Shown: in pieces, positions 1 to 64,000 of the stretch | Numbering within the stretch: the first letter of the stretch is position 1 | Layout of the letters: every line of letters starts with the position of its first letter | Source of the DNA: Thermoguttaceae bacterium | Lineage (GTDB): Bacteria > Planctomycetota > Planctomycetia > Pirellulales > Thermoguttaceae | Direction of reading: 5' to 3' | Length of the DNA stretch: 64,000 nt | Assembly: GCA_017939795.1 (NCBI GenBank) | Contig: JAGBAA010000098.1 | Location: forward strand, 1-64,000 | The notes under the pieces: model-generated | Databases searched by the model: none | Told to the model about the DNA's origin: nothing | The model's input: the letters and a program-made list of their open reading frames with translations, nothing else | Program-made: the position numbers and the translations under genes

Positions 1-1
1 C

Positions 2-592
2 CGATTTGTTTTGCTAAAAAGACGCTCCGGCCTTGACCCGGCATGTTCAGGAACTTATCGTATCCTCGGAGCGGCCAACGAGCCGCGGTTTCGTGTCCTG
101 GCGCGGAAGCACGATCAAGAAATTCCGACCTCGCACGTTCTGGAACGCATCGATATACGGAGCGGCCAACGAGCCGCGGTTTCGTGTCCTGGCGCGGAAG
201 CGCGATCAAGAAATTCCGACCTCGCACGTTCTGGAACGCATCGATATACGGAGCGGCCAACGAGCCGCGGTTTCGTGTCTTGGCGCGGAAGCGCGATCAA
301 GAATTTCTGGAATCAGCCTGACCAAGCGGCAGCAGAAGGTCACCTTTTTGACTGGCTCAGCAATACGGAATCCCTGAAAATATCAGCACTTACGGCATTT
401 TGCCGAACGCTCCGAACCCGCCTGGACGGCCTCCTTTCTTGGTACGCGTACCCGATTTCGACTGGTCCGCTCGAAGGTATGAACAACAAAATCAAAACCC
501 TCAAACGTCGATCCTACGGCTTCCGCGACCCAACGTACTTCCGCCTGAAGATCCTCAATATCCATCAAACACGGTACGCACTTGTCGGATGA
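2..592 (+). pseudogene. ISL3-family transposase remnant (C-terminal part, repeat-disrupted)
   Basis: The last ~95 codons (from about 304) match the C-terminal end of the ISL3 DDE transposase: FWNQPDQAAAE, then LRTRLDGLLSWY, then the family signature STGPLEGMNNKIKTLKRRSYGFRD and a terminal KILNIHQTRYAL. Codons 1-8 (RFVLLKRR) look like the upstream RFxLLK block of the same family. Between them the expected linker is replaced by a 91-bp tandem repeat that reads through in one open frame but changes repeat phase in each copy. The N-terminal two thirds lie outside the window or are lost. It is probably inactive. The family call is confident; whether the full-length gene once existed here cannot be judged from this window edge. 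Confidence 0.75.
42..303 (+). repeat. 91-bp tandem repeat array inside the transposase remnant
   Basis: Full copies begin at 67 and 158 and a 55-bp partial copy at 249. The period is exactly 91 bp, and the copies differ by only one or two bases. Positions 42-66 look like the tail of an older, diverged copy. Because 91 is not a multiple of three, the same DNA is read in all three frames along the array, and no frame contains a stop there. Confidence 0.9.
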
Positions 593-685
593 GCCAAAAT
601 AATGGGTGCGAGATGGGGTGGTGTGTGAGGAAACGCGGCATGGGGATGGGGACTTTCAAAGGGAAGAGGGACGTTATTGCGTCTG

Positions 686-1069
686 CTAACGGCAGGACAT
701 GTTGATCAGCTCTCTTGCATCCTCCTGCATGATCATCCAGATAGGGTGATATACCAGTGCCGCACCGATGATAGCTAAAAATAACTGGAAAAATCGATTT
801 TTCCATGTGCGCAGCTGATCTTCACCATGTGCGTCCTGATAAACTGGATACCCCAAAAATAAAAGCCAGCTGAAGGCACCGTACGGTACAACGATGAATA
901 TGAGCAGTGAACCAAGGAGAGAGAGGGTATTTACACCACGAATGTGAAACATTTCAAATAGGAAAAACAAACCAAGGAGTACTGCATAAACCTTGATCGT
1001 AAATTCATATTTCATGATAAAATTTACGACCGGATCTGAACCAAGCCATTTCCACAGTTTCTTGAACAT
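686..1069 (-). CDS. Small membrane protein, unknown
   Basis: Encodes 127 residues. The start at 1069 is chosen because a GGAGG sits five bases upstream; an ATG further upstream at 1117 has no such site. Three hydrophobic stretches are visible: around residues 24-41 (VYAVLLGLFFLFEMF), 46-70 (LLGSLLIFIVVPYGAFSWLLF) and 93-112 (LFLAIIGAALVYHPIWM). An aromatic-basic N-terminus (FKKLWKWLG) precedes them and the C-terminus is polar. I do not recognise a family. It lies with two other unknown minus-strand genes beside an IS remnant, which suggests accessory DNA. The function is unknown; an inner-membrane location is an inference from hydrophobicity. Confidence 0.6.
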   Translation of the reverse strand: MFKKLWKWLGSDPVVNFIMKYEFTIKVYAVLLGLFFLFEMFHIRGVNTLSLLGSLLIFIVVPYGAFSWLLFLGYPVYQDAHGEDQLRTWKNRFFQLFLAIIGAALVYHPIWMIMQEDARELINMSCR

Positions 1070-1133
1070 AAATTCCTCCATCACTATATATTCAGTAATT
1101 ACACGATTCAGGAGCAAAAAGAGTATCCGTAAG

Positions 1134-1394
1134 TCACTCTACTAAAACATCCTGATTCTCTTGCCGATAATTAGAATGCATCAATTGGGGGCGGTAAACG
1201 CCCCAGACACTGTGATCTTCCGTAGGAATCAGCCTGTTCCCCTGTCCATTTTGCCAGCAGCCAAACTGATAATAGCCGTGTATCAGACGCTTCTCCGATC
1301 TGGCCAAACGCTCCTCATGTTCCTTTGTTCGTGCGGCCATGTGCGTAAAAATAACGGGGATGGATAGGGGAATGGATACTACGTTCCTGTACAC
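1134..1394 (-). CDS. Short hypothetical protein (doubtful)
   Basis: An 86-codon frame starting with GTG at 1394, or 68 codons from the ATG at 1340. The middle is charged (ARTKEHEERLARSEKRL) and is followed by an aromatic, Gly- and Gln-rich stretch (GYYQFGCWQNGQG). Neither start has a convincing ribosome binding site. It is co-directional with the small genes on each side, which is the main reason to list it. No family is recognised. Confidence 0.3.
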   Translation of the reverse strand: MYRNVVSIPLSIPVIFTHMAARTKEHEERLARSEKRLIHGYYQFGCWQNGQGNRLIPTEDHSVWGVYRPQLMHSNYRQENQDVLVE

Positions 1395-1418
1395 ACTTGC
1401 CGGACGTGCCTTAATTAT

Positions 1419-1805
1419 TTAATCATTATTGTGCGTCTTATCTGGAAACGACACTGTGGGAACCGACACACTTCCATCAGAATGAAATTGTCGATTATTT
1501 TTCCTTGAAATAATGAGTCGATACTCTCCATTTACCGGCAGCAAATCAGCACGAGAGTATGGATCATTCTTTGCGGCAACATTCACCCCCCCTCCATCGC
1601 AACCTTCTCCCATTCCAACTGCAAGCTCTCCATTTTCCGAAAGAATTCCAATTTTTCCGCAATCATCTTCTATTCTAATGTATAGTCTGCCACAACCACG
1701 ATTATCGAAAATTTCAATTTGGGGACCAAAATCTTCGATCACTAACCGAATTCTGGGATTCCCATTTTTATCGACAATTTCAATTCCTTCATCGACGCGT
1801 AACAT
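1419..1805 (-). CDS. Hypothetical beta-rich protein
   Basis: Encodes 128 residues. An AGGAG six bases before the ATG at 1805 supports the start. The sequence alternates short hydrophobic strands with Asp/Gly/Asn turns, for example GIEIVDKNGNPRIRLVIED and then KIGILSENGELAVGMGEG, giving the look of repeated beta-hairpins. There is no signal peptide and no membrane segment. A run of seven G in the coding strand encodes a Gly-rich turn. It is not recognised. Together with its two neighbours it forms a small unknown gene cluster downstream of a transposase remnant. Confidence 0.55.
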   Translation of the reverse strand: MLRVDEGIEIVDKNGNPRIRLVIEDFGPQIEIFDNRGCGRLYIRIEDDCGKIGILSENGELAVGMGEGCDGGGVNVAAKNDPYSRADLLPVNGEYRLIISRKNNRQFHSDGSVSVPTVSFPDKTHNND

Positions 1806-2192
1806 GTACTACTCCTGAGGGCATTTGCCCGTTCTCTTCTTTAAAGGTTCATCCGGCAATTGTGTACCGGGGGGAGGCATCAGATCGAATAGAAAAAATG
1901 AAACAACGCCCTATCAGGACACCTTGTCTGTATCTATTTTATACCATCTTCCGGGAAACCGCAAGGACTCCCACCGGAAAATTTTAATGAAAAGAGGATA
2001 TTTTTATTTTTGAATATTTTTGGAGATGCCCTGAGGAATAAAATGCGTTTTTTTCGGCATGTGGTTTGTTCGCGCATTGCTTCATGGAATGACCTGTCAG
2101 GAAACAGCTCGATTTGTTCCTTTTTTTGAAAAATTCTCCCAGGGCTTGACTTTTTGAAGGATCGCGCTATAATTAATGGGGAGGATGTGTGT
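1806..2192. other. Intergenic region with a promoter for the Rpn-type nuclease
   Basis: About 390 bp lie between divergent genes. Apart from the promoter at 2146-2173 and a GGGGGG run near 1866-1871, I see no gene, tRNA or clear hairpin. Confidence 0.6.
2146..2173 (+). promoter_or_regulatory. Sigma70-like promoter, TTGACT-16-TATAAT
   Basis: The -35 TTGACT is at 2146-2151 and a perfect -10 TATAAT at 2168-2173, with a 16-bp spacer. Transcription would begin near 2180, leaving a leader of about a dozen bases before the start codon at 2193. Confidence 0.7.
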
Positions 2193-3239
2193 ATGGAGTC
2201 AAAACCGCGAAAAAAAGTTCAGAAAAAGCCGGTGAAAAAGAGTGCGAAAAAGCCGATTTTCGAGCTGCCGCCGACGTCGGACGTCGTGTTTCAGTATCTT
2301 TTTTCATCGCAGGGTGCGGAAGAGGGACTCGTTGGGTTCATCAATGCCGTGAATCTGAGTGCCGGCCGACCATTAATTAAAGAAGCGGAAATCAAAAATC
2401 CGTTCAATCTTGCGGACTTTTACGGCGACAAAATGACGGTCGTCGACGTAAAGGTGAAGGACGAAAAAGGTTCGTTTTACGATATCGAAATGCAATTGAT
2501 GCCCGGTCAGAGCTTTGCGAACCGCGTGTTGTACTATTGGAGCCAGATTTATTCAACGCAAATCAGTGAAAGTCAACACTATACAAAACTTCGGCCGGTC
2601 GTGTCGATCGTTTTGACCCGTTTCGAGCTTTTTCCGCAGCTTTCGCAGATGCACAATGTGTTTACGCTGCGTTCGGAAATGGATCCGTCGGTCGTTTTCA
2701 CTGATCACGCGGAAATTCATACGCTGGAATTGACGGACCGCAAGCTGGCTCCTGTGTTTTCCGAGATGAAAGAGGTTTCGGAGAAGGACGAGCCGTTGCG
2801 GAACTGGATCGACTATTTACTTAACGCAAATCAAAAAACGGAGGTGGAAATGGATAAATTGCTCACCCAGACGCCGGGTTTGGAACGGACGCACCGGATC
2901 TACTCACGCTTTACCCGTGACGAGCGGCTCCGTGAACGTGCACTTGCCCGTGAAAAAGCGATTCGCGACGAGGCTGACCACCTCGAATTTGCCATTCAGA
3001 AAGGTCTCCTTCTCGGCCGTACGGAAGGCCGTGCGGAAGGCCGTGCGGAAGGCCGTGTGGAAGGGAAGTTGGAAGCAAAGGTAGAAGCGGTTTCGATGAT
3101 TTTGGAGTCGAAATTCCCTGAATTTACTGATTTGGAACGAGAACGTCTTCAAAAGGTCACGGACCTGAAACGGCTTGATGAACTGATGAGAGCTGCGCTT
3201 TCGGTGTCCTCGTATTCTGAGATCGCGTCACTTTTTTAA
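2193..3239 (+). CDS. Rpn family PD-(D/E)XK nuclease / putative transposase
   Basis: Encodes 348 residues and resembles the Rpn/PDDEXK_2 recombination-promoting nuclease family. The start at 2193 has GGAGG eight bases upstream; an earlier ATG at 2154 lies inside the promoter. The N-terminus is Lys-rich (residues 1-22). The family entry motif follows (PTSDVVFQYLFSS). The nuclease core around residues 80-105 contains VVDVKVKDEKG and DIEMQ, the Asp and Glu-x-Gln expected at the active site. The C-terminal third is a charged helix with GRAEGRAEGR-type repeats, usual in this family. These proteins move horizontally and have been linked to RecA-independent recombination; the role here is inferred from the family alone. 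The gene has its own promoter and terminator. Confidence 0.85.
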   Translation: MESKPRKKVQKKPVKKSAKKPIFELPPTSDVVFQYLFSSQGAEEGLVGFINAVNLSAGRPLIKEAEIKNPFNLADFYGDKMTVVDVKVKDEKGSFYDIEMQLMPGQSFANRVLYYWSQIYSTQISESQHYTKLRPVVSIVLTRFELFPQLSQMHNVFTLRSEMDPSVVFTDHAEIHTLELTDRKLAPVFSEMKEVSEKDEPLRNWIDYLLNANQKTEVEMDKLLTQTPGLERTHRIYSRFTRDERLRERALAREKAIRDEADHLEFAIQKGLLLGRTEGRAEGRAEGRVEGKLEAKVEAVSMILESKFPEFTDLERERLQKVTDLKRLDELMRAALSVSSYSEIASLF

Positions 3240-3319
3240 CAGGACGGTCTTGGTAGGCCCCGAAGTAAAAAAGCTGGCGGGCAGAAGAAAAGAAAAACGT
3301 TATTTGAAATTATTCCTGG

Positions 3320-3353
3320 TCCTTCGGTACATCGCTGCCGAAGGAATTTTTTT
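3320..3353 (+). terminator. Intrinsic terminator after the Rpn-type gene
   Basis: An 8-bp perfect stem TCCTTCGG / CCGAAGGA with a 10-base loop is followed by a run of seven T. Confidence 0.85.
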
Positions 3354-3371
3354 GTCCTTCATCTAATTCTG

Positions 3372-3411
3372 AAAAAACGGACGTGCCGTTGAGGAAAACG
3401 ACACGCCCGTT
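3372..3411 (-). terminator. Intrinsic terminator after the first HzsA-related gene
   Basis: On the minus strand AACGGGCGTG pairs with CACGTCCGTT (one G-U pair), followed by six T. It lies back to back with the plus-strand terminator at 3320-3353 between convergent genes. Confidence 0.8.
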
Positions 3412-3444
3412 GGATACTCTGTTTGCGAAAAGTTTGCGTGGAGA

Positions 3445-6400
3445 TCAGAAAGCCCCAGAAACGCCGAGGATCTCGACCTTTTCCAGAAGTTCCGGTTTCC
3501 CGGTGATCGTGATCTTCGAGACCGTGCGGACATCTTTGCCGACCCACACTGTACGCTTCTGCGGAGTAAGCGTGCACTTTTCGGTATGGCCGTCCAGACG
3601 AATCTCGTATTCCGCGTTCTCTTTCACGTCGCCTTGAAGCGTCAGGTTCATCCAGTCAGTCCGGACCGGTTCGGCAAACTCGAACGTCACAGAATCTGTC
3701 GTGTCGGTACGTTTGGCCGTCGGAACCAAATCACGGTACGGATTTTCACTTCCTGTAATGACCGGGACCGGCTGAGATTTCGCCCAGGCTTCATAGTTCT
3801 TGCGGTCCAGCTCGTCGGAGAAGTCCTTCTTCGCATGATAGTACGCATGGCGCTTCCACTCAGCTTCTTCCCAGGCACTTGCTTCTTCGTAAGTGGCGCA
3901 GAAGGGAACGAGCAGGTCGATCCAGCACGCAATGAGATCTTTTTCTTTCTGGGAAAGCTGAACACCATTGTGCGGGTTCGGACCGTCAAACATCGTGCAG
4001 ATCGAGCTGAATGCCGCACCGGAATCGTACGGCTTGAGCATCGTCGGGGAGTTCTGGATGTTGATCCAGGTCACGACGTTGGACTTTTGGGCTCTCGCTC
4101 TTTCCACATACGGTGAGTTTGTGAGGTTCATGTACGATTCGCTCCAGTAGCGTTTCGCGCCGGTGTCATGCCAGCCCTTGCTAAGGAGGCTGAACGGACG
4201 GGTCTTAGCTGCGTTCGTCTTCGCTTCTTCCGTTTCCTTCAGCTCGTAAAGTCCGAGGTCTACACCGCGTCCGCCGCCATTGTAGAGGCAGTATACCGCG
4301 ATCACGTTACGTCCCGGTTTGAGCGGATTCGTGCCGACATAACGCATCTGGTAGTTCTTGACGAATCCCTGAGCGAAGAATACTTTCTGCCCGTTGATGA
4401 AGACCTGAATGTCGTCATCGTAGAAAACGTTGGCGTAGAGTGCCTTCGGCTGGTAGTCTGCCGGAAGGTCCAGCACGCTGGTCATCCAGATGCCGTTGGA
4501 ATCGTTGGCCCACGGGGAACCGCTCTTCTTGAGATCCGGAATATGTCCAAACGGACCTTTGGCCTCTTTGGCTCCTTCCTGGATCGGATGGCGGGTGGTC
4601 CAGCCTTCTGCGGGTACTTTGGTCACGTGCGACCAGGTATTTTCGATCGGGAAGATCGGGGTGAAGTGCTCCATCGGGATGCGGAGACTGCTTTCGCCGG
4701 CACTCGCATACGGCGGGAGCGCTTCAGAATTGTCGTGGCACTTGATGCAGTGTTTATCGAGGATCGGCTGGATCTCTTTCGTAAAGGAGAACCAGCGGGC
4801 AGGACCATGGAACGGTGTGAGTTCCTGCGGACCTGCCTTCATCGCCATGGAGGAAGAACCGCGGGCTGCGATAGAGTTTTTGTCTTCATGGCATCCGATG
4901 CAAGAGAAGGTTTCGCCGGGCTGGAGAGTGCTCCATGAGCGCATCGTCTGCACGACGTGCCCATTGTCGTCGATGACCTGGAAATAAAGCGGCGTCTTGG
5001 CCGGGACGCGGAAGCAGGCGGAACCGTCTTCGTAGATCTTCGCTTCACCGAGGACCTTCTTCGTGTCCCACGCACCGCCGCCGATGGAGATCGGAGTGGA
5101 GGACATTGCGCCGCCAGCTGGTCCATGGTTGCCGTTGTGTCCGATGCCGACCGTTCGGAAACCGATTTCCACGACGCGGATGGAACGCACTTTGCTGCGG
5201 TCTACGCCTTCCAGACCGGGGCCGTAGAAGACGTCCTGGAGGTAGTAAACTCCGGTCGTTTGGGACGGATCGACCATCGAGGGGCGTTCCTGAATGGCAG
5301 GTTTCATGGCGCGGAAGGCCGTCTGATTGCACGATTTATCTCCGTCCATGACCAGAAGCTCACGTTTGCCGTCAAAGTCCATGAGATAGATCGAGAACGG
5401 ATCGAGTCTTTCCTGTTTCTGGTCTTTCTTTTCCGCGTTAGGGCGGTACGCGACGAGGAAAGCGTCGCGGGAAACCGGCACCGGATAACAGAACTGTTCA
5501 CCTTCCTGCCCATATGCATCGATACGTTCCGGAAGCGTTTTGCGATACGGAGCGGCCAAGGTTGCGCCTTCGGCTTCTTCACGTCCTTTGTTCGGGTCGA
5601 GAACACCGAGTTTCCCGCGCTGCCAGTTGTGGTGCCCGGAGAAGACGCAGATGAGCTGACCGTTTGTTTCCGGGATCGGACGCGCATGCAGGATCGTCGT
5701 GGGGAACCACGAATTGTTTCCGTAAAGGGCCGTCTGGCCAGTTCCGTCGGGATTCATCTGGAAAAGTCCCTGCGGGTAGATCTGACCGCGGTCATTGTAG
5801 TCCCAGCGCGTGTAGATAACGCGGCCGTCGAGCGTCAGCGTCGGGTAGTTGTCGTGGACCTGGTCGAACGACATGCGGCGCAGGAACTGTCCGTCTGCGT
5901 CGATGCGGTAGAGGTTCGAGACTTCCGTCCACCAGCAGTCCACGATTTGAGAGCAGCGCGTGGAGTTGAAGATGATGTCGCCGCTCGGCAGGCAGCAGGG
6001 TTCATAGTCTGCCCAGCCTAGACCGAAGGTGAGCTGTTTGATTTCTTTCGTTTCGAGATCCATACGGTAAAGATGGAAATCGTCCAGAAGGTCTGATTTT
6101 TTCCAAGCAAAGACGACAGCCTTGCCGTCGTATGTGATGTCCGGGTCGCGGATCATTCCGCGCGGGTCGTCAATGAGGACTTTTTCGACGTATTCGCCGC
6201 TTTCATTCAGTTCCATCATACAGAGCTGAGAACCAGGCCGGAAACTGCGTTCCGCCTGCGCATCAGAAACGGCTTCCGTGTAGGCATAGTGTGAACCGCC
6301 GAGGTTTGGGTGTTTTGTGAAGATGAACTTCGGAGCATTTTTGCGCAGCGGAGCCAGACGCAGGGATCGACGCAGGGATGCCGACTTGACGTAAAGTTCC

Positions 6401-6825
6401 TTCCATCGTCCGTCCGTGCCGGCCGTCCCTTCCAGTCCCGCAAGTTCTTTGCGCAGCGCGTCGCATTTCTGCTGGGCATCTGCGTTGGAGGCAGCTTTCG
6501 CAAGTGCGTCGGTTTCATCGAGGACTTTCAGGACCAACGCGCGTTCGGTCTCTGCCTGCGCGGAGTTTGGAGCACGGTCTGTGAAGACAGTTTGGGCCTT
6601 GGAGTCCGGAGTGATCGGACGTTGGCCTTTCGCGGGATCAAATGCCAAGTCCTGAAGCAGCCAATCGGCGAGGATCTCCTCACTTGAGGCCGGAACGCGC
6701 ACTGCGTCCTCTGCCGACAGGGTCTCTAATGAAATGCAGCCAAATGTCAGCGTGTAAACGGCCAGGAAAAGCACAGATGAAACGAAATGTTTCCGAACTC
6801 GGAACGGGGGACTGTTTTTTTTCAT
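3445..6825 (-). CDS. HzsA-related exported protein with PD40-like repeats and two CxxCH motifs
   Basis: Encodes 1126 residues. The start at 6825 gives a basic N-terminus and a hydrophobic stretch (VSSVLFLAVYTLTFGC) typical of an export signal; a Cys follows, so a lipoprotein is possible. A WD40/TolB-like propeller is suggested by repeats such as DPDITYDGKAVVFAWKK and PSGDIIFNSTRC (about residues 200-480). Two haem c attachment motifs follow: CIGCH at 642-646 and CIKCH at 693-697. The C-terminus carries a beta-sandwich-like region. This resembles the HzsA-related proteins widespread in planctomycetes, distant relatives of the hydrazine synthase alpha subunit. Nothing here implies anammox: no other hydrazine synthase subunit is present. 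The likely role is a periplasmic redox or binding protein; the substrate is unknown. Promoter and terminator are both visible. Confidence 0.75.
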   Translation of the reverse strand: MKKNSPPFRVRKHFVSSVLFLAVYTLTFGCISLETLSAEDAVRVPASSEEILADWLLQDLAFDPAKGQRPITPDSKAQTVFTDRAPNSAQAETERALVLKVLDETDALAKAASNADAQQKCDALRKELAGLEGTAGTDGRWKELYVKSASLRRSLRLAPLRKNAPKFIFTKHPNLGGSHYAYTEAVSDAQAERSFRPGSQLCMMELNESGEYVEKVLIDDPRGMIRDPDITYDGKAVVFAWKKSDLLDDFHLYRMDLETKEIKQLTFGLGWADYEPCCLPSGDIIFNSTRCSQIVDCWWTEVSNLYRIDADGQFLRRMSFDQVHDNYPTLTLDGRVIYTRWDYNDRGQIYPQGLFQMNPDGTGQTALYGNNSWFPTTILHARPIPETNGQLICVFSGHHNWQRGKLGVLDPNKGREEAEGATLAAPYRKTLPERIDAYGQEGEQFCYPVPVSRDAFLVAYRPNAEKKDQKQERLDPFSIYLMDFDGKRELLVMDGDKSCNQTAFRAMKPAIQERPSMVDPSQTTGVYYLQDVFYGPGLEGVDRSKVRSIRVVEIGFRTVGIGHNGNHGPAGGAMSSTPISIGGGAWDTKKVLGEAKIYEDGSACFRVPAKTPLYFQVIDDNGHVVQTMRSWSTLQPGETFSCIGCHEDKNSIAARGSSSMAMKAGPQELTPFHGPARWFSFTKEIQPILDKHCIKCHDNSEALPPYASAGESSLRIPMEHFTPIFPIENTWSHVTKVPAEGWTTRHPIQEGAKEAKGPFGHIPDLKKSGSPWANDSNGIWMTSVLDLPADYQPKALYANVFYDDDIQVFINGQKVFFAQGFVKNYQMRYVGTNPLKPGRNVIAVYCLYNGGGRGVDLGLYELKETEEAKTNAAKTRPFSLLSKGWHDTGAKRYWSESYMNLTNSPYVERARAQKSNVVTWINIQNSPTMLKPYDSGAAFSSICTMFDGPNPHNGVQLSQKEKDLIACWIDLLVPFCATYEEASAWEEAEWKRHAYYHAKKDFSDELDRKNYEAWAKSQPVPVITGSENPYRDLVPTAKRTDTTDSVTFEFAEPVRTDWMNLTLQGDVKENAEYEIRLDGHTEKCTLTPQKRTVWVGKDVRTVSKITITGKPELLEKVEILGVSGAF

Positions 6826-7029
6826 GATCGAACCCGTGGGTAAAATAAAGCGAATAAAAAACAAAAATCAAGGCAGGGGATCCGGAAAAAAAGATCCACA
6901 GGATGGATGGTTTGCCGACGAAAACTGAAAGCGGATCCGGTCTCAGAAACGGTCTGGTCCGGAGTCCAGATGATTTGGACGGGATACTGTCCCGGTTGCC
7001 ATATTCAAATACAGTCTTCCGCAATATTT

Positions 7030-7064
7030 ATCTTACCTGATTTTCCATTTTTCTTCAAGGGGGG
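7030..7064 (-). promoter_or_regulatory. C-tract promoter of the HzsA-related gene, C6-TTGAAG-17-TAAGAT
   Basis: On the minus strand six C (7064-7059) abut TTGAAG (7058-7053). A 17-bp spacer and TAAGAT (7035-7030) follow. Confidence 0.7.
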
Positions 7065-7119
7065 AATGCGAAAGAAACGCGAATTTTTTAGAAATTTTGC
7101 CTTTGCGGGATTTTTTTAT

Positions 7120-7156
7120 CCCCCCCCTTGCGAAATTTTATGAGAGTAGGTAAAAT
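7120..7156 (+). promoter_or_regulatory. C-tract promoter of the DUF1559 protein gene, C8-TTGCGA-17-TAAAAT
   Basis: Eight C (7120-7127) abut TTGCGA (7128-7133). A 17-bp spacer and TAAAAT (7151-7156) follow. Confidence 0.7.
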
Positions 7157-7229
7157 AGGTGGTTCAGTGAATTGATGCACGGTAGAAGTGCCTGAAATAT
7201 GAAGGAGAGTCAAAAGACGCGAGGATCAG

Positions 7230-10200
7230 ATGATGGAATGTATGAAGAGAGCGGGGCGGTGGATCGAAATTCTGGCGGTATTGGCAGTTTTGTTCGTGAA
7301 TTCAGGCCTGCAGCAGGCTGAAGGGAAGGAAACTGTGGAAGGGATTTGCCGTATCGCGGAACAGATGCGCCCGTATCTGACGGACGAAACTTTTGCGGCA
7401 GATCTCTGGGATCTGCGTGAGCTGGATCTTGCGGAAACGAATGTCCGGTGTATGGAATTCACGAAATTTTTCTTTCCGAAAATGACCGAAGCTCTCTTGG
7501 CCCGTCCGGATGTAGAAGCGGCACAGAAGGCGTTTAAGGAGTCCATTCGGAAGATCGAGGCAGTCGAAAAACTTTCAGGAGGTACAGTCTTCACTCTTTG
7601 GAGCAAAAGCGGTTTCCTGATGGTCGTTCCGAAATTTTACCCTGACGCTGCGCTGGAAGCCGAAGTCGGTTCCATGCTGGAATCCTATCCGTTTTACGAG
7701 CCGGAAGACGAACGGACCCGCAGGTTGGCAGAACTGCAGAAAAAGTCCGTCGTCGTGAAGCAGACCGGAGATGCGGTGCTTTTTTTCGTCTCAATGCCGT
7801 CGCTGACTGCGTACATTAAGAATTTTTCAGAGCTTTCCATGCGTTCAGAGACTGCTGGAGCGTCTGGGAGTTCCGGACCATCTGAGAGTGCCGATCCGTC
7901 TGAAATTCCAGGACAGGATGCCGAAAACACCCGGGCACGCGATCTTGCGATGCTTGAAGAACTGCTGGAAAGTACGGCAGAACGGCCGGATATTGAAACG
8001 GTATTGGGACGGGAAAATTTCGGAAAGACGCACACTTTTTTGCTAGTCGTTCCGCCGGAATTCCGGGAGATCCTGAAGACGATGATCGCGGGACTGGATT
8101 TCGAAAATGAAAAGATGAAGGGGATCTCCGGTGCGGAACTGCTGGCACTCGCGGATTCCGTTCTTGCCGTCAAAATCATCCGGGACGGCGTTTTCGATCC
8201 GGGACAGGTGCGTGTGGAATTTGAGTCGGAAACGGAGTCCGCCCTGGCTCTTGAGGTCCTGGAAAAACTGATCGTCTCTCTGCTGGGGGCGAACAGACCT
8301 GCGGAGAAGGATGGATCCTCTCCTCTGCGGAGCGATCTTGCTGTGTTTTGCCGAACACTGTTTCTTCCGGAACTTCAGGGGAATGCACTGAAACTGGACT
8401 GGGAAGAAAGAGGCACGGCCGCTGCGGAAAAATACCTCGGAGCCTTGGGGCGAATCGGCGAATTTCAGGCGAAGCAGCGTGCAGAACTGCGGAAGGATCC
8501 GGAAGCGGAGGCGCAGCGGCTTCGGGAACTTCTGGAACCCTGGTTGACGCTGCAGAGCACACTGGTCGTGAAGCTGGATCTGGAACGCGTCACGCCGGGA
8601 ATCTGGACGGCGTCGGCTGCGGAAGAACTCACGAAAGCTGCGCCCGCTTTCTTTGGGAGCGAAAAAGGGAAGACTGCACTTGAGCAGGCGTTTGCGGTCA
8701 TGGGGGTACTGGAGGAAACCCGCGAAAAAATGCGTGAGGCCGGCGCGAAAGAGATTTTTCTGATTTTGGATCTTTCCAATTACCTGATCCCGGTGCGCAT
8801 CGTCATTCCGGGAATGAAACTGTCTGGCGAGGGCCGTACTGACGGCATCCATGCCGGGACGCTTTTTTCTTTTGAGTCATTTTGTGCAGACTGCATGGAA
8901 TCCGTTTTCCCGACGCTTCCGGAACTGATGAGCGACCGGGTTTGTGTCGGAGATTGGCAGGATGCTGCCGTTTTGCTCATGAAGTCGGATAACTCGATCT
9001 CTAATGCGGACGTCTGGAACTCATTCGTGGATTCCCACCGGAAGGCGGAGCTGGAAAACGTCCGCGCGGCACTGAAATACTGCACGAATTCCATGCTTTC
9101 GGTGATTTACCGCATGACGCCGGTCCCGGCCATGGCAATCAATGCGTCGCTCGAAAACGCAAAGGCGAAATATGAGGAACTCGGTGAAGAACCCCCGTTC
9201 TTTATTCCGCCGGGTAAGATCCTCACCAACGGACTGGATGCCGTGACGTTGAGCGTCGATCCGAATTTTGGGACTTTTTCGCTGAATATCCTTGGAAAAA
9301 ATGAAAAATCGGCGCGAAATCTTCTGAAACTCACGGAATTGTGGCGTGAAGATCTGCTCCGAAGTATCGAAGCCGCGCAGAAGGCGAATCAGAAGAATGC
9401 CGGACTGAGTGAAGAGGATCTTTTGCTCGCCCGGCTTGCCGCGGAGGATTACGTGGACTGGATCTTTGAGTTTGGGAGACCGATCTGCGAGGGGAACCGT
9501 CTGTACTGGGATCTTTCGGAGAATGAAAGGGCACTTCGGATGATGAAGTCTCCGTTTTTCAAAGCGGCTGCCATACCTTCGGCCGTCGGGATCTGCGCCG
9601 GAGTGATGGTCCCGGCGTTCAAGGCTTCCCGGGAGAACGCACAGCTTTGGGCCCAGATGGAAAGCAATCTGATGCAGTGCAGTACCGCTGCGCGAATTGC
9701 CGCCATGTCCGGATACTATCCGACGGCGTATACTGTGGATGCTGACGGAAGACCGATGCATTCATGGCGCGTGCATCTCCTTCCCTATCTTGGACAGAAG
9801 GAACTCTACGAAAAGATCCGTCTGACGGAACCCTGGGACAGTGAGTGGAACCGGCAGTTTCACGATCAGTGTCCGGAATTTTATCGTTTGCCGTCAGATC
9901 CGGACGGATCCCGGGCGGTCATTGGCGTCGTCGTGGGAGATGGGTGCATTTTTGAGCCGGTCGTGAAGGCGGGACAGAAAGGGACCCGTCCCGCTGATAT
10001 TTTGGACGGAGAGGCAAACACGATCCTGTTTATTGCGTGCAGACCGTGCTGCTGGATGGATCCGAATGGCGATCTGAAGCTGGAGACGCTGGATCCGAAA
10101 GATTTCCTGACCGCCAACGGACGGGCTTTTGCGGCTCTCGCTGACGGAAATGCCGGGAGCATCGATCCGAATGCGGATATGGAGGTCTGGCGCAATGTGT

Positions 10201-10385
10201 TTTTGATGTCAGATGAGGCACTGAATGCGATCGGTAAGGAAGACGGAACCGCTTCTGCAGAAAATTTTGCCCCGGATGCTGAAACTGGAGAAACGGAGGC
10301 GGATGTCTCTGAAGAAAAAGAGGAGCGGATAGAAAACGGCCGGGCGCCTGATCCTGTCGCGCTGCCGCTTCCTGCTGGCATTTAA
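7230..10385 (+). CDS. Large exported protein with a C-terminal DUF1559 domain
   Basis: Encodes 1051 residues. Two adjacent ATGs (7230, 7233) follow GAGG at 7221. An N-terminal signal-like stretch (WIEILAVLAVLFVNSG) is followed by a long helical, Glu-rich region with no recognised family (about residues 30-780). Residues ~800-1000 match DUF1559: a GYYPTAYTVDADGRP block, SWRVHLLPYLGQKELY, then TEPWDSEWN and an ADILDGEANTI block. DUF1559 normally follows a type IV prepilin leader; here the leader is absent and the domain is attached to a big exported protein. The C-terminus is acidic and low-complexity. The gene has its own promoter. Role unknown; a cell-surface or periplasmic structural job is a guess from the domain. 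Confidence 0.7.
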   Translation: MMECMKRAGRWIEILAVLAVLFVNSGLQQAEGKETVEGICRIAEQMRPYLTDETFAADLWDLRELDLAETNVRCMEFTKFFFPKMTEALLARPDVEAAQKAFKESIRKIEAVEKLSGGTVFTLWSKSGFLMVVPKFYPDAALEAEVGSMLESYPFYEPEDERTRRLAELQKKSVVVKQTGDAVLFFVSMPSLTAYIKNFSELSMRSETAGASGSSGPSESADPSEIPGQDAENTRARDLAMLEELLESTAERPDIETVLGRENFGKTHTFLLVVPPEFREILKTMIAGLDFENEKMKGISGAELLALADSVLAVKIIRDGVFDPGQVRVEFESETESALALEVLEKLIVSLLGANRPAEKDGSSPLRSDLAVFCRTLFLPELQGNALKLDWEERGTAAAEKYLGALGRIGEFQAKQRAELRKDPEAEAQRLRELLEPWLTLQSTLVVKLDLERVTPGIWTASAAEELTKAAPAFFGSEKGKTALEQAFAVMGVLEETREKMREAGAKEIFLILDLSNYLIPVRIVIPGMKLSGEGRTDGIHAGTLFSFESFCADCMESVFPTLPELMSDRVCVGDWQDAAVLLMKSDNSISNADVWNSFVDSHRKAELENVRAALKYCTNSMLSVIYRMTPVPAMAINASLENAKAKYEELGEEPPFFIPPGKILTNGLDAVTLSVDPNFGTFSLNILGKNEKSARNLLKLTELWREDLLRSIEAAQKANQKNAGLSEEDLLLARLAAEDYVDWIFEFGRPICEGNRLYWDLSENERALRMMKSPFFKAAAIPSAVGICAGVMVPAFKASRENAQLWAQMESNLMQCSTAARIAAMSGYYPTAYTVDADGRPMHSWRVHLLPYLGQKELYEKIRLTEPWDSEWNRQFHDQCPEFYRLPSDPDGSRAVIGVVVGDGCIFEPVVKAGQKGTRPADILDGEANTILFIACRPCCWMDPNGDLKLETLDPKDFLTANGRAFAALADGNAGSIDPNADMEVWRNVFLMSDEALNAIGKEDGTASAENFAPDAETGETEADVSEEKEERIENGRAPDPVALPLPAGI

Positions 10386-10438
10386 GCTCCATTTTATTTT
10401 ACCTGCCCAGCTTTTATTTTACGGAAAGGAGACCCGGA

Positions 10439-11602
10439 ATGGATCGGATTTTCAAACATTTGCTGAGTATTTTTGGTCTGACGGCCGTTTTGTTTTCCGG
10501 TCTGTCTGCACAGGACGCTGTCTCAGACGCCGTTTCAGACGCTATTTCAGACGCTATTTCAGACGCTGCGCCGGTTTCTTTTGAAATGACGCGCGAGATC
10601 TGCCTCGATCTGGTTCCCGGAGAAAACAATCCGCGGAACAGCGAGGGGGATTTCATCCGCACGAAAGACGGACGCATTCTCTTCGTTTACTCGCAGTACT
10701 TCGGAAAGTCGGCGAGCGACCACGCGCATGCGAATCTGGCGGCGATCTGGTCCTCCGATGAAGGAAAAACGTGGAGTGAACCGGAAATCATCGTGAAGAT
10801 GGACGGCGGGCTGAACGTCATGTCGGTCTCTCTCATTCGGCTTCAGGATGGCAGGATCGGCCTGTTCTACCTGCGGAAGTACTCCATGAGCGACAATCGG
10901 GAGTGGGTCCGCTACAGTACCGACGAAGGAAAGACCTGGTCTGAGGCGGAATGCTGCATTTCGGATGAATTCAAAGACTACTATGTCGTGAACAATGCGC
11001 GCATCATCCAGCTGCGTGACGGCACGATCCTGGTTCCCGCGTGCCACCACAAGACGATTCATGGGAAATTCGACTGGTCGGGCGAACTGGTCTGCTTCTA
11101 CTCGAAAGATGCTGGAAAGACCTTCCAGCGCGGTGAGTACGTCAAGAAGCCAAAAGGACTCGTTTTTCAGGAACCCGGGGTGAATGAGCTGGAAGACGGG
11201 ACGATCTTCATGTACACGCGGACGACTTCCGGAAGTCAGTTCGTCATGCGCTCAAAGGACGGCGGGATCACGTGGGATGAACCGGGACCCTCGCAGTTTA
11301 CCTCGCCATGCTCTCCGCTCCTGATCCGTCCGATCCCGGGAACCAAACGTTTTATTGCGGTCTGGAACGACACGCCGAAGGGACGTAATCCGCTGAACAT
11401 CGCGGTTCTGGATGCGGAGCTGAACATTCTGTGGAAGACGGTCCTCGACAAATCGGAGGGGACGCCGCCGCAGTGGTTCTGCTATCCGGCGATCCTTGCG
11501 CTCAACGAAAAGGAGTTCCTCATCTCCTACTGTGCGGGCGTCATGCCCGGCGTGGGACTCGAAAAGACCCGCATCGTGAAAGTGCGTCTTGAAGAAAAAT
11601 AG
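10439..11602 (+). CDS. Sialidase-like exported BNR/Asp-box protein
   Basis: Encodes 387 residues with a signal peptide (HLLSIFGLTAVLFSGLSAQ). A GGAG lies seven bases before the ATG. Four Asp-box motifs are visible: SSDEGKTW, STDEGKTW, SKDAGKTF and SKDGGITW, the hallmark of a six-bladed sialidase-type propeller. The family includes exo-alpha-sialidases and other glycan-binding or glycan-cleaving proteins. I did not identify a full catalytic Arg triad and Tyr/Glu pair by eye, so true sialidase activity is unproven. Just after the signal peptide, a 12-base tandem repeat encodes a DAVS/DAIS spacer. Two copies of a TTTTATTTTAC word precede the ribosome binding site. The likely role is release of sugars from glycoconjugates outside the cytoplasm. 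Confidence 0.75.
   Translation: MDRIFKHLLSIFGLTAVLFSGLSAQDAVSDAVSDAISDAISDAAPVSFEMTREICLDLVPGENNPRNSEGDFIRTKDGRILFVYSQYFGKSASDHAHANLAAIWSSDEGKTWSEPEIIVKMDGGLNVMSVSLIRLQDGRIGLFYLRKYSMSDNREWVRYSTDEGKTWSEAECCISDEFKDYYVVNNARIIQLRDGTILVPACHHKTIHGKFDWSGELVCFYSKDAGKTFQRGEYVKKPKGLVFQEPGVNELEDGTIFMYTRTTSGSQFVMRSKDGGITWDEPGPSQFTSPCSPLLIRPIPGTKRFIAVWNDTPKGRNPLNIAVLDAELNILWKTVLDKSEGTPPQWFCYPAILALNEKEFLISYCAGVMPGVGLEKTRIVKVRLEEK
10514..10567 (+). repeat. 12-bp in-frame tandem repeat in the sialidase-like gene
   Basis: Four full and one partial 12-base units encode Asp-Ala-Val/Ile-Ser directly after the signal peptide. The length is likely variable between strains. Confidence 0.85.
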
Positions 11603-11628
11603 GATCCGCTCTTTCTGTGAAGAAAATC

Positions 11629-11671
11629 GCCGGGAAAAAGGTCAGACGGTCCGTCAGGCTTTTTTCCCGGC
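11629..11671 (+). other. Hairpin downstream of the sialidase-like gene
   Basis: GCCGGGAAAAA (11629-11639) pairs perfectly with TTTTTCCCGGC (11661-11671), and a second stem GACGG/CCGTC sits in the loop. The T-run lies inside the stem rather than after it, so it may be a terminator of unusual form or a processing site. Confidence 0.5.
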
Positions 11672-11801
11672 TCGTCGGAATGGATGCCGAGCCTGAAGAA
11701 TGCTGCGAATTTCGATGGATGGAGCGGGGCAGACGGAAGTACATTGGATCGGAACGCCGATGGATGGTGTACGGGAAAATGAGCTGGAAAGGAGAACGCC
11801 G

Positions 11802-13781
11802 ATGAGTGAAACAAATGCCGGAAAGTTGGCCGGAATGGGAAATTTTGCGCCTGGTCCTGGCGTTTGGATACGGGGACGGAATTTTGGGACGAGATCTTTT
11901 CAGAAATCTTTGGCGAAGTTGGCGTTCTGTGCACTCACGGTATTTGGGGCGATTTTGGGGAAAGTTTGGGACTGCGGAGTATTCGATCCCGGAAGTTCCT
12001 GTTTTGCGCAGAATGCGGAATCTGTGTCGAACGGCGCGAAACCGTTTGCGCTCCTTCTCGAAACGCTTGAGCAGATGCCGGATCCTTCCGTGCCGCTGCG
12101 TTCTCTGACTTCCGTGCGTGAATGTTCGGAATTTTCGCCGGAGGTTCTTCTGTATTTGGAAAAACTTGCCCTGCGCTGTCCGGAACCCAAGAGAGTGGAT
12201 CTTTTCATGGATCTCGCCTTCCATCTGGGGGAGGCCGGCGAAACGGACCATGCTGTCCGTCTGTGCGAAAATGCCGTCAAACTGGCCAATTCGCTGGATG
12301 CCGCCGCGGAAGCTGAGGAAAATGAGGCGGGGGCGTCGGACGCCGAAGAAGACCCGCTGATCTGGGACGAGCCGCAGCCTCTTATTTGGGAGGTTCAGAA
12401 CCAGCTTTCTTTTCAGGCTATTTATTTTTTGGAAAAAAGGCCGGAACTTGGAACGCGGCTGGCAGAACTCCGGGAAAATACGCCGAATGAGTGTACTCCG
12501 GAAGTACTCGAAGATAGTTTTTCGCGGCTGATGTACTTTGTCAGCGAAAATCAGATCTTCTGTCTTCGTGCCATTCAGGGGGACGAAGCGGGTGCGCGGG
12601 CACAGTTTGCGAAAATTAAGGAGAAGATCCTTCTGGTTCCGGATTTTGAGGACCGGCTTCCTCTGGCAGAAATGCTTTTTCGTCAGGTCGTTTTGCTGAA
12701 AGACTGGGAACTGGGCGAGAAAATGTTTCGCGAGGTCCTGGAAAGCCGTGAAGCGCACGTGACTTCGTGGGGATTTCGAAATCCGGATCGTGCTGACTTC
12801 TACTTGCGTCTTGGCGAATACGAAAAAGCACGGGAAGTGGAAAATTCCGCCTTCATCGAAGGACGGATCCTGAGTGACCGAATGCAGAAAGCGATTTGGG
12901 TGGAGGACCGGGAAATGGCGGACTCGATCCTGGCAGAATGCGCACCGGATCCGGAAATGCATGATGTTCGCGACGATCTGCTTGAAGAAATGGCTCGCTG
13001 GATGATGGGGAAAGATCTGAAAGAGGCGCAAAAGTACGCATTCCAGATGTCGCCGGACGATGCCAGAACGTACCTCTGCCGGCACATCGCCGAGAATTGG
13101 ATGATGCGTGGAGAACTGGAAAACGCACTGGCGGTCGTCCGAAAATTTCACCATCCGAAAACGCGTCTTGCGATCCTCCGCGGCTGCGCGGAAGTCAGGA
13201 AACTTTCTCTTGAAAATCGCACACGGCTGGCGGAAGAGCTCCGAAAGATCCCCGAAGATGTGTGGCTCCGCGCGATTCAGGAAGAACTGCGCGGTTTCAC
13301 GAAATCTTCCGAAAAAAGAATTGAGCAGAAGGCCAAGTCTCGTTTGAAGCTCCTGAAAGCGACAGTCTGGTTGAGGCTGGGTAAGCTGGAGGATGCCGAA
13401 CGCGCCATTCTGGAGATCCAGGAGGTCAACGCTGATGAAATGACGCTCTCCTACGGCCAAGGTTGGCGTAAATTGTCCGCCGAGCTGGAGACGGAGCTGA
13501 AATTCAGGAGTTTCCGGACACCGGAAGAAGCGATCCGTTTCTTCAATGGTCTCGAGGAGGGCGCATTGTACACACTGGAACCCGCCGCCATACTTGGGGA
13601 CCAGCTTTTCCTGCTGACGGGGCGTTTTGCGCCGGAAGAGTACCTTGCGCTGATCGAGGATCCTGCTGACCGCGCCGATCTGCTGCTGCGCGAGCATTTT
13701 TTGCATTGCGGGACGTTCGACGAACTGCTTCGTGAAATCGAAATGCAAAAGCTCTTGATCGGCAGGCAGTACTCCTGGTAG
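11802..13781 (+). CDS. Exported helical-repeat (TPR-like) protein, unknown
   Basis: Encodes 659 residues. AAAGGAG seven bases before 11802 decides the start. The N-terminus is long and basic, with a hydrophobic segment at about residues 37-56 (LAKLAFCALTVFGAILG). A possible signal cleavage follows near SSCFAQNAES. The rest is predicted helical and rich in Glu, Leu and Arg, with helix pairs such as LFMDLAFHLGEAGETDHAVRLCENAV that resemble TPR units. No catalytic motif is seen. The next gene has the same plan and length (664 residues) and the same QNA after the signal peptide, so the two are probably an ancient duplication. Function unknown; a periplasmic scaffold is a guess. Confidence 0.6.
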   Translation: MSETNAGKLAGMGNFAPGPGVWIRGRNFGTRSFQKSLAKLAFCALTVFGAILGKVWDCGVFDPGSSCFAQNAESVSNGAKPFALLLETLEQMPDPSVPLRSLTSVRECSEFSPEVLLYLEKLALRCPEPKRVDLFMDLAFHLGEAGETDHAVRLCENAVKLANSLDAAAEAEENEAGASDAEEDPLIWDEPQPLIWEVQNQLSFQAIYFLEKRPELGTRLAELRENTPNECTPEVLEDSFSRLMYFVSENQIFCLRAIQGDEAGARAQFAKIKEKILLVPDFEDRLPLAEMLFRQVVLLKDWELGEKMFREVLESREAHVTSWGFRNPDRADFYLRLGEYEKAREVENSAFIEGRILSDRMQKAIWVEDREMADSILAECAPDPEMHDVRDDLLEEMARWMMGKDLKEAQKYAFQMSPDDARTYLCRHIAENWMMRGELENALAVVRKFHHPKTRLAILRGCAEVRKLSLENRTRLAEELRKIPEDVWLRAIQEELRGFTKSSEKRIEQKAKSRLKLLKATVWLRLGKLEDAERAILEIQEVNADEMTLSYGQGWRKLSAELETELKFRSFRTPEEAIRFFNGLEEGALYTLEPAAILGDQLFLLTGRFAPEEYLALIEDPADRADLLLREHFLHCGTFDELLREIEMQKLLIGRQYSW

Positions 13782-13917
13782 AACCGGCTGAAATTGGGAA
13801 TTGGGGAGGCTCACGCAATTTGCGCGAGGCTAAACGCAGGGAAAACAGACTGCCTGTGTGGGTGGTTTCGTCCAGATACGGAAACGAATCGGGAAAATCA
13901 AAAAAAGGATGGAATTC

Positions 13918-15912
13918 ATGAAAAAATCTGCATTTTATGTCCTGCAAAACGTTGACCGAATGGCTCAAAACTGCCGTTTTTTGAGCGGAGACGGAGGCCG
14001 TCGGCTTTTTTTCTCCCTTTTTCTGAGCTTTTGCTTTTTCGCGGGCGTGAATGCACAAAATGCCGCGGATCCGCCGTCGGTTTCTGATTTTCAGGCTATT
14101 TCCGGTTCCCTAACGGTCTCCGATCCATCCAATGGACCGGGGATCCAGGAGCTGGAATGGGCGCAGTGTTTTTTTCAGGTGGCCGTCGCGGAGCTGAAAA
14201 AAGAGGAAGAGAGCAAAGCCGCGGATCTGGAGGTCCTGTTTTTGGGGGAATTTTCTGATCTGTTTCAGCTTTCTTCTGAAGATCTGGAGCGTTTCCTCTT
14301 CAGGATCGACTCAGCGGAATACAGAAAAGAGTTTCTGCTTAAGGGATTTGTGCGGGCATTTGGGGAGCAGAACTTTGCGCGGGCTGAGGTTTTTCTGGAA
14401 CTTCTCGAAAAGACGGAGAAGAAAAAGACGCTGGAGCTTTCATGGCTCTGGGGCGGCAGTATTGATGGTGGAGATGCAGAAGCCGAAGCCATGCGGTTCA
14501 TGCTGGATCTCATGAAAAACTTTACGTACATTCGGGTCGGAAAACCTGAAAAAGCACGGAATTTCATGAAACGTGAATGGAAACGGATCGCGAGGCTCCT
14601 GAATGGTTCCGGAGAAAATACGATGGATGATGGCGAGGTTCCTGAAGACGCGTTTTTTCTCCTTTACCTCATGGCGGAAGAGCTTGGAGAAGAGGAACTC
14701 CATCTGGAAATGCGGAAATTTCTGTATGCGAACGCGGGAACGAAAATGCAGCTTTTCCAAATCGAAGTGGCGGCAAAGTGCCGTTCGCTGGAAGAGCTGG
14801 ATGCGTTCACGCGTGAGTTTTTTCGTGAGGAGATCCAGGCTGAACTGGAGGATGTGATGGAGGATCTTTTTGTCGAAGAAGTCGACGGATTTGAAGAAAA
14901 GTTTCTGGCCGATCTGATGAAAAAATCGTACTCCGGCCTCTATGAGACCGCCCTGATCCGTTTCTTTCGCAGTGCGGTCGAAGCAGACGACGCGGAGGAG
15001 CGGGAGAAGCTGATGGACCGGTTTCCGTTTCTGCGTGCGGAATGGGAGCGTTTGCTCGCGCTTGACGCCCTGGAAGACGGAAAGCCGGAGGAGGCACTTT
15101 TGCTGCTCATGGAGAACTGGGAAAACGTGCAGTTTGAGTCGATGCGATTCCAGAGAGAGGTTTTTTCGCTGGCGGTCCGTGAGCTGATCGACTCCGGAAA
15201 GACGGAAGAAGCGGCACTCTGGATCGAAAAATTCCGCGCGATGAGAGGAGCTGAAGATCACCGCCTCGCCCAGTACGAGGAACGGTCGGTGCTGGCCGTC
15301 TGTGCGTCACTTTGGCGAGAATTGGCGGTCCGGCTGTACCGGGACGGAAATCCGGAGGATGCGGAAAAGTACCTGAGGCTCGTTCGGGGATTGGACCCGA
15401 AAGAACTTGCTCAGAATGCACCCAATTTTCTGGATCTTCAGATGGTCGAAAATTGGGAAACACTCGCACGCATAGGCCGCTCGGAAGAGGCTTGGCGTGA
15501 AATTGCCGAGTTGGAGAAAATCGCGGAGGAGACCGCAAAGCGGTTTGAGAGTACGGACGCGCTGGGCACGCCGCACCTGAATAGGAAATTGGACTCCGGC
15601 ACTCTGGAATATCTGCGCCGGAAAGCGTCAGACCGGATCCGCTTTGTGGAAAACGAACTCCCGAAACTCCGGGAGCTGGCGCGATCCGGTAAGTTGAGTA
15701 AATGGGGATGCCGTGAACTGATCCAGGAAATCGCGGAACGTGAGGGCGCAGACTCTGCGATCCGATTTGCCCGGGAGATCTGGAAAGGGGACACACGCAC
15801 ACGCCAGTTTCTGGCACTGGCGGCGGCTTTCAGGGAAAAAGCCACGGAAAAGCAGGAACTTCGCGCAGTTTTTCCCGGACGCTCTGCCGATCCTTGGAGT
15901 CGGATCTTTTAG
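13918..15912 (+). CDS. Exported helical-repeat (TPR-like) protein, unknown; neighbour's paralogue
   Basis: Encodes 664 residues. The start at 13918 (MKKSAF) follows AAGGATGGA at suitable spacing. A signal peptide is clear (LFFSLFLSFCFFAGVNAQ). The mature part is almost entirely helical and acidic, with Ala/Leu/Glu-rich helix pairs, for example FLELLEKTEKKKTLEL and YRDGNPEDAEKYLRLV, the latter close to a TPR consensus. No enzyme motif is seen. It is co-directional with the preceding gene after a 136-bp gap, and the two may be co-transcribed. Tetratricopeptide-like repeats usually mediate protein-protein contacts. The partner and the role are unknown. Confidence 0.6.
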   Translation: MKKSAFYVLQNVDRMAQNCRFLSGDGGRRLFFSLFLSFCFFAGVNAQNAADPPSVSDFQAISGSLTVSDPSNGPGIQELEWAQCFFQVAVAELKKEEESKAADLEVLFLGEFSDLFQLSSEDLERFLFRIDSAEYRKEFLLKGFVRAFGEQNFARAEVFLELLEKTEKKKTLELSWLWGGSIDGGDAEAEAMRFMLDLMKNFTYIRVGKPEKARNFMKREWKRIARLLNGSGENTMDDGEVPEDAFFLLYLMAEELGEEELHLEMRKFLYANAGTKMQLFQIEVAAKCRSLEELDAFTREFFREEIQAELEDVMEDLFVEEVDGFEEKFLADLMKKSYSGLYETALIRFFRSAVEADDAEEREKLMDRFPFLRAEWERLLALDALEDGKPEEALLLLMENWENVQFESMRFQREVFSLAVRELIDSGKTEEAALWIEKFRAMRGAEDHRLAQYEERSVLAVCASLWRELAVRLYRDGNPEDAEKYLRLVRGLDPKELAQNAPNFLDLQMVENWETLARIGRSEEAWREIAELEKIAEETAKRFESTDALGTPHLNRKLDSGTLEYLRRKASDRIRFVENELPKLRELARSGKLSKWGCRELIQEIAEREGADSAIRFAREIWKGDTRTRQFLALAAAFREKATEKQELRAVFPGRSADPWSRIF

Positions 15913-15988
15913 TCCGTCAGAGATTTTGCTTGCTGGGATCATACGGTTTGGAGAAATGCTGTGCGAGTCCCGCGCTCTCTTGGGTGAA

Positions 15989-16018
15989 TTCCGGGGAAAC
16001 TCCGGGTGATTCCCGGAA
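15989..16018 (+). other. Weak hairpin after the helical-repeat gene
   Basis: TTCCGGGGAA (15989-15998) can pair with TTCCCGGAA (16010-16018) with one bulged G, followed by AATTT. A possible terminator, but without a strong T-run. Confidence 0.35.
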
Positions 16019-16077
16019 AATTTAACCTCTGCGGGGAAAAAATGTGCGGTTTCCGGCAAAAAAAGCGGGTCTCCTAC

Positions 16078-16106
16078 TTGCGGTAGGTGTGCGTTTTTGC
16101 TATAAT
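16078..16106 (+). promoter_or_regulatory. Sigma70-like promoter of the MoxR gene, TTGCGG-17-TATAAT
   Basis: TTGCGG lies at 16078-16083 and a perfect TATAAT at 16101-16106 with a 17-bp spacer. An in-frame ATG at 16105 overlaps the -10 and cannot be the real start. Confidence 0.75.
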
Positions 16107-16152
16107 GGGGGAAAAGAGTGCATTTTTGGTTTCAAATTTACGGAGAAACGGC

Positions 16153-17181
16153 ATGGAAATGACGATTCAGAAGATCGGGTCCCTTCGGACGCAGATCCAG
16201 GAACAGCTCGCGCAGGTGATCGTTGGGCAGGAAAACGTGATCGAGGAACTCATCATCGCGCTTTTCTGTCAGTCGCACGCGATCCTGGAAGGGGTCCCGG
16301 GGCTGGCGAAGACGCTGCTGATCAGCACACTGAGCCGAACGATGGATCTGACGTTCAACCGGATCCAGTTTACCCCGGACCTGATGCCGGGCGACATCAC
16401 GGGCGCGGACATCATCGAGGAAGACCGGGCGAGCGGACGGCGCGACTACCGGTTCATTGAAGGTCCCCTTTTCGCGAACGTCGTTCTTGCGGATGAGATC
16501 AACCGAACGCCGCCGAAGACGCAGGCCGCGCTTCTTGAGGCGATGCAGGAGCGTCAGGTGACGGTCGGGCGGGTGCGTCATGCGCTTCCGACGCCGTTTT
16601 TTGTCCTCGCGACGCAGAACCCGATCGAGCAGGAAGGGACCTACGCGCTCCCGGAAGCGCAGCAGGACCGTTTCATGTTCAAGATCCTCGTGAAGTATCC
16701 GAGCTGGAACGAGGAGTTTGAGGTCGTGCGCCGAACGACGTCTTCGGCAGTTCCGGAGGTGAAGCCGATCCTGGGGGCGGAAGAGATCATCGCGATCCAG
16801 AAGCTGGTGCGTGAGATCCCGGTCTCAGAGCATCTTATCCGCTACGCGCTTTCGCTGGTGCGTCAGACTCGTGTGGGCGAGGCGGACCTTCCGGATTTCG
16901 TGACGGAAAATCTCTCCTGGGGTGCGGGGCCGCGAGCGGTCCAGAACCTGATTTTGGGAGCCAAGGCGCGTGCTTTACTTCATGGGCGGAATCACGTGAC
17001 GGTCGACGACGTGAAGACGCTGGCGTTTCCGGTCCTGCGGCACAGGATCGCGCTGAATTTCACGGCGGAAAGCGATGGCATGACGACGGATCAGGTCATT
17101 GAGCGGCTCATTGCCGAGACACCGGATCGGGATGACGAACTGCTCAGCCACCCGAGATTCCGGAGAATGCTTGCAGGATAA
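16153..17181 (+). CDS. MoxR-family AAA+ ATPase
   Basis: Encodes 342 residues. The start at 16153 has GGAG seven bases upstream and lies downstream of the promoter. The AAA_3/MoxR core is clear: Walker A GVPGLAKT (residues 47-54), Walker B region VVLADEIN (about 110-117), the following [16 protein letters not shown] block, and the sensor region [17 protein letters not shown]-terminal lid domain follows. MoxR ATPases act as chaperone-like factors that mature or activate partner complexes, usually together with DUF58 and VWA proteins encoded next door. None of these partners is adjacent here, so the client is unknown. The cytoplasmic location is inferred from the lack of a signal. Confidence 0.9.
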
Positions 17182-17329
17182 AAACGTCCGGACATTGGGA
17201 TCTCCGGAAGAAGTGCCGACTGGAGTGCATCTCTTTCGGTTGGGGATCATTCGATCTTTCGGTCGGAGGTCATCGGATTTTCGGCCGGAAATCTTCCGAT
17301 ATTCCTGTCTGGAAGATATTGAGGAGAAT

Positions 17330-17359
17330 GTCCTGAGGCGCCCAAAGAGGCTTCAGGAC
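17330..17359 (+). other. Stem-loop downstream of the MoxR gene
   Basis: GTCCTGAGGC (17330-17339) pairs with GCTTCAGGAC (17350-17359), a 10-bp stem with one G-U pair. No T-run follows, so it may be a processing or attenuation structure in the 288-bp gap before the antiporter gene. Confidence 0.4.
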
Positions 17360-17469
17360 CTGAATTTCTGGAAGGCTGCGTCCCATTCTGAAGAAGTTTC
17401 CCTTCCAGTACAAAACGCAAGTCTGCGGTCCGGGAATGGTTTCGCAGAAGGTACTTTTCCTGGGAGTCC

Positions 17470-18852
17470 ATGCCCTTCATGTCGATTTTATTTAATCCGG
17501 TTTTTGTTTCAGTCACCGTACTCTGCACACTTTGCCTGTGCCGGCTCCACGTTCTGATCTCTTTGGTGCTTGCGGCACTGATCGGTGCGGCAGTTGGCGG
17601 GATCCCGCTTTCTCAGGCTATGGAGATCCTGTGCGGCGGTTTTGGAACGAACGCCGGGACGGCACTTTCCTACATTTTCCTGGGGGCGTTTGCGTCAGGA
17701 GTCGCCTCGACCGGGCTGGCAGACTGGATGAGCCGCATTTTTGCGAAAAATCTGGGAGGCTGTCGAGGCTGGATCTGTCTGGCATTGGCGGGGACGGCGT
17801 CTCTTTCCCAGAATCTCATTCCGGTCCACATTGCCTTCATTCCGATCATGATCCCGCCTCTTTTGACTCTCTTTGACCGCATGAAGCTGGACCGACGGTC
17901 CGCCGCCTGCTCGCTGGCCTTTGGGCTTAAGGCACCGTACATCTGCATTCCGTTTGGTTTCGGATTTATTTTCATCAAGATCGTCGCGGATAACATGACC
18001 GCCAGCGGTATGCCGGTTTCCGTGATGGACGTCACGAAATGCAATTGGCTCCTTGGTCTTGCGATGTTTGTCGGGCTTCTTTTTGCGATTTTGGTCACCT
18101 ACCGGAAACCGCGGGAATATCCGAACTCGGTTTCCCGGTGTACAGGATCACCCGAGTGTACTGGATCATCGTTTTTTCCGGAGTGTACCGAATCTGTAGG
18201 AGAGGGCGGATCGCAGGAGACTTCCGGGCGAAACCGTGTGCGGGACTATCTGGTCACGTTTGCGGCTCTTGCTGCGGTCGTTGCGGTTCAGGTCTTTACC
18301 CGATCTCTGGCACTTTCGGCTTTGTGCGGGCTTCTGCTCATGATTTTCGGCGGAGTGATCCGCTGGAAAGAGCTGGACGGCCAGCTTGCGGAAGGAGTCA
18401 AGCTCATGGGGATGATCGCGATCATCATGCTGGTGGCCGGCGGATACGCGGAAGTCATGAAAGCCACCGGTTCTGTTGATCAGCTCGTGAGATCGGCGGC
18501 GGAGCTTATGGGGGGAAACCGCTGGATCGCTGCGTTCTGCATCACGTTCATCGGGCTGCTCGTCACGATGGGGATCGGAAGTTCATTCAGTACCGTGCCG
18601 GTCCTTGCGATGCTTTACGTCCCGCTTTGCAGCGAAATGGGCTTTTCGGTTCCCGCTACGATACTTCTCATGAGTGCGGCCGCAGCACTGGGAGATGCTG
18701 GCTCACCCGCCTCAGACACAACGCTTGGACCCACTTCCGGACTGAATGCTGACGGAGCACATGACCATATTCGCGACACCTGCGTGCCGACGTTCCTTCA
18801 TTTCAATATCCCGCTGATGATCGTTTCGATCGTGGGAGCCCAATTCATTTAG
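17470..18852 (+). CDS. NhaC/YuiF-type Na+/H+ antiporter family membrane protein
   Basis: Encodes 460 residues, mostly membrane-spanning (about 11 hydrophobic segments). The strongest signature is near the C-terminus: GSSFSTVPVLAMLYVPL followed by GDAGSPASDTTLGPTSGLN and DHIRDTCVPTFLHFN, typical of the YuiF-like branch of the ion transporter superfamily. Members are annotated as Na+/H+ antiporters or amino-acid transporters, so the substrate is uncertain. A cytoplasmic loop at about residues 215-255 carries a Cys/Ser/Gly-rich insertion with repeated CTGS/ECTG words that looks like a recent short-repeat expansion. The start is uncertain between 17470 and 17479; GGGAG is only three bases before the first. 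The nearby nqr operon makes a sodium role plausible. Confidence 0.8.
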   Translation: MPFMSILFNPVFVSVTVLCTLCLCRLHVLISLVLAALIGAAVGGIPLSQAMEILCGGFGTNAGTALSYIFLGAFASGVASTGLADWMSRIFAKNLGGCRGWICLALAGTASLSQNLIPVHIAFIPIMIPPLLTLFDRMKLDRRSAACSLAFGLKAPYICIPFGFGFIFIKIVADNMTASGMPVSVMDVTKCNWLLGLAMFVGLLFAILVTYRKPREYPNSVSRCTGSPECTGSSFFPECTESVGEGGSQETSGRNRVRDYLVTFAALAAVVAVQVFTRSLALSALCGLLLMIFGGVIRWKELDGQLAEGVKLMGMIAIIMLVAGGYAEVMKATGSVDQLVRSAAELMGGNRWIAAFCITFIGLLVTMGIGSSFSTVPVLAMLYVPLCSEMGFSVPATILLMSAAAALGDAGSPASDTTLGPTSGLNADGAHDHIRDTCVPTFLHFNIPLMIVSIVGAQFI

Positions 18853-19157
18853 GGCGCATTGCCCCCTTGGGCCTCCCCTTGGTCTTTCCCTTTGAGGCTC
18901 CATTCCGGACACCTTTCCGCGGTATCTCCATCGGGTTCCCTAATATCCTTACAGCAGCACAGAATTTCAGATTTTCTTTCCTGAAACCCTGCATTTTTTA
19001 TGCAAATCTTCCGGAAACGAAAAGGAAGGATCCCCGGTTTGGGGAGTCTGAACCCGCTTTTTTTCGCAGCCGGCACTTTAAGTTCGGTAAAAAACAGAAA
19101 AATCGGCATAAATCTCAAAAATTTCCAAAAAAATCCTGAAAAACAGGGGGGTACCCC

Positions 19158-19186
19158 GTCGAAAATACTTCGCAATGTGGTACAAT
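19158..19186 (+). promoter_or_regulatory. Promoter of the nqr operon, GTCGAA-17-TACAAT
   Basis: TACAAT at 19181-19186 lies 17 bp after a poor -35, GTCGAA (19158-19163), which is directly preceded by four C. Transcription would start near 19193. Confidence 0.6.
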
Positions 19187-19193
19187 AGAGAAT

Positions 19194-19229
19194 CTGTACG
19201 GGACCAGACATGATCTCTTGGCCGTACAG
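19194..19229 (+). other. Stem-loop at the 5' end of the nqr mRNA leader
   Basis: CTGTACGG (19194-19201) pairs perfectly with CCGTACAG (19222-19229), starting at the predicted transcription start. A second short stem (AACAC/GTGTT) lies just downstream. It could stabilise the mRNA or be regulatory. Confidence 0.5.
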
Positions 19230-19320
19230 GAAGGAACACCGTCGTCGCGGCAGTGTTTCGGAATACCAAACCCAAAATAAAATTTGAGTCGTTTTTATTT
19301 AATCCCAAGAAGATTTAGCT

Positions 19321-20691
19321 ATGCAGAAATTTACGATTAGAAAAGGCCTTGATCTTCCGCTCGCCGGTCCGCCGGAACAGAAGATCCACGGGGCAAAAGC
19401 GGTCAGTAAAGTTGCGCTGGCGGGGCCGGACTATGTGGGTCTGCGTCCTGCATTGGCTGTTCAGGTGGGAGATAAGGTCAAACTTGGCCAGGTTCTGTTC
19501 ACGGACATGAAAAATCCGGGCGTTCAGTTCACGTCTCCAGCCAGCGGCACAGTGGAATCCATCAATCGCGGCGAGCGCCGTTCCTTCCAGTCGATCGTCA
19601 TTGCGGTCGACCACAAAATGGAATCCGCAGGCGAAACGCTGACTTTCGGAAAATATGAAGACACGAAACTCGCCTCCCTCCCGCGTGAAGAAGTCGTGAA
19701 AGAACTGACGGAAAGCGGTCTCTGGACGGCCTTCCGTACCCGTCCGTACGGCAAAGTCCCGGCAGTTGATTCCGCACCGGCCGCGATTTTCGTCAATGCG
19801 ATGGATACCAATCCGCTTGCTGCGGATCCCCAGGTCGTCATCGCTGCGGACCGCAAGGCGTTCTGCGACGGTCTTCAGGTCCTCTCCGCTCTTCAGGCTC
19901 CCCAGATGTTCGTCTGCCGTGCGGCAGGAGCGAACATTCCGGGTGAAGAACTGAACATTCCGGGACTCGTGGAAGCCTCCTTCAAGGGGCCGCATCCGGC
20001 AGGACTTTCCGGCACGCATATTCATTTCCTCCGTCCTGCGAGCACAAAACACGTCGTCTGGTACATCGGATACCAGGACGTCATCGCGATCGGAAAACTC
20101 TTCACGACGGGTAAACTGGACGTTACGCGCGTCATCTCGCTCGCCGGTCCGCGGGTGGATCGTCCGCGTCTGCTCAAGACCCGCATGGGCGCGAGTATTT
20201 CGCAGATCACCAAGGGCGAACTTCTCCAGAACGACAACCGCATCGTGAGCGGCTCGGTCCTGAACGGCCGGACGGCTGCCGACGCGCTTGCGTTCCTCGG
20301 ACGCTACCATACCCAGGTCACCGTATTGGAAGAAGGCGACAAACGCTACCTCTTCGGCTGGGTCATGCCCGGTTTCACCAAGTACTCCTTCAAGTGGGTC
20401 AACTTCTCCAGCCTCTATCCCTGGAAAAAATTCCGCATGACGACCGGTCTGCACGGCGGACACCGTGCGATCGTTCCGATCGGAAGTTTCGAGGAAGTCA
20501 TGCCGCTGGACATCGTGCCGACCTACCTTCTCCGCTCACTCTCCTACAAAGACCTGGAAGAGGCGGAAGCTCTCGGCGCGCTGGAGCTTGAGGAAGAAGA
20601 TCTCGCTCTGTGCACGTTCGTCGACCCGGGCAAAAACGACTTTGGCGCGATGCTCCGTGACGTCTTGACCACGATTGAGAAGGAGGGCTGA
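19321..20691 (+). CDS. nqrA: Na+-translocating NADH:quinone reductase subunit A
   Basis: Encodes 456 residues, normal for NqrA, the peripheral cytoplasmic subunit of the Na+-NQR complex. The N-terminal biotinyl-lipoyl-like domain is recognised by [13 protein letters not shown] near the start and [16 protein letters not shown] around residue 80. The central SLBB-like region and the C-terminal part ([24 protein letters not shown]) follow the family pattern. It is the first gene of a six-gene operon in the standard order A-F. The ribosome binding site is weak (AAGAAG), so translation may depend on the structured leader. The complex oxidises NADH, reduces quinone and pumps Na+ out. Confidence 0.95.
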
Positions 20692-20695
20692 TCTC

Positions 20696-21988
20696 ATGCT
20701 GCGTAAAATTATGGACAAAGTCGGCACGATGTTTGAAACCAACAAACTCCTCAAGCCGCTCTACCCGGCGTACGATGCGATCGATACGTTCCTCTATACG
20801 CCGAAACACGTTGCTTCCGGTTCCGTGCACGTGCGCGATACCCTCTGCCTGAAACGCACGATGACGACCGTCATGATCGCCGTTCTTCCGTGCGTCCTCT
20901 GGGCGATGTTCAACACGGGGTACCAGGCGTTTGCCGCGATGCAGGCGGCTGGAATGGCCGAGATCCCGGTTTCCGGTTCCTGGCTTTCCTTCCAGTGGCA
21001 GGCGTGGCTCATGACGCAGCTCATCGCCTGGACGAAAGACTGCGGAATGTTCGCGCTGACCGCCGATCCGTCCAACTGGCTCGCGTGCTGCGTTTACGGT
21101 GCGCTTTACTTCGTCCCGGTCTATGCCGTGACGTTCATCGTCGGTATCCTTTGGGAGCTGCTCTTTGCTTCGGTGAAGAAAGAAGAGATCAATGAAGGTT
21201 TCTTCGTCACGTCGCTCCTTCTCCCGCTGACGCTCCCCGCCACGATCCCGCTTTGGCAGGTCGCCATCGCCATCACGTTCGGCGTCGTCGTCGCGAAAGA
21301 GATCTTCGGCGGTACCGGCCGCAACTTCCTGAATCCCGCGCTGGCTGCCCGCGCTTTCCTCTTCTTCACCTTCGCCACGAACATCTCCGGCGATGCGTGC
21401 TGGGTCGCGGTGGACGGCATTACCTCCGCCACGCCTTTGGGAATGACTCTGACCAGCGGCATGGACGGCATCCGTCAGCTCGCTTCCGCGCAGGGACTTA
21501 CCGAGATGCAGTACTGGTTCTACGCCTTCATCGGTCTGATCCCCGGCTCCATGGGTGAGACTTCGACCCTCGCGTGCCTCATCGGTGCGGCACTGCTCAT
21601 CTACACGGGCATCGGTTCCTGGCGCATCATGGCGAGTATGCTCGCCGGTTCCATGGCGACTGCCGGTTTCTTCTACTTCCTGTACGCGATCGGTTCCGTG
21701 AGTGACCCGGTTTACGGCGTCTTCCCGCACTGGCACTTCGTCCTTGGCGGTCTTGCTTTCGGTATGATCTTCATGGCCACGGACCCGGTGACGGCCTCCA
21801 TGACCTCCATTGGACAGTACGTTTACGGTTTCCTCATTGGTTTCCTCGTCCTTCTGGTCCGTGCGGTCAACCCGGCTTACCCGGAAGGCGTGATGCTGGC
21901 GATCCTCTTCGGAAACGTCTGCGCCCCGCTGATCGACTACTTCATCGTTCAGGCCAACATTAAGAGAAGGGAGCTGCGCAATGTCTAA
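20696..21988 (+). CDS. nqrB: Na+-translocating NADH:quinone reductase subunit B
   Basis: Encodes 430 residues. AGGAGG nine bases before 20696 decides the start. NqrB is a polytopic membrane subunit and part of the sodium path. Many hydrophobic segments are present. The block DGITSATPLG contains the Thr (residue 246) expected to carry covalent FMN, and a SGMDGIRQ turn follows. It begins four bases after nqrA ends and overlaps nqrC by eight bases, consistent with coupled translation. The substrate-side context is the same as in all Na+-NQR operons. Confidence 0.95.
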   Translation: MLRKIMDKVGTMFETNKLLKPLYPAYDAIDTFLYTPKHVASGSVHVRDTLCLKRTMTTVMIAVLPCVLWAMFNTGYQAFAAMQAAGMAEIPVSGSWLSFQWQAWLMTQLIAWTKDCGMFALTADPSNWLACCVYGALYFVPVYAVTFIVGILWELLFASVKKEEINEGFFVTSLLLPLTLPATIPLWQVAIAITFGVVVAKEIFGGTGRNFLNPALAARAFLFFTFATNISGDACWVAVDGITSATPLGMTLTSGMDGIRQLASAQGLTEMQYWFYAFIGLIPGSMGETSTLACLIGAALLIYTGIGSWRIMASMLAGSMATAGFFYFLYAIGSVSDPVYGVFPHWHFVLGGLAFGMIFMATDPVTASMTSIGQYVYGFLIGFLVLLVRAVNPAYPEGVMLAILFGNVCAPLIDYFIVQANIKRRELRNV

Positions 21989-22778
21989 AATGAAAGATTC
22001 CGTTTTCGGCACGTTCCTCGTCGCGTTTGTGGTCTGTGCCGTCTGTTCCATTTTCGTCGCGTCGGCCGCGGTCATTCTGCGTCCGATCCAGGCGAAAAAC
22101 GCGGAACTGTTCAAGAATAAAAATATCCTCATCGCCTGCGGCATGATCGACAAAAACGACAAGATCACCGCTGAAAAATGCGAGGAACTTCTCAATTCCG
22201 TCCGTATTCTGAAAGTGGACCTTTCCACCCAGAAGATCGTTGCGGAAGGTGCGGAAGCCCTTCAGTACGACGAACGCACTGCGGCCAAAACGCCGGGTGA
22301 ATCCGTCGCGATCACCGGCTCGAAGTTCAACGTGGGACTTGCTTCCCGCGGCCGTTATGGTCTGCTTTTCGTCGCGGAGAATCCCGAAACGAAAGAAAAG
22401 CGCGTCGTCCTTCCGCTCGTCGGACGCGGTCTCTGGTCCGTCATGTCGGCGTTCATCGCATTGGACGGCAGTGACATGAACACGGTAAAGAGCCTCCTTT
22501 TCTACGATCAGGGAGAAACGGCCGGTCTCGGCGGTGAAGTCGAGAACCCGAACTGGACAGCCCGCTGGGTCGGTAAAAAGGCGTTTGACGGCAATCAGCC
22601 CGCCATCCGCGTCATCAAGGGGGCGGCTCCGATGGATTCCGAATTTGAAGTGGACGGCATCTCCGGCGCGACGCTCACGTGCAATGGCGTGAACGGTACG
22701 GTCGGTTACTGGCTCGCGCTCTACAAACCGGTCCTCGATATTTTGGCCGAAGAAGAAAAAATGGGAGGAAATGAATAA
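21981..22778 (+). CDS. nqrC: Na+-translocating NADH:quinone reductase subunit C
   Basis: Encodes 265 residues. It has one N-terminal transmembrane helix ([20 protein letters not shown]) and a soluble FMN-binding domain outside the membrane. The SGAT motif at 228-231, within GISGATLT, carries the Thr that binds FMN through a phosphoester bond. The preceding [12 protein letters not shown] block is also typical. FMN attachment needs the ApbE flavin transferase, which is not encoded in this window. The gene overlaps nqrB by eight bases and nqrD by one (TAATG). Confidence 0.95.
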
Positions 22779-23395
22779 TGTCTGAATACAAAGAAATCAT
22801 TTTGAAGCCCATTTTCCGCAACAATCCGATTGCTCTGCAGGTTCTGGGCATCTGCTCGGCACTCGCCGTCACGACGAAACTGGAGACTGCCATCACCATG
22901 TCGCTCGCCGTCACGGTCGTGACTGCCTGCTCCAGCATGGTCATCAGTTTCATCCGTAATTTCATTCCGGATTCCATCCGAATGATCGTGCAGATGGTCG
23001 TCATCGCCTCTTTCGTCATCGTGACGGATCAGGTCCTGAAGGCGTACGCCTTTGAGATCAGCCGTCAGCTTTCCGTTTTCGTCGGTCTCATCATCACGAA
23101 CTGTATCCTGATGGGCCGTGCGGAAGCATTCGCCATGAAAAACCCGCCGATCCCCAGTTTCCTGGACGGCATCGGCAATGGTCTCGGATACAGTCTGGTG
23201 CTGGTCATTCTCGCAGCAGCGCGTGAACTTCTCGGCTCCGGAAAACTCCTCGGCATGACCGTTTTCCAGACCGTCAATGACGGCGGATGGTTCCAGCCCT
23301 GGGGACTCATGCTTCTGGCTCCGAGCGCGTTCTTCCTGATCGGATTCTTCATCTGGATCCTGAGAACGTTTGACCCGTCGCAGATCGAAGAATAA
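22778..23395 (+). CDS. nqrD: Na+-translocating NADH:quinone reductase subunit D
   Basis: Encodes 205 residues of integral membrane protein with about six hydrophobic segments. The family's inverted half-repeat with NqrE is evident in [14 protein letters not shown]. The N-terminal [15 protein letters not shown] block is diagnostic. The start codon overlaps the nqrC stop (TAATG), with GGAGG eleven bases upstream. NqrD and NqrE together hold an iron centre between them in known structures. Confidence 0.95.
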
Positions 23396-23409
23396 GGAGG
23401 AGGACGAAC

Positions 23410-23997
23410 ATGGAATACATTCAGTTAATTGTGCGTTCGATTTTCATCGACAACCTGGCGCTTTCGTTCTTCCTTGGAATGTGCACGTTCCTGGCCGTCT
23501 CGAAGCGCGTTTCGACCGCCATCGGTCTGGGTATCGCGGTCATCGTGGTCCAGACGATCACGCTTCCGGTCAACAACCTGATCCTGAATCATTTTCTGAA
23601 AGAGAACGCACTGGTGGACGGCGTTTCACTCACGTTCCTTTCGCTCATCTGCTTCATCGGCGTTATCGCGGCGATGGTTCAGATTTTGGAAATGACGCTG
23701 GACCGCTATTTTCCGCCGCTCTACAACGCGCTGGGAATTTTCCTTCCGCTCATCACGGTGAACTGCGCCATCCTTGGCGGTTCGCTTTTCATGGAGCAGC
23801 GCGGCTACAATTTAATGGAAAGTGTCTGCTACGGTTTCGGAAGCGGAACGGGCTGGGCACTGGCCATCATCATTCTCGCGGCCGTGCGTGAACGCTGCAA
23901 GTACAGTCACATTCCGGCTGGTCTGCGCGGTTTGGGCATCACGTTCATCACCGTCGGTCTTATCGCCATGGCGTTCATGACCTTCAGCGGCATCTGA
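23410..23997 (+). CDS. nqrE: Na+-translocating NADH:quinone reductase subunit E
   Basis: Encodes 195 residues, related to NqrD with inverted membrane topology. The diagnostic blocks are [20 protein letters not shown] near the start and [13 protein letters not shown] in the middle. AAGGAGGAGG lies upstream of the ATG. About six transmembrane helices are expected. It is part of the Na+-NQR operon, 14 bases after nqrD. Confidence 0.95.
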
Positions 23998-24065
23998 GCG
24001 TCCGTGAGCCGATTCAGGTTCAATCAGGTTTTAAAAGAATTCACACTTAATCAAAGGTTTAAAAT

Positions 24066-25328
24066 ATGAGTAACCAGGTATTCATTTTTGCTGCCGCTTC
24101 CTCCGGTCAGCAGATTGGGCTTGGCGTTGCCATGTTTACCGGCGTGGTGATGGTGCTGGTCTGCGCGATCCTGATCGCGCGCAAGTTCCTCGTCGCGACG
24201 GGAGACGTGAAGATCGAGATCAACGACGATCCGTCCAAAACGCTTACGGTGCCGGCCGGCGGTAAACTCCTCCAGACGCTGGCGTCTAAAAATATTTTCG
24301 TCGCGAGTGCCTGCGGCGGGCAGGGAACGTGCGGTCAGTGCCGGCTTCAGGTCCTTGAGGGTGGTGGAGACATCCTCCCCACCGAAAAAGACCAGTTCAC
24401 CCGCGGTGAAGTGCGCGACCATTGGCGTCTTTCCTGCCAGGTCGCCGTCAAGCAGGACATGAAGATCCGCGTTCCGGCCGAAGTGTTCGACGTGAAAAAG
24501 TGGGTCTGCACCGTCCGCTCCAACAAAAACGTCGCGACGTTCATCAAGGAACTCGTCCTTGAGATCCCGGAAGGCGAAGAAGTCAACTTCAAGGCCGGCG
24601 GATACATTCAGATCGAGTGCCCTCCGTACGAAGTCGCGTACAAAGATTTCGACATCGACGAAGAATACCATCCCGATTGGGACCGTTTCAAGGTCTGGGA
24701 TTACGTATCGAAGGTGGACAAACCGAATCTGCGCGCGTACTCCATGGCGAACTATCCGGAAGAGAAGGGCATCATCATGCTCAACGTCCGAATCGCGACG
24801 CCTCCGCGCGGCATGAACGTTCCTCCGGGAATCATGTCGTCCTACATTTTCAGCCTGAAACCGGGCGACAAAGTGACCATCAGCGGTCCGTACGGCGAAT
24901 TTTTCCCGCAGGACACCGACGCGGAAATGGTTTACGTCGGCGGCGGTGCCGGTATGGCTCCTCTCCGTTCGCACATTTTCGACCTGCTCAAGCGTCTCAA
25001 GAGCGGCCGCAAGATCTCGTACTGGTACGGCGCGCGTTCCCTGCGTGAAGTCTTCTACGACGACGAATTCCGCGCTCTGGAAAAGGAGTTCCCGAACTTC
25101 AGTTTCCACCTGGCCCTGAGCGATCCGCTTCCGGAAGACAACTGGACGGGCCCGACCGGCTTCATTCATCAGGTCCTTCACGACGAGTACCTGAAAGACC
25201 ACGAAGCGCCGGAATGCTGCGAATACTATATGTGCGGCCCGCCGATGATGACCAGCGCGGTCTGCAAGATGCTCGATTCGCTCGGAGTGGAGCGCGAAAA
25301 CATCTACTTCGACGATTTCGGCGGCTGA
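24066..25328 (+). CDS. nqrF: Na+-translocating NADH:quinone reductase subunit F
   Basis: Encodes 420 residues. This is the NADH-oxidising subunit: one N-terminal membrane helix, then a ferredoxin-like [2Fe-2S] domain with cysteines at 83, 89, 92 and 124 (the Cx5Cx2Cx31C pattern), then a ferredoxin-reductase-like FAD/NADH domain. FAD binding is indicated by [12 protein letters not shown] binding by [12 protein letters not shown] and YMCGPPMM near the C-terminus. It closes the operon after a 68-bp gap and is followed by a strong terminator. All expected motifs are intact. Confidence 0.96.
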
Positions 25329-25398
25329 TCTTGACAGATTCTGCAGAATATCTGCAGTTTCCAATCCCCAGCGGTTTTTTCGGGCCGTTGGGGCACTG

Positions 25399-25436
25399 AA
25401 AAACTTCCATGGCATTTGTGTGATGGAAGTTTTTTT
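25399..25436 (+). terminator. Intrinsic terminator of the nqr operon
   Basis: AAACTTCCAT (25401-25410) pairs perfectly with ATGGAAGTTT (25423-25432), followed by T residues. A second hairpin (CCCCAGCGG/CCGTTGGGG, 25366-25393) lies just upstream. Confidence 0.85.
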
Positions 25437-25476
25437 GATTTCATCGGAAAGTTTCAGAAAAACATATTTCCTCGTA

Positions 25477-25504
25477 TTGACAAATGAAGAAAATCTGCTA
25501 AAAT
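25477..25504 (+). promoter_or_regulatory. Sigma70-like promoter, TTGACA-16-TAAAAT
   Basis: A perfect -35 TTGACA lies at 25477-25482, with TAAAAT at 25499-25504 after a 16-bp spacer. It rules out any start codon before about 25515 for the next gene. Confidence 0.75.
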
Positions 25505-25566
25505 CAGATTACTATCTGAATAAAAATTTTCTGGAAAACAGAACGGCTGCAGAAGAAAGGATGAAA

Positions 25567-26163
25567 ATGGCTGGGGCGGGAAATTGGCTTGACCTGAGTA
25601 TTGCGTCATTTATCGTATTCGAATTTTCCAAAGAGATCCTGATCGGTTTTTTGCGCCAGGTCGGGTCTGAAATGATCGGCATCGTTCGAACACCGTCTGA
25701 AAAAACCACGACGCTCCGGACTCGGGAGGGACGGGAAAAACTCTTCACGATCAACTACCGTTGGGCTGACCAAAAAATGATCCGCGATCTGGAACGCGGG
25801 GAGATATGGATCCTTCATGAACGGATGAAGGATGATTTCTGCCTCGATATGAGTTTTTCTCCGATCTCCGACACGCTGCTTCGTCAGCTGAACGGGATGC
25901 CGCATTTGCGTGTTTTGAAAATTTCCGGCTGTTGGGGAGTGCGCCGCGATGCCGTCCAAATGTTCATTCTGCAAAACCGTCAATGCCGCGTCATTCACAC
26001 GCCGGTCACGTATTATGCGCTCAAATGGATCTTTCTGCTTGCGCTTTTGGGATTTATCGCATTCTACTACATCAAAAATCCGTCCGCGGCCGGCAGCGAT
26101 AATTCCTTTATGGAACTCATCGGCGGCTGGTGCTGGGAACTTTTGGGATTTCCGGCGGGATAG
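25567..26163 (+). CDS. Hypothetical protein with a C-terminal membrane segment
   Basis: Encodes 198 residues from the ATG at 25567, which has GAAAGG at good spacing; the open frame extends further upstream but through the promoter. The soluble part ends in a leucine-rich-like stretch (LLRQLNGMPHLRVLKISGCWG followed by DAVQMF). Near the C-terminus there is one hydrophobic helix (WIFLLALLGFIAFYYI). The LRR-like pattern is common in planctomycete proteins, but one unit is not enough for a family call. It is transcribed alone from its own promoter. Function unknown. Confidence 0.6.
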   Translation: MAGAGNWLDLSIASFIVFEFSKEILIGFLRQVGSEMIGIVRTPSEKTTTLRTREGREKLFTINYRWADQKMIRDLERGEIWILHERMKDDFCLDMSFSPISDTLLRQLNGMPHLRVLKISGCWGVRRDAVQMFILQNRQCRVIHTPVTYYALKWIFLLALLGFIAFYYIKNPSAAGSDNSFMELIGGWCWELLGFPAG

Positions 26164-26198
26164 ATATTTTGGGATCCATAAAAGAATGGGCAAAAGCT

Positions 26199-26250
26199 GG
26201 GGAGAAACGGAGGAATTTTGGGAAATTTTGGAGAATTTCCGTCTCTCCCC
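26199..26250 (+). other. Inverted repeat just upstream of the isomerase promoter
   Basis: GGGGAGAAACGGA (26199-26211) pairs with TCCGTCTCTCCCC (26238-26250), about 12 of 13 positions. It lies directly before the -35 at 26253, so it could be an operator or the terminator of the preceding gene. No T-run follows. Confidence 0.45.
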
Positions 26251-26252
26251 TC

Positions 26253-26281
26253 TTGCGTTTTCTGCATAAATCGTGTATCTT
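26253..26281 (+). promoter_or_regulatory. Promoter of the Tat-exported isomerase gene, TTGCGT-17-TATCTT
   Basis: TTGCGT at 26253-26258 and TATCTT at 26276-26281 are 17 bp apart. CCCC ends two bases before the -35. Confidence 0.55.
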
Positions 26282-26376
26282 TGAAGTTTAGGAAGAGCGT
26301 TTTTTATTTCGATCTGAGAGTTCGGGAGCTTTTCTGTTTCCGAAACTCCTCCCACCCCAAATCAGGAGAATATTTT

Positions 26377-27240
26377 ATGAATCGACGCGAAGTCATGAAA
26401 TCCCTTGCCGTTCTGTCCGCTGCCGGAATGCTTCCGGGGATCCATTCCGCATTTGCAGAAGCCGCGAAGTATGGTTTGAAGCAGTCCGCGTGTCTCTGGT
26501 GTTATGGCGGGTACATGAAAAAGAACAATATTTCGCTGGATCAGTTCTGCGAAGCGGTCGCGAAGATCGGCGTGCGTTCTCTCGAACTCACCGGGGCCAG
26601 TCAGTGGGAAGTGATGAAAAAGTACGGTCTTTGCTGTGCCATGCTTTCTGCTCCAATGGGGATCGCCCGCGGCTTCAACCACACAAAATATCATGAAGAG
26701 CTTATCGTGAAGACGAAGGCGTGCATCGACGAGGCAGTCAGCTGGGGCTTCAAAAACGTCATCTGCATGTCGGGCAACTGCGAAGGCATGGGGAAAGAGG
26801 AAGGTATGGCGAACTGTGTCAAGGGGCTGAAAGAAGTCGTGCCGTATGCCGAGAAAAAAGGCATCGTGCTCTGCATGGAGCTGCTCAACAGCCACGGACA
26901 CAAAGACTATATGGCGGACTCGACGGCATGGTGTGTAGAACTGACGCACAAACTGGATTCGCCGAGCTTCAAGATCCTCTACGATATTTTCCACGCCCGT
27001 GAAATGGGTGAGGATCCGATCAAAGACATTCGCGAGCACCACGACTGCTGGGGCCACTACCATACGGGCGGATGGCCGGGCCGTGCGGAGATCGACCTTG
27101 CGTCTCAGCAGCTGGATTACGCGAAGATCATGCGCGAGATCGCCGAGACTGGATACCAGGGCTGGATCGGTCAGGAATTCGTTCCGCGCCGCGATGGTCT
27201 CAAGAGTCTGGCGGAAGCGTTCGGCATCTGTGATGTCTGA
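26377..27240 (+). CDS. Tat-exported sugar isomerase/epimerase-like TIM-barrel protein
   Basis: Encodes 287 residues. AGGAG eight bases before 26377 sets the start. A twin-arginine signal is clear (MNRREVMKSLAVLSAAGMLPG). The mature part fits the AP-endonuclease-2-like TIM barrel of the hydroxypyruvate isomerase and sugar phosphate isomerase/epimerase family. Metal-binding positions are suggested by CMELLNSHGH (Glu in the middle strand), LYDIFHAREMG (Asp/His), GHYHTGG (His) and a C-terminal GQEFVP (Glu). In planctomycetes such proteins accompany Gfo/Idh/MocA oxidoreductases in sugar conversion. The substrate cannot be read from the sequence. It is followed by a strong terminator. Confidence 0.8.
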   Translation: MNRREVMKSLAVLSAAGMLPGIHSAFAEAAKYGLKQSACLWCYGGYMKKNNISLDQFCEAVAKIGVRSLELTGASQWEVMKKYGLCCAMLSAPMGIARGFNHTKYHEELIVKTKACIDEAVSWGFKNVICMSGNCEGMGKEEGMANCVKGLKEVVPYAEKKGIVLCMELLNSHGHKDYMADSTAWCVELTHKLDSPSFKILYDIFHAREMGEDPIKDIREHHDCWGHYHTGGWPGRAEIDLASQQLDYAKIMREIAETGYQGWIGQEFVPRRDGLKSLAEAFGICDV

Positions 27241-27338
27241 GCTGTATTCCTGGAGCCGTCATGTTGGTGCGGATCCGGACGTTTGCCGAGCGGCAGAACA
27301 TCGGAACGCTGACTGAATGAGGTCTGAATGTCAAGGAA

Positions 27339-27379
27339 AGCGAAAGTCTGGAGAAAATGTGCCAGACTTTCGTTTTCTT
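27339..27379 (+). terminator. Intrinsic terminator after the isomerase gene
   Basis: A perfect 11-bp stem CGAAAGTCTGG (27341-27351) / CCAGACTTTCG (27362-27372) is followed by TTTTCTT. Confidence 0.9.
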
Positions 27380-27451
27380 ATCCCATCCGTCCGAATTTCT
27401 TGTTTCGTCATGAAATTCCCAATGTATCCTCTTTCCCACAGGAGTTTTTCC

Positions 27452-28414
27452 ATGTCGATCTCCATCATTTCCGCGACGCCGGCCCATCAGCGCGAAGCGG
27501 CTCACCTGATTTATGATTCCACCAATGCCTGGTACGAAAAAAATCGCGGATTTTCTGCGTTTACCGGCGAAAAAGATTCAGCGCTCCTTTTCTGCCGGAC
27601 CTACGCGGCCCTCGACGGACAGGAAAACCACTTGATCGCGTGGGATTCTGACGCACAGCGGATCGCGGGATCCTGTTTCGTGCATCCGCGTCCCACGCAC
27701 ATTTCGCTTGGGATCATGAATGTTCACCCGGACTATTTCGGACAGAGTATTGCGCCGCGGATCCTGGAGCGCATCATTGAGATCGCACGTTCCCGGGATC
27801 TGCCGCTCCATCTTGTTTCCAGCGCGATGAACCTGGATTCCTTTTCCCTCTACAGCCGGATGGGATTCGTACCGCACACGGTCTTCCAGGACATGATGCT
27901 TCCGAATTTCGATTCGCAGAAGATCTTAAAGACGCTCTCCAAAGACGTTTCCCGGCTCCTTCCGAATGTCCGTCCTGCCCAGATCGCCGACGTTCCGGCC
28001 ATTGCTGCGCTGGATCTGGAACTGACCGGACGAGATTATACACAGGACTTCACCTACTTCATCCAGAATCCGGACGGCGCGTGGCGCACATGGGTCCTTG
28101 AAACAGAAACGGGCCTCACTGGAGTTCTCTCCTCCGTTTGCGACCCGGGAAGCTGTATGCTGGGACCGGGATTCATGCGGGATGAGGATTCCATGCTTGC
28201 TCTGATCTTCACGGCCTACAGTGCTTTCGTGGAACCGAATGACGCCTTCCCGCCGGCAAGACCGATCTTTCTGGTTCCGTGTGCTGCGCAAAAAGCAGTC
28301 CAGACACTCTATTCATGGGGCGCGCGGAATACGGAGATCCACGTTGGGCAGACGCTTGGCGGAGGCACTCCGGCAAAGGGACTCGTCATGCCGACGTTTA
28401 TGCCGGAATCCTGA
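27452..28414 (+). CDS. GNAT-family N-acetyltransferase
   Basis: Encodes 320 residues. AGGAG eight bases upstream of 27452 picks the start; longer upstream readings cross a terminator. The first half has the GNAT pattern: a beta-strand block (AGSCFVHPRPTHISLGIMNVHPDYFG), an acetyl-CoA contact region GQSIAPRIL, and the late signature NLDSFSLYSRMGFVP. The second half begins again with RPAQIADVPAIAALDLELTG, which looks like a second, weaker GNAT-like domain. Tandem GNAT proteins often have one inactive half. The acceptor substrate is unknown. Confidence 0.75.
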   Translation: MSISIISATPAHQREAAHLIYDSTNAWYEKNRGFSAFTGEKDSALLFCRTYAALDGQENHLIAWDSDAQRIAGSCFVHPRPTHISLGIMNVHPDYFGQSIAPRILERIIEIARSRDLPLHLVSSAMNLDSFSLYSRMGFVPHTVFQDMMLPNFDSQKILKTLSKDVSRLLPNVRPAQIADVPAIAALDLELTGRDYTQDFTYFIQNPDGAWRTWVLETETGLTGVLSSVCDPGSCMLGPGFMRDEDSMLALIFTAYSAFVEPNDAFPPARPIFLVPCAAQKAVQTLYSWGARNTEIHVGQTLGGGTPAKGLVMPTFMPES

Positions 28415-28499
28415 GGTGCCGGTAACCAACGGGAGCGGGTTCGTGCCAATGTGCGGAAACGAGATTCACGATCGGCCGTACTGAACGCGGCGGAAATTC

Positions 28500-30470
28500 T
28501 CATTCTGCCGTACGCATCAAAGTCTTGAATCGTTCCGCAAATTCCGGATCGAACCCCATTCCAAGAAGGGCGCAGGCATCACCGGTGAGTTCATGTTTTC
28601 CATCTTTTGAGGTCAGTCCAAGCAGGCAGACGCAGACGCAGGTCCCATTTTTGAATCGTCCGGCAGCGATCACGGTATGTCCCCGCCAGGTAAACTCTTC
28701 CTTAAAGAGCAGATTTTCGCTGTCTTTGACCATTTCCTGCCAGATGGAATACATCCGAAGAAAACTTTTCCCATAGGACGAAAAGAGGAGCATCTCTTCT
28801 TCCGTGTTTCTGAAAATGAAGTTTCGTCCGCCGGTTCCGGGGTATTTGGGGTCCGGGATCTGTTCCACCTTTTCGAAAGTAAATCCGTCTGGAAACGTGA
28901 AGATCGAGTGTCCGGAAACTTTATTCTGCCAGGATCTGGCATAGCTTTCCGCATAGGAATTGGGCGCACCGCGGAGGATGAGATAATCGGCATGGTCGAA
29001 CGCATTCGGCGCAATGACGCGGATGCCTTTGGGGATCGAGACGGAGGTCAGATAGCGGCACGAGGCAAACGCTTCTTCCGCGATCTCCGTTACGCCGTCA
29101 GGAATGGCAAATTCAGTGCGCCGGCTTTCTCGCGGGTAGTGGATCAGTTTCGTTTTTTTCCGGTCAAACAGGATGCCGTCTTCTACCAAAAAGTTGGGAT
29201 GCCTGCCGAAAACCTCTTCAAGGCGCACCTGCGTTCCGTCAAAAAGTCCGCTTCCGACGTTCGTGACGGAATCCGGAACGGTCACGGACGTTAGCTGAGA
29301 GCAATCTGCGAACGCACGCCGGGCGATCGCCGTAACCGGCAGGCCATTGATCGTTTCCGGAATCTTCACTTCCTCCGCCTCGCCGGTATACCGCGTGATC
29401 TCGACAGTTCCTTCATGGACGACAAACTGGAGACCGCTTTTCTGGGCTGCCGCGGTAAAGACGCCGTTCTGTTCCGAGAACGGGATCTTTTCTTTGGCGG
29501 CATATCTCGCGGCAGCGGATCCCTTGGAGCCGCAGAGCGTCAGCATCCCGCAGGCAGCAAACGCCCGCGCAGAAATTTTTTTCACATTGGGAGAAATTGT
29601 GGCGTTTTTCAAAACCCGACAGTAGAAAAACGCGGATTCTCCAATCGAAACGACGGTTTCCGGGATCTGAAGGGTCTCCAGCTGGGTGCAGAATGCAAAA
29701 GCCCAGTCTCCGATGTATCGAACGCCATCAGGAATCACTACACGAGTCAGTTTACTGCACTTGAAGAACGCATGCGTCCCAATTTTCGTGACCGGCTGAC
29801 CGTCGATCTGAGCCGGGATCACGACTTCGGCGGCCGTCTCGTCCGTGAAGCGCAGGATTTCGACATGATCCAGGAACAGCATATACTCAAAATTGGCGTT
29901 CGCGAGCTTCTGCTGATCCGGTTTTTTCTTTCGGGAAGCCTCCAGACGGGCGATGGCGCTGCTGCGGACCTCCTTGACGAATTCCTGGTCATCCTCTGAA
30001 AGTTCGGTAAGAAGCAGACGCATGGTTTCTCCGTCGATGATCAGAGGGATAGTGTTTCGTGTCGGATCGTCATTTTCCACGTCCCACGACGCTCGGATAT
30101 TCGTCCCGGAATTCAGGACCCACGTTTTCAGCGATTCCGGACGGTATGGGTTTCCAGGAATGATGCGTTCTGCCTCATACAGAACCGCTTCAAATTCCGG
30201 AATATTGCGCAGGACGGTTTCCCGTTCAATGATCCCGATATTGGCGACGTAGAGCAGATCGTCATCGCAGAAATTCACCATTTTCCAGCGTCGCGGATTT
30301 CCCTCGACCAGAAGGCGGATAAACTGTTCATCCGAACTCAACCCGTTGTACTGCCCTTTGATCGTATTTCCATCTCGGTCTGTCCACGTTCGTACCGGAA
30401 ATTCTTCACCTGCCGCAGACGACACGATAAAAAGGCAAAAGATCGGCAGGAACACAATCAAACTCTTCAT
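28500..30470 (-). CDS. Exported BspA-type leucine-rich repeat protein with SHD1-like domain
   Basis: Encodes 656 residues. The start at 30470 gives a clean signal peptide (SLIVFLPIFCLFIVSSAAG). Residues ~23-75 (RTWTDRDGNTIKG to NFCDDDLLYV) and again a SEDDQEFV block resemble the SLA1-homology (SHD1) domain frequent in planctomycetes. Two blocks of LRR_5 repeats follow, recognised by units such as LTRVVIPDGVRYIGDWAFAFC and LTSVTVPDSVTNVGSGLF, each strand-loop-F-x-x-C. The C-terminal ~120 residues are a different, unrecognised domain. BspA-type LRR proteins are surface or secreted binding proteins. It is convergent with the GNAT gene. Confidence 0.8.
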   Translation of the reverse strand: MKSLIVFLPIFCLFIVSSAAGEEFPVRTWTDRDGNTIKGQYNGLSSDEQFIRLLVEGNPRRWKMVNFCDDDLLYVANIGIIERETVLRNIPEFEAVLYEAERIIPGNPYRPESLKTWVLNSGTNIRASWDVENDDPTRNTIPLIIDGETMRLLLTELSEDDQEFVKEVRSSAIARLEASRKKKPDQQKLANANFEYMLFLDHVEILRFTDETAAEVVIPAQIDGQPVTKIGTHAFFKCSKLTRVVIPDGVRYIGDWAFAFCTQLETLQIPETVVSIGESAFFYCRVLKNATISPNVKKISARAFAACGMLTLCGSKGSAAARYAAKEKIPFSEQNGVFTAAAQKSGLQFVVHEGTVEITRYTGEAEEVKIPETINGLPVTAIARRAFADCSQLTSVTVPDSVTNVGSGLFDGTQVRLEEVFGRHPNFLVEDGILFDRKKTKLIHYPRESRRTEFAIPDGVTEIAEEAFASCRYLTSVSIPKGIRVIAPNAFDHADYLILRGAPNSYAESYARSWQNKVSGHSIFTFPDGFTFEKVEQIPDPKYPGTGGRNFIFRNTEEEMLLFSSYGKSFLRMYSIWQEMVKDSENLLFKEEFTWRGHTVIAAGRFKNGTCVCVCLLGLTSKDGKHELTGDACALLGMGFDPEFAERFKTLMRTAE

Positions 30471-30924
30471 GAGCTTCCCCGCTGGATGGATCGCAAATCC
30501 AAAAAATAAAGTGAAATTTTCCATTTTCAGCATTCCCGGCACTTCCCCAAAGTTCCAGTCAAAATGTTCAGGCAGACTCCCCAAACCGGTGTACTGTATT
30601 TTTTATTTTGTCGGCAAACCAAATGGTTTCTCAACAGAAAAAATCTCATTTCCCATACACGTTTCCATTCTAGCATCTTACGGATAAATTGCGATGGGGA
30701 CTCCCAAAATTCTTTCCTTTTTTCTTGATTTTTTTCGAAATCTATTTAAAATGGTTCTAAATCTGAGAACTCCCCCTTTACAGAAACAAAATTTTATGAT
30801 TTAATTGGAGAATTGAAATTTAGATGCGGATAGGACGATCCGTGTTTTCAGGATCCGGCATGGTCTGCATGAAGCCAGGTTCTGCAAGATTTGAAAATGA
30901 GGATTGAAAATCAAAGGAAATGCC
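30471..30924. other. Divergent intergenic region before the DUF1559 pilin gene
   Basis: The 450 bp are A/T-rich in the middle (30700-30800). They contain a C-tract promoter for the plus-strand gene (30772-30805). No further gene or hairpin with a T-run was found. Confidence 0.5.
30772..30805 (+). promoter_or_regulatory. C-tract promoter of the DUF1559 pilin gene, C5-TTTACA-17-TTTAAT
   Basis: Five C (30772-30776) abut TTTACA (30777-30782). TTTAAT lies at 30800-30805 after 17 bp. Confidence 0.6.
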
Positions 30925-31926
30925 ATGAACACGCGGATGTCGTCGCTTTCGAGACATGAGGGATTCACGCTCGTAGAACTTCTGGTCGTCATCGCGATCA
31001 TTGGAATGCTGATGGGGCTTCTTCTGCCGGCTGTTCAGCAGGCGCGTGAGGCGGCGCGGAGCACGCAGTGTTCCAATAATTTGAAGCAGCTGGTTACGGG
31101 AGCTATGAATCACGTGAGTATCGTCGAAAGTTATCCCACCGGCGGCTGGCACTACTACATGGTGGGCGATGCGGATCGCGGTTTCGGGGAAAGTCAGCCC
31201 GGAAGCTGGTATTTCTGTATCCTTCCCTACATCGAACAGTCGGCACTTTACCAGCTTTCTGCGCTTGGCGAGAATCCGAATTCTGCTCCGTCCGGAACCA
31301 AAAAGGCGAACGGACTGACTCTCATCACGACGCCGATCCCGATGTTTCACTGCCCGTCACGACGCAAAGCGAAACTGTACACCTACGGCAGCGGCAATAC
31401 CGGAACGGCCGGCAAGATCTACAATGCGAACTCCTCTTCGTCTGTTGCCCGCGGCGATTATGCTGCCAGTTTCGGCGACAACAGCGGGTCGAGCGAGACA
31501 AATTCACTCACTCCGGCTTCCTATCCCGAGGCGGTGAATTTCAATCTTACTCCGCCGGCTTCGACGGGGGTCGTGTTCCGTTTCAGTGCGGTGAAGGACA
31601 GCGACATCACAGACGGTCAGACGAACACCATTTTCTGCGGCGAAAAATACCTCATGCCGGGACATTACGAGTCGGGTGCTTGCACGGCAGACAATGAAGG
31701 CGTTTTCTTCGGCTGCGACAACGACAATCAGCGCTCTTCCCATGACCAGCCGACGCAGGACCGCATCGGATTCAACTCGCTGACGATGTGGGGAAGCGCA
31801 CATTCCGGGACCGTCGGGATGGCCATGTGCGACGGTTCGGTACGCCGGATCTCTTATTCGACGAACCTCTCGGTCTGGCATAATCTCGGAAACCGTGAAG
31901 ACGGAAACGTGCAGGCAACTCCATAG
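30925..31926 (+). CDS. DUF1559 pilin-like protein with type IV prepilin leader
   Basis: Encodes 333 residues. AAAGGA lies seven bases before the ATG at 30925; a TTG at 30904 is an alternative. The N-terminus is a textbook class III prepilin: HEGFTLVELLVVIAIIGMLMG, with cleavage expected after Gly and methylation of Phe, then LLLPAVQQAREAARS, the DUF1559 hallmark. The C-terminus has the family's histidine/Gly motif around AHSGTVGMAMCDGSVRRIS. DUF1559 proteins occur in many copies per planctomycete genome and are thought to form type II/IV pilus-like surface structures. The assembly machinery is not in this window. Confidence 0.92.
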   Translation: MNTRMSSLSRHEGFTLVELLVVIAIIGMLMGLLLPAVQQAREAARSTQCSNNLKQLVTGAMNHVSIVESYPTGGWHYYMVGDADRGFGESQPGSWYFCILPYIEQSALYQLSALGENPNSAPSGTKKANGLTLITTPIPMFHCPSRRKAKLYTYGSGNTGTAGKIYNANSSSSVARGDYAASFGDNSGSSETNSLTPASYPEAVNFNLTPPASTGVVFRFSAVKDSDITDGQTNTIFCGEKYLMPGHYESGACTADNEGVFFGCDNDNQRSSHDQPTQDRIGFNSLTMWGSAHSGTVGMAMCDGSVRRISYSTNLSVWHNLGNREDGNVQATP

Positions 31927-31950
31927 TAGTTTCGTCGCAGTTCCGGGCGG

Positions 31951-32637
31951 TCACTGTTCGGCGAGATGCTTTTTCACGACAGGTGCGAGGGCGCGGCCCC
32001 AGATCTCGTAACCCTGTGCGTTGGGGTGGACGAGGTCCGGGTGCGTCTCACGGTGCATGAGGCCGTCGGAGTCAAGGAAAAGATCGTGGAAGTCCAGGAA
32101 AATGATGTGCCTGCCGTCGGCCATCGCCGGGAGGGCTTCGTTGACCTTCAAAATGCGCTGACGCCGGGCACTTTGAGGCGTCGGATCTTTCGGATCGCTC
32201 GGAAAGACTGCGTGGTGCAGGATCACCGCATTCGGCCAGCGGTCCCGGAGTTTGGCGAGGATCTTTCGATTCCCTTCGATCGCTGTTTCCGGCGTCATGG
32301 CGAGGTATCCGACATCATTCGTTCCGATCATCAGCACGATGAGCCTGGGCGAGACATTGCGGGCGGCTGGACAGTCGATCTGACGCAGACACTGCGCGGT
32401 CGAATGCCCCCCGACCCCAATGTTCAGTACGCGGTATTCGCCAAAATACCGATTCCAGACCTCCCGATCCTCCTTCCCATTGTCCCACCGATCTGTGATG
32501 GAATCGCCGACAAAAAGAATGTCGATCTCCTCCGCTGCACGCAGTACCGCACTCCCTCCGCTGAGTCCCAGGGCCATGAGAATGGCCGGCAAAAGAAAGC
32601 GGACTGGAATGAAGATCTTGAAAAAACGCGAACTCAT
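31951..32637 (-). CDS. Exported SGNH/GDSL hydrolase
   Basis: Encodes 228 residues. GAGG six bases before 32637 selects the start, and a signal peptide follows (IPVRFLLPAILMALGLSGG). All SGNH blocks are present: I with FVGDSITDRW (nucleophile Ser), II with NIGVGGHST (Gly), III with IGTNDVG (Asn), and V with HPDLVHPNAQGY (Asp and His). Such secreted enzymes usually remove acetyl or other acyl groups from carbohydrates or lipids. With the neighbouring glycan-related genes, a carbohydrate esterase is the likeliest role, but the substrate is not readable. Confidence 0.88.
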   Translation of the reverse strand: MSSRFFKIFIPVRFLLPAILMALGLSGGSAVLRAAEEIDILFVGDSITDRWDNGKEDREVWNRYFGEYRVLNIGVGGHSTAQCLRQIDCPAARNVSPRLIVLMIGTNDVGYLAMTPETAIEGNRKILAKLRDRWPNAVILHHAVFPSDPKDPTPQSARRQRILKVNEALPAMADGRHIIFLDFHDLFLDSDGLMHRETHPDLVHPNAQGYEIWGRALAPVVKKHLAEQ

Positions 32638-32699
32638 ATTTGACCTCATCACACGACATTCAAAAAACACGTAGACCGGTCCAATACCGGCATTCTTTC

Positions 32700-32728
32700 A
32701 TTTTACCCGAATTTCGAAAAAAATGCAA
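32700..32728 (-). promoter_or_regulatory. Promoter of the SGNH hydrolase gene, TTGCAT-17-TAAAAT
   Basis: On the minus strand TTGCAT (32728-32723) and TAAAAT (32705-32700) are separated by 17 bp. CCCC lies a few bases upstream, not abutting. Confidence 0.6.
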
Positions 32729-32950
32729 GTACCGGGGATCACTTTTTGAGATGCGGAATGATGCAGAACGCGGACATCTCGCGTAAATTTTAGAATGAGA
32801 CGGAGCTTGCGAAATAATTCCAGAGCAGTTCGTCTGACTGCGTTTTATTCATGAAATTCAAGGCAGAGTATGAGGAACGCTCCTGTATTCTGTCTGCATT
32901 TTTAGTGCTGAAAGATGTGCGCAGAGACAGGATGAGACTTTCAGTGGGAA

Positions 32951-33026
32951 TAAAAAACCACAGGCACCTGAAAAATGGAAGAGGAACCGAAACTCCTTTC
33001 CCATTTTCCAGGGTCCTGCTTTTTTT
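32951..33026 (-). terminator. Bidirectional hairpin terminator after the DUF1598 gene
   Basis: A long stem pairs CTGGAAAATGG with CCATTTTTCAG (one mismatch) plus further inner pairs. T-runs follow on both strands. Confidence 0.65.
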
Positions 33027-33083
33027 AATTCACCGCATCTGCGCCAGGTTTACGCAAGATCTTCCGATAGATCTCCGCAACAC

Positions 33084-34412
33084 TTAGTTTTCGAACCAGC
33101 TCTTTGCCGGAATGGTGAGTTTTGCGCGGGCTTTGCCGAGGTCTGCCTTTTTGGAATTCTGGACCATTTCCCACGGATTGATCGCGACGCCGCCGGTCAC
33201 GAACATGAACGCACCGCCTTTGCGTGCCACGACGGAAGCACTCGGAACCTGCGTCGGAATGTATTCGCGCGCATCATTGAGTTCCGGCGAAGCGAGCATC
33301 GGAGCGAACGTGGAAGCCATGGAATCCATCGTGCCATTTTCCGCGAGGACCGCTGCAGCCAGAGCGCAGTCCATGCAGTTTTTGAGCTGACCGAAAATCG
33401 GTTCCTTAACGGAGAGTTCCTCGTAGTTTTCCGTCATTTTGTCGGCCCATTTCTTGAAGACGGAGTTTTCTTTTCCGCCCTGACGCACGATCGCATTGCC
33501 GTCGTAGAGGTCTGTCTCGGTCATCGTGACGACTTTACCGCCGGAGAAGGACCAGGTCAGACGTTCCGCATCACAGGAAATGGAATCGTAGTTCGGAGCC
33601 AGCCACCAGCGCGGAAGGGCACCGTTTTCGGACGGGGATTTCATCATGCTGACGAAGGACGGCAGCGTGCGGACCGGGGATTTCGTGACGCCCATTGAGA
33701 TCTGCTTCATACGGAAGTCGGCAGCCGCCAGAACATACGCAAAGTGCGAGGCCGGATCTACACCCTGGAACGTGACGCTCTGGGCACCGAGAGCTTTTTC
33801 CATACCGGCGGCGATCGCTTTGGGAGACTGCTGCGCGTTGACGGTCGAAGCGTACTGACTCATGCGCTGAAGACCTTCTTTCGTCGGATCGATCGAGACG
33901 GAGAAGACTTTCCGAACATCGCCGGAAGCCGCATGCATCGCAGCCGCCAGGTCTTCCAGCTGAAGGACCGGTTTGCCGGATTCTTTACCGACCAGAACAC
34001 CTTTCGGGCCGACTTCCCAGCCTTCCGCACGGCCGACGAGGACGACATCCTGTTCTTCCGGGAAGATCAGCAGGTAGCGGATCTCCGTCAGACCGCCAAG
34101 GCACTTGACCGCATCCGGAATTTCCAGACCGCGTTCCGTGCAGTACGCAACTTCTTCATTGATCTTCTTCAGAGAAACACGGCGGTATTTCACCGGTTTG
34201 TCCAGTTCGCCCGCGATCGGGTCAAGATTTTCCTGAACTTCCGTGCGAAGCTGGGTGAGTTCTTCTGTCAGGACCTGGGAAAGCATACCTTCCGCATTGA
34301 TCAGAACGCCGCCGACGGCCGAGTCGCTCGTATCGTTGATCGTCGCGTAAAGCGAACCGCAAAACACAAAAACAGACAGAACCGTCAAAAATCTCAACGC
34401 ATGGCGAAGCAT
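33084..34412 (-). CDS. DUF1598 domain-containing exported protein
   Basis: Encodes 442 residues. AAGGAG six bases upstream confirms the ATG at 34412. A signal peptide is visible (FLTVLSVFVFCGSLYA). The central part carries the DUF1598 pattern known from planctomycetes: LLIFPEEQDVVLVGRAEGWEV and then GKPVLQLEDLAAAM, followed by an SIDPTKEGLQRM block. The function of the family is unknown. No catalytic motif is apparent. It is transcribed alone, with a terminator behind it. Confidence 0.82.
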   Translation of the reverse strand: MLRHALRFLTVLSVFVFCGSLYATINDTSDSAVGGVLINAEGMLSQVLTEELTQLRTEVQENLDPIAGELDKPVKYRRVSLKKINEEVAYCTERGLEIPDAVKCLGGLTEIRYLLIFPEEQDVVLVGRAEGWEVGPKGVLVGKESGKPVLQLEDLAAAMHAASGDVRKVFSVSIDPTKEGLQRMSQYASTVNAQQSPKAIAAGMEKALGAQSVTFQGVDPASHFAYVLAAADFRMKQISMGVTKSPVRTLPSFVSMMKSPSENGALPRWWLAPNYDSISCDAERLTWSFSGGKVVTMTETDLYDGNAIVRQGGKENSVFKKWADKMTENYEELSVKEPIFGQLKNCMDCALAAAVLAENGTMDSMASTFAPMLASPELNDAREYIPTQVPSASVVARKGGAFMFVTGGVAINPWEMVQNSKKADLGKARAKLTIPAKSWFEN

Positions 34413-34870
34413 AATTTACTCCTTGGATCTATTCTCTGCCGAAAACGGGATCGGAAATCATCTTTCAGGCCGAACAGTGGTCCCGATATTCACGCTGCCT
34501 GATGCAGCCGGAAACCACGGCGGGGGCCTGCCGTTTCGGAAAACTGAAGCTCCCGGAATGAAACCGAGAGTCTGTACTCGTACTTTTGACTATATTTTAC
34601 ACCAAATTCTCAAAATGGGAATCCTTTTCCCGGATTTAATGAGAAAAATTTCAGGAAAAATAAAAAATGAAAATCCCCAATCGTTAAAAAAGGCAGAGTT
34701 TCGCATTTTCCATGTCCGCTTCCGCTCGGTTCCAGAAAAGACGGCGGCCGGGGAGAACATTCCGTTTCGCCCCGGCTTTTGACTTTTCCTGAATTTTTTA
34801 AAATCCAATCTTAAGAATGCACATAGACTCCCGCAGAAAGCAGTCAGGGCTTCCGGGGGCCGCGTCTTCG
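34413..34870. other. Intergenic region: DUF1598 gene promoter and a G/C hairpin
   Basis: A likely minus-strand promoter has TTCCCA (34621-34616), 16 bp and TAAAAT (34599-34594). A hairpin GCCGGGG (34747-34753) / CCCCGGC (34770-34776), flanked by TTTT on the plus strand and by a short T-run on the minus strand, probably ends the lyase-like transcript. Confidence 0.5.
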
Positions 34871-37800
34871 TCAATTTGTGTTCTGCGTTCCATTCGCCTT
34901 TTTCTCGAGGTATCTGTCGAGATACCAGAGCGTGTGAGCAGTCTGCCTGTGTTTCTGGGAGAAATCCTTTCCGCAGGAGCGTCCAGTACCGGAAACGGCC
35001 TTTAACGGTTCTGGAAGCGTACGAAGAAGGAATTCCGGATAGCGCGGATCGCCCGTGATCTCACCGGCTTTCGCGATCCCTTCCGTCACGAGGATCGAGT
35101 ACCAGCCGCTGTCCGCGAATTTTGGGCAGCCCGTTTTGTAGCGGAAGCCCATTTTCGCCTCATTCCACGATTCATCCAGAAGCCAGTTTGCGGCCCGGAC
35201 GATGATTTTTTGCGACGTTTCGCGACTCTCAGTGTCCGGGACGGATTCTGAGAAACGAACGAGTGAGTGGAGCAGTACGCCGACGGCAAACGCCTTCCCG
35301 CCGCGGTGCTCTTTTTTGTCCGGGCAGTCGCACTCCGTCTGGTCCTGTGGAAGGTCAAAGCAGCCGGTCTCCGGATTTTGTTTTGATTCGATGCACTCGA
35401 GATAGAGCCGAGCTGCGTTCATGAAAAATGGATTCCCGGTGAAACGGTACGAGTAGACCGCATTATTCATCGACCACCCGGCCGAGCGTTCGATCCTGAA
35501 ATCATACTTCGGCGTGTAGCGTTCCGCCTGACGCCATGCGCCGGAATATGCAGCATCCCAGAGGTACCGATCCCCCGTCAGGCACGCAATATACCAGGTG
35601 CCGGGGTGGAACGTATGGCCGCCCGAATTGTCGGACTCCCACCCAAGCAGACTGTACTGGTAGACGCCCATGATGTCCTGAATGCGCGGATCTCCTTTCA
35701 CGAAAAAGCCGTTTACGTGTCCGAGACAGTGCGTGTAGCGGAGTTCCCGCTCTTCCGGTTTCCATGGGTACGCCTTTCGGTCCACCGTCGTGTAGTGGCG
35801 TGCGGTCTCGATGCCGCGGGTGAGGATCGCCGGATCCGCGGTCCGTGCGAAGAAAAGGGCGCAGACGTATGCGAGATCGTACTCCTGGTTTCCCCAGTTG
35901 AATTTCCGCTCGCCAAACCAGTCTCCGAAGTTCATCCAGCCGTACTCACCGCGCTGTTGACGGCCTTTTTCCAGATTCGCGAAACTTGTCCGGAATGCCT
36001 CCTCGTAGGCGTCCCATTTTCCTTTGCGTACCGGATCCACGGGCGGAAAGACTCCTGCGGCGCAATAGTATTCTGCAGGAGCCGCGGCAAAAAGCGGATT
36101 TTGGAGCCACGCGGACTTCACTTCGCGCACCTTTCCCGTTTTCGGATCCGGACGTACGATCCAGAAATCGTGGCGCAGTTCCATCCCGCGCTTGAAGAGG
36201 TACGCGCTGTCCTTCAGCCAATAGTAGTGCATGAGGAGGCCGTCGAGCGTCTTTGCACCGTCCGGAGCGTAGTTTTCCGGGAGTTCCGGCAGAATGTGGA
36301 AGCCGACTTTTCCATCTCGGCACGTCATCCCCTTCGGCCAGCACTGCCAGGCATCGCGCAGGAAAAACGCTCCGTCGTCGGCAGAGATCATGCCGTCCCA
36401 GTGCTCGACTTCTTTCCGCGTATCGGCCGCATTCGCCGCATCCGCAGTTTCTGCCGCACTCGCCGATCCAGCCGTGCTCGCCGTCAGTTCGCAGACCGCG
36501 TGCTTTTCCGTATCCTGAAGCCAGGAGATCCCGGAGACGCCTTTTCCTCCGGGGACGAAGACCGACGCGCTCTTCACCAGCGTCATTGGCTCCTCAAGTT
36601 CACGATTCGCCAGCGTCGAGCGGATACGGATGAAGTCCTCTCCAAAAAACGTGATCTCGTGACCCGTGAGGAAATCTTTTTCTCCCTCTTTCGGCTGGAA
36701 TTCTCCTGAACTCTGCAGGACTGCGGCTTGTGTCCCCTGCGAAACGAGGGTGAATTCTCCGGCTCCAGTCTGCGTCTGCGTTCCATCGGCAAAACGGACG
36801 CATGAGGAGAGAGAAGCGGCGAATTTTCGCATTTCCGCCTCCGAAACAGGAGAAGTTCCCGCTGAAAAACAGAATTCTGGCGAGGTTTCCAAACGGTAGG
36901 TGACGGCGTTGGCCGATTTTGCGCGGGTCGATGCCCTGAATGTGCAGATGAGCCACTTCACGCTGCCGTCTTCCCATTTCGCAAACGTCTCAAACTGGGC
37001 GGGGACGAGAACTCCGGATTCATCCAGAAGCCGGACGTTTTCCGCGTTCGCGAGGACTCCCTTCGCAAACGGCACTCCGGAAATTACCGGCCAGTCGGTT
37101 CTCGGATGATCCGTCGGTTCCGCGACCGTCAGGATGACCGACATTTTCTGCGTTTCTCCCGGAACAGGGGAGGCTCCCGCTTCAAATTCGACCGTTTCAG
37201 AGGTTCCCCACCCTTTCCGATTCAGCGGAAGGGTGACGGATGCGCGGACTTTCTTTCCTTTTTCGAGGCCGGAGAGCACGACTCGATGATTCCGCATTCC
37301 GGATTCCTGCTCGATCCATTTTTTCCCGTCGATCTCCACAACTGCGGGCATCGTCGGAGTGTTCGAGATCCACGAAAGCTGCGTCGAACCGTCAGGGAGC
37401 GTGAATGTTTCCAGATGCGAGAGTTTCGGAATGTCGTCTTTTGCCGCCGGCACAAGACGCACATAATCATAGTACGCCCAGCCGCGGCTTTGGGGACTTG
37501 CGTAGAGGTCATCGACCCAAAGCTCAAACGTGCCGTCGTCGATCTGGAAAAATCCCAGGTCATTCTCTCCCCGGCCGGTCTTTTCCCAGTTCTTTCCGTC
37601 CAGAGAGATCGCCAGAGGCCGATTCGACGGACTGCTGAACACCTGGTAGAATCCGTTTGGGATCCCCGTGATCTTCGTGTGGAGCGGCGGAGCGCCTTCT
37701 TCCGGACTCTTTCGGTCTGCGTCCTGCGGAAGGACCGGAGTCGTGACCGACGCGCCGTTGGAGCGTTTCCGGACTACATCTTCCTCTTTCGTCCAGATCT

Positions 37801-37978
37801 GCCATTGATCGCTCGATGCTTTATTCAGATTCCAGGCCTGAGGCGACGACCATTCTTCCACTTCGTAAACGAGGCCTTCCAGCTGGTCGCGCAGTCCTTC
37901 AGAGTACACCGTGTTTTCCGGCAGGGTGAACGTCAGCAGGGTACAGAGGACGGTGAGTAGAAAATTTTTCCATTTCAT
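34871..37978 (-). CDS. PcRGLX/YetA-like exo-rhamnogalacturonan lyase-family protein
   Basis: Encodes 1035 residues with a signal peptide (FLLTVLCTLLTFTLPE). AGGAG about nine bases upstream supports 37978. Residues ~40-260 hold beta-sandwich or Fn3-like segments. A RIFT-barrel domain follows with the diagnostic WPVISGVPFAKGVL and then KWEDGSVKWLICTF, as in YetA and the fungal PL26 lyase PcRGLX. The second half is an alpha/alpha-barrel region (GWMNFGDWFGERKFNWGNQEYD and WESDNSGGHTFHPG). Family members cleave rhamnogalacturonan or related acidic glycans. The substrate here is inferred only. The window also encodes a sialidase-like protein and an SGNH hydrolase, consistent with polysaccharide use. 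Confidence 0.72.
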   Translation of the reverse strand: MKWKNFLLTVLCTLLTFTLPENTVYSEGLRDQLEGLVYEVEEWSSPQAWNLNKASSDQWQIWTKEEDVVRKRSNGASVTTPVLPQDADRKSPEEGAPPLHTKITGIPNGFYQVFSSPSNRPLAISLDGKNWEKTGRGENDLGFFQIDDGTFELWVDDLYASPQSRGWAYYDYVRLVPAAKDDIPKLSHLETFTLPDGSTQLSWISNTPTMPAVVEIDGKKWIEQESGMRNHRVVLSGLEKGKKVRASVTLPLNRKGWGTSETVEFEAGASPVPGETQKMSVILTVAEPTDHPRTDWPVISGVPFAKGVLANAENVRLLDESGVLVPAQFETFAKWEDGSVKWLICTFRASTRAKSANAVTYRLETSPEFCFSAGTSPVSEAEMRKFAASLSSCVRFADGTQTQTGAGEFTLVSQGTQAAVLQSSGEFQPKEGEKDFLTGHEITFFGEDFIRIRSTLANRELEEPMTLVKSASVFVPGGKGVSGISWLQDTEKHAVCELTASTAGSASAAETADAANAADTRKEVEHWDGMISADDGAFFLRDAWQCWPKGMTCRDGKVGFHILPELPENYAPDGAKTLDGLLMHYYWLKDSAYLFKRGMELRHDFWIVRPDPKTGKVREVKSAWLQNPLFAAAPAEYYCAAGVFPPVDPVRKGKWDAYEEAFRTSFANLEKGRQQRGEYGWMNFGDWFGERKFNWGNQEYDLAYVCALFFARTADPAILTRGIETARHYTTVDRKAYPWKPEERELRYTHCLGHVNGFFVKGDPRIQDIMGVYQYSLLGWESDNSGGHTFHPGTWYIACLTGDRYLWDAAYSGAWRQAERYTPKYDFRIERSAGWSMNNAVYSYRFTGNPFFMNAARLYLECIESKQNPETGCFDLPQDQTECDCPDKKEHRGGKAFAVGVLLHSLVRFSESVPDTESRETSQKIIVRAANWLLDESWNEAKMGFRYKTGCPKFADSGWYSILVTEGIAKAGEITGDPRYPEFLLRTLPEPLKAVSGTGRSCGKDFSQKHRQTAHTLWYLDRYLEKKANGTQNTN

Positions 37979-38444
37979 GGGGATCTCTCCTGATTTCGGC
38001 GGGTAAAATAAAAAATCCAAGCATACACAGGATACTCTTTTCCCGCCTGAAAGTCAAGCCCCCAGATTCGGAAATTTTGGAAATTCTCTGAATTTTGCTG
38101 GATCTTTACTTTCCCCTCCTCATTCCTGTTCTGTACGGAATGCTGAAATCGGAGGCTCAGTCCGCGTCTCTTTTTTCGAATTTCTGCGTTCCTGATTTGT
38201 GTGTTGGAATGCCGGATCTGCGTACCGGATACCGGGAAAAAAAGAGAACGAAAATGAGACGGAGCTTGTCCTTGAGGGACAGTACATCGAAATTTTTTTG
38301 AGAAAAGAGAGCCGAAGGCGGGAATTTTCGTGAATTTTGGGGTGGTGGGGGTAGGCAGAAACGGTTTTTGTGCTAAAATGGGGGTCTGATCGTTTTGTGG
38401 AGATTTTTCGACCCATTTCCTATTTTCCTTTCATGGAGGCTCAC
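37979..38444. other. Divergent intergenic region between lyase-like and malic enzyme genes
   Basis: It contains the lyase promoter (38029-38058) and a TAAAAT -10-like element at 38374-38379 for malic enzyme, with only a poor -35. A gggtaaaataaaa word at 38001 lies between the lyase promoter and its start codon. No other gene is seen. Confidence 0.5.
38029..38058 (-). promoter_or_regulatory. Promoter of the lyase-like gene, TTGACT-18-TATCCT
   Basis: On the minus strand TTGACT (38058-38053) is followed after 18 bp by TATCCT (38034-38029). Confidence 0.55.
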
Positions 38445-39785
38445 GTGAACAAAGAAGAACTGAAAGCGGCTGCGCTTCGATACCATGCCGAACCGGTCCC
38501 CGGCAAGATCGCTGTCCGGACGACAAAACCGTGTCTGACGGCAGAGGAACTTTCTCTTGCGTACACTCCGGGAGTCGCTGCTCCGTGTCTGGAGATCAAG
38601 GATACTCCGGAAACCGTCTGGAAATACACTGCCCGCAGCAATACTGTGGCGGTCGTGTCGGACGGGACGGCCGTTCTTGGTCTGGGAAATATCGGACCGG
38701 AAGCCGGGATGCCCGTGATGGAAGGAAAAGCCGTCCTTTTCAAGCGTTTTGCGGACATTGATGCCATGGCACTGTGCATCGGGAAAGTCTTCAATGAAAA
38801 AGGGCGTACGGATGCTGCGAAGGTGATCGAAACGGTCGAACGCCTTGAGCCTTCTTTCGGCGGGATCAATCTGGAAGATATCGGTGCGCCGGCCTGTTTT
38901 GAAGTCGAGCAGACGCTCAAGCAGCGGATGAACATTCCGGTCTTTCACGATGACCAGCATGGGACGGCGATCATTTCGCTTGCCGCGATCATCAATGCAC
39001 TGAAAATGGTCGGAAAAGAGATCTCGAAGTGCCGTTTTGTCGTCAACGGCGCCGGGGCTGCGGGGATCTCGTGCAGCGAACTCTACATCACGGCCGGTGC
39101 GGACCGGAAAAACTTCCTGATGTTCGACAGTAAGGGCGTCATCAGCACGAAGCGTACGGATCTGAATGCTGAAAAAGCGCGTTTTGCCGCCGATACGGAG
39201 GTCGCGTCGCTCGCGGAAGCACTTGTGGGTGCCGACGTTTTCCTTGGTCTGAGCGTCGGCGGCTGCGTGACTCCGGAAATGGTGAAGACCATGGCTCCGG
39301 GCGCGATCATTTTCGCGATGGCCAATCCGGTGCCGGAGATCGACCCTGCGCTTGCGCGTGAAGCGGGAGCCGCCGTTGTCGGGACCGGGCGGAGCGATTT
39401 TCCGAACCAGATCAACAATGTACTCGGATTTCCCGGAATTTTCCGCGGTGCACTGGATGTGCGCGCGACGGACATCAACGTCGAAATGCAGCTCGCAGCG
39501 AGCCGTGCGATTGCCGAAGTCGCCTGCGAAACTGTCCCGGAAGAGCTGAAGGCGTACCTCAAGATCGCGTATCCGGCAGACTATGCTGCCGGCGTTTTCG
39601 ATCCGGAAATGCCCCTTTCGAGCGACTATGTCATTCCGAAGCCGTTCGACTCCCGCGTCGTTCCGCGTGTTGCGCGCTACGTGGCGGAAGCTGCGATGCA
39701 GACCGGGACGGCTCAGATCCGGATCGATGATCTGGATGCCTACGAGGCAGAAGTCACGGCCCGGGTCGCCCGTGCGAATTCCTGA
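38445..39785 (+). CDS. NAD(P)-dependent malic enzyme (short form)
   Basis: Encodes 446 residues. A GTG at 38445 is chosen because GGAGG lies five bases upstream; the ATG at 38433 has no such site and itself overlaps GGAGG. The enzyme decarboxylates malate to pyruvate, making NAD(P)H. Motifs: [11 protein letters not shown] near the N-terminus, [14 protein letters not shown] (catalytic Lys), [17 protein letters not shown] and [11 protein letters not shown] (metal-binding acids), and the Rossmann glycines [11 protein letters not shown]. The phosphotransacetylase-like C-terminal domain of long MaeB is absent. Cofactor preference is not decided from the sequence. Confidence 0.93.
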
Positions 39786-39816
39786 ATTCCACTTTTGCCT
39801 GCACTTTGAAGAGAAA

Positions 39817-39875
39817 AAGACCGATCGCAGAGAAATTTCTTTCAAAAATCATGAAATTTTTCTGAAATCGGTCTT
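39817..39875 (+). other. Long inverted repeat after the malic enzyme gene
   Basis: AAGACCGAT (39817-39825) pairs perfectly with ATCGGTCTT (39867-39875), with partial inner pairing AGAAATTT/AAATTTTTCT. It overlaps the -35 of the next promoter. No T-run follows, so terminator or operator are both possible. Confidence 0.4.
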
Positions 39876-39901
39876 GTGCAAATTTCCAAAAAGATTAAAA
39901 T
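39874..39901 (+). promoter_or_regulatory. Promoter of the acyltransferase gene, TTGTGC-16-TAAAAT
   Basis: TTGTGC at 39874-39879 and TAAAAT at 39896-39901, with a 16-bp spacer, lie inside A/T-rich DNA. Confidence 0.5.
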
Positions 39902-39977
39902 AAAATAAAAAACCGAAAGGCGGCAGACCGGTCTGTGTTCTGCTGTCGGGACTATGGGGAGGCGTATAGGAAACGTC

Positions 39978-40826
39978 ATGTCGGAACAAATTTCCCAACA
40001 GTCGGACCATGCAGTACCGAAGGAAGAGACTTCTGTGTCTCTCGCCGCCGGGGAAACTGTGCACGTGACGGGAACGTCCGCTTCTGAAGATGTCCTGTCG
40101 GCTCCGACGGAAACGCAGACGGAAACGCAGACTCCGCGGTTTGATGCTTCGGAAGACCGGTCCTATTTTGCGTTGGATGCCCGGATCGGCCGGAGTCTCT
40201 GTTCGGGGCTTGCCCGTTTTTTGAGCGGCGCAACATCGAGCTGGTATTCGCAGCCGGATACGTGCCAGCGGGTCTACTATGCGAACCATACGAGCCACTT
40301 GGATATTTTGGCCATCTGGTCGTCGCTTCCGGGGTATGTCCGGCGTTTTGTGCGTCCTGTCGCGGCCAAAGACTATTGGAGCAAGGGGTTGGTTCGGCCG
40401 TATATTGCGAATCGGCTCTTCAATGCGATCCTTTTGGAGCGTCAGCATGTCAAGGCGCATCAGAATCCGATCGACGCGATGGTCAGGGAGATGGGAGACC
40501 GTTACTCTATCATTATTTTCCCGGAAGGCGGACGACAGTCCTCCGGTGAGATGGCGGAGTTTAAGAGCGGGCTGTACCATATCTGCAAAAAGAAGCCCGG
40601 GCTGGAGCTGATTCCGATCTATATCGATAATATGAATCGGATCTTGCCGCGCGGAACGTCGCTTCCTGTGCCGCTTTTAAGTCACGTTACGTTCGGTAAA
40701 CCGCTCCGGCTGGAAGAAAATGAAAAGAAACAGGATTTCCTTGTGCGTGCGCGTCAGGCCGTTCTGGACCTGAAGGAACTGCATCTCCGGCGCAATGCCG
40801 AGCCTGAGGAAATGCCGAGGCATTAG
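39978..40826 (+). CDS. PlsC-like 1-acylglycerol-3-phosphate acyltransferase
   Basis: Encodes 282 residues from 39978, with AGGA seven bases upstream. The acyltransferase signature is complete: NHTSHLD (the HX4D catalytic motif), then a conserved RPVAAKDYW, the substrate-binding FPEGGRQSSGEM (FPEGTR variant) and a late IPIYIDN. These enzymes add the second acyl chain to lysophosphatidic acid. The N-terminal ~65 residues are an extra low-complexity, Thr/Ser/Glu-rich tail containing TETQTETQT that is not part of the family. The next gene is cdsA, giving consecutive steps of phospholipid synthesis (phosphatidate, then CDP-diacylglycerol). Confidence 0.85.
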   Translation: MSEQISQQSDHAVPKEETSVSLAAGETVHVTGTSASEDVLSAPTETQTETQTPRFDASEDRSYFALDARIGRSLCSGLARFLSGATSSWYSQPDTCQRVYYANHTSHLDILAIWSSLPGYVRRFVRPVAAKDYWSKGLVRPYIANRLFNAILLERQHVKAHQNPIDAMVREMGDRYSIIIFPEGGRQSSGEMAEFKSGLYHICKKKPGLELIPIYIDNMNRILPRGTSLPVPLLSHVTFGKPLRLEENEKKQDFLVRARQAVLDLKELHLRRNAEPEEMPRH

Positions 40827-40913
40827 AGACGGATCGATCCGCTTTCTTTAAGAGGAACAGGCGGAAGGCCGTGCAGAGAAATTTTTGGGAAATTGGAGAG
40901 CTCCCTGGTTTTT

Positions 40914-42329
40914 ATGGACAATACATTCCTGGTTTTTATTGGAGTTTTGGCGATTTTGGGGACGATTTCCCTGACGACTTCCATTTTAAAGCGTCAGTCC
41001 AACTCTGGTTTTGACCCATTGGTCCTGGATAAATTTACGTCCTGCGTCAAAGGCTGGTGGTGGTTATTCGCTTTCGTGGCGGCCGCATTTTATGTGCCTG
41101 GCGGAAAGTATCTCGTGACGGGACTTTTCGGCGCAATGTCGTTCTGGGCGATGCGTGAGTTCATTACGCTCATCCCGACCCGGCAGGCAGACCATCGAAC
41201 GCTCTTCTTTCTTTTTTTCCTGTGTATTCCAGCCCAGTATATTTTGGTCGGCGGAGATTTTTACGAGATCTACTCCGTTTTGATCCCTTCCTTCATTTTT
41301 CTTTTGATCCCGATGCTCATCGCCATGTTTGGCGACACGAAATTTTATCTGACGCGCATTACTCAGATCTGTGTTTCGCTTTTGATCTGCGTATACAGTC
41401 TGAGTTTTGTCCCGGCACTTTTGACGGCAGACATGGAGCCGGCTGTTCCGCAGACCGAGTTTTTGCAGACAGGATCTTCACTGACAGCGGCAGAGCTGCA
41501 GGAAGAGAAAAGAAAGGCGTCGGCCCCGCTTTCGCAGGAAATTCCCCATTCTCAGGAAACTGCGGGTGGTGTGCTGACCGGCGAACTTCAGGAGAATACG
41601 GAAGGCGCACTAACGCAGAGCGTACCGGCTTCGGCTGAACCGGCAGAGAGTGTACCGACTGAAACCGTACAGGAGGAAACAGGATCGACTGTTGGGCCGC
41701 AGACGATGATTCCGGAGGAGGCCGTGCATTCCCAAAATTTGGGAGGAACGCTGGAGGGGCCGGGGGAAACGGGATCAGAGAGCTCGCTGTGTCCTGCTGA
41801 AATGCAGCTCGCGGAAACTTCGGGAATTTCAAAGGATGCTGAAATCGATGGTTTCGAGGCTCCTGTGTCGGATGCTGCGGGGCAGAAATCGCGGAAGCCG
41901 GTGGATAAGATCGGGCTTTTGCTTTTCTTTTTCCTCACGACGCAGCTTTCGGAGATCTTTCCGTTCCTTGCCGGTCTGTTTTGCAAGATCCAGCATCCGA
42001 TCGCGCCGGCTATCAACCTTTCAAAGACTTGGGAAGGGCTTGCCTTCAGTCTTGTCGGGACGACTTTTGCGGGAAGTGTTCTTTACTTCATCATGCCGTT
42101 TAATGTCTGGAGCTGCGGCATCGCCGCCTGCCTGATCGCGCTGATGGGGTTTGGAGGAACGCTGACGCTTTCTGCGATCAAGCGTGACCGCGGTGTCCGT
42201 GACTACGGGACCCTTGTCGTTGGCCATGACGGGATCCTGGACCGGATCGATTCGATCTGTTTCGCGGCTCCGGTATTTTTCCACATCGTCCAGATCTACC
42301 TTCATTTTCCAAACATATTTTGGGGATGA
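40914..42329 (+). CDS. cdsA: Phosphatidate cytidylyltransferase with a large internal linker
   Basis: Encodes about 471 residues; the ATG at 40914 is the first after GGAG but at long spacing, so the start is uncertain. The C-terminal signature of CDP-diacylglycerol synthases is clear: SAIKRDRGVRDYGTLVVGH followed by DGILDRIDS. It makes CDP-diacylglycerol from phosphatidate and CTP in the inner membrane. Membrane helices flank both sides. Unusually, about 155 residues of acidic, Ser/Thr/Glu/Pro-rich low complexity are inserted between two membrane helices (roughly residues 170-325), whereas usual CdsA is near 270-300 residues. The reading frame stays open, so this is an insertion and not decay. 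Confidence 0.85.
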   Translation: MDNTFLVFIGVLAILGTISLTTSILKRQSNSGFDPLVLDKFTSCVKGWWWLFAFVAAAFYVPGGKYLVTGLFGAMSFWAMREFITLIPTRQADHRTLFFLFFLCIPAQYILVGGDFYEIYSVLIPSFIFLLIPMLIAMFGDTKFYLTRITQICVSLLICVYSLSFVPALLTADMEPAVPQTEFLQTGSSLTAAELQEEKRKASAPLSQEIPHSQETAGGVLTGELQENTEGALTQSVPASAEPAESVPTETVQEETGSTVGPQTMIPEEAVHSQNLGGTLEGPGETGSESSLCPAEMQLAETSGISKDAEIDGFEAPVSDAAGQKSRKPVDKIGLLLFFFLTTQLSEIFPFLAGLFCKIQHPIAPAINLSKTWEGLAFSLVGTTFAGSVLYFIMPFNVWSCGIAACLIALMGFGGTLTLSAIKRDRGVRDYGTLVVGHDGILDRIDSICFAAPVFFHIVQIYLHFPNIFWG

Positions 42330-42509
42330 GTTCCTGAAGTTTTGAGAACTCGGATGCCGAAAGGCTCACTTTCAGGATTTGATTTTCCGTGCGTTTTCGG
42401 CCGGTTTGGTGCCGGAAACGCATGATTTGTGTCCCGACGCCATTCAGGTTTGGGGCGAAACGCCGTTCATTTTACTTCATGGACCGACCCGGTCCCGGAA
42501 TCAGAGACC

Positions 42510-44672
42510 ATGCCAACTCCCACACCTCAAGAACCGAATCGTCGTCCTGTACGTCCCCAGCCTCTCAAACCGGTTTCCGCTCCGCAGTCTGGTTCGACGC
42601 AGCGTCCGCTGAAGCCTCAGCCGGTGAAGCCGCAGTCAGCATCACCTCAGCCTCTGAAGCCCCAGCCGCTGAAGTCCCAGCCGCTGAAACCGCAGTCTTT
42701 GCGGCCGGTTCCTGTATCGTCGGAGACGGCGGTCCGTGATTCCGGGCAGAAGCGCGGGGCGGTGCGTCCGGTGCTGATCCAGGAAGAGGCACCGGCTCCG
42801 ATGGTGCTTTCTGAAGAGGCTCAGATTTTTTCTGTCGCGCTTTCCGAGACGGATGTTTCTGATTTTCTGGTAGAGCAGGATGCCTATCTTGCCGAGACGA
42901 TCCATGTTCGTGAGGAGCCGGAGGAGGAAGAGGAGCTTACGGATAAAATCGTGAAAGGTGCGCCGCCGTGGTTCATCAGCACGATCGGGCACGTGATCCT
43001 GATCCTTCTTGGAGCACTTTTGGTCTCTGTCGTTCCGACGCCGCAGAAACCGCTCATGGTCGAGTGTGAGATGGTGGTGGAAGTGGAAGAAGAGGAGGAA
43101 GAGGAAGAGATCTTCCTGGAAGAAGTCGGCGTTCAGCAGGAGCTGGAGGCGGAGACTCCTACGGAAACAGAAGAGCCGGAAGCGAGCGAGATGGCCGAGG
43201 AGGACAAGCCGGTGGAAGATCCGATGCTTGAGCCGGAAGCGCTTCCGGTTACCGAGACTGGAACGATGGCGGCTCATTTGAAGGAAGCTCCGGTTGGTGC
43301 CCGATTTGACGGACGCACGCCGGGAGGCCGAAAGGGGCTTTTAGGCCGGTATGGCGGCACGAAATCGACGGAAGAGGCGGTCGAGCTTGGACTTCAGTGG
43401 CTCGTGAAGCAGCAGGAGAAGAAAAACGGCCCGAATCGCGGTTCATGGAGTCTTGAGGGACCGTATTCGGACGGTCTGGAAGACATCGAAAACCGGATAT
43501 CCGCGACGTCAATGGCACTTCTGGCATTTCAGGGGGCAGGGTATACGCAGTTTCCGCCGAAATTGACCGAAGAGGATAAAAAGTCCAAAAAGCGCAGGGA
43601 GAAAGCCCTCAAGCGCATCCGTGAGGCGGGGAAATACCGCCAGACGATCGCGATCGGCTGGACGTGGCTTTTGAAGCAGCAGGGACCGGACGGGCAGTTT
43701 CTGCCGAAGGATGGAACGCACAATCACGCGTTCTACACGCATTCGCAGGCGACCATCGCGCTTTGCGAGCTTTACGGCATGACGAAAAACGAGAAATTCC
43801 GCATCCCGGCACAGAAGGCGGTCCAGTTTCTCCTGGCGACGCAGCATCATGACGGTGCGTGGCGGTACACGCTGCAGAAGGACGAAATGTCGGACCTTTC
43901 CGTGACGGGGTGGGTGCTGATGGCACTTCAGAGTGCACGGATGGCGGGGTTGGAAGTTCCGCAGGAGGCTCTGGACGGCATCACGCGCTACCTCGATTCC
44001 AACGGCGCGCCGAACGAGCAGGTCTACTATCGGTACACGAACATGGAGGTCCATCCGAGCATGAGCATGACGGCGGAAGGGATGCTTTGCCGTCAGTATC
44101 TTGGCTGGGAACAGAATGATCCGCGCATGGAAAAGGCACTGGACCGCGTCTTGACGGAGCCGGTCTCTTTCCGCGGCGAGACCGACGTCTACAAATGGTA
44201 CTATGCGACGCAGGCGATGCACCACAAAGAGGGACGCTGGTGGACGGAGTGGAATGGGACCATGCGTCAGGAACTCCCCTCGCATCAGGTCCGGACCGGG
44301 CCGGAGCGCGGCAGCTGGAATCCGCGGAATGACCGATTTGCGTCGGATCAGGGCGGGCGTCTGTTCATGACGTGCCTGAGCATCTACATGCTGGAGGTCT
44401 ACTATCGCCATCTTCCGATCTACGCGAAGCTCTTTGATGAGAACGGCAAGATGAACTTTGACGCACCGGAAGAGCCGGCAGCGGATCCTGCAAATGCGCC
44501 TTCTGGAAACAGCGGGACGGAGAGTGCCGTTTCACCGGCTGCGGAAACGTCTCCGGAGAGCAGCTCTGTGCCGGGACCTGCGGAAGGCGGTATTTCGGGC
44601 GAAAATAGTGTTTTGGGCGAAGACGGAGAGGCCGGAAAGTCGATTTTGGATGAGTTGGGAGAGAATGGCTGA
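42510..44672 (+). CDS. Membrane-anchored prenyltransferase/squalene-cyclase-like alpha/alpha toroid protein
   Basis: Encodes about 720 residues from 42510; a GTG at 42429 is an alternative, and neither has a strong ribosome site. Order: a Pro/Gln/Lys-rich N-terminus with PLKPQ repeats (residues 1-70), one transmembrane helix (IGHVILILLGALLVSVV, about 156-172), an acidic run of Glu (VEEEEEEEE), then toroid repeats such as ALKRIREAG, GWTWLLKQQGPDGQF and AVQFLLATQHHDGAWRY. The repeats match the prenyltransferase/squalene oxidase repeat family. No DxDD or other cyclase catalytic motif was found, so this is probably a binding or scaffold protein, a type common in planctomycetes. The C-terminal 80 residues are again low-complexity. 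Confidence 0.72.
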   Translation: MPTPTPQEPNRRPVRPQPLKPVSAPQSGSTQRPLKPQPVKPQSASPQPLKPQPLKSQPLKPQSLRPVPVSSETAVRDSGQKRGAVRPVLIQEEAPAPMVLSEEAQIFSVALSETDVSDFLVEQDAYLAETIHVREEPEEEEELTDKIVKGAPPWFISTIGHVILILLGALLVSVVPTPQKPLMVECEMVVEVEEEEEEEEIFLEEVGVQQELEAETPTETEEPEASEMAEEDKPVEDPMLEPEALPVTETGTMAAHLKEAPVGARFDGRTPGGRKGLLGRYGGTKSTEEAVELGLQWLVKQQEKKNGPNRGSWSLEGPYSDGLEDIENRISATSMALLAFQGAGYTQFPPKLTEEDKKSKKRREKALKRIREAGKYRQTIAIGWTWLLKQQGPDGQFLPKDGTHNHAFYTHSQATIALCELYGMTKNEKFRIPAQKAVQFLLATQHHDGAWRYTLQKDEMSDLSVTGWVLMALQSARMAGLEVPQEALDGITRYLDSNGAPNEQVYYRYTNMEVHPSMSMTAEGMLCRQYLGWEQNDPRMEKALDRVLTEPVSFRGETDVYKWYYATQAMHHKEGRWWTEWNGTMRQELPSHQVRTGPERGSWNPRNDRFASDQGGRLFMTCLSIYMLEVYYRHLPIYAKLFDENGKMNFDAPEEPAADPANAPSGNSGTESAVSPAAETSPESSSVPGPAEGGISGENSVLGEDGEAGKSILDELGENG

Positions 44673-44704
44673 TTGGGAGTGCGTTTCTTCCGATTCTGTA
44701 CATG

Positions 44705-44736
44705 AAAAGAGCCGTGAGGAAATTCACGGCTTTTTT
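44705..44736 (+). terminator. Bidirectional terminator between convergent genes
   Basis: GCCGTGA (44711-44717) pairs with TCACGGC (44724-44730). TTTTTT follows on the plus strand and a T-rich run on the minus strand. Confidence 0.8.
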
Positions 44737-44792
44737 AACGGCATTCGGCTATCCTGAAAATTGACGGGAATGGCGGGGAGTGCATTTGGAGG

Positions 44793-45353
44793 CTAAATGT
44801 ACTCCATGAGGAGTTCTTCTGCCGGATTGGAGATGACGACTTCCGAGACGAGGAGTCCGCGGCGGCGTACTTCGTCTGCCGCGGCTTTCGTGCTGGTCTT
44901 CACGTCGGAGAGTGGGCCGACGAGCATGAGCAGCCCCTTTCCGCCGAGGGCCATGGCAAGGTGAAGGCGGATGAGGGTGACGTTTCCGGATTTCGCGGCA
45001 AAGTCGGAAGCTGCGAGGATGGAGCACGCACCGAAAGATTCCACGATCCCCAATGCCGGTACGCGGGTCGAAGGAAGGATGACGGATTGGCCGAGGGCGG
45101 CAAAAACGGCGGGATGGACTTTCGGGCAGACGAGGAAATCAATGACGGCCTCTCCGCCGATGCGGACTCCCGTGTCGACGGCAGTCTGGACTTCATCGAC
45201 GCCGCCGCAGATGGCGATGAGGTACTTTCCGGAACAGATCGTGCGTCCGAAAAGGACAGAGACGGAGGCTGTCTTCATCATTTCATCCTGTGCGAGCATT
45301 CCTTTTCCCACACTTTGAAATTCGATCACGCCGACGCACATCGTTTTTTCCAT
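44793..45353 (-). CDS. BMC-T type bacterial microcompartment shell protein (tandem BMC domains)
   Basis: Encodes 186 residues. GAGG about six bases upstream sets the start at 45353. Two BMC folds lie in tandem: residues ~5-88 (CVGVIEFQSVGKGMLAQDEM, then VLFGRTICSGKYLIAICGGVDEV) and ~98-186 (ALGIVESFGACSILAASDFA, then LGGKGLLMLVGPLSDV). A double domain in this size range is the trimeric BMC-T class that forms pseudohexameric shell tiles, often with a gated pore. No BMC-H, BMC-P, aldehyde dehydrogenase or other microcompartment enzyme lies within the window, so this is an orphan or satellite shell gene. Both neighbours are unrelated. Confidence 0.88.
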   Translation of the reverse strand: MEKTMCVGVIEFQSVGKGMLAQDEMMKTASVSVLFGRTICSGKYLIAICGGVDEVQTAVDTGVRIGGEAVIDFLVCPKVHPAVFAALGQSVILPSTRVPALGIVESFGACSILAASDFAAKSGNVTLIRLHLAMALGGKGLLMLVGPLSDVKTSTKAAADEVRRRGLLVSEVVISNPAEELLMEYI

Positions 45354-45543
45354 ACGGATCCTCACTTCCGGTACTTTCTGTCTGTTCACGAAACGAAATA
45401 TTCCATTTTATTTATCGTTCAGAAGCGGGAGCCTCTTGATTTTTTTTGTGAAAGTGCACAGGAACTGCGTTCAGTTTGGAATGCTGAGTCAGAAAAAGGG
45501 ATTTTTTGCTGGAAATTTGAAAAAAGAGGAGTTTTTTTCATCG

Positions 45544-45578
45544 CCCCCCCTTCCGGGAAATGAAAAATCTGGTAGAAT
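45544..45578 (+). promoter_or_regulatory. C-tract promoter of the SRP RNA gene, C7-TTCCGG-16-TAGAAT
   Basis: Seven C (45544-45550) abut TTCCGG (45551-45556). TAGAAT lies at 45573-45578. Transcription would begin near 45586-45589, exactly at the predicted RNA 5' end. Confidence 0.7.
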
Positions 45579-45588
45579 GCTTTTTATT

Positions 45589-45706
45589 GAGAGGACCTTC
45601 AGAATGGGTCCTGGCAACGGGAGAGCACGAACCTGGTCAGGGGTTTGCGCCAGCAGCCATAAGTGTCGCCTTTCGTGTGTTCAGGATCCTTTCTGGAGGT
45701 CTTTTT
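45589..45706 (+). ncRNA. ffs: Signal recognition particle RNA (4.5S-type)
   Basis: The apical domain matches bacterial SRP RNA: GGTCAGG at 45636-45642 and AGCAGCC at 45653-45659, separated by ten bases as in 4.5S RNA, with GGCAACGGGAG upstream. The outer arms pair over about 20 positions: GACCTTCAGAA...GTCCTG near 45594-45612 with CAGGATCC...CTGGAGGTC at 45682-45701. TTTTTC directly after the stem acts as terminator. The RNA binds Ffh and targets nascent membrane and export proteins. The apical tetraloop reads TTGC between GGT and GCC instead of the usual GNRA. It was found from sequence and pairing only. Confidence 0.82.
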
Positions 45707-46032
45707 CATTGAGGATATTCCAGTTGTGTAAAATCGTGAAAAAATATCGATTGTGCGGTGTTTCTTCCACTTTTTTTTATGAATCTGGGATAAAATCTGC
45801 TTTCCACCCTTGACAGTCCCCCCTGTTTTCGGGTACACTGTATGAAATGAAGTTTCCGTTTGGTTCCGTTGTTGGCCGAGACCCGCCTGATGCTTTCGGC
45901 TGCCTCGGAATGGAAACATTTAGTTTAGAATTTAAGTTGAGCTGTTCATTGCGCAGCCGTCGCAGATCCTTTCCCTTTTATTTTTTGGGGAAAAGACAGA
46001 CACCCGCCTTTAAAGTCAGGTGAACGCACACA
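45707..46032. other. Region between SRP RNA and the chorismatase-like gene
   Basis: A promoter-like pair TTGACA (45810-45815), 18 bp, TACACT (45834-45839) would start a leader of about 185 bases. The leader contains a CCGAG/CTCGG stem near 45872-45906. Protein frames in this stretch cross the RNA gene and promoter and are rejected. Confidence 0.5.
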
Positions 46033-47286
46033 ATGAAAGAAAAATCCAGTACGATTGCTTGCACGATTTCCAGGACTTTCGATGTGGCCCATATGCTCAT
46101 CGCAGTCCTTCCGCCGAAAGAACTTCTTGAAGAACCGCTGGCTGTCCAGCTTCAGGCGGTTGAGGATCAGGTTCGTGCCTGTATCTCGCAGAATGCGCCG
46201 AGTGCCAAAGTCATTCAGCAGACCGTTTTTCTGAAAAATTATGAAGATCGGCACGTCTGCCAGGAATTTTGGCGCAACGTATACGGTCCTGCTCTTCCGG
46301 TCAATGTTTACGTGCCGCAGGCACCGAGTGACGGTCAGCTTCTGGCGGTGGAGATCATTGCGCAGGAGTGCGGGACGGGCAGTGATCCGGCGCAGGTGAT
46401 CCACGAGAAGGAAGATCTCACGATCCTGAAGCATTCCGGCGTCACCTGGTACTATGCGTGCCAGCAGGAGCCTGCGGACTATTCCTGGAGTATGTACTCG
46501 CAGTCGGTCGAGATGTTTCAGGAGTTGGACAAAACGTTCCTTTCCCAGAAGATCCCGTTTGAGAACGTGATCCGTACCTGGCTCTACCTCGGAAACATCA
46601 CCGAGCCGACGTACAGTGAACTGGAAGGGGAGACGCAGCGGTACAAGGAGCTGAATCGTGCGCGTACGGATTTCTTCCGCGACATCCGTTTCTTTGATGG
46701 GCTGACTGCGAAACCGTGGACGCACGCGGTCTATCCGGCAAGTACGGGGATCGGTGCGGACGGCGATACGGTCGTCATGAGCGCACTGGCCGTTAAATTT
46801 GACGACCCGGAAAAAGGATGCGTCATTCCGCTGGAAAATCCGCATCAGACATCAGCGTTCGATTACGGCGAACAGTACAGCATCAAGAGCCCGAAATTTG
46901 CGCGTGCGCTTTTGCTTGCGAGCGAAGAGTCGGGGATCATTTTTGTCTCCGGCACGGCAAGCATCACGGATCAGGAGACGCGGTATCTGGATGATCCGCT
47001 GAATCAGACGGAACTGACGCTGGATAATATTGAGATCCTCATTGCGGAGGAAAACCTCAAAGCGCACGGCAAACCCGGCTTCGGATGCCCGCTTGACGGA
47101 TTGGTCTCAGCCCGTGTGTACGTAAAGCGTCCGGAGCACCTCGAAACGATCCGTGCCGTCTGTGAACGCCGGATCCCAAACGTTCCGAAGATCTACACGA
47201 TCGCGGATGTGTGCCGTCCGGACCTTCTTGTTGAAATCGAAGGAATGGCTGACGTCGGCCCTGCGAGTCGGGTCGAAAGGATCTAG
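46033..47286 (+). CDS. FkbO/Hyg5-type chorismatase-like protein (RidA-like fold)
   Basis: Encodes 417 residues. There is no signal peptide. The C-terminal half follows the chorismatase/XanB2 pattern: DGDTVVMSALAVKF, then ENPHQTSAFDYGEQYSIKSPKFARA, then VSGTASITDQETRYLDD with Gln/Glu two turns later (NQTELTLDNI). These enzymes have two RidA/YjgF-like halves and hydrolyse chorismate to pyruvate and a hydroxybenzoate or dihydrodiol. Only the overall block order was compared, so chorismate as the substrate is a hypothesis; a generic RidA-like protein is the alternative. Transcribed alone with a long leader and a terminator. No biosynthetic cluster surrounds it. Confidence 0.65.
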   Translation: MKEKSSTIACTISRTFDVAHMLIAVLPPKELLEEPLAVQLQAVEDQVRACISQNAPSAKVIQQTVFLKNYEDRHVCQEFWRNVYGPALPVNVYVPQAPSDGQLLAVEIIAQECGTGSDPAQVIHEKEDLTILKHSGVTWYYACQQEPADYSWSMYSQSVEMFQELDKTFLSQKIPFENVIRTWLYLGNITEPTYSELEGETQRYKELNRARTDFFRDIRFFDGLTAKPWTHAVYPASTGIGADGDTVVMSALAVKFDDPEKGCVIPLENPHQTSAFDYGEQYSIKSPKFARALLLASEESGIIFVSGTASITDQETRYLDDPLNQTELTLDNIEILIAEENLKAHGKPGFGCPLDGLVSARVYVKRPEHLETIRAVCERRIPNVPKIYTIADVCRPDLLVEIEGMADVGPASRVERI

Positions 47287-47309
47287 CCTCCGTTTTCTCT
47301 GTATTTTCC

Positions 47310-47340
47310 AAAGCTCTTCCGTCAAACGAAGAGCTTTTTT
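47310..47340 (+). terminator. Intrinsic terminator after the chorismatase-like gene
   Basis: AAGCTCTTC (47311-47319) pairs with GAAGAGCTT (47328-47336), followed by more T. Confidence 0.85.
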
Positions 47341-47510
47341 GTTTCATGGTATGAGGAAAATGCACGGGATCTGTTCGCCTCCTTTGTGTGCCTTACCGTT
47401 TCTTCTTTCTGTATTTCTGAGGCTGGGGCTTTTTGCGGGGACGGTATTTTAAGTTTTGATCGGGGCGTTTTTCTTTTTTCAGAAATGGGGAAAAATTTTT
47501 TCCGGAACCC

Positions 47511-47538
47511 TTGAAATTTTTTGGGGAGACGTTAAAAT
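47511..47538 (+). promoter_or_regulatory. Promoter, TTGAAA-16-TAAAAT
   Basis: TTGAAA (47511-47516), preceded by three C, and TAAAAT (47533-47538) with a 16-bp spacer lie upstream of the small gene at 47578. Confidence 0.65.
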
Positions 47539-47577
47539 GGAAGAGTAGGTGAATCATCAGAATGGAGGGAGATTCTC

Positions 47578-47838
47578 ATGGATCCGATCCTGGACCGCTG
47601 GAATCAGGCATTGAAAGAGATCCGCGCTGCCGGATATGCCGTTCGCGAAGAGTGGCTGGACGGTGGAGGCGGACTTTGTGAATTTGGCGGTCGGAAGTAC
47701 TTTTTTTCGGATCAGTCTCTTTCCCTTTTTGAGAGGATCGACCAGGCGGAATCTGCGTTGAAGGAGGTCCGGAAGATCCAGGCGTCGGCCGATGGACCGG
47801 ATCCTGCAGACACAGAGGATCCGCGCGGCCCGGCATGA
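47578..47838 (+). CDS. Small cytoplasmic protein, unknown
   Basis: Encodes 86 residues. It has a good promoter and a strong GGAGGGA seven bases before the ATG, so it is very likely translated. The sequence starts with an amphipathic helix (LDRWNQALKEIRAAGY), then a short beta part with a Gly run (WLDGGGGLCEFGGRKYFFSD), then a second helix (SLFERIDQAESALKEVRKI). There is no signal or membrane segment. It lies 53 bp before a Gfo/Idh/MocA gene and may share its transcript. No family is recognised. Confidence 0.65.
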   Translation: MDPILDRWNQALKEIRAAGYAVREEWLDGGGGLCEFGGRKYFFSDQSLSLFERIDQAESALKEVRKIQASADGPDPADTEDPRGPA

Positions 47839-47891
47839 TGTGCCGGACTGGTTCCCGCCCTGAATTTTTAATCTGAATCAAGGAGTTTTTT

Positions 47892-49307
47892 ATGATTTCA
47901 AGACGAAACTTCATTTCCTCCGGTTCTCTGGGACTTGCGGGTCTCGGAATGATGGCAAACGCACAGCTTCGCGCGGATGAGCCGGAAATCACGGTCATGG
48001 CCTCACCGGAAACGAATCCGGACCGGGATCTCTGGGAGAAGGAAGGCAAACCGATCCGCGCCGGCGTCATCGGGACCGGCTGGTACGGCAAGAGTGACGT
48101 TTTTCGGCTCATTCAGTGCGGCGGCGAAAAGGTCGAAGTCGCGGCACTGTGCGACGTGGACGGACAGATCCTTGAAGAAGCCGGTCGCCTGGTCGCTGAG
48201 CGTCAGGCCTCGAAGAAGGTGCCGAATCTGTACCGCGACTACCGGGAAATGCTGGCGAATGAGAAACTGGACGTCTGCCTCATTGGGACTCCGGACCACT
48301 GGCATGCACTGCCGGCGATCGCCGCGATGGAAGCCGGATGTGATGTCTACCTTCAGAAGCCGATCGGGGTGGACGTCATTGAGTGTGCTGCAATGTGGAA
48401 GACGGCCCGTCGTCTGAACCGGGTGGTTCAGGTCGGGATGCAGCGCCGCAGTACGCCGATTTTGGTCGATGCGAAAAAACGTTACCTGGACTCCGGAGAG
48501 ATCGGCACGGTCCACTACGTGAATACGTACTGTATGCACGGACGGCGTCAGAGTGCGATCATGCAGCCGGAAACGCCGCCGGAATATTTGGATTTCGATT
48601 TCTGGCTTGGTCCTGCGCCCAAAAAACCGTACTATCGGACACTGCGCCGCGGATGGCGTTCGTTCATGGACTATGGAAACGGGCAGGTCGGCGACATGGG
48701 GGTCCATATGTTGGATATGGCGCGCTGGCTCCTGAATCTTGGCTGGCCGAAGCGGATCACGTCGAATGGCGGACGCTATGGTTTCCCGGACAGCACGACG
48801 ACGATCCCGGATACGCAGTCCGCACGTTTCGATTTCGAAAACATGACGATGGAATGGCATCATCGGGCCTGGGGCGAAGTGGAAGACCGCCGTCTGTACT
48901 GGGCGACGGAGATCTTGGGGACGAACGGGAAACTGCGTGCGAATTCTACTGCGTGCGACTTCAAATACTATGGGAAGCCCTGGCAGATGGTCAATGCCGC
49001 GAAGGAATTCGACCGCTACCCGTCAGACGAGACGGAACCCGGTCTGGAAGTCTACGTCGCCGGCGCGAACCGTGCGCATATGTGGAACTTCCTCGCACGC
49101 ATCGTGGACCGCGGCCGTCCGGTCTCGGATATTGAGGAAGGGTACATTTCGGCATCCTGCTGCATCCTGGCGAACGTTTCGTTGGCGATGGACGGCGCGA
49201 CTTTGGAATGGGATCCGGAAAATATCTGCGTCAAAAACAATCCGGAAGCCAACAAACTGCTCGCCCGGCCGTATCGTGCGCCGTGGAAGCATCCGGAAAT
49301 CGGGTAA
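47892..49307 (+). CDS. Tat-exported Gfo/Idh/MocA-family oxidoreductase
   Basis: Encodes 471 residues. AAGGAG is well placed before the ATG. A twin-arginine signal opens the protein (SRRNFISSGSLGLAGLGM). The Rossmann domain shows GVIGTGWYGKSDV, and the usual EKP motif appears as QKP at 155-157. The C-terminal domain has a GDMGVHMLDMARWLL block, matching the conserved GxxxDxxxH-type region. These enzymes oxidise or isomerise sugars with NAD(P); exported versions are a planctomycete speciality and probably carry bound cofactor through Tat. The substrate is unknown. Confidence 0.88.
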   Translation: MISRRNFISSGSLGLAGLGMMANAQLRADEPEITVMASPETNPDRDLWEKEGKPIRAGVIGTGWYGKSDVFRLIQCGGEKVEVAALCDVDGQILEEAGRLVAERQASKKVPNLYRDYREMLANEKLDVCLIGTPDHWHALPAIAAMEAGCDVYLQKPIGVDVIECAAMWKTARRLNRVVQVGMQRRSTPILVDAKKRYLDSGEIGTVHYVNTYCMHGRRQSAIMQPETPPEYLDFDFWLGPAPKKPYYRTLRRGWRSFMDYGNGQVGDMGVHMLDMARWLLNLGWPKRITSNGGRYGFPDSTTTIPDTQSARFDFENMTMEWHHRAWGEVEDRRLYWATEILGTNGKLRANSTACDFKYYGKPWQMVNAAKEFDRYPSDETEPGLEVYVAGANRAHMWNFLARIVDRGRPVSDIEEGYISASCCILANVSLAMDGATLEWDPENICVKNNPEANKLLARPYRAPWKHPEIG

Positions 49308-49431
49308 GTTGAAGTTCGCGATGTCCTGACTCGGGATGGAGACCTTTCCATGTCGGTCAGGATATTGGGAACGTGATTTTTTCTTTTCTTTGGCTGGCGG
49401 CTGGGGAATACTGCGGACAGGGAAACGGAGT

Positions 49432-49485
49432 GTGTACCGTGTGCAGAGCGTGTATCGTGTGCCGTGAGTGTACTGTATGCAGAGC
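49432..49485 (+). repeat. 18-bp imperfect tandem repeat in an intergenic region
   Basis: Three 18-base units beginning GTGTAC/GTGTAT follow one another between the oxidoreductase and coiled-coil genes. The 255-bp gap shows nothing else. Confidence 0.7.
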
Positions 49486-49562
49486 ACGAGTGAATGCGGT
49501 CTCGTTTCCAGCTGCCGGATTTTCTTTTCAATGAACTCAACTGAATGCGGAAGGCAGGCAAA

Positions 49563-51509
49563 ATGAGCGACACACCGAAGTATTCGTACTGGCATCTGAG
49601 TGAGGCGGAACAGAGGCGTCTTGAAGCGGAACGGAAAGAGATGGAGCGTTTGCGGGAGATCCAGATCCGTGAGGCGGCGGAGATACGGCGCAAAGAACGG
49701 CTGGCGATCTTCTGCGGTCTGGTACGGCAGGAGATCGAAATTCAGGAACAGACGATCCGGAATCTGGATTCTGCGTTTCAGACGCATGGTTTCACCGGGG
49801 GTGAGGAATTGAAAGAAATGCCTCTGATTTTGGAGGGTGCCAGGCAGGAACTTTCTGAAGCTGCGTGGGACGAAGATGCTCGCCGGGTCCAGAAAAAGAT
49901 CCGGAATCAGCAGAAAGTCCTTGAGCGTTTAACGGACCAGCTTGCCGTTCGGGAGAAACTGCTCCGTGAGCTGGAGTCGGCGCGTACGGAGCTTTGGGAG
50001 CGTCCGCGGCTTCACGATATTTTTCCGGGTGCCGTTCAGCTGGCTGATCTGGAATCTTTTGAAGTGCAGGCCCGGACCTTACCGGGAGGGGAGGAACTTC
50101 AGGGATTTCTCCAGATCTGGAAGGGGCGATTTGAGGAACTGCGCGGATTTTGCCTTCTTCTGGATCAGCAGAAACGGTATCGGGAGATCTCCGCCGGGAT
50201 GGAGCAGTGGGATCGACAGTTTCTGGCAGGAAAAAATGCGGAATTCTGTCAGCGGCTCATGGTTCAGCTTGAGAATCTGAAGAACGCGCTGGCGGTGAAT
50301 GATTCCCGGGCTGCATCTGCGGCGCTTCTTCAGGCGGAGGAGCTTTTTGCGGTTCTGGAAACGAAGCTGGGGCAGGATGAAGCGGAACGGGAGCAGAGAG
50401 TCCAGGCCAATGAAGAGCTTCTGGCGGAGCATTTGGCATGGTGGCGTAAAGAGAACGCGGATTTTTCGCCGGACCGTTTGCCTGCTATGTCTGGAACGGC
50501 AGAGAAATTCGAGAGGGAACTGGCACAGATGCAGACACAGTGCCGTCTGCAGAGCATTGAGAGTTTTGCGCAGTCTGTGAGCCGGATGCGTTTGGCGATG
50601 GAAGCCTTTCGGGAGACTGTTTTTCAGATGGAGAGGTTGGAAAAAATTCAGGAGCGTCTGGAGAATCAGGTGCCGGACACGCTTTGGAGAACATTTGCTC
50701 CGGAAAAGGCGGCGGAACTGGAACGCCGGAAGAATACCCTGGCTCGTCAGGTCCAGAACCGGCAGTGTGCGGATTTTGACGAAGAACTGGAGCGGCTTCA
50801 GGGATTTCTGGATCAGGCGATCGGGGACGTCATGCCGAAAGTAAACTCCTGGAACGTACGCTGGGAGGCCATCCGGACACGTTTGGATGCGGAACGGGAT
50901 CTTTGGTTCTCGTGGTGGGATGAGCCGGCGGTACGCCGTTGGGCGAAGGATGAAATCGCGCAGAAAGAGGCTGAGTTTGAAGCGATCCAAAGAGCTTGGG
51001 AGGCGAGACCCGCAGATCTGAAGCTCGTGGAGGAACTGATCTCAGAATGGCGGCTTGAGATGGAGCGTATCGCGGAGGCGGTCCGCCGTGTTCATGAAAA
51101 TGAGCAGAAACGGCAGAATATCGTGTCGCGGTTTCAGGAAGAATTCCGTCAGCTCGGATTTTCGATGGGCGAGCCGGAATTGGAGGATGGAGAAAATCCG
51201 GCTTCCGGTCTCATTCTGACGGCGTCGCGTCCGGAGGGGAAGACGATCCATGTGCGCTTTGCGCATGATGCCGGTGAGCCAGTCCTTTACGCGGTCGACG
51301 GATTCCCGATGCCGCAGCAGACGGTCAACGGGCAGGAATTCCGCACCTGCGATGAGGCGGAACGTCAGCTGAAGCATCTGCACAGTCTGCTGGAGAAGCA
51401 CGGGATCCTGATGGGGAAGATCCAGTGGGAAGATCAGCCGCCGACGGATCTTGCGCGGGAAGCGATGGAGCTTCCGGATACTGTGGACCGTACGCTGGCG
51501 GAGGAATAA
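49563..51509 (+). CDS. Long coiled-coil protein, partner of the Clp-like ATPase
   Basis: Encodes 648 residues. Almost the whole chain is charged helix with heptad-like spacing, starting with HLSEAEQRRLEAERKEMERL and continuing through repeated Glu/Arg/Gln-rich helices; Trp residues are regularly interspersed. The last ~120 residues change to a compact beta-containing domain (GLILTASRPEGKTIHVRFAHDAG). No signal peptide and no membrane helix, so cytoplasmic. The next gene, a Clp-type AAA+ ATPase, starts 24 bp later with an AAGGAG, so the two form an operon. An adaptor or substrate-handling role for the ATPase is an inference from that pairing. No known family is recognised. Confidence 0.7.
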   Translation: MSDTPKYSYWHLSEAEQRRLEAERKEMERLREIQIREAAEIRRKERLAIFCGLVRQEIEIQEQTIRNLDSAFQTHGFTGGEELKEMPLILEGARQELSEAAWDEDARRVQKKIRNQQKVLERLTDQLAVREKLLRELESARTELWERPRLHDIFPGAVQLADLESFEVQARTLPGGEELQGFLQIWKGRFEELRGFCLLLDQQKRYREISAGMEQWDRQFLAGKNAEFCQRLMVQLENLKNALAVNDSRAASAALLQAEELFAVLETKLGQDEAEREQRVQANEELLAEHLAWWRKENADFSPDRLPAMSGTAEKFERELAQMQTQCRLQSIESFAQSVSRMRLAMEAFRETVFQMERLEKIQERLENQVPDTLWRTFAPEKAAELERRKNTLARQVQNRQCADFDEELERLQGFLDQAIGDVMPKVNSWNVRWEAIRTRLDAERDLWFSWWDEPAVRRWAKDEIAQKEAEFEAIQRAWEARPADLKLVEELISEWRLEMERIAEAVRRVHENEQKRQNIVSRFQEEFRQLGFSMGEPELEDGENPASGLILTASRPEGKTIHVRFAHDAGEPVLYAVDGFPMPQQTVNGQEFRTCDEAERQLKHLHSLLEKHGILMGKIQWEDQPPTDLAREAMELPDTVDRTLAEE

Positions 51510-51533
51510 AGCGGATTCAAAAAGGAGCAGAAA

Positions 51534-53837
51534 ATGAATGACCTGAATGGCAGAAAATCGTCAGTTTCGACTTGGCGGGATGAAATGCACGCTCAGCTGG
51601 AACGGGGAAAGCACGTTCTGCTTTACGGGAACGTGGATGACCGTTACCTGCTGGATGAAGCGCGGCCGCGGACGGCTCTGCTTGCGCAGTGTCTGAACCA
51701 CTACTTCCTGACGCAAAAGTACCAGCTTGTCGTGCATTACGATCTGGCGGACGGAATGCGGACGGCGATCCCGGAACGTATGGATCCGGTCCTGCTGAAT
51801 CTTCTTGACGGAAATGGGAACTGTACGGAACTTAGTCCGGAAAACTGTACCGGAAACCTTGGGGAAAGAGCGTCTTTCGGAGGTTCCGGAATGGGAGGCG
51901 GAGTTTCTCGGGATGGTTCCGCGGTGCCGCCGGAAGCGCGTGTGGAAACTGGCTCGTACATTACGTCGCGTGCGGAAAAACTGGCTGCCGAGTTTGAGCT
52001 TGCGAGCCAGAAACGGCGGGATGCTGCACGCAGTTCCCTTTTCAGCCGCAAAGGCCGGGAAACAGGAAAACCGGAAGGATCGGCTGGAGATCCTGGCAGT
52101 GTACCGGGAAATTCCGGAGTACCGGGAAATTCCGGAGTGCCGGGAAATTCCGGAGTGCCGGGAAATTCCGGAGTGCCGGGGAACGCTGGGAGCGGGAACA
52201 GCGGAGCCGGCGAAAATGGCGGCGAACGGGAGAGTACGCCGGTCCCTGTAAGCCTTGCGTCGCGAAGCCGAAATGCAGAGGATGCGATTCCCCAATTGCG
52301 GCGCGTTTTGGCGCAGGATCAGGTCTCGACGGCCGTTGTGGTCCATTTCTCGGACAAACTGTTCGACGACACGCGGCGTCAGAGCCGTTCGGAACGCGAG
52401 TACCTCCTTCATCTGAAAAAGATCCTGATCGAAGCCGCGACGATCCGTCAGGAAGGGTTTTCCGGCCGGCGGAATGCGCTGATCCTCGTTGCGTCACGGC
52501 TTTCCGCAGTTCCGGCGTGGCTCTACCAGGAGCATCCGCTCCTTGCGCTCATCCGGATCCCCAGTCCGCTGGATGAGGAACGAAGGCAGTTCATCGACGG
52601 ATTCCTGGGAGTCTTCACGCGAAATTCGTCACTGACGGAAACCCAGCGCAGTGAGTACGTGCAGACGTTCGTGGATCAGACGCAGGGACTGACGCTCTGG
52701 GACCTCATGGCACTTGGCGCATTGGCGAATCGAAGTGAGGAAGACCCGGTCGATGAGCCGCGCGAGCTGCGTAAGCTGATCTCTCTCTACCGCTACGGCC
52801 AAAAAGAGGATCCGTGGGAAAAATTCAATTCTGGAGACCGACGCGGGAAGATCCAGGACGCCCGTGCAAGCATCGAGAAGCGGGTGAAGGGACAGCCGGA
52901 AGCGGTGAATGCGATCGTGGAGATGCTCATCAGCGCGACGGTCGGCGTCACGATGTCGCCGTCGACCCGGCAATCCGGAAAACCGAAGGGTGTTTTCTTT
53001 TTTGTGGGACCTACCGGCGTCGGAAAAACGGAGCTGGCTAAGGCACTCGCGGAACTGATCTTCGGTGACGAAGCGCGCCTGCGCCGCTTCGACATGAGCG
53101 AGTACTCCGAGTCGCACGCTGCGGAAAAACTCACCGGTTCCCCTCCGGGTTACGTCGGCTACGAGGAAGGGGGGCAGCTTACCAACTTTGTGCGCGAGAA
53201 TCCTTTCAGTCTGCTGCTTTTTGATGAGATCGAGAAGGCGCACGGTCAGGTGATGGACAAATTCCTCCAGATCCTGGAAGATGGACGCCTCACCGACAGT
53301 AAGGGACAGACGGCATTTTTCTCACAGTCCGTCATCATATTCACGAGCAATATCGGGGCAGATTCTCTGTTTACCGACGCTGGAAATGCGCAGGATTGGC
53401 GTGTTTCGGATGAAGAACCGGGCTATGAAGATTACGTACGGAAACATTTTCTTGAAAAAGTGCGCGACCATTTTGTGCATGTGCTGAAACGTCCGGAAAT
53501 CTTGAACCGGTTTGGCGACAACATCATCGTGTTCGACATGCTGCGCCCCGGTTTTGTGCGTTCCATTGGCGAAAAATTCCTTCAGATGCTCAAGACTTCC
53601 GCGCAGGAAAGACGCGGTCTGATCCTTGAGTTTGAGCCGTCGATCCTCCAGTTTGTGCAGGATGCGATGACGCAGCCGCAGAACATCAAAAACGGCGGTC
53701 GGCGTATCCGCACACTTTTGGAAGACCGGCTGGAAAAGAAGCTGAATCGATGGATCTTTGAGCATCAGCCGGAAACGGGAGAGATCCTGATTTTGGGATT
53801 TGACGAAACCGGTACATTGACTGTGCAGCGTCCCTAG
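51534..53837 (+). CDS. AAA+ ATPase: degenerate N-terminal module plus ClpA/ClpB D2-type module
   Basis: Encodes 767 residues. The C-terminal half is a canonical Clp/HSP100 D2 ring module: Walker A GPTGVGKT (492-499), the pore-loop region SPPGYVGYEEGG, Walker B LLLFDEIEKAH (about 560), sensor SNIG and a small C-terminal domain. The N-terminal ~400 residues contain a second AAA-like part without a Walker A (HVLLYGNVDDRYLL, later RLSAVPAWLYQEHPLLALIRIPSPLDEERR). A flexible linker with (GNSGVP) repeats sits at about residues 190-222. A ClpP-binding loop was not identified, so unfolding or remodelling without proteolysis is possible. The layout differs from ClpA, ClpB and ClpC. It is in an operon with a coiled-coil protein. 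Confidence 0.82.
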   Translation: MNDLNGRKSSVSTWRDEMHAQLERGKHVLLYGNVDDRYLLDEARPRTALLAQCLNHYFLTQKYQLVVHYDLADGMRTAIPERMDPVLLNLLDGNGNCTELSPENCTGNLGERASFGGSGMGGGVSRDGSAVPPEARVETGSYITSRAEKLAAEFELASQKRRDAARSSLFSRKGRETGKPEGSAGDPGSVPGNSGVPGNSGVPGNSGVPGNSGVPGNAGSGNSGAGENGGERESTPVPVSLASRSRNAEDAIPQLRRVLAQDQVSTAVVVHFSDKLFDDTRRQSRSEREYLLHLKKILIEAATIRQEGFSGRRNALILVASRLSAVPAWLYQEHPLLALIRIPSPLDEERRQFIDGFLGVFTRNSSLTETQRSEYVQTFVDQTQGLTLWDLMALGALANRSEEDPVDEPRELRKLISLYRYGQKEDPWEKFNSGDRRGKIQDARASIEKRVKGQPEAVNAIVEMLISATVGVTMSPSTRQSGKPKGVFFFVGPTGVGKTELAKALAELIFGDEARLRRFDMSEYSESHAAEKLTGSPPGYVGYEEGGQLTNFVRENPFSLLLFDEIEKAHGQVMDKFLQILEDGRLTDSKGQTAFFSQSVIIFTSNIGADSLFTDAGNAQDWRVSDEEPGYEDYVRKHFLEKVRDHFVHVLKRPEILNRFGDNIIVFDMLRPGFVRSIGEKFLQMLKTSAQERRGLILEFEPSILQFVQDAMTQPQNIKNGGRRIRTLLEDRLEKKLNRWIFEHQPETGEILILGFDETGTLTVQRP
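52104..52175 (+). repeat. 18-bp in-frame tandem repeat encoding GNSGVP
   Basis: Four nearly identical 18-base units, then a degenerate fifth, code for a Gly/Asn/Ser/Val/Pro linker between the N-terminal module and the rest of the ATPase. Confidence 0.9.
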
Positions 53838-53941
53838 TTCTGTGGTTTGGTGCAGCGTCGGGAGCAAACGCATAAAAGCGCCTCTTCAGGAGGGGCGGTC
53901 TGCTCCGCGGGAGTTGATGTTCAGGCTTTTTATGGTTTGGG

Positions 53942-53979
53942 AGGCCTTTCTTGGGAAAATAGAACGTACTGGAAGGCCT
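53942..53979 (+). other. Hairpin downstream of the Clp-like gene
   Basis: AGGCCTTTC (53942-53950) pairs with GGAAGGCCT (53971-53979), eight of nine positions. Only TT follows, so it is a weak terminator candidate in a 290-bp gap that otherwise holds the next promoter. Confidence 0.4.
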
Positions 53980-54037
53980 TTCGAGCTGTGAAAAATAAAA
54001 AAATTTGAATTTCCAGCTTCAATGTTCAAAAATCCCT

Positions 54038-54066
54038 TTGACTTTTCGGACGATTTTGTGTATAAT
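54038..54066 (+). promoter_or_regulatory. Sigma70-like promoter, TTGACT-17-TATAAT
   Basis: TTGACT at 54038-54043 and a perfect TATAAT at 54061-54066 with a 17-bp spacer. CCC lies one base upstream of the -35. Confidence 0.8.
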
Positions 54067-54128
54067 GGGACACGATGAGCCGGGAATGTATCCGGCCTGA
54101 CCAGCCAACCATTTCAGGAGTGTGCGTC

Positions 54129-57100
54129 ATGTTCAAAAATCCCTCCCCTTGCCGGATGTTCCATGCGTTCCGGTCTCGTTCCCTTTTTTCTTCCCTGATT
54201 CTTTCTTTGCTTTGGTCTCTTTCCGCAGTGGGTATGGTCCGTGCGGAGACGGTCTGGCTTGATGAGCTGGATCTCACCCAGACGACCTGCGGCTGGAAAC
54301 AGACTGCGGCAAATCGGACGGTTGACGGCAATGAACTGATCGTCTGCGGTGAGAAGATCACCCGCGGAGTCGGACATCATGCGCCGGGCGAGATCTTCAT
54401 CATGCTTCCGGAGAAATGCGGGACGGAAATCTCCGGCCGGGTCGGGATCGACGACGAGACCAACGGTCAGGGCCATGCCGAATTCCTGATTTACGGAAAG
54501 ACGGGAGTTCTCTGGCGTTCTGGAGAAATGCGCGGTAAAGAGCAGGCGAAATCTTTCCGTGTTGACCTTTCCGGCCAGCCCTTCGTCCGTCTCGTCTGCG
54601 ACACGCTTCCTGACGGCTACGGGCACGATCACCAGGACTGGATCGAGGTGAAGATCGACTATCGCGGCGGGAAAAAGCCGTACACGATGCTTTTGACGGT
54701 CGGAATGGACGACGAAGGAAACCCGATCGACCGGATGAACGAGAATGCTTGCGAGTGGCTCTCTCTTTCCCGTCTGATCCAGTCCGGAATGCGCCAGAAC
54801 GCGAAAGACGAAGCATTTCACCCGGCCGCGACGCTTTTCGATTCGGACCGCGACCCGCTGGACATCGTCCTGCGCCGTCTGACGCCGCTGGTCGAGAAAC
54901 TTGGTTCGTTCCCGAATGCGCCGGATCTTTCGAAAGAAAAAGCAGAACTGGAAACGCTGACGAAAGCGGAAAATGAAACTCCGGTCGAAGAGATCGCACG
55001 CCGAAAGGAGATTTTCGCGAAAGTCACCGACCTGCGAAAACGGATCGCGTTCAAAAACCCGCTTCTGAACTTCACGGACCTCCTTTTCATCAAGCGGCAC
55101 TATATGCCGGAACCCGAGATGCAGGGAAACCATATGTGCGACCAGTTCTTTGGTTTCCACGGTCGGCAGGGGGGCGGACTTTTTGTTCTGAAGAATGCGT
55201 TCAGCGAAAAACCGGAAGTCGTGGACCTCACGAAAGGGGTAAAGGTCGCGGAAGGCCAGCATGCCGGGACGGAACTTGACTCGACGTGGGCGTTTCTCTC
55301 TCCGGAGTTGGACTACGATGCGCGGGAGATCCTCTTCTGCGCTACGGATGCGAAACAGCCGCGCCATACCTACCAGTGGACTCCCGAAAATACGTACCAT
55401 ATGTTCCGTGCGGAATTCGACCCGGAAACGCGGTCCATTTCCGGATTGACGCAGCTGACGGAAGGAGCGTTCAACGATCTGGATCCGTGCTATCTGCCGA
55501 ACGGCCGGATCATCTTCATTTCCGAGCGGCGCGGAGGCTACGGACGCTGCCATGGGCGGCCGGTCCCGTGCTATACGCTGCATTCCTGCCGGCGTGACGG
55601 AAGCGACATCGTGATGCTTTCGCCGCATGAGACGAACGAATGGCAGCCGGACATCGACCACAACGGGATGGTCATCTACACGCGGTGGGACTATGTGGAC
55701 CGCGGTTTCTCTCAGGCGCACCATCCGTGGATCACGACGCCCGATGGACGCGATCCGCGTGTGCTTCAGGGGAACTACGACCGGATCCAGCAGAACCGCC
55801 CGCACTTTGAATGCGACATTCACCCGATCCCCGGTTCCCGACGTCTGACGGCTACTGCGACGGGGCATCATGCGCAGCATTACGGCTCGCTCATCCTCAT
55901 CGACCCGAACGTTCCCGACTCCAACCAGCCCGGACAGGTCAAACGAATTACCCCGGACCAGCTCTTCATGGAGTCCGAGCTTCAGCCGCACAAAGATCCG
56001 ACGAATTACGGTACCTGCTGGCCGCTGAGCGAGGAATTCTACCTCTGCGTCTACGATCCGTTCTCCCGTTCCGACGCGGGCGAGGCAAACAATTTCGGCA
56101 TTTACCTTCTCGATTGCTATGGGAACCGGACGCTTCTTTACCGCGATCCGAAGATCTCCTGCCGTGACGCGATGCCGATCCGTCCGAGAGCGCGTCAGAC
56201 CATCGTCCCGCATCTGACGGCCGTCGGCAAGCCGCTGGCTCCTGGGGAACAGGCGGTTTCTGTAGATCCGGCGTCGATCTCTCCGGTTTCTCCTGTGGGG
56301 CTGATCAACGTGTACGATTCGAAGTTCCCGTTGACGACTTCTGAAGACGGTACGCCGGCGAAGATCAAGAGTCTGCGCATCGTGCAGCTCCTTCCGAAAA
56401 CGAATCCCTACGCGCACAATCCGGCCATCGGCTACGGAAATCAGAAAGGCGCGCGCCGGATCCTCGGTACTGTTCCGGTCGAAGAGGACGGCAGCGCGTA
56501 CTTCAACCTTCCGATCGACATTCCGGTCTACTTCCAGGCGTTGGATGAAAACGGCGTCGCGGTTCAGGGAATGCGTTCCGCCACGTACGTTCATGCCGGC
56601 GAGCAGCTCACCTGCCAGGGATGCCATGAGGAACGCCACAGTGCGATCACCTCACGTCCGCGGGTTCCGCAGGCCATGCGCCGTGCTCCGAGCACCATTC
56701 AGCCGGATGTGGACGGGACGAATCCGCTGAACTTCGTCCGTCTTGTCCAGCCGGTCCTTGACGCGAAATGTGTTTCCTGCCACGGCGGAGCGGCGAGCGT
56801 TTTGGCGGAATCTTCCGGACTGACTCCCGACCAGGCGCAGAAAGCTGCGAAACTTGATTTGCGCGACGATACGAAGACTGGGCATTTCTCGCCGTCGTAC
56901 GAGGCTCTCCGACGCTTCTGCTTCTACTATGACGACGCGGCATGGACGGAACCGCAAACCTTCCCGGGTAAATTTGGCTCGAACCGCAGCGATCTGTTCC
57001 GTATCCTGAAAGCTCCGCACTACGGTCTGAAACTCACGGAGGAAGAGCTTTACCGCTTCACGGTCTGGATGGACAATAACTGCGACTTTTACGGTGCGTA

Positions 57101-57155
57101 CGACGAGTGCGAGCTCCAGCGCAAGGGCGAAAAAGTCTTCCCGTGGCTCGAGTAG
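54129..57155 (+). CDS. HzsA-related exported protein with NPCBM-like domain and two CxxCH motifs
   Basis: Encodes 1008 residues. AGGAG eight bases before 54129 fixes the start, and a signal peptide is present (SLILSLLWSLSAVGMVRAE). Residues ~40-155 resemble an NPCBM/NEW2 carbohydrate-binding domain (GVGHHAPGEIFIML and GIDDETNGQGHAEFLIYG). A helical linker follows, then the HzsA-related propeller with PD40-like units (DLDPCYLPNGRIIFIS). CQGCH at 829-833 and CVSCH at 881-885 are two haem c attachment sites. It shares the plan of the first HzsA-related protein but has a different N-terminal domain. A redox or sensing role at the cell surface on glycans is an inference. The gene has its own promoter and terminator. 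Confidence 0.75.
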   Translation: MFKNPSPCRMFHAFRSRSLFSSLILSLLWSLSAVGMVRAETVWLDELDLTQTTCGWKQTAANRTVDGNELIVCGEKITRGVGHHAPGEIFIMLPEKCGTEISGRVGIDDETNGQGHAEFLIYGKTGVLWRSGEMRGKEQAKSFRVDLSGQPFVRLVCDTLPDGYGHDHQDWIEVKIDYRGGKKPYTMLLTVGMDDEGNPIDRMNENACEWLSLSRLIQSGMRQNAKDEAFHPAATLFDSDRDPLDIVLRRLTPLVEKLGSFPNAPDLSKEKAELETLTKAENETPVEEIARRKEIFAKVTDLRKRIAFKNPLLNFTDLLFIKRHYMPEPEMQGNHMCDQFFGFHGRQGGGLFVLKNAFSEKPEVVDLTKGVKVAEGQHAGTELDSTWAFLSPELDYDAREILFCATDAKQPRHTYQWTPENTYHMFRAEFDPETRSISGLTQLTEGAFNDLDPCYLPNGRIIFISERRGGYGRCHGRPVPCYTLHSCRRDGSDIVMLSPHETNEWQPDIDHNGMVIYTRWDYVDRGFSQAHHPWITTPDGRDPRVLQGNYDRIQQNRPHFECDIHPIPGSRRLTATATGHHAQHYGSLILIDPNVPDSNQPGQVKRITPDQLFMESELQPHKDPTNYGTCWPLSEEFYLCVYDPFSRSDAGEANNFGIYLLDCYGNRTLLYRDPKISCRDAMPIRPRARQTIVPHLTAVGKPLAPGEQAVSVDPASISPVSPVGLINVYDSKFPLTTSEDGTPAKIKSLRIVQLLPKTNPYAHNPAIGYGNQKGARRILGTVPVEEDGSAYFNLPIDIPVYFQALDENGVAVQGMRSATYVHAGEQLTCQGCHEERHSAITSRPRVPQAMRRAPSTIQPDVDGTNPLNFVRLVQPVLDAKCVSCHGGAASVLAESSGLTPDQAQKAAKLDLRDDTKTGHFSPSYEALRRFCFYYDDAAWTEPQTFPGKFGSNRSDLFRILKAPHYGLKLTEEELYRFTVWMDNNCDFYGAYDECELQRKGEKVFPWLE

Positions 57156-57173
57156 CCTGCTGTGGTTGAAATT

Positions 57174-57208
57174 GCCTGGCGGGATCCAGACCGTCAGGCC
57201 TCGTTTTT
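57174..57208 (+). terminator. Intrinsic terminator after the second HzsA-related gene
   Basis: GCCTGGCGG (57174-57182) pairs with CCGTCAGGC (57191-57199), with one G-U pair; TTTTT follows at 57204-57208. Confidence 0.8.
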
Positions 57209-57330
57209 CCCGTCAGGTGTCGTGCCGATCGCTGACCGGACTCCATGAGTGAAAGAGATTTCGGTGATTTGGTGGTTTTTTTAAGCAGAATGCAGAGAAA
57301 ATCGCTTTTCTTTGCCTCTTTTGCGGGGGA

Positions 57331-57364
57331 CCCCCTTTTTATTTTCGGCCGATTATTTTATAAT
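57331..57364 (+). promoter_or_regulatory. C-tract promoter of the Gfo/Idh gene, C5-TTTTTA-17-TATAAT
   Basis: Five C (57331-57335) abut TTTTTA (57336-57341), a poor -35. A 17-bp spacer and a perfect TATAAT (57359-57364) follow. Confidence 0.65.
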
Positions 57365-57449
57365 CAGCGTAATGGGAGTTTCGTTTCTTGATGCGGACTC
57401 CTGCGTTGATCCTTCCCTTCCTCCTTCCACAGTATGAAAGGAAAAAAAT

Positions 57450-58760
57450 ATGAAAACCAACCGACGTAATTTTCTGCGTACCGGCGCGGTGCTTGGTGCG
57501 TCTTCTCTGGTAAGCGTTCCTGCATTTTGCCAGGATCCGAATTCCAGCTCGAAACTGAATATGGCGATGGTCGGTCCCTGCGGCCGCGGATGGGCCACGT
57601 TCATGGAGATCCAGGGCGAAAACGTCGTCGCGATCTGCGATGTGGACCGCCGGAATCTCGACCGCTGCAAGAAAGTGAATCCGAATGCACAGACATTTAC
57701 CGACTACCGCAAAATGTTTGAGACGGTGAAGGACCTCGATGCCGTCTGCGTCTGCACGCCGGACCACACGCATGCCGCTCCGAGCGTCATGGGGATGCGC
57801 ATGGGCCTCCACTGCTATACGGAAAAGCCGCTGGCTCACGACGTCCGTGAATGCCGCGTCATGGAGGAAGTCGCGGAAGAAAAGAAAGTCTGCACGCAGA
57901 TGGGAACGCAGATCCACGCCGGCGGAAACTATCGCCGTGTTGTGGAACTCGTGCAGTCCGGTGCGATCGGCAAAGTGACCGATATTCACGTCTGGTGCGG
58001 TAAAGGCTGGGGACATCCGGCCGATTTCAAAAATCCGACCGACACGCCGGCCGTTCCGGATTGGCTTGATTGGGATTCCTGGCTCGGTCCGGTGAAATAC
58101 CGACCGTACCATCCGTGCTATCTTCCGGCGCAGTGGCGTAAATGGTGGGCATTCGGAAACGGAACGATGGGCGACATGGCGTGCCACTACATGGACTTGC
58201 CGTTCTGGGCTTTGGAACTGCGCGACTGCCTCACGGCCGAACCGATCAGCGGTCCTGCGGTCAACGCGGAAGGCTGCCCGCTCAAGCTGACGGTGAAGTT
58301 TACCTTCGCTGCCCGCGGCGAGAAGTACCCCGCCTGCACGCTGACGTGGTATGATGGAGGAGGCTGCGGCCCGGTCGAATTCATGAAAGAGCATAACATT
58401 AAATATCGCGGTGCCGGCGTGCTCTTCGTCGGCGATAAGGGGATCCTCTTCGCGGATTACACTACCCATCAGCTCTACCCGGCCGACAAATACGCCGGTT
58501 TCCAGGCTCCGAAACCGTGGATCCCGGATTCCATCGGCCATCACAAAGAATGGCTTCAGGCCATCCGCGACAACAAACCGGAAGCCTGCACGTGCAAATT
58601 CGGCTACTCCGGCCGTCTGACCGAAACGGTTCTGCTCGGAACGGTCTCCTACCGTGTTGGGCAGAAACTCAACTGGGACGCCGACAATATGCGCGTGACC
58701 AACTGCGATGCGGCGAACGACCTCATCACGGTCGAATACCGCGACGGATGGATCCTCTAA
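57450..58760 (+). CDS. Tat-exported Gfo/Idh/MocA-family oxidoreductase (second copy)
   Basis: Encodes 436 residues. AAAGGA precedes the ATG at 57450. The twin-arginine signal is NRRNFLRTGAVLGASSLVSV. The Rossmann glycines are MVGPCGRGWA, and the EKP motif at 125-127 is intact (YTEKPLAHDVRECR). The C-terminal block has GTMGDMACHYMDLPFWAL. It differs enough from the copy at 47892 to be a separate subfamily with the bacterial-sugar plan typical of planctomycetes. The reaction is NAD(P)-linked oxidation or isomerisation of a sugar or sugar acid; the substrate is unknown. Confidence 0.9.
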   Translation: MKTNRRNFLRTGAVLGASSLVSVPAFCQDPNSSSKLNMAMVGPCGRGWATFMEIQGENVVAICDVDRRNLDRCKKVNPNAQTFTDYRKMFETVKDLDAVCVCTPDHTHAAPSVMGMRMGLHCYTEKPLAHDVRECRVMEEVAEEKKVCTQMGTQIHAGGNYRRVVELVQSGAIGKVTDIHVWCGKGWGHPADFKNPTDTPAVPDWLDWDSWLGPVKYRPYHPCYLPAQWRKWWAFGNGTMGDMACHYMDLPFWALELRDCLTAEPISGPAVNAEGCPLKLTVKFTFAARGEKYPACTLTWYDGGGCGPVEFMKEHNIKYRGAGVLFVGDKGILFADYTTHQLYPADKYAGFQAPKPWIPDSIGHHKEWLQAIRDNKPEACTCKFGYSGRLTETVLLGTVSYRVGQKLNWDADNMRVTNCDAANDLITVEYRDGWIL

Positions 58761-58804
58761 ATTCGATTGGATCGCTTTAAAAGATCCAGTTTCTGAAGAA
58801 TCAT

Positions 58805-58848
58805 CGAGAGGGAGAAGCAGCCTGCTTTCAGGATGTTTCTTCCTCTCG
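58805..58848 (+). other. Hairpin downstream of the second Gfo/Idh gene
   Basis: CGAGAGGGAGAAG (58805-58817) pairs with the TCTTCCTCTCG arm (ending near 58848). There is no T-run after it, so it may be a 3'-end stabiliser rather than a terminator. Confidence 0.4.
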
Positions 58849-59005
58849 GTCATTTACGGCATGGCGGACTGTGCGGACTTTCCTGAAGATGGGAAGAAGG
58901 TACATTTGCTCCGGGATCTTTCGCCGGACGCTCTTGCACTGAAACTGCAGTTAAAATGACAGGCGAACGTGAAAACTTATGGAAAAGGAAAAAGAAACCT
59001 TTGTT

Positions 59006-59557
59006 TCAGTTCCCATCCGGAACGATCGTGTAGAGCACATCCCGTTGAGATGCGCGGTCGGTGGATATGAATTCCGACGCGGGAAGCGTGAGCCGTTTTT
59101 CGATCGTGAATTTTTCAGAAACGAGCGAGCCGCTGTAGAAATGGACCAGGATCGAGATCGGATGGTGTTTTTTCGCGAACTTCGCAATGAGTTCCCGGAC
59201 CTTCGGTTCAAATCCAGCCTGCCGGTCGTTTTGCGGTGCGTCAGTGTTCTGCGAGTTTGCGAATCTGGACGCCAGTGCACGTTCGATCCGGGCAGGGGGC
59301 CAGTTTCGTTTTTCGTATTTTCGGCGCAGAAGTTCCCGGTTTTTTCTGGTCGGTATGTCTGAATGCAGTTCGTCTTCTGAATAAAACATTCCGCAGGAAC
59401 AGCTTGAGCGAACAAGAAAAATCTGCATCCAATCCTGTGGAAGAGCTTTGGCGATCGTAGGATTTTCATTGAGCTGATCGACCATCTTCCGCGGTGCGAG
59501 CGACAGAAATTCCTTCAGAAGACGTTTCGGAAACGCAACAGAAATGAAATCGCACAT
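59006..59557 (-). CDS. Hypothetical protein, 183 residues
   Basis: The protein has a CSCGMFYSEDELHSD segment and a charged block (RRKYEKRNWPPARIERALAS) with the look of a real helical domain. The first start (59557) has no good ribosome site; an internal Met at residue 25 (MVDQLNENP) is an alternative. It lies downstream of tRNA-Gly on the same strand, separated by a terminator. No signal peptide and no family is recognised. The competing frame 58951-59469 is poorer. Confidence 0.5.
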   Translation of the reverse strand: MCDFISVAFPKRLLKEFLSLAPRKMVDQLNENPTIAKALPQDWMQIFLVRSSCSCGMFYSEDELHSDIPTRKNRELLRRKYEKRNWPPARIERALASRFANSQNTDAPQNDRQAGFEPKVRELIAKFAKKHHPISILVHFYSGSLVSEKFTIEKRLTLPASEFISTDRASQRDVLYTIVPDGN

Positions 59558-59600
59558 CGTACCAGGCTGCCGACCGCATCAATACTTCAATCAAGACCTG

Positions 59601-59636
59601 AAAAAAGGCCAAACAGAAATTTCTGTTAGACCTTTC
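59601..59636 (-). terminator. Intrinsic terminator of tRNA-Gly
   Basis: On the minus strand AAAGG...AACAGAAA pairs with TTTCTGTT...CCTTT, followed by T residues, directly downstream of the tRNA. Confidence 0.85.
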
Positions 59637-59640
59637 TAAA

Positions 59641-59712
59641 AGCGAGGGACGGGATTCGAACCCGCGACGTCCAGCTTGGGAAGCTAGCATTCTGCCACTG
59701 AATTACTCTCGC
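59641..59712 (-). tRNA. tRNA-Gly (anticodon CCC)
   Basis: A 72-base cloverleaf on the minus strand. The acceptor stem is GCGAGAG/CCCTCGC, the D arm contains AGTGGCAGAAT, the anticodon stem is CTAGC/GCTGG with loop TTCCCAA, so the anticodon is CCC (reads GGG). The T arm is GCGGG-TTCGAAT-CCCGT. The 3' CCA is not encoded. Promoter and terminator are both visible. Confidence 0.92.
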
Positions 59713-59723
59713 ATGATGACTAA

Positions 59724-59758
59724 AGTTTAGCCGATTTTCATTTTTTGTCAAGGGGGGG
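59724..59758 (-). promoter_or_regulatory. C-tract promoter of tRNA-Gly, C7-TTGACA-16-TAAACT
   Basis: On the minus strand seven C (59758-59752) abut a perfect TTGACA (59751-59746). A 16-bp spacer and TAAACT (59729-59724) follow, about 12 bp before the tRNA. Confidence 0.8.
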
Positions 59759-59834
59759 AACTGAAAAATTTTAAAAAAGTGTGCGTTTCGTCGAAATTTC
59801 CCATTTTTCGCCGAAACGCAAGCCGGGGATATTT

Positions 59835-60194
59835 TTATTTTGCCGGAGTTTCTGCACCGCCTTCTTTCGCGAGTTTTTCCTGCTCTTTCTTCAGGCGTTC
59901 CAGATTCTTTTTATCAACTTCGATACTGCGGTTCGCAATGTCCAGGTTCTTGACGGCTTTCTTGTCTCCGGCCGCTTCGAGCTGGGCGCGTTCTTCCTGA
60001 TACTGGGCTTCACGACGGGCGATACTGGCTTCTACTTCCTGAATTTCGATCGCAAGAAAATCGGCTCGGCTCATCGTAGCGGGCGTTTCCGGAGCTTTGG
60101 AGCAGCCAGATGTCAGGAACAGTATGCCGCCGAAGAGGATCAGGAAGAGAGAAAATGTGATTGCTGGAATATTTTGGGATACTGTGCGAATCAT
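59835..60194 (-). CDS. Small lipoprotein with a coiled-coil
   Basis: Encodes 119 residues from 60194. GAGG six bases upstream favours this Met over the one at 60206, which overlaps that GAGG. The N-terminus is a lipoprotein signal (ITFSLFLILFGGILFLTSGC), with the lipidated Cys in LTSGC. The mature part is one long charged helix (EIQEVEASIARREAQYQEERAQ and then KNLERLKKEQEKL) of coiled-coil character. The probable location is the outer or inner membrane face. No family or partner is recognised. It has its own C-tract promoter. Confidence 0.75.
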   Translation of the reverse strand: MIRTVSQNIPAITFSLFLILFGGILFLTSGCSKAPETPATMSRADFLAIEIQEVEASIARREAQYQEERAQLEAAGDKKAVKNLDIANRSIEVDKKNLERLKKEQEKLAKEGGAETPAK

Positions 60195-60262
60195 GAAAAA
60201 CCTCATGTTTTAAAGGGATAGATCATCGAATACACGGCACGACACACGCCGCGTTGGAACTG

Positions 60263-60296
60263 ATTATAGAGGAAAACAGCAGAACATAAAAGGGGG
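60263..60296 (-). promoter_or_regulatory. C-tract promoter of the lipoprotein gene, C5-TTTTAT-17-TATAAT
   Basis: On the minus strand five C (60296-60292) abut TTTTAT (60291-60286). A 17-bp spacer and a perfect TATAAT (60268-60263) follow. Confidence 0.7.
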
Positions 60297-60494
60297 ACGT
60301 CTGAAATTTTTTGAGAAATTTTTGACTTATTTTAAGAAATAAGGATCCTGGAGGGAAAATTCGATAATAAAGTGGGCAAAATGGCTGGAATATGGAAAAT
60401 GAATTTGGTCTTTTACGGCAAGATTGAGATTCTCTGGAGCAAAAAGTGAGAGAAAATTGCGAAAAATTGGAATAATTTACAAAAGATGCCCCAT

Positions 60495-60529
60495 CCCCCC
60501 CTTCCCAAAACGCAAGAGTTTGCTATAAT
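60495..60529 (+). promoter_or_regulatory. C-tract promoter of rpsO-pnp, C7-TTCCCA-16-TATAAT
   Basis: Seven C (60495-60501) abut TTCCCA (60502-60507). TATAAT is at 60524-60529. The leader to rpsO is about 97 bases. Confidence 0.75.
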
Positions 60530-60633
60530 GTGCTTACATTTTTTGTATTGGGTTCAACGTAAGAATGTAGTAATTTATTTGTTTCACGAAGGCAAGATGC
60601 CTTAAACGTGGAAAAAAGGAACAGCAAAAACAA

Positions 60634-60903
60634 ATGTCTATCACGAAAGAAACCAAACAGGAAACAATCCAGAACTTCAAACGCAGTGCCAATGATACTG
60701 GCAGTTCCGAAGTGCAGATCGCGCTTCTGACGGGACGTATCAACTCCCTGACTGAGCACATGAATTCGCACAAAAAGGACTACTCCTGCCGTCGCGGCCT
60801 TCTCCGCCTCGTCAGCCAGCGCCGTGGTCTTTTGGACTACCTCAAGAGTGTTGACGCGCAGCGTTACCTGGATGTGATCCAGAAGCTGAATATTCGTAAA
60901 TAA
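60634..60903 (+). CDS. rpsO: 30S ribosomal protein S15
   Basis: Encodes 89 residues, the normal S15 length. The family blocks are intact: GSSEVQIALLTGRINSLTEHM and SCRRGLLRLVSQRRGLLDYL. S15 binds 16S rRNA early in 30S assembly and in several bacteria represses its own mRNA. The AAGGA before the start is 13 bases away, longer than ideal, which fits a translationally controlled leader. It is followed by pnp in the order conserved across many bacteria. Confidence 0.97.
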   Translation: MSITKETKQETIQNFKRSANDTGSSEVQIALLTGRINSLTEHMNSHKKDYSCRRGLLRLVSQRRGLLDYLKSVDAQRYLDVIQKLNIRK

Positions 60904-61100
60904 TTTACTGGTTGGTGCGCTGTATTTTGTTCGTCCCCGTTTGATCCCTTGGGGTGGGGCGGCTTGTGCAGGTGTAGACAGAGTCAGGATTCGGGGTGGG
61001 AGCCGGAATGGGGCCTCTGGCCCGTGTCCTGTTTTCTGTTTCTTGTTGTTTGGCGGTGAATTGCGGTGCACCTTGTGTCGAGTCAATAGACGAAGAAAGA

Positions 61101-63230
61101 ATGAAGAAAATGTTGGAAGCAGAATCAAAAAAAATACGTGTTGAGAAGAAAATCGGTAAGGAATTGCTCTGGTTTGAAACTGGGGAACTGGCAAAACAGG
61201 CGGCAGGCAGCTGTCTGGTAGGATATGGGGATACGATCGTTCTGGTTGCCTGTACTTCTGGCTCATCTGTTTCTGGACAGGATTTTTTTCCGCTGACCTG
61301 CGACTATCGCGAACGTGTTGCGGCTGCGGGTAAATTTCCCGGCGGTTTTGTGAAGCGTGAAGGGCGTCCGAATCTGAAAGAAACTTTGACCGCGCGTTTG
61401 ATCGACCGGCCGATCCGTCCGCTTTTCCCCTCCTGGTTCCGTGATGAAGTCCAGGTTTGCGCTGCAGTTCTTTCCAGTGACCGTCAGCATGACGGCGATA
61501 TGCTCGCGATGAATGGTGCGAGTGCTGCACTTTCGATCTCTCCCCTTCCTTTCCTTGGTCCGATCGCTTCTGTTCGTCTCGCCTGTGTTGAGGGCCGTCT
61601 GATCCCGTTCCCGTCTCAGGATGAACTGTGTGAAAGTGATCTTGACCTGGTCGTCTCCGGAAACGAAGAATCGATCCTGATGATCGAAGGTTTTGCGGAT
61701 GAGATGCCGGAAGGTCCGATGGCGGAAGCGATCGAAGCGGCGCATGAGTGCATTCGCGAGATCCTGGCTCTTCAGCGTGAATTCATCGAAAAGGTCGCTC
61801 CGGTCAAGCGTGAGTACGCGATCCCGGAAGATGACGGACTTTTCGAAGTCGTGAAGACGAAGTATTATGATGCCTACTATGAAGCGAAGCACACGGTCGG
61901 CAAGCTGGAACGTGCGGAAGCGGTGAATGCTCTGAAAGCGAAGATCGCTGCTGAAATGATCCCGGATCCGGAAGCGGAAGGTGCGATCCTGCCGAATCGT
62001 CTGGAGCAGGTCCTCGAACAGCTTGAAAAGAAGGTCGTCCGCGACCAGATCCTCAGCGGCTGCCGTCCGGATGGCCGTGGTCTGAAAGAGATCCGTCCTC
62101 TGCTCTGCAAAGCGGGCGTTCTTCCGCGAGTTCACGGTTCTGCAGTCTTCCAGCGCGGTGAAACGCAGGCACTCATTACCGTGACGCTTGGTACGGCGCG
62201 CGATGAACAGCGTGTTGACGGTCTTTTTGAAGAGTACAGCAAAAAATTCATGCTGGACTACAATTTCCCGTCCTATTCCGTCGGTGAATGCCGTCCGATC
62301 CGCAGCCCCGGCCGTCGTGAGCTTGGGCACGGTGCGCTTGCGGAACGCAGTGTGAATCCGGTCATCCCGCCGTCTGCCGATTTCCCGTATACGATCCGCA
62401 TCATCTCCGACATCCTGGAATCGAACGGTTCCAGTTCGATGGCGTCGGTCTGTGGTGCGACGCTTGGTCTGATGGATGCGGGTGTTCCGATCACGAATCC
62501 GGTCGCGGGCATCTCGGTCGGTCTGGTAAAGGAGAGTAATGAAAAATGGACCCTCCTGACGGACATCATTGGTGACGAAGACCACTATGGCGATATGGAC
62601 TTCAAGATTGCCGGTACGCAGAACGGCATCACGGGCATTCAGCTTGACCTGAAGATCGACGGGATCACGAACGAGATGATCCGCGCCACGATGGCCCAGA
62701 GCCGTGAGGCCCGTATTCAGATCCTGCGTACGATGCTTCGTTCCATTCCGCGTCCTCGTACGGAAATTTCTGAGTGGGCTCCGCGTCTTCTCCGTACTAA
62801 GATCAATCCGGACAAAATTGGTCTTCTGATCGGTCCGGGCGGTAAAACGATCCGTGCGATCCAGGAATCGACTGGTGCGACGATCGACATCGAAGAAGAC
62901 GGCACGGTCCTCATCTCCAGCTCGAATCTGGATAGTGCGCAGGATGCCATGAATCAGGTCGATGCGCTGACCGCAACGGTCGAGATCGGGCGTATTTACC
63001 GCGGCCGCGTGACGAGCATCAAGGATTTTGGCGCATTTATCGAGATCCTTCCGGGGCGCGATGGTCTGTGCCATATCAGCGAGCTTTCCAGCGGTTACGT
63101 TCAGAAGGTTTCGGATGTCTGTGCTATTGGCGACGTCATGGACGTCAAGGTCATCGACATTGATGAACAGGACCGTGTGAAGCTGAGCCGTAAAGCGGTG
63201 ATGATCGAACGCGGTGAGATTGAAGAGTAG
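61101..63230 (+). CDS. pnp: Polyribonucleotide nucleotidyltransferase (PNPase)
   Basis: Encodes 709 residues from the ATG at 61101; a longer frame from 60996 reads an implausible Cys-rich leader. Two RNase PH cores are visible (the first with GYGDTIVLVACTSG and KFPGGFVKREGRP, the second with VFQRGETQALITVTLGT and SSMASVCGATLGLMDAG). A KH domain (GLLIGPGGKTIRAIQESTGA) and an S1 domain (GRIYRGRVTSIKDFGAFIEI) close the protein. It degrades RNA from the 3' end using phosphate and works with the degradosome. Co-transcription with rpsO is likely, and a terminator follows. Confidence 0.97.
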   Translation: MKKMLEAESKKIRVEKKIGKELLWFETGELAKQAAGSCLVGYGDTIVLVACTSGSSVSGQDFFPLTCDYRERVAAAGKFPGGFVKREGRPNLKETLTARLIDRPIRPLFPSWFRDEVQVCAAVLSSDRQHDGDMLAMNGASAALSISPLPFLGPIASVRLACVEGRLIPFPSQDELCESDLDLVVSGNEESILMIEGFADEMPEGPMAEAIEAAHECIREILALQREFIEKVAPVKREYAIPEDDGLFEVVKTKYYDAYYEAKHTVGKLERAEAVNALKAKIAAEMIPDPEAEGAILPNRLEQVLEQLEKKVVRDQILSGCRPDGRGLKEIRPLLCKAGVLPRVHGSAVFQRGETQALITVTLGTARDEQRVDGLFEEYSKKFMLDYNFPSYSVGECRPIRSPGRRELGHGALAERSVNPVIPPSADFPYTIRIISDILESNGSSSMASVCGATLGLMDAGVPITNPVAGISVGLVKESNEKWTLLTDIIGDEDHYGDMDFKIAGTQNGITGIQLDLKIDGITNEMIRATMAQSREARIQILRTMLRSIPRPRTEISEWAPRLLRTKINPDKIGLLIGPGGKTIRAIQESTGATIDIEEDGTVLISSSNLDSAQDAMNQVDALTATVEIGRIYRGRVTSIKDFGAFIEILPGRDGLCHISELSSGYVQKVSDVCAIGDVMDVKVIDIDEQDRVKLSRKAVMIERGEIEE

Positions 63231-63254
63231 TTTCTCTTCGCAAGGGATCTTGGG

Positions 63255-63288
63255 AAACGCCTGCGAGGATATTGCAGGCGTTTTCTTT
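63255..63288 (+). terminator. Intrinsic terminator after pnp
   Basis: AAACGCCTGC (63255-63264) pairs perfectly with GCAGGCGTTT (63274-63283); TCTTT follows. Confidence 0.88.
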
Positions 63289-63301
63289 ATGGAGTTTTCT
63301 G

Positions 63302-64000
63302 ATGCAGGAAAATGCGAGTGGAAAGTCTCGTCAGCGTCTGATCGACGAGTACACGGAAATTGCCCGGCTTGCGGGAGCACTGGCGCATGAGATCAAGAGT
63401 CCTCTTTCGACGATCCGTTTGACGATGGAGGTCCTGACGGAGGATCTGGATCAGCCGGAAACAGAGCGCGAGCGCAGGACGCTGAACATGGCGCGGACTG
63501 TCGTGACGCAGTGTCGGCGTCTTGAGAGTATTTTGAATCAGTTTCTGATGTTTGCCAAGGCTCCGGCGATCAAAACGGCTCCGAGCGATCTGAATGCAGA
63601 GGTGCGTTCGATCCTTGATTTCTATCAGGAGAAGGCGAAGCAGAAAAATATTGAGATCCTGACGTTTCTGGCACCGGAACTGCCTCCGATCCAGCTCGAT
63701 AAAAATGCGTTTGGATGCGTTCTTTGGAATCTGATCAACAATGCGGAAGCTGCGATGAAGGATGGTGGTCAGCTGCTGGTTCGGACGTACCTGGTCCCGG
63801 ACGGCGTGGCGCTGGATCTTATCGACAATGGATGCGGAATGGATGCACAGACGCTGGAAAAGCTCTACGATGCGTTCTACACGACGAAGAGCAACGGTTT
63901 CGGTCTTGGTCTGCCGACGGTAAGGAAGATCATCGAAGCACACGGTGCGATCCTGGAAGTGCAGAGTGAGCTGCGCCGCGGGACGAAATTCACGATGCGG
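63302..64000 (+). CDS. Sensor histidine kinase (3' end beyond the window)
   Basis: 233 codons are open to the window end. GGAG eight bases upstream supports the ATG at 63302. The kinase core is immediate: H-box LAHEIKSPLSTIRL with the phosphorylated His, N-box NLINNAEAAM, G1-box DNGCGMD, F-box FYTTKSNGFGLGL. There is no transmembrane or sensory domain before the H-box, so it is a cytoplasmic NtrB-like kinase that must receive its signal from a partner or from the missing C-terminus. The response regulator is not in view. Confidence 0.88.
   Translation, partial: MQENASGKSRQRLIDEYTEIARLAGALAHEIKSPLSTIRLTMEVLTEDLDQPETERERRTLNMARTVVTQCRRLESILNQFLMFAKAPAIKTAPSDLNAEVRSILDFYQEKAKQKNIEILTFLAPELPPIQLDKNAFGCVLWNLINNAEAAMKDGGQLLVRTYLVPDGVALDLIDNGCGMDAQTLEKLYDAFYTTKSNGFGLGLPTVRKIIEAHGAILEVQSELRRGTKFTMR

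Follow-up and report, generated by a model that had tools for sequence, protein, structure and literature searches.

The locus considered here raises the question of what kind of machine is encoded where the gene of a Clp-like ATPase with an unusual N-terminal half directly follows that of a coiled-coil protein. A preliminary description of the window (the whole stretch of DNA that was analysed, 64,000 nucleotides from a Thermoguttaceae bacterium), made from the sequence alone, presented the two genes as a cassette and as a possible protein-remodelling system. We examined both genes, their relatives and the neighbourhoods of those relatives, and weigh below what the pair may do.

The gene pair in the window

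The coordinates and sizes first given for the two genes, and the gap between them, are correct; all features of the pair described here lie on the forward strand. The first gene (CC, 49563..51509) is an ORF for a 648 aa protein, a putative helical scaffold that belongs to no Pfam family, and the second (AAA, 51534..53837) is an ORF for a 767 aa HSP100-type AAA+ protein with a dead D1. The end of CC and the start of AAA are separated by 24 bp containing an AAGGAG ribosome-binding site (51522..51527), and both frames display coding-type codon-position GC. An upstream ATG at 49545 would add six residues to CC; the start at 49563, which yields a protein beginning with MSDTPKYS, is preferred because homologues in other phyla also open with MSGxPKYS.

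Upstream of the pair lies a gene for a Gfo/Idh/MocA-family oxidoreductase and downstream one for an NPCBM/HZS-alpha protein, and these flanking genes look unrelated to the pair. The downstream gene (54075-57155) encodes 1026 aa with an NPCBM domain and a hydrazine-synthase-alpha middle domain, along with weak cytochrome c matches. Elsewhere in the window, a 747 aa protein (42429-44672) combines a squalene-hopene-cyclase-like toroid domain with a hydrophobic segment and repeats rich in proline, lysine and glutamine, and a 417 aa protein (46033-47286) carries an L-PSP (RidA-type) domain with a weak chorismatase-like match at its N-terminus.

A complete D2 ring behind a dead D1

The second half of the AAA protein had been read as a Clp D2 ring, and our searches bear this out. 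The D2 module (52839..53777, residues 436-748) is a canonical Clp/HSP100 AAA+ module, matching Pfam AAA_2 at 1.8e-48 and, in a PDB profile search, the D2 of ClpC and ClpB at about 1e-98 to 1e-94; the ClpB model gives 244.6 bits over this part of the protein. Walker A (GPTGVGKT, 53007..53030), the DE of Walker B (LLLFDE, 53211..53228), sensor 1, the Arg finger R659 (53508..53510) and sensor 2 R723 (53700..53702) were each found in 29/29 homologues, as was the aromatic residue of the substrate-gripping pore loop (GYVG, 53148..53159), which takes the forms GYVG, GFVG and SYVG among them. A complete Clp-type D2 with an aromatic pore loop, one of the marks of class I HSP100/Clp proteins, is therefore present in all 29.

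The N-terminal half is degenerate, as had been noted, and has no Walker A in any homologue (0/29), leaving it without the catalytic D1 (Walker A and B) of class I proteins. This pseudo-AAA, D1-like module (51567..52796, residues 12-421) superposes on the D1 of ClpC and ClpB and carries, at the place of the P-loop, a GNVDD signature (51627..51641) in which G32 and D36 are invariant across the 29 homologues. No match to the N-terminal 429 residues was found in Pfam, NCBIfam or PADLOC. The variable repeats had been placed between the two halves of the protein, which is wrong: an 18-bp tandem repeat (52104..52180, 4.3 copies, encoding VPGNSG) and a disordered stretch split the N-terminal AAA module itself. 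That disordered insertion (51828..52253, residues about 99-240) has pLDDT <50 over most of its extent and varies in length in the alignment.

An AlphaFold2 model of the AAA protein (mean pLDDT 77) overlays ClpC and ClpB from D1 through to the end (Z ~32, ~510 residues, rmsd ~7 A), aligning from its own residue 9 to ClpC residue 183, with the N-domain absent. Both AAA+ modules of a class I HSP100 protein are recovered in this overlay of the predicted monomer on ClpC/ClpB D1 and D2. Because the model overlays ClpC/ClpB over this whole length, the AAA protein is, on its predicted fold, an HSP100 protein that lacks the N-domain and has a dead D1. The earlier claim that the layout fits none of ClpA, ClpB, ClpC or ClpX holds in that the layout matches no named Clp family, but the overall fold is still that of an HSP100 D1-D2 protein. 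Of the equivalog cut-offs, the full-length scores stay under those for ClpB (244.6 against 1232.1) and ClpA (212.9 against 993.15).

The CC protein

Alignment of 24 CC family members from several phyla describes a protein that evolves fast except at two conserved ends. The N-terminal tail (49563..49586 in the window; family form MSGxPKYS) begins with Met-Ser in 23 of 24 rows, with Gly or Asp frequent at the next position, and many sequences continue as G/D-x-P-K-Y; the PKY motif is missing from the L029-L031 subtype. The best conserved part is a small alpha/beta domain at the C-terminus (51111..51467, residues about 517-635), recovered in alignments, HMM and AlphaFold2, with five strands and a helix (strands predicted at 550-594, helix at 597-611). 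The remainder of the model is helical.

CC has no consistent match in Pfam, and a Foldseek comparison of its fold with the PDB returned nothing at E <0.001. Overlays of three CC helices on the DnaK lid (74 residues, Z 11.5) and of the C-terminal domain on the N-terminal domain of spermine synthase (Z 8.7) were set aside as falling within the range that the tool describes as common for helical proteins or as middling, and a PADLOC match to LmuB (0.0015) looks like coiled-coil background. A role for CC as a dedicated adaptor or scaffold is plausible.

A radical SAM enzyme as third component

The description of the locus as a two-gene cassette proved incomplete: the system has a constant third member, a radical SAM enzyme, and in many relatives its core is flanked by signalling genes. 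The enzyme (RSAM) is a 200-220 aa protein of the NrdG/PFL-activase type (Fer4_12, with NrdG and PFLA matches) found in the neighbourhoods of relatives. Linkage was counted over 36 distinct loci, of which 30 have sufficient flanking sequence for RSAM; for CC with AAA the count covers 35. The linkage of the two genes that had been supposed from the window holds up, with CC adjoining or clustering with the motor in 33/35 loci (a kinase gene intervenes in two), and RSAM is clustered with both in 25/30 loci, in at least seven phylum-level groups. As an independent test, 294 Planctomycetota genomes were searched with CC only; 6 were positive, and all 4 new loci have RSAM and AAA adjacent.

The loci without a linked RSAM are the window, G002, G004, L025 and L055, and at L055 no RSAM was found. 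The genome of the window has its RSAM on another contig (G000:C15:2860-3465; 270.9 bits, against 147.1 for a separate NrdG-type protein at C38), its congener G002 has likewise kept an unlinked RSAM (C135), and in a second congener, G004, the parts are dispersed (RSAM at C6, CC at C50, AAA at C130). In G008, the motor is partnered not by CC but by a ThiF/E1-like protein that weakly resembles JAB (L025 3462-5171 / L035 3092-4801), and no RSAM was found in this genome, which is 82% complete. The ThiF/E1-like partner hints at a ubiquitin-like variant. As a separate observation, a cyanobacterial motor gene (L058 8974-10083) is broken after ~200 codons and followed by a transposase-looking ORF, and the RSAM there is fragmentary too.

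The three parts also occur together irrespective of linkage. Of 60 relatives, nine have full-length AAA (at least 700 bits, where other Clp proteins reach about 311 at most) and nine have subfamily RSAM (at least 200 bits, a line set after the scores were seen), with an overlap of eight (Fisher p=3e-8, kinship ignored). CC, searched in 14 of the 60 genomes, is present in exactly the eight that have both AAA and RSAM, and the ninth RSAM genome is G015, the carrier of a variant motor described below. The congeners G001, G005 and G007 have no AAA, no CC and no RSAM of the subfamily, their RSAM matches being NrdG-like in score or absent. Sequence distances covary as well (Mantel r 0.77-0.86, with 0.81 for AAA-CC and 0.86 for AAA-RSAM, kinship ignored). 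Two genomes, G006 and G027, hold two copies of the module, and in both each RSAM and each CC tracks its own AAA type, being closer to the same type elsewhere than to the second copy within the genome. Linkage, co-occurrence and covariation together make the composition of the module well supported: RSAM, CC and AAA form a three-part module whose bacterial carriers are scattered over at least seven phylum-level groups.

Similar to NrdG and the PFL-activating enzyme, RSAM has the CxxxCxxC radical SAM core (NrdG 3e-34, PDB 8fo0 3e-15). Unlike NrdG, it has a longer C-terminal part and is linked in relatives to CC and AAA rather than to NrdD. Among the ORFs viewed on the 9.8-kb contig that carries the RSAM of the window's genome (C15), none looks NrdD-like; the separate NrdG-type protein of the organism, at C38, lies beside an 825 aa NrdD-like ORF (NrdD being named from sequence).

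A dead module on two motors

The dead N-terminal module is a family of its own. Its profile gives a weak match to VCP-like D1 in the PDB (0.01) and none to the genome's own ClpB/ClpC-type proteins. The preliminary description had suggested looking for other proteins with this module, and such proteins exist in one planctomycete genus, that of G015, where a homologous dead N-module is joined in one protein to a pair of CbxX/SpoVK-type AAA domains (Pfam AAA twice, plus AAA_lid_6; L088 1258-7467 and L093-L102). The CbxX/SpoVK label is one that we assume from the AAA_lid_6 lid family. An N-module profile built without the CbxX-type proteins matches all ten of them at 1e-9 to 1e-13 (0/20 shuffles), and profile-profile comparison of the two N-modules gives 1.9e-10 and 97%. 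A search of 60 genomes around G015 turned up the CbxX-type N-module in 12, all of them members of the G015 genus. In G015 itself, RSAM and a CC-like protein (a weak match, 2e-5) precede the fusion, and genes for TerD and DO-GTPase1 accompany it. This joining of the module to CbxX/SpoVK-type domains within one genus marks it, as judged from sequence, as portable and its motor as exchangeable.

Signalling genes around the core

In loci of Armatimonadota, cyanobacteria and proteobacteria the core lies among genes for kinase, PP2C, FHA and vWA proteins, and L031 has those for vWA, PP2C and kinase. Seven planctomycete loci have a different set, in which DO-GTPase2 and GAP1-N2 are joined by a 430-460 aa protein that matches nothing in Pfam and by a membrane protein weakly similar to GTPases, and in G004 it is RSAM itself that lies among GTPase-type genes. 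The window and G002 have no linked RSAM or signalling gene. The genome of the window carries DO-GTPase2/GAP1-N2 on another contig (C112), its DO-GTPase being 62% identical to that of G004, and at C110 it encodes a protein related to the 430 aa one. We would also like to record a second GAP1-N2 protein of this genome (1665 aa; L067, G000:C137, 1-9328), near two vWA-looking proteins, and an SF1-type helicase (AAA_11/AAA_12; L054 14591-18085) downstream of the module's vWA, PP2C and kinase genes.

Proposed mechanism and alternatives

We give about an even chance to the reading that the window pair is a copy of a three-component remodelling module, made up of RSAM, a CC scaffold and an HSP100-type motor with a dead D1, and that this module works as follows. 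The D1-like module without a P-loop would be the platform on which CC or its signalling partners dock. The single active D2 ring would thread a polypeptide through its aromatic pore loop, most probably CC itself or a client that CC holds, and this threading would disassemble or re-set a CC-based complex without degradation. RSAM, which probably modifies CC, would license the threading step by modifying or activating CC (or the client). We know of no earlier tie between radical SAM chemistry and an HSP100 motor. The upstream signal would come from a kinase/phosphatase/FHA/vWA or a DO-GTPase/GAP1-N2 switch, and with a switch of either kind upstream the probable role of the module is in the response to stress or conflict. 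Weighing against this reading are the CC proteins of the L029-L031 subtype, which have no PKY motif, the G008 motor with its ThiF-like partner, and the window and G002, where neither RSAM nor a signalling gene is linked.

Proteolysis is another reading, in which AAA would unfold substrates for ClpP and CC would serve it as MecA serves ClpC, in the role of adaptor. The closest PDB relatives of the full AAA model are indeed ClpC-ClpP complexes, and D2 is most like that of ClpC/ClpB. However, a search for a ClpP-binding loop, another of the early suggestions, found the [LIVMP]-G-[FLM] docking tripeptide in 0/29 homologues in the segment from sensor 1 to the Arg finger, which we take to be where ClpA/C carry it. 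A partnership with ClpP was rejected on this ground, and no recurrent adjoining peptidase gene was noted in the loci examined, in a non-exhaustive view of the neighbourhoods; we hold the proteolytic reading to be quite improbable. Disassembly of a sheath or filament, with the motor taking apart a CC polymer as ClpV does the type VI secretion sheath, is by analogy a somewhat better candidate, and still an unlikely one. An HSP100 motor with a helical partner and kinase, PP2C, FHA and vWA neighbours would suit it, and a set of kinase, phosphatase and FHA partners would be reminiscent of phospho-control in type VI secretion. Nevertheless, AAA scores 206.1 bits against a cut-off of 884.95 for the ClpV (TssH) model TIGR03345, far enough below it that membership was rejected, and CC has no confident structural match.

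The module might instead serve in conflict, against phage or otherwise, with the motor freeing or activating an effector after sensing by a GTPase or kinase. This would be in analogy with a proposal of Kaur et al. 2020 (PMC7159879), who read DO-GTPase/GAP1 systems, including those with GAP1-N2, as conflict systems. The DO-GTPase/GAP1-N2 or kinase/PP2C/vWA/FHA genes round the core, the TerD and DO-GTPase1 genes that adjoin the CbxX variant and the sporadic spread of CC (6/294 Planctomycetota genomes), with which a defence role is compatible, all point this way. Yet the constant core has no toxin, nuclease or pore effector, and the window copy is flanked by metabolic genes. The PADLOC matches (PDC-M37/PDC-M37B and DolB) are confined to the part that is Clp ATPase (e.g. 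308-427 of 518), so membership of a known defence family was rejected, as was a phage origin, since no relative was found among the viral contigs searched. On balance we consider this reading possible and rather unlikely. Least probable of all, and very much so, is a glycyl-radical system, in which RSAM would be the activase, CC or a hidden partner would bear the radical, and the ATPase would re-set the spent enzyme like a reactivase. RSAM is nearest to NrdG and the PFL-activating enzyme, and most CC proteins have a G-Y/F pair in the C-terminal domain; this glycine is not invariant, however, the L029-L031 subtype having Q, H or N in its place, on which account CC was rejected as a glycyl-radical enzyme. 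The lack of a consistent Pfam match for CC and the score of the window genome's RSAM, which misses the NrdG cut-off (118.2 against 126.1 bits), also speak against it.

Returning to the remodelling module, we would tentatively extend it to a class of signal-controlled remodelling machines in which an RSAM-modified helical scaffold gates an ATPase and a single dead AAA module is shared, as a portable adaptor, by motors of at least two unrelated kinds (Clp-type and CbxX/SpoVK-type), a generalisation that we regard as doubtful. The occurrence of one dead D1-like module on two motors is a natural experiment that makes the role of a dead ring (docking versus hydrolysis) testable. The module is moreover small, is spread sporadically over at least seven phylum-level groups in the manner of accessory defence or stress systems, and offers a clear catalytic ring to mutate.

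Comparison with known systems

HSP100 motors are known, as are radical SAM activases and DO-GTPase/TerY-type signalling; the libraries and papers searched contain neither the constant combination of the three nor the dead-D1 family with its change of motor. The set of RSAM, CC and AAA is undescribed in the full-text literature searched, subscription journals lying outside that search.

Similar to the TerY-P triad and Ter systems, the module is adjoined in L031/L054 by two vWA proteins, a PP2C and a kinase, and TerD lies beside the CbxX variant. Unlike them, the window has no triad linkage and, to our knowledge, RSAM, CC and an HSP100 motor are no part of the triad (vWA, PP2C, kinase). The DO-GTPase2 and GAP1-N2 genes linked to the module in the seven planctomycete loci recall the DO-GTPase/GAP1-N2 systems of PMC7159879, whose GAP1-N2 section sets out tubulin, HSP70-GrpE and kinase-PP2C-vWA themes; in contrast to the module, that section has no Clp-like ATPase or radical SAM theme. 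With ClpC, ClpA and ClpB, the AAA protein shares the D1-D2 layout in its predicted fold, the full D2 catalytic set and the aromatic pore loop, and it differs from them in having no N-domain or ClpP tripeptide, in the large disordered insertion of its dead D1, and in that this D1 goes unrecognised by the Pfam and NCBIfam Clp models. An AAA+ protein that is linked to PspA and whose N-terminal copy is inactive has been described among the classical, Vps4-like AAA+ ATPases (PMC11237479). The D2 here is, in contrast, of the Clp type; similar to that protein, as compared by description only, the AAA protein has two AAA modules, of which the N-terminal one is inactive, and is associated with a coiled-coil protein.
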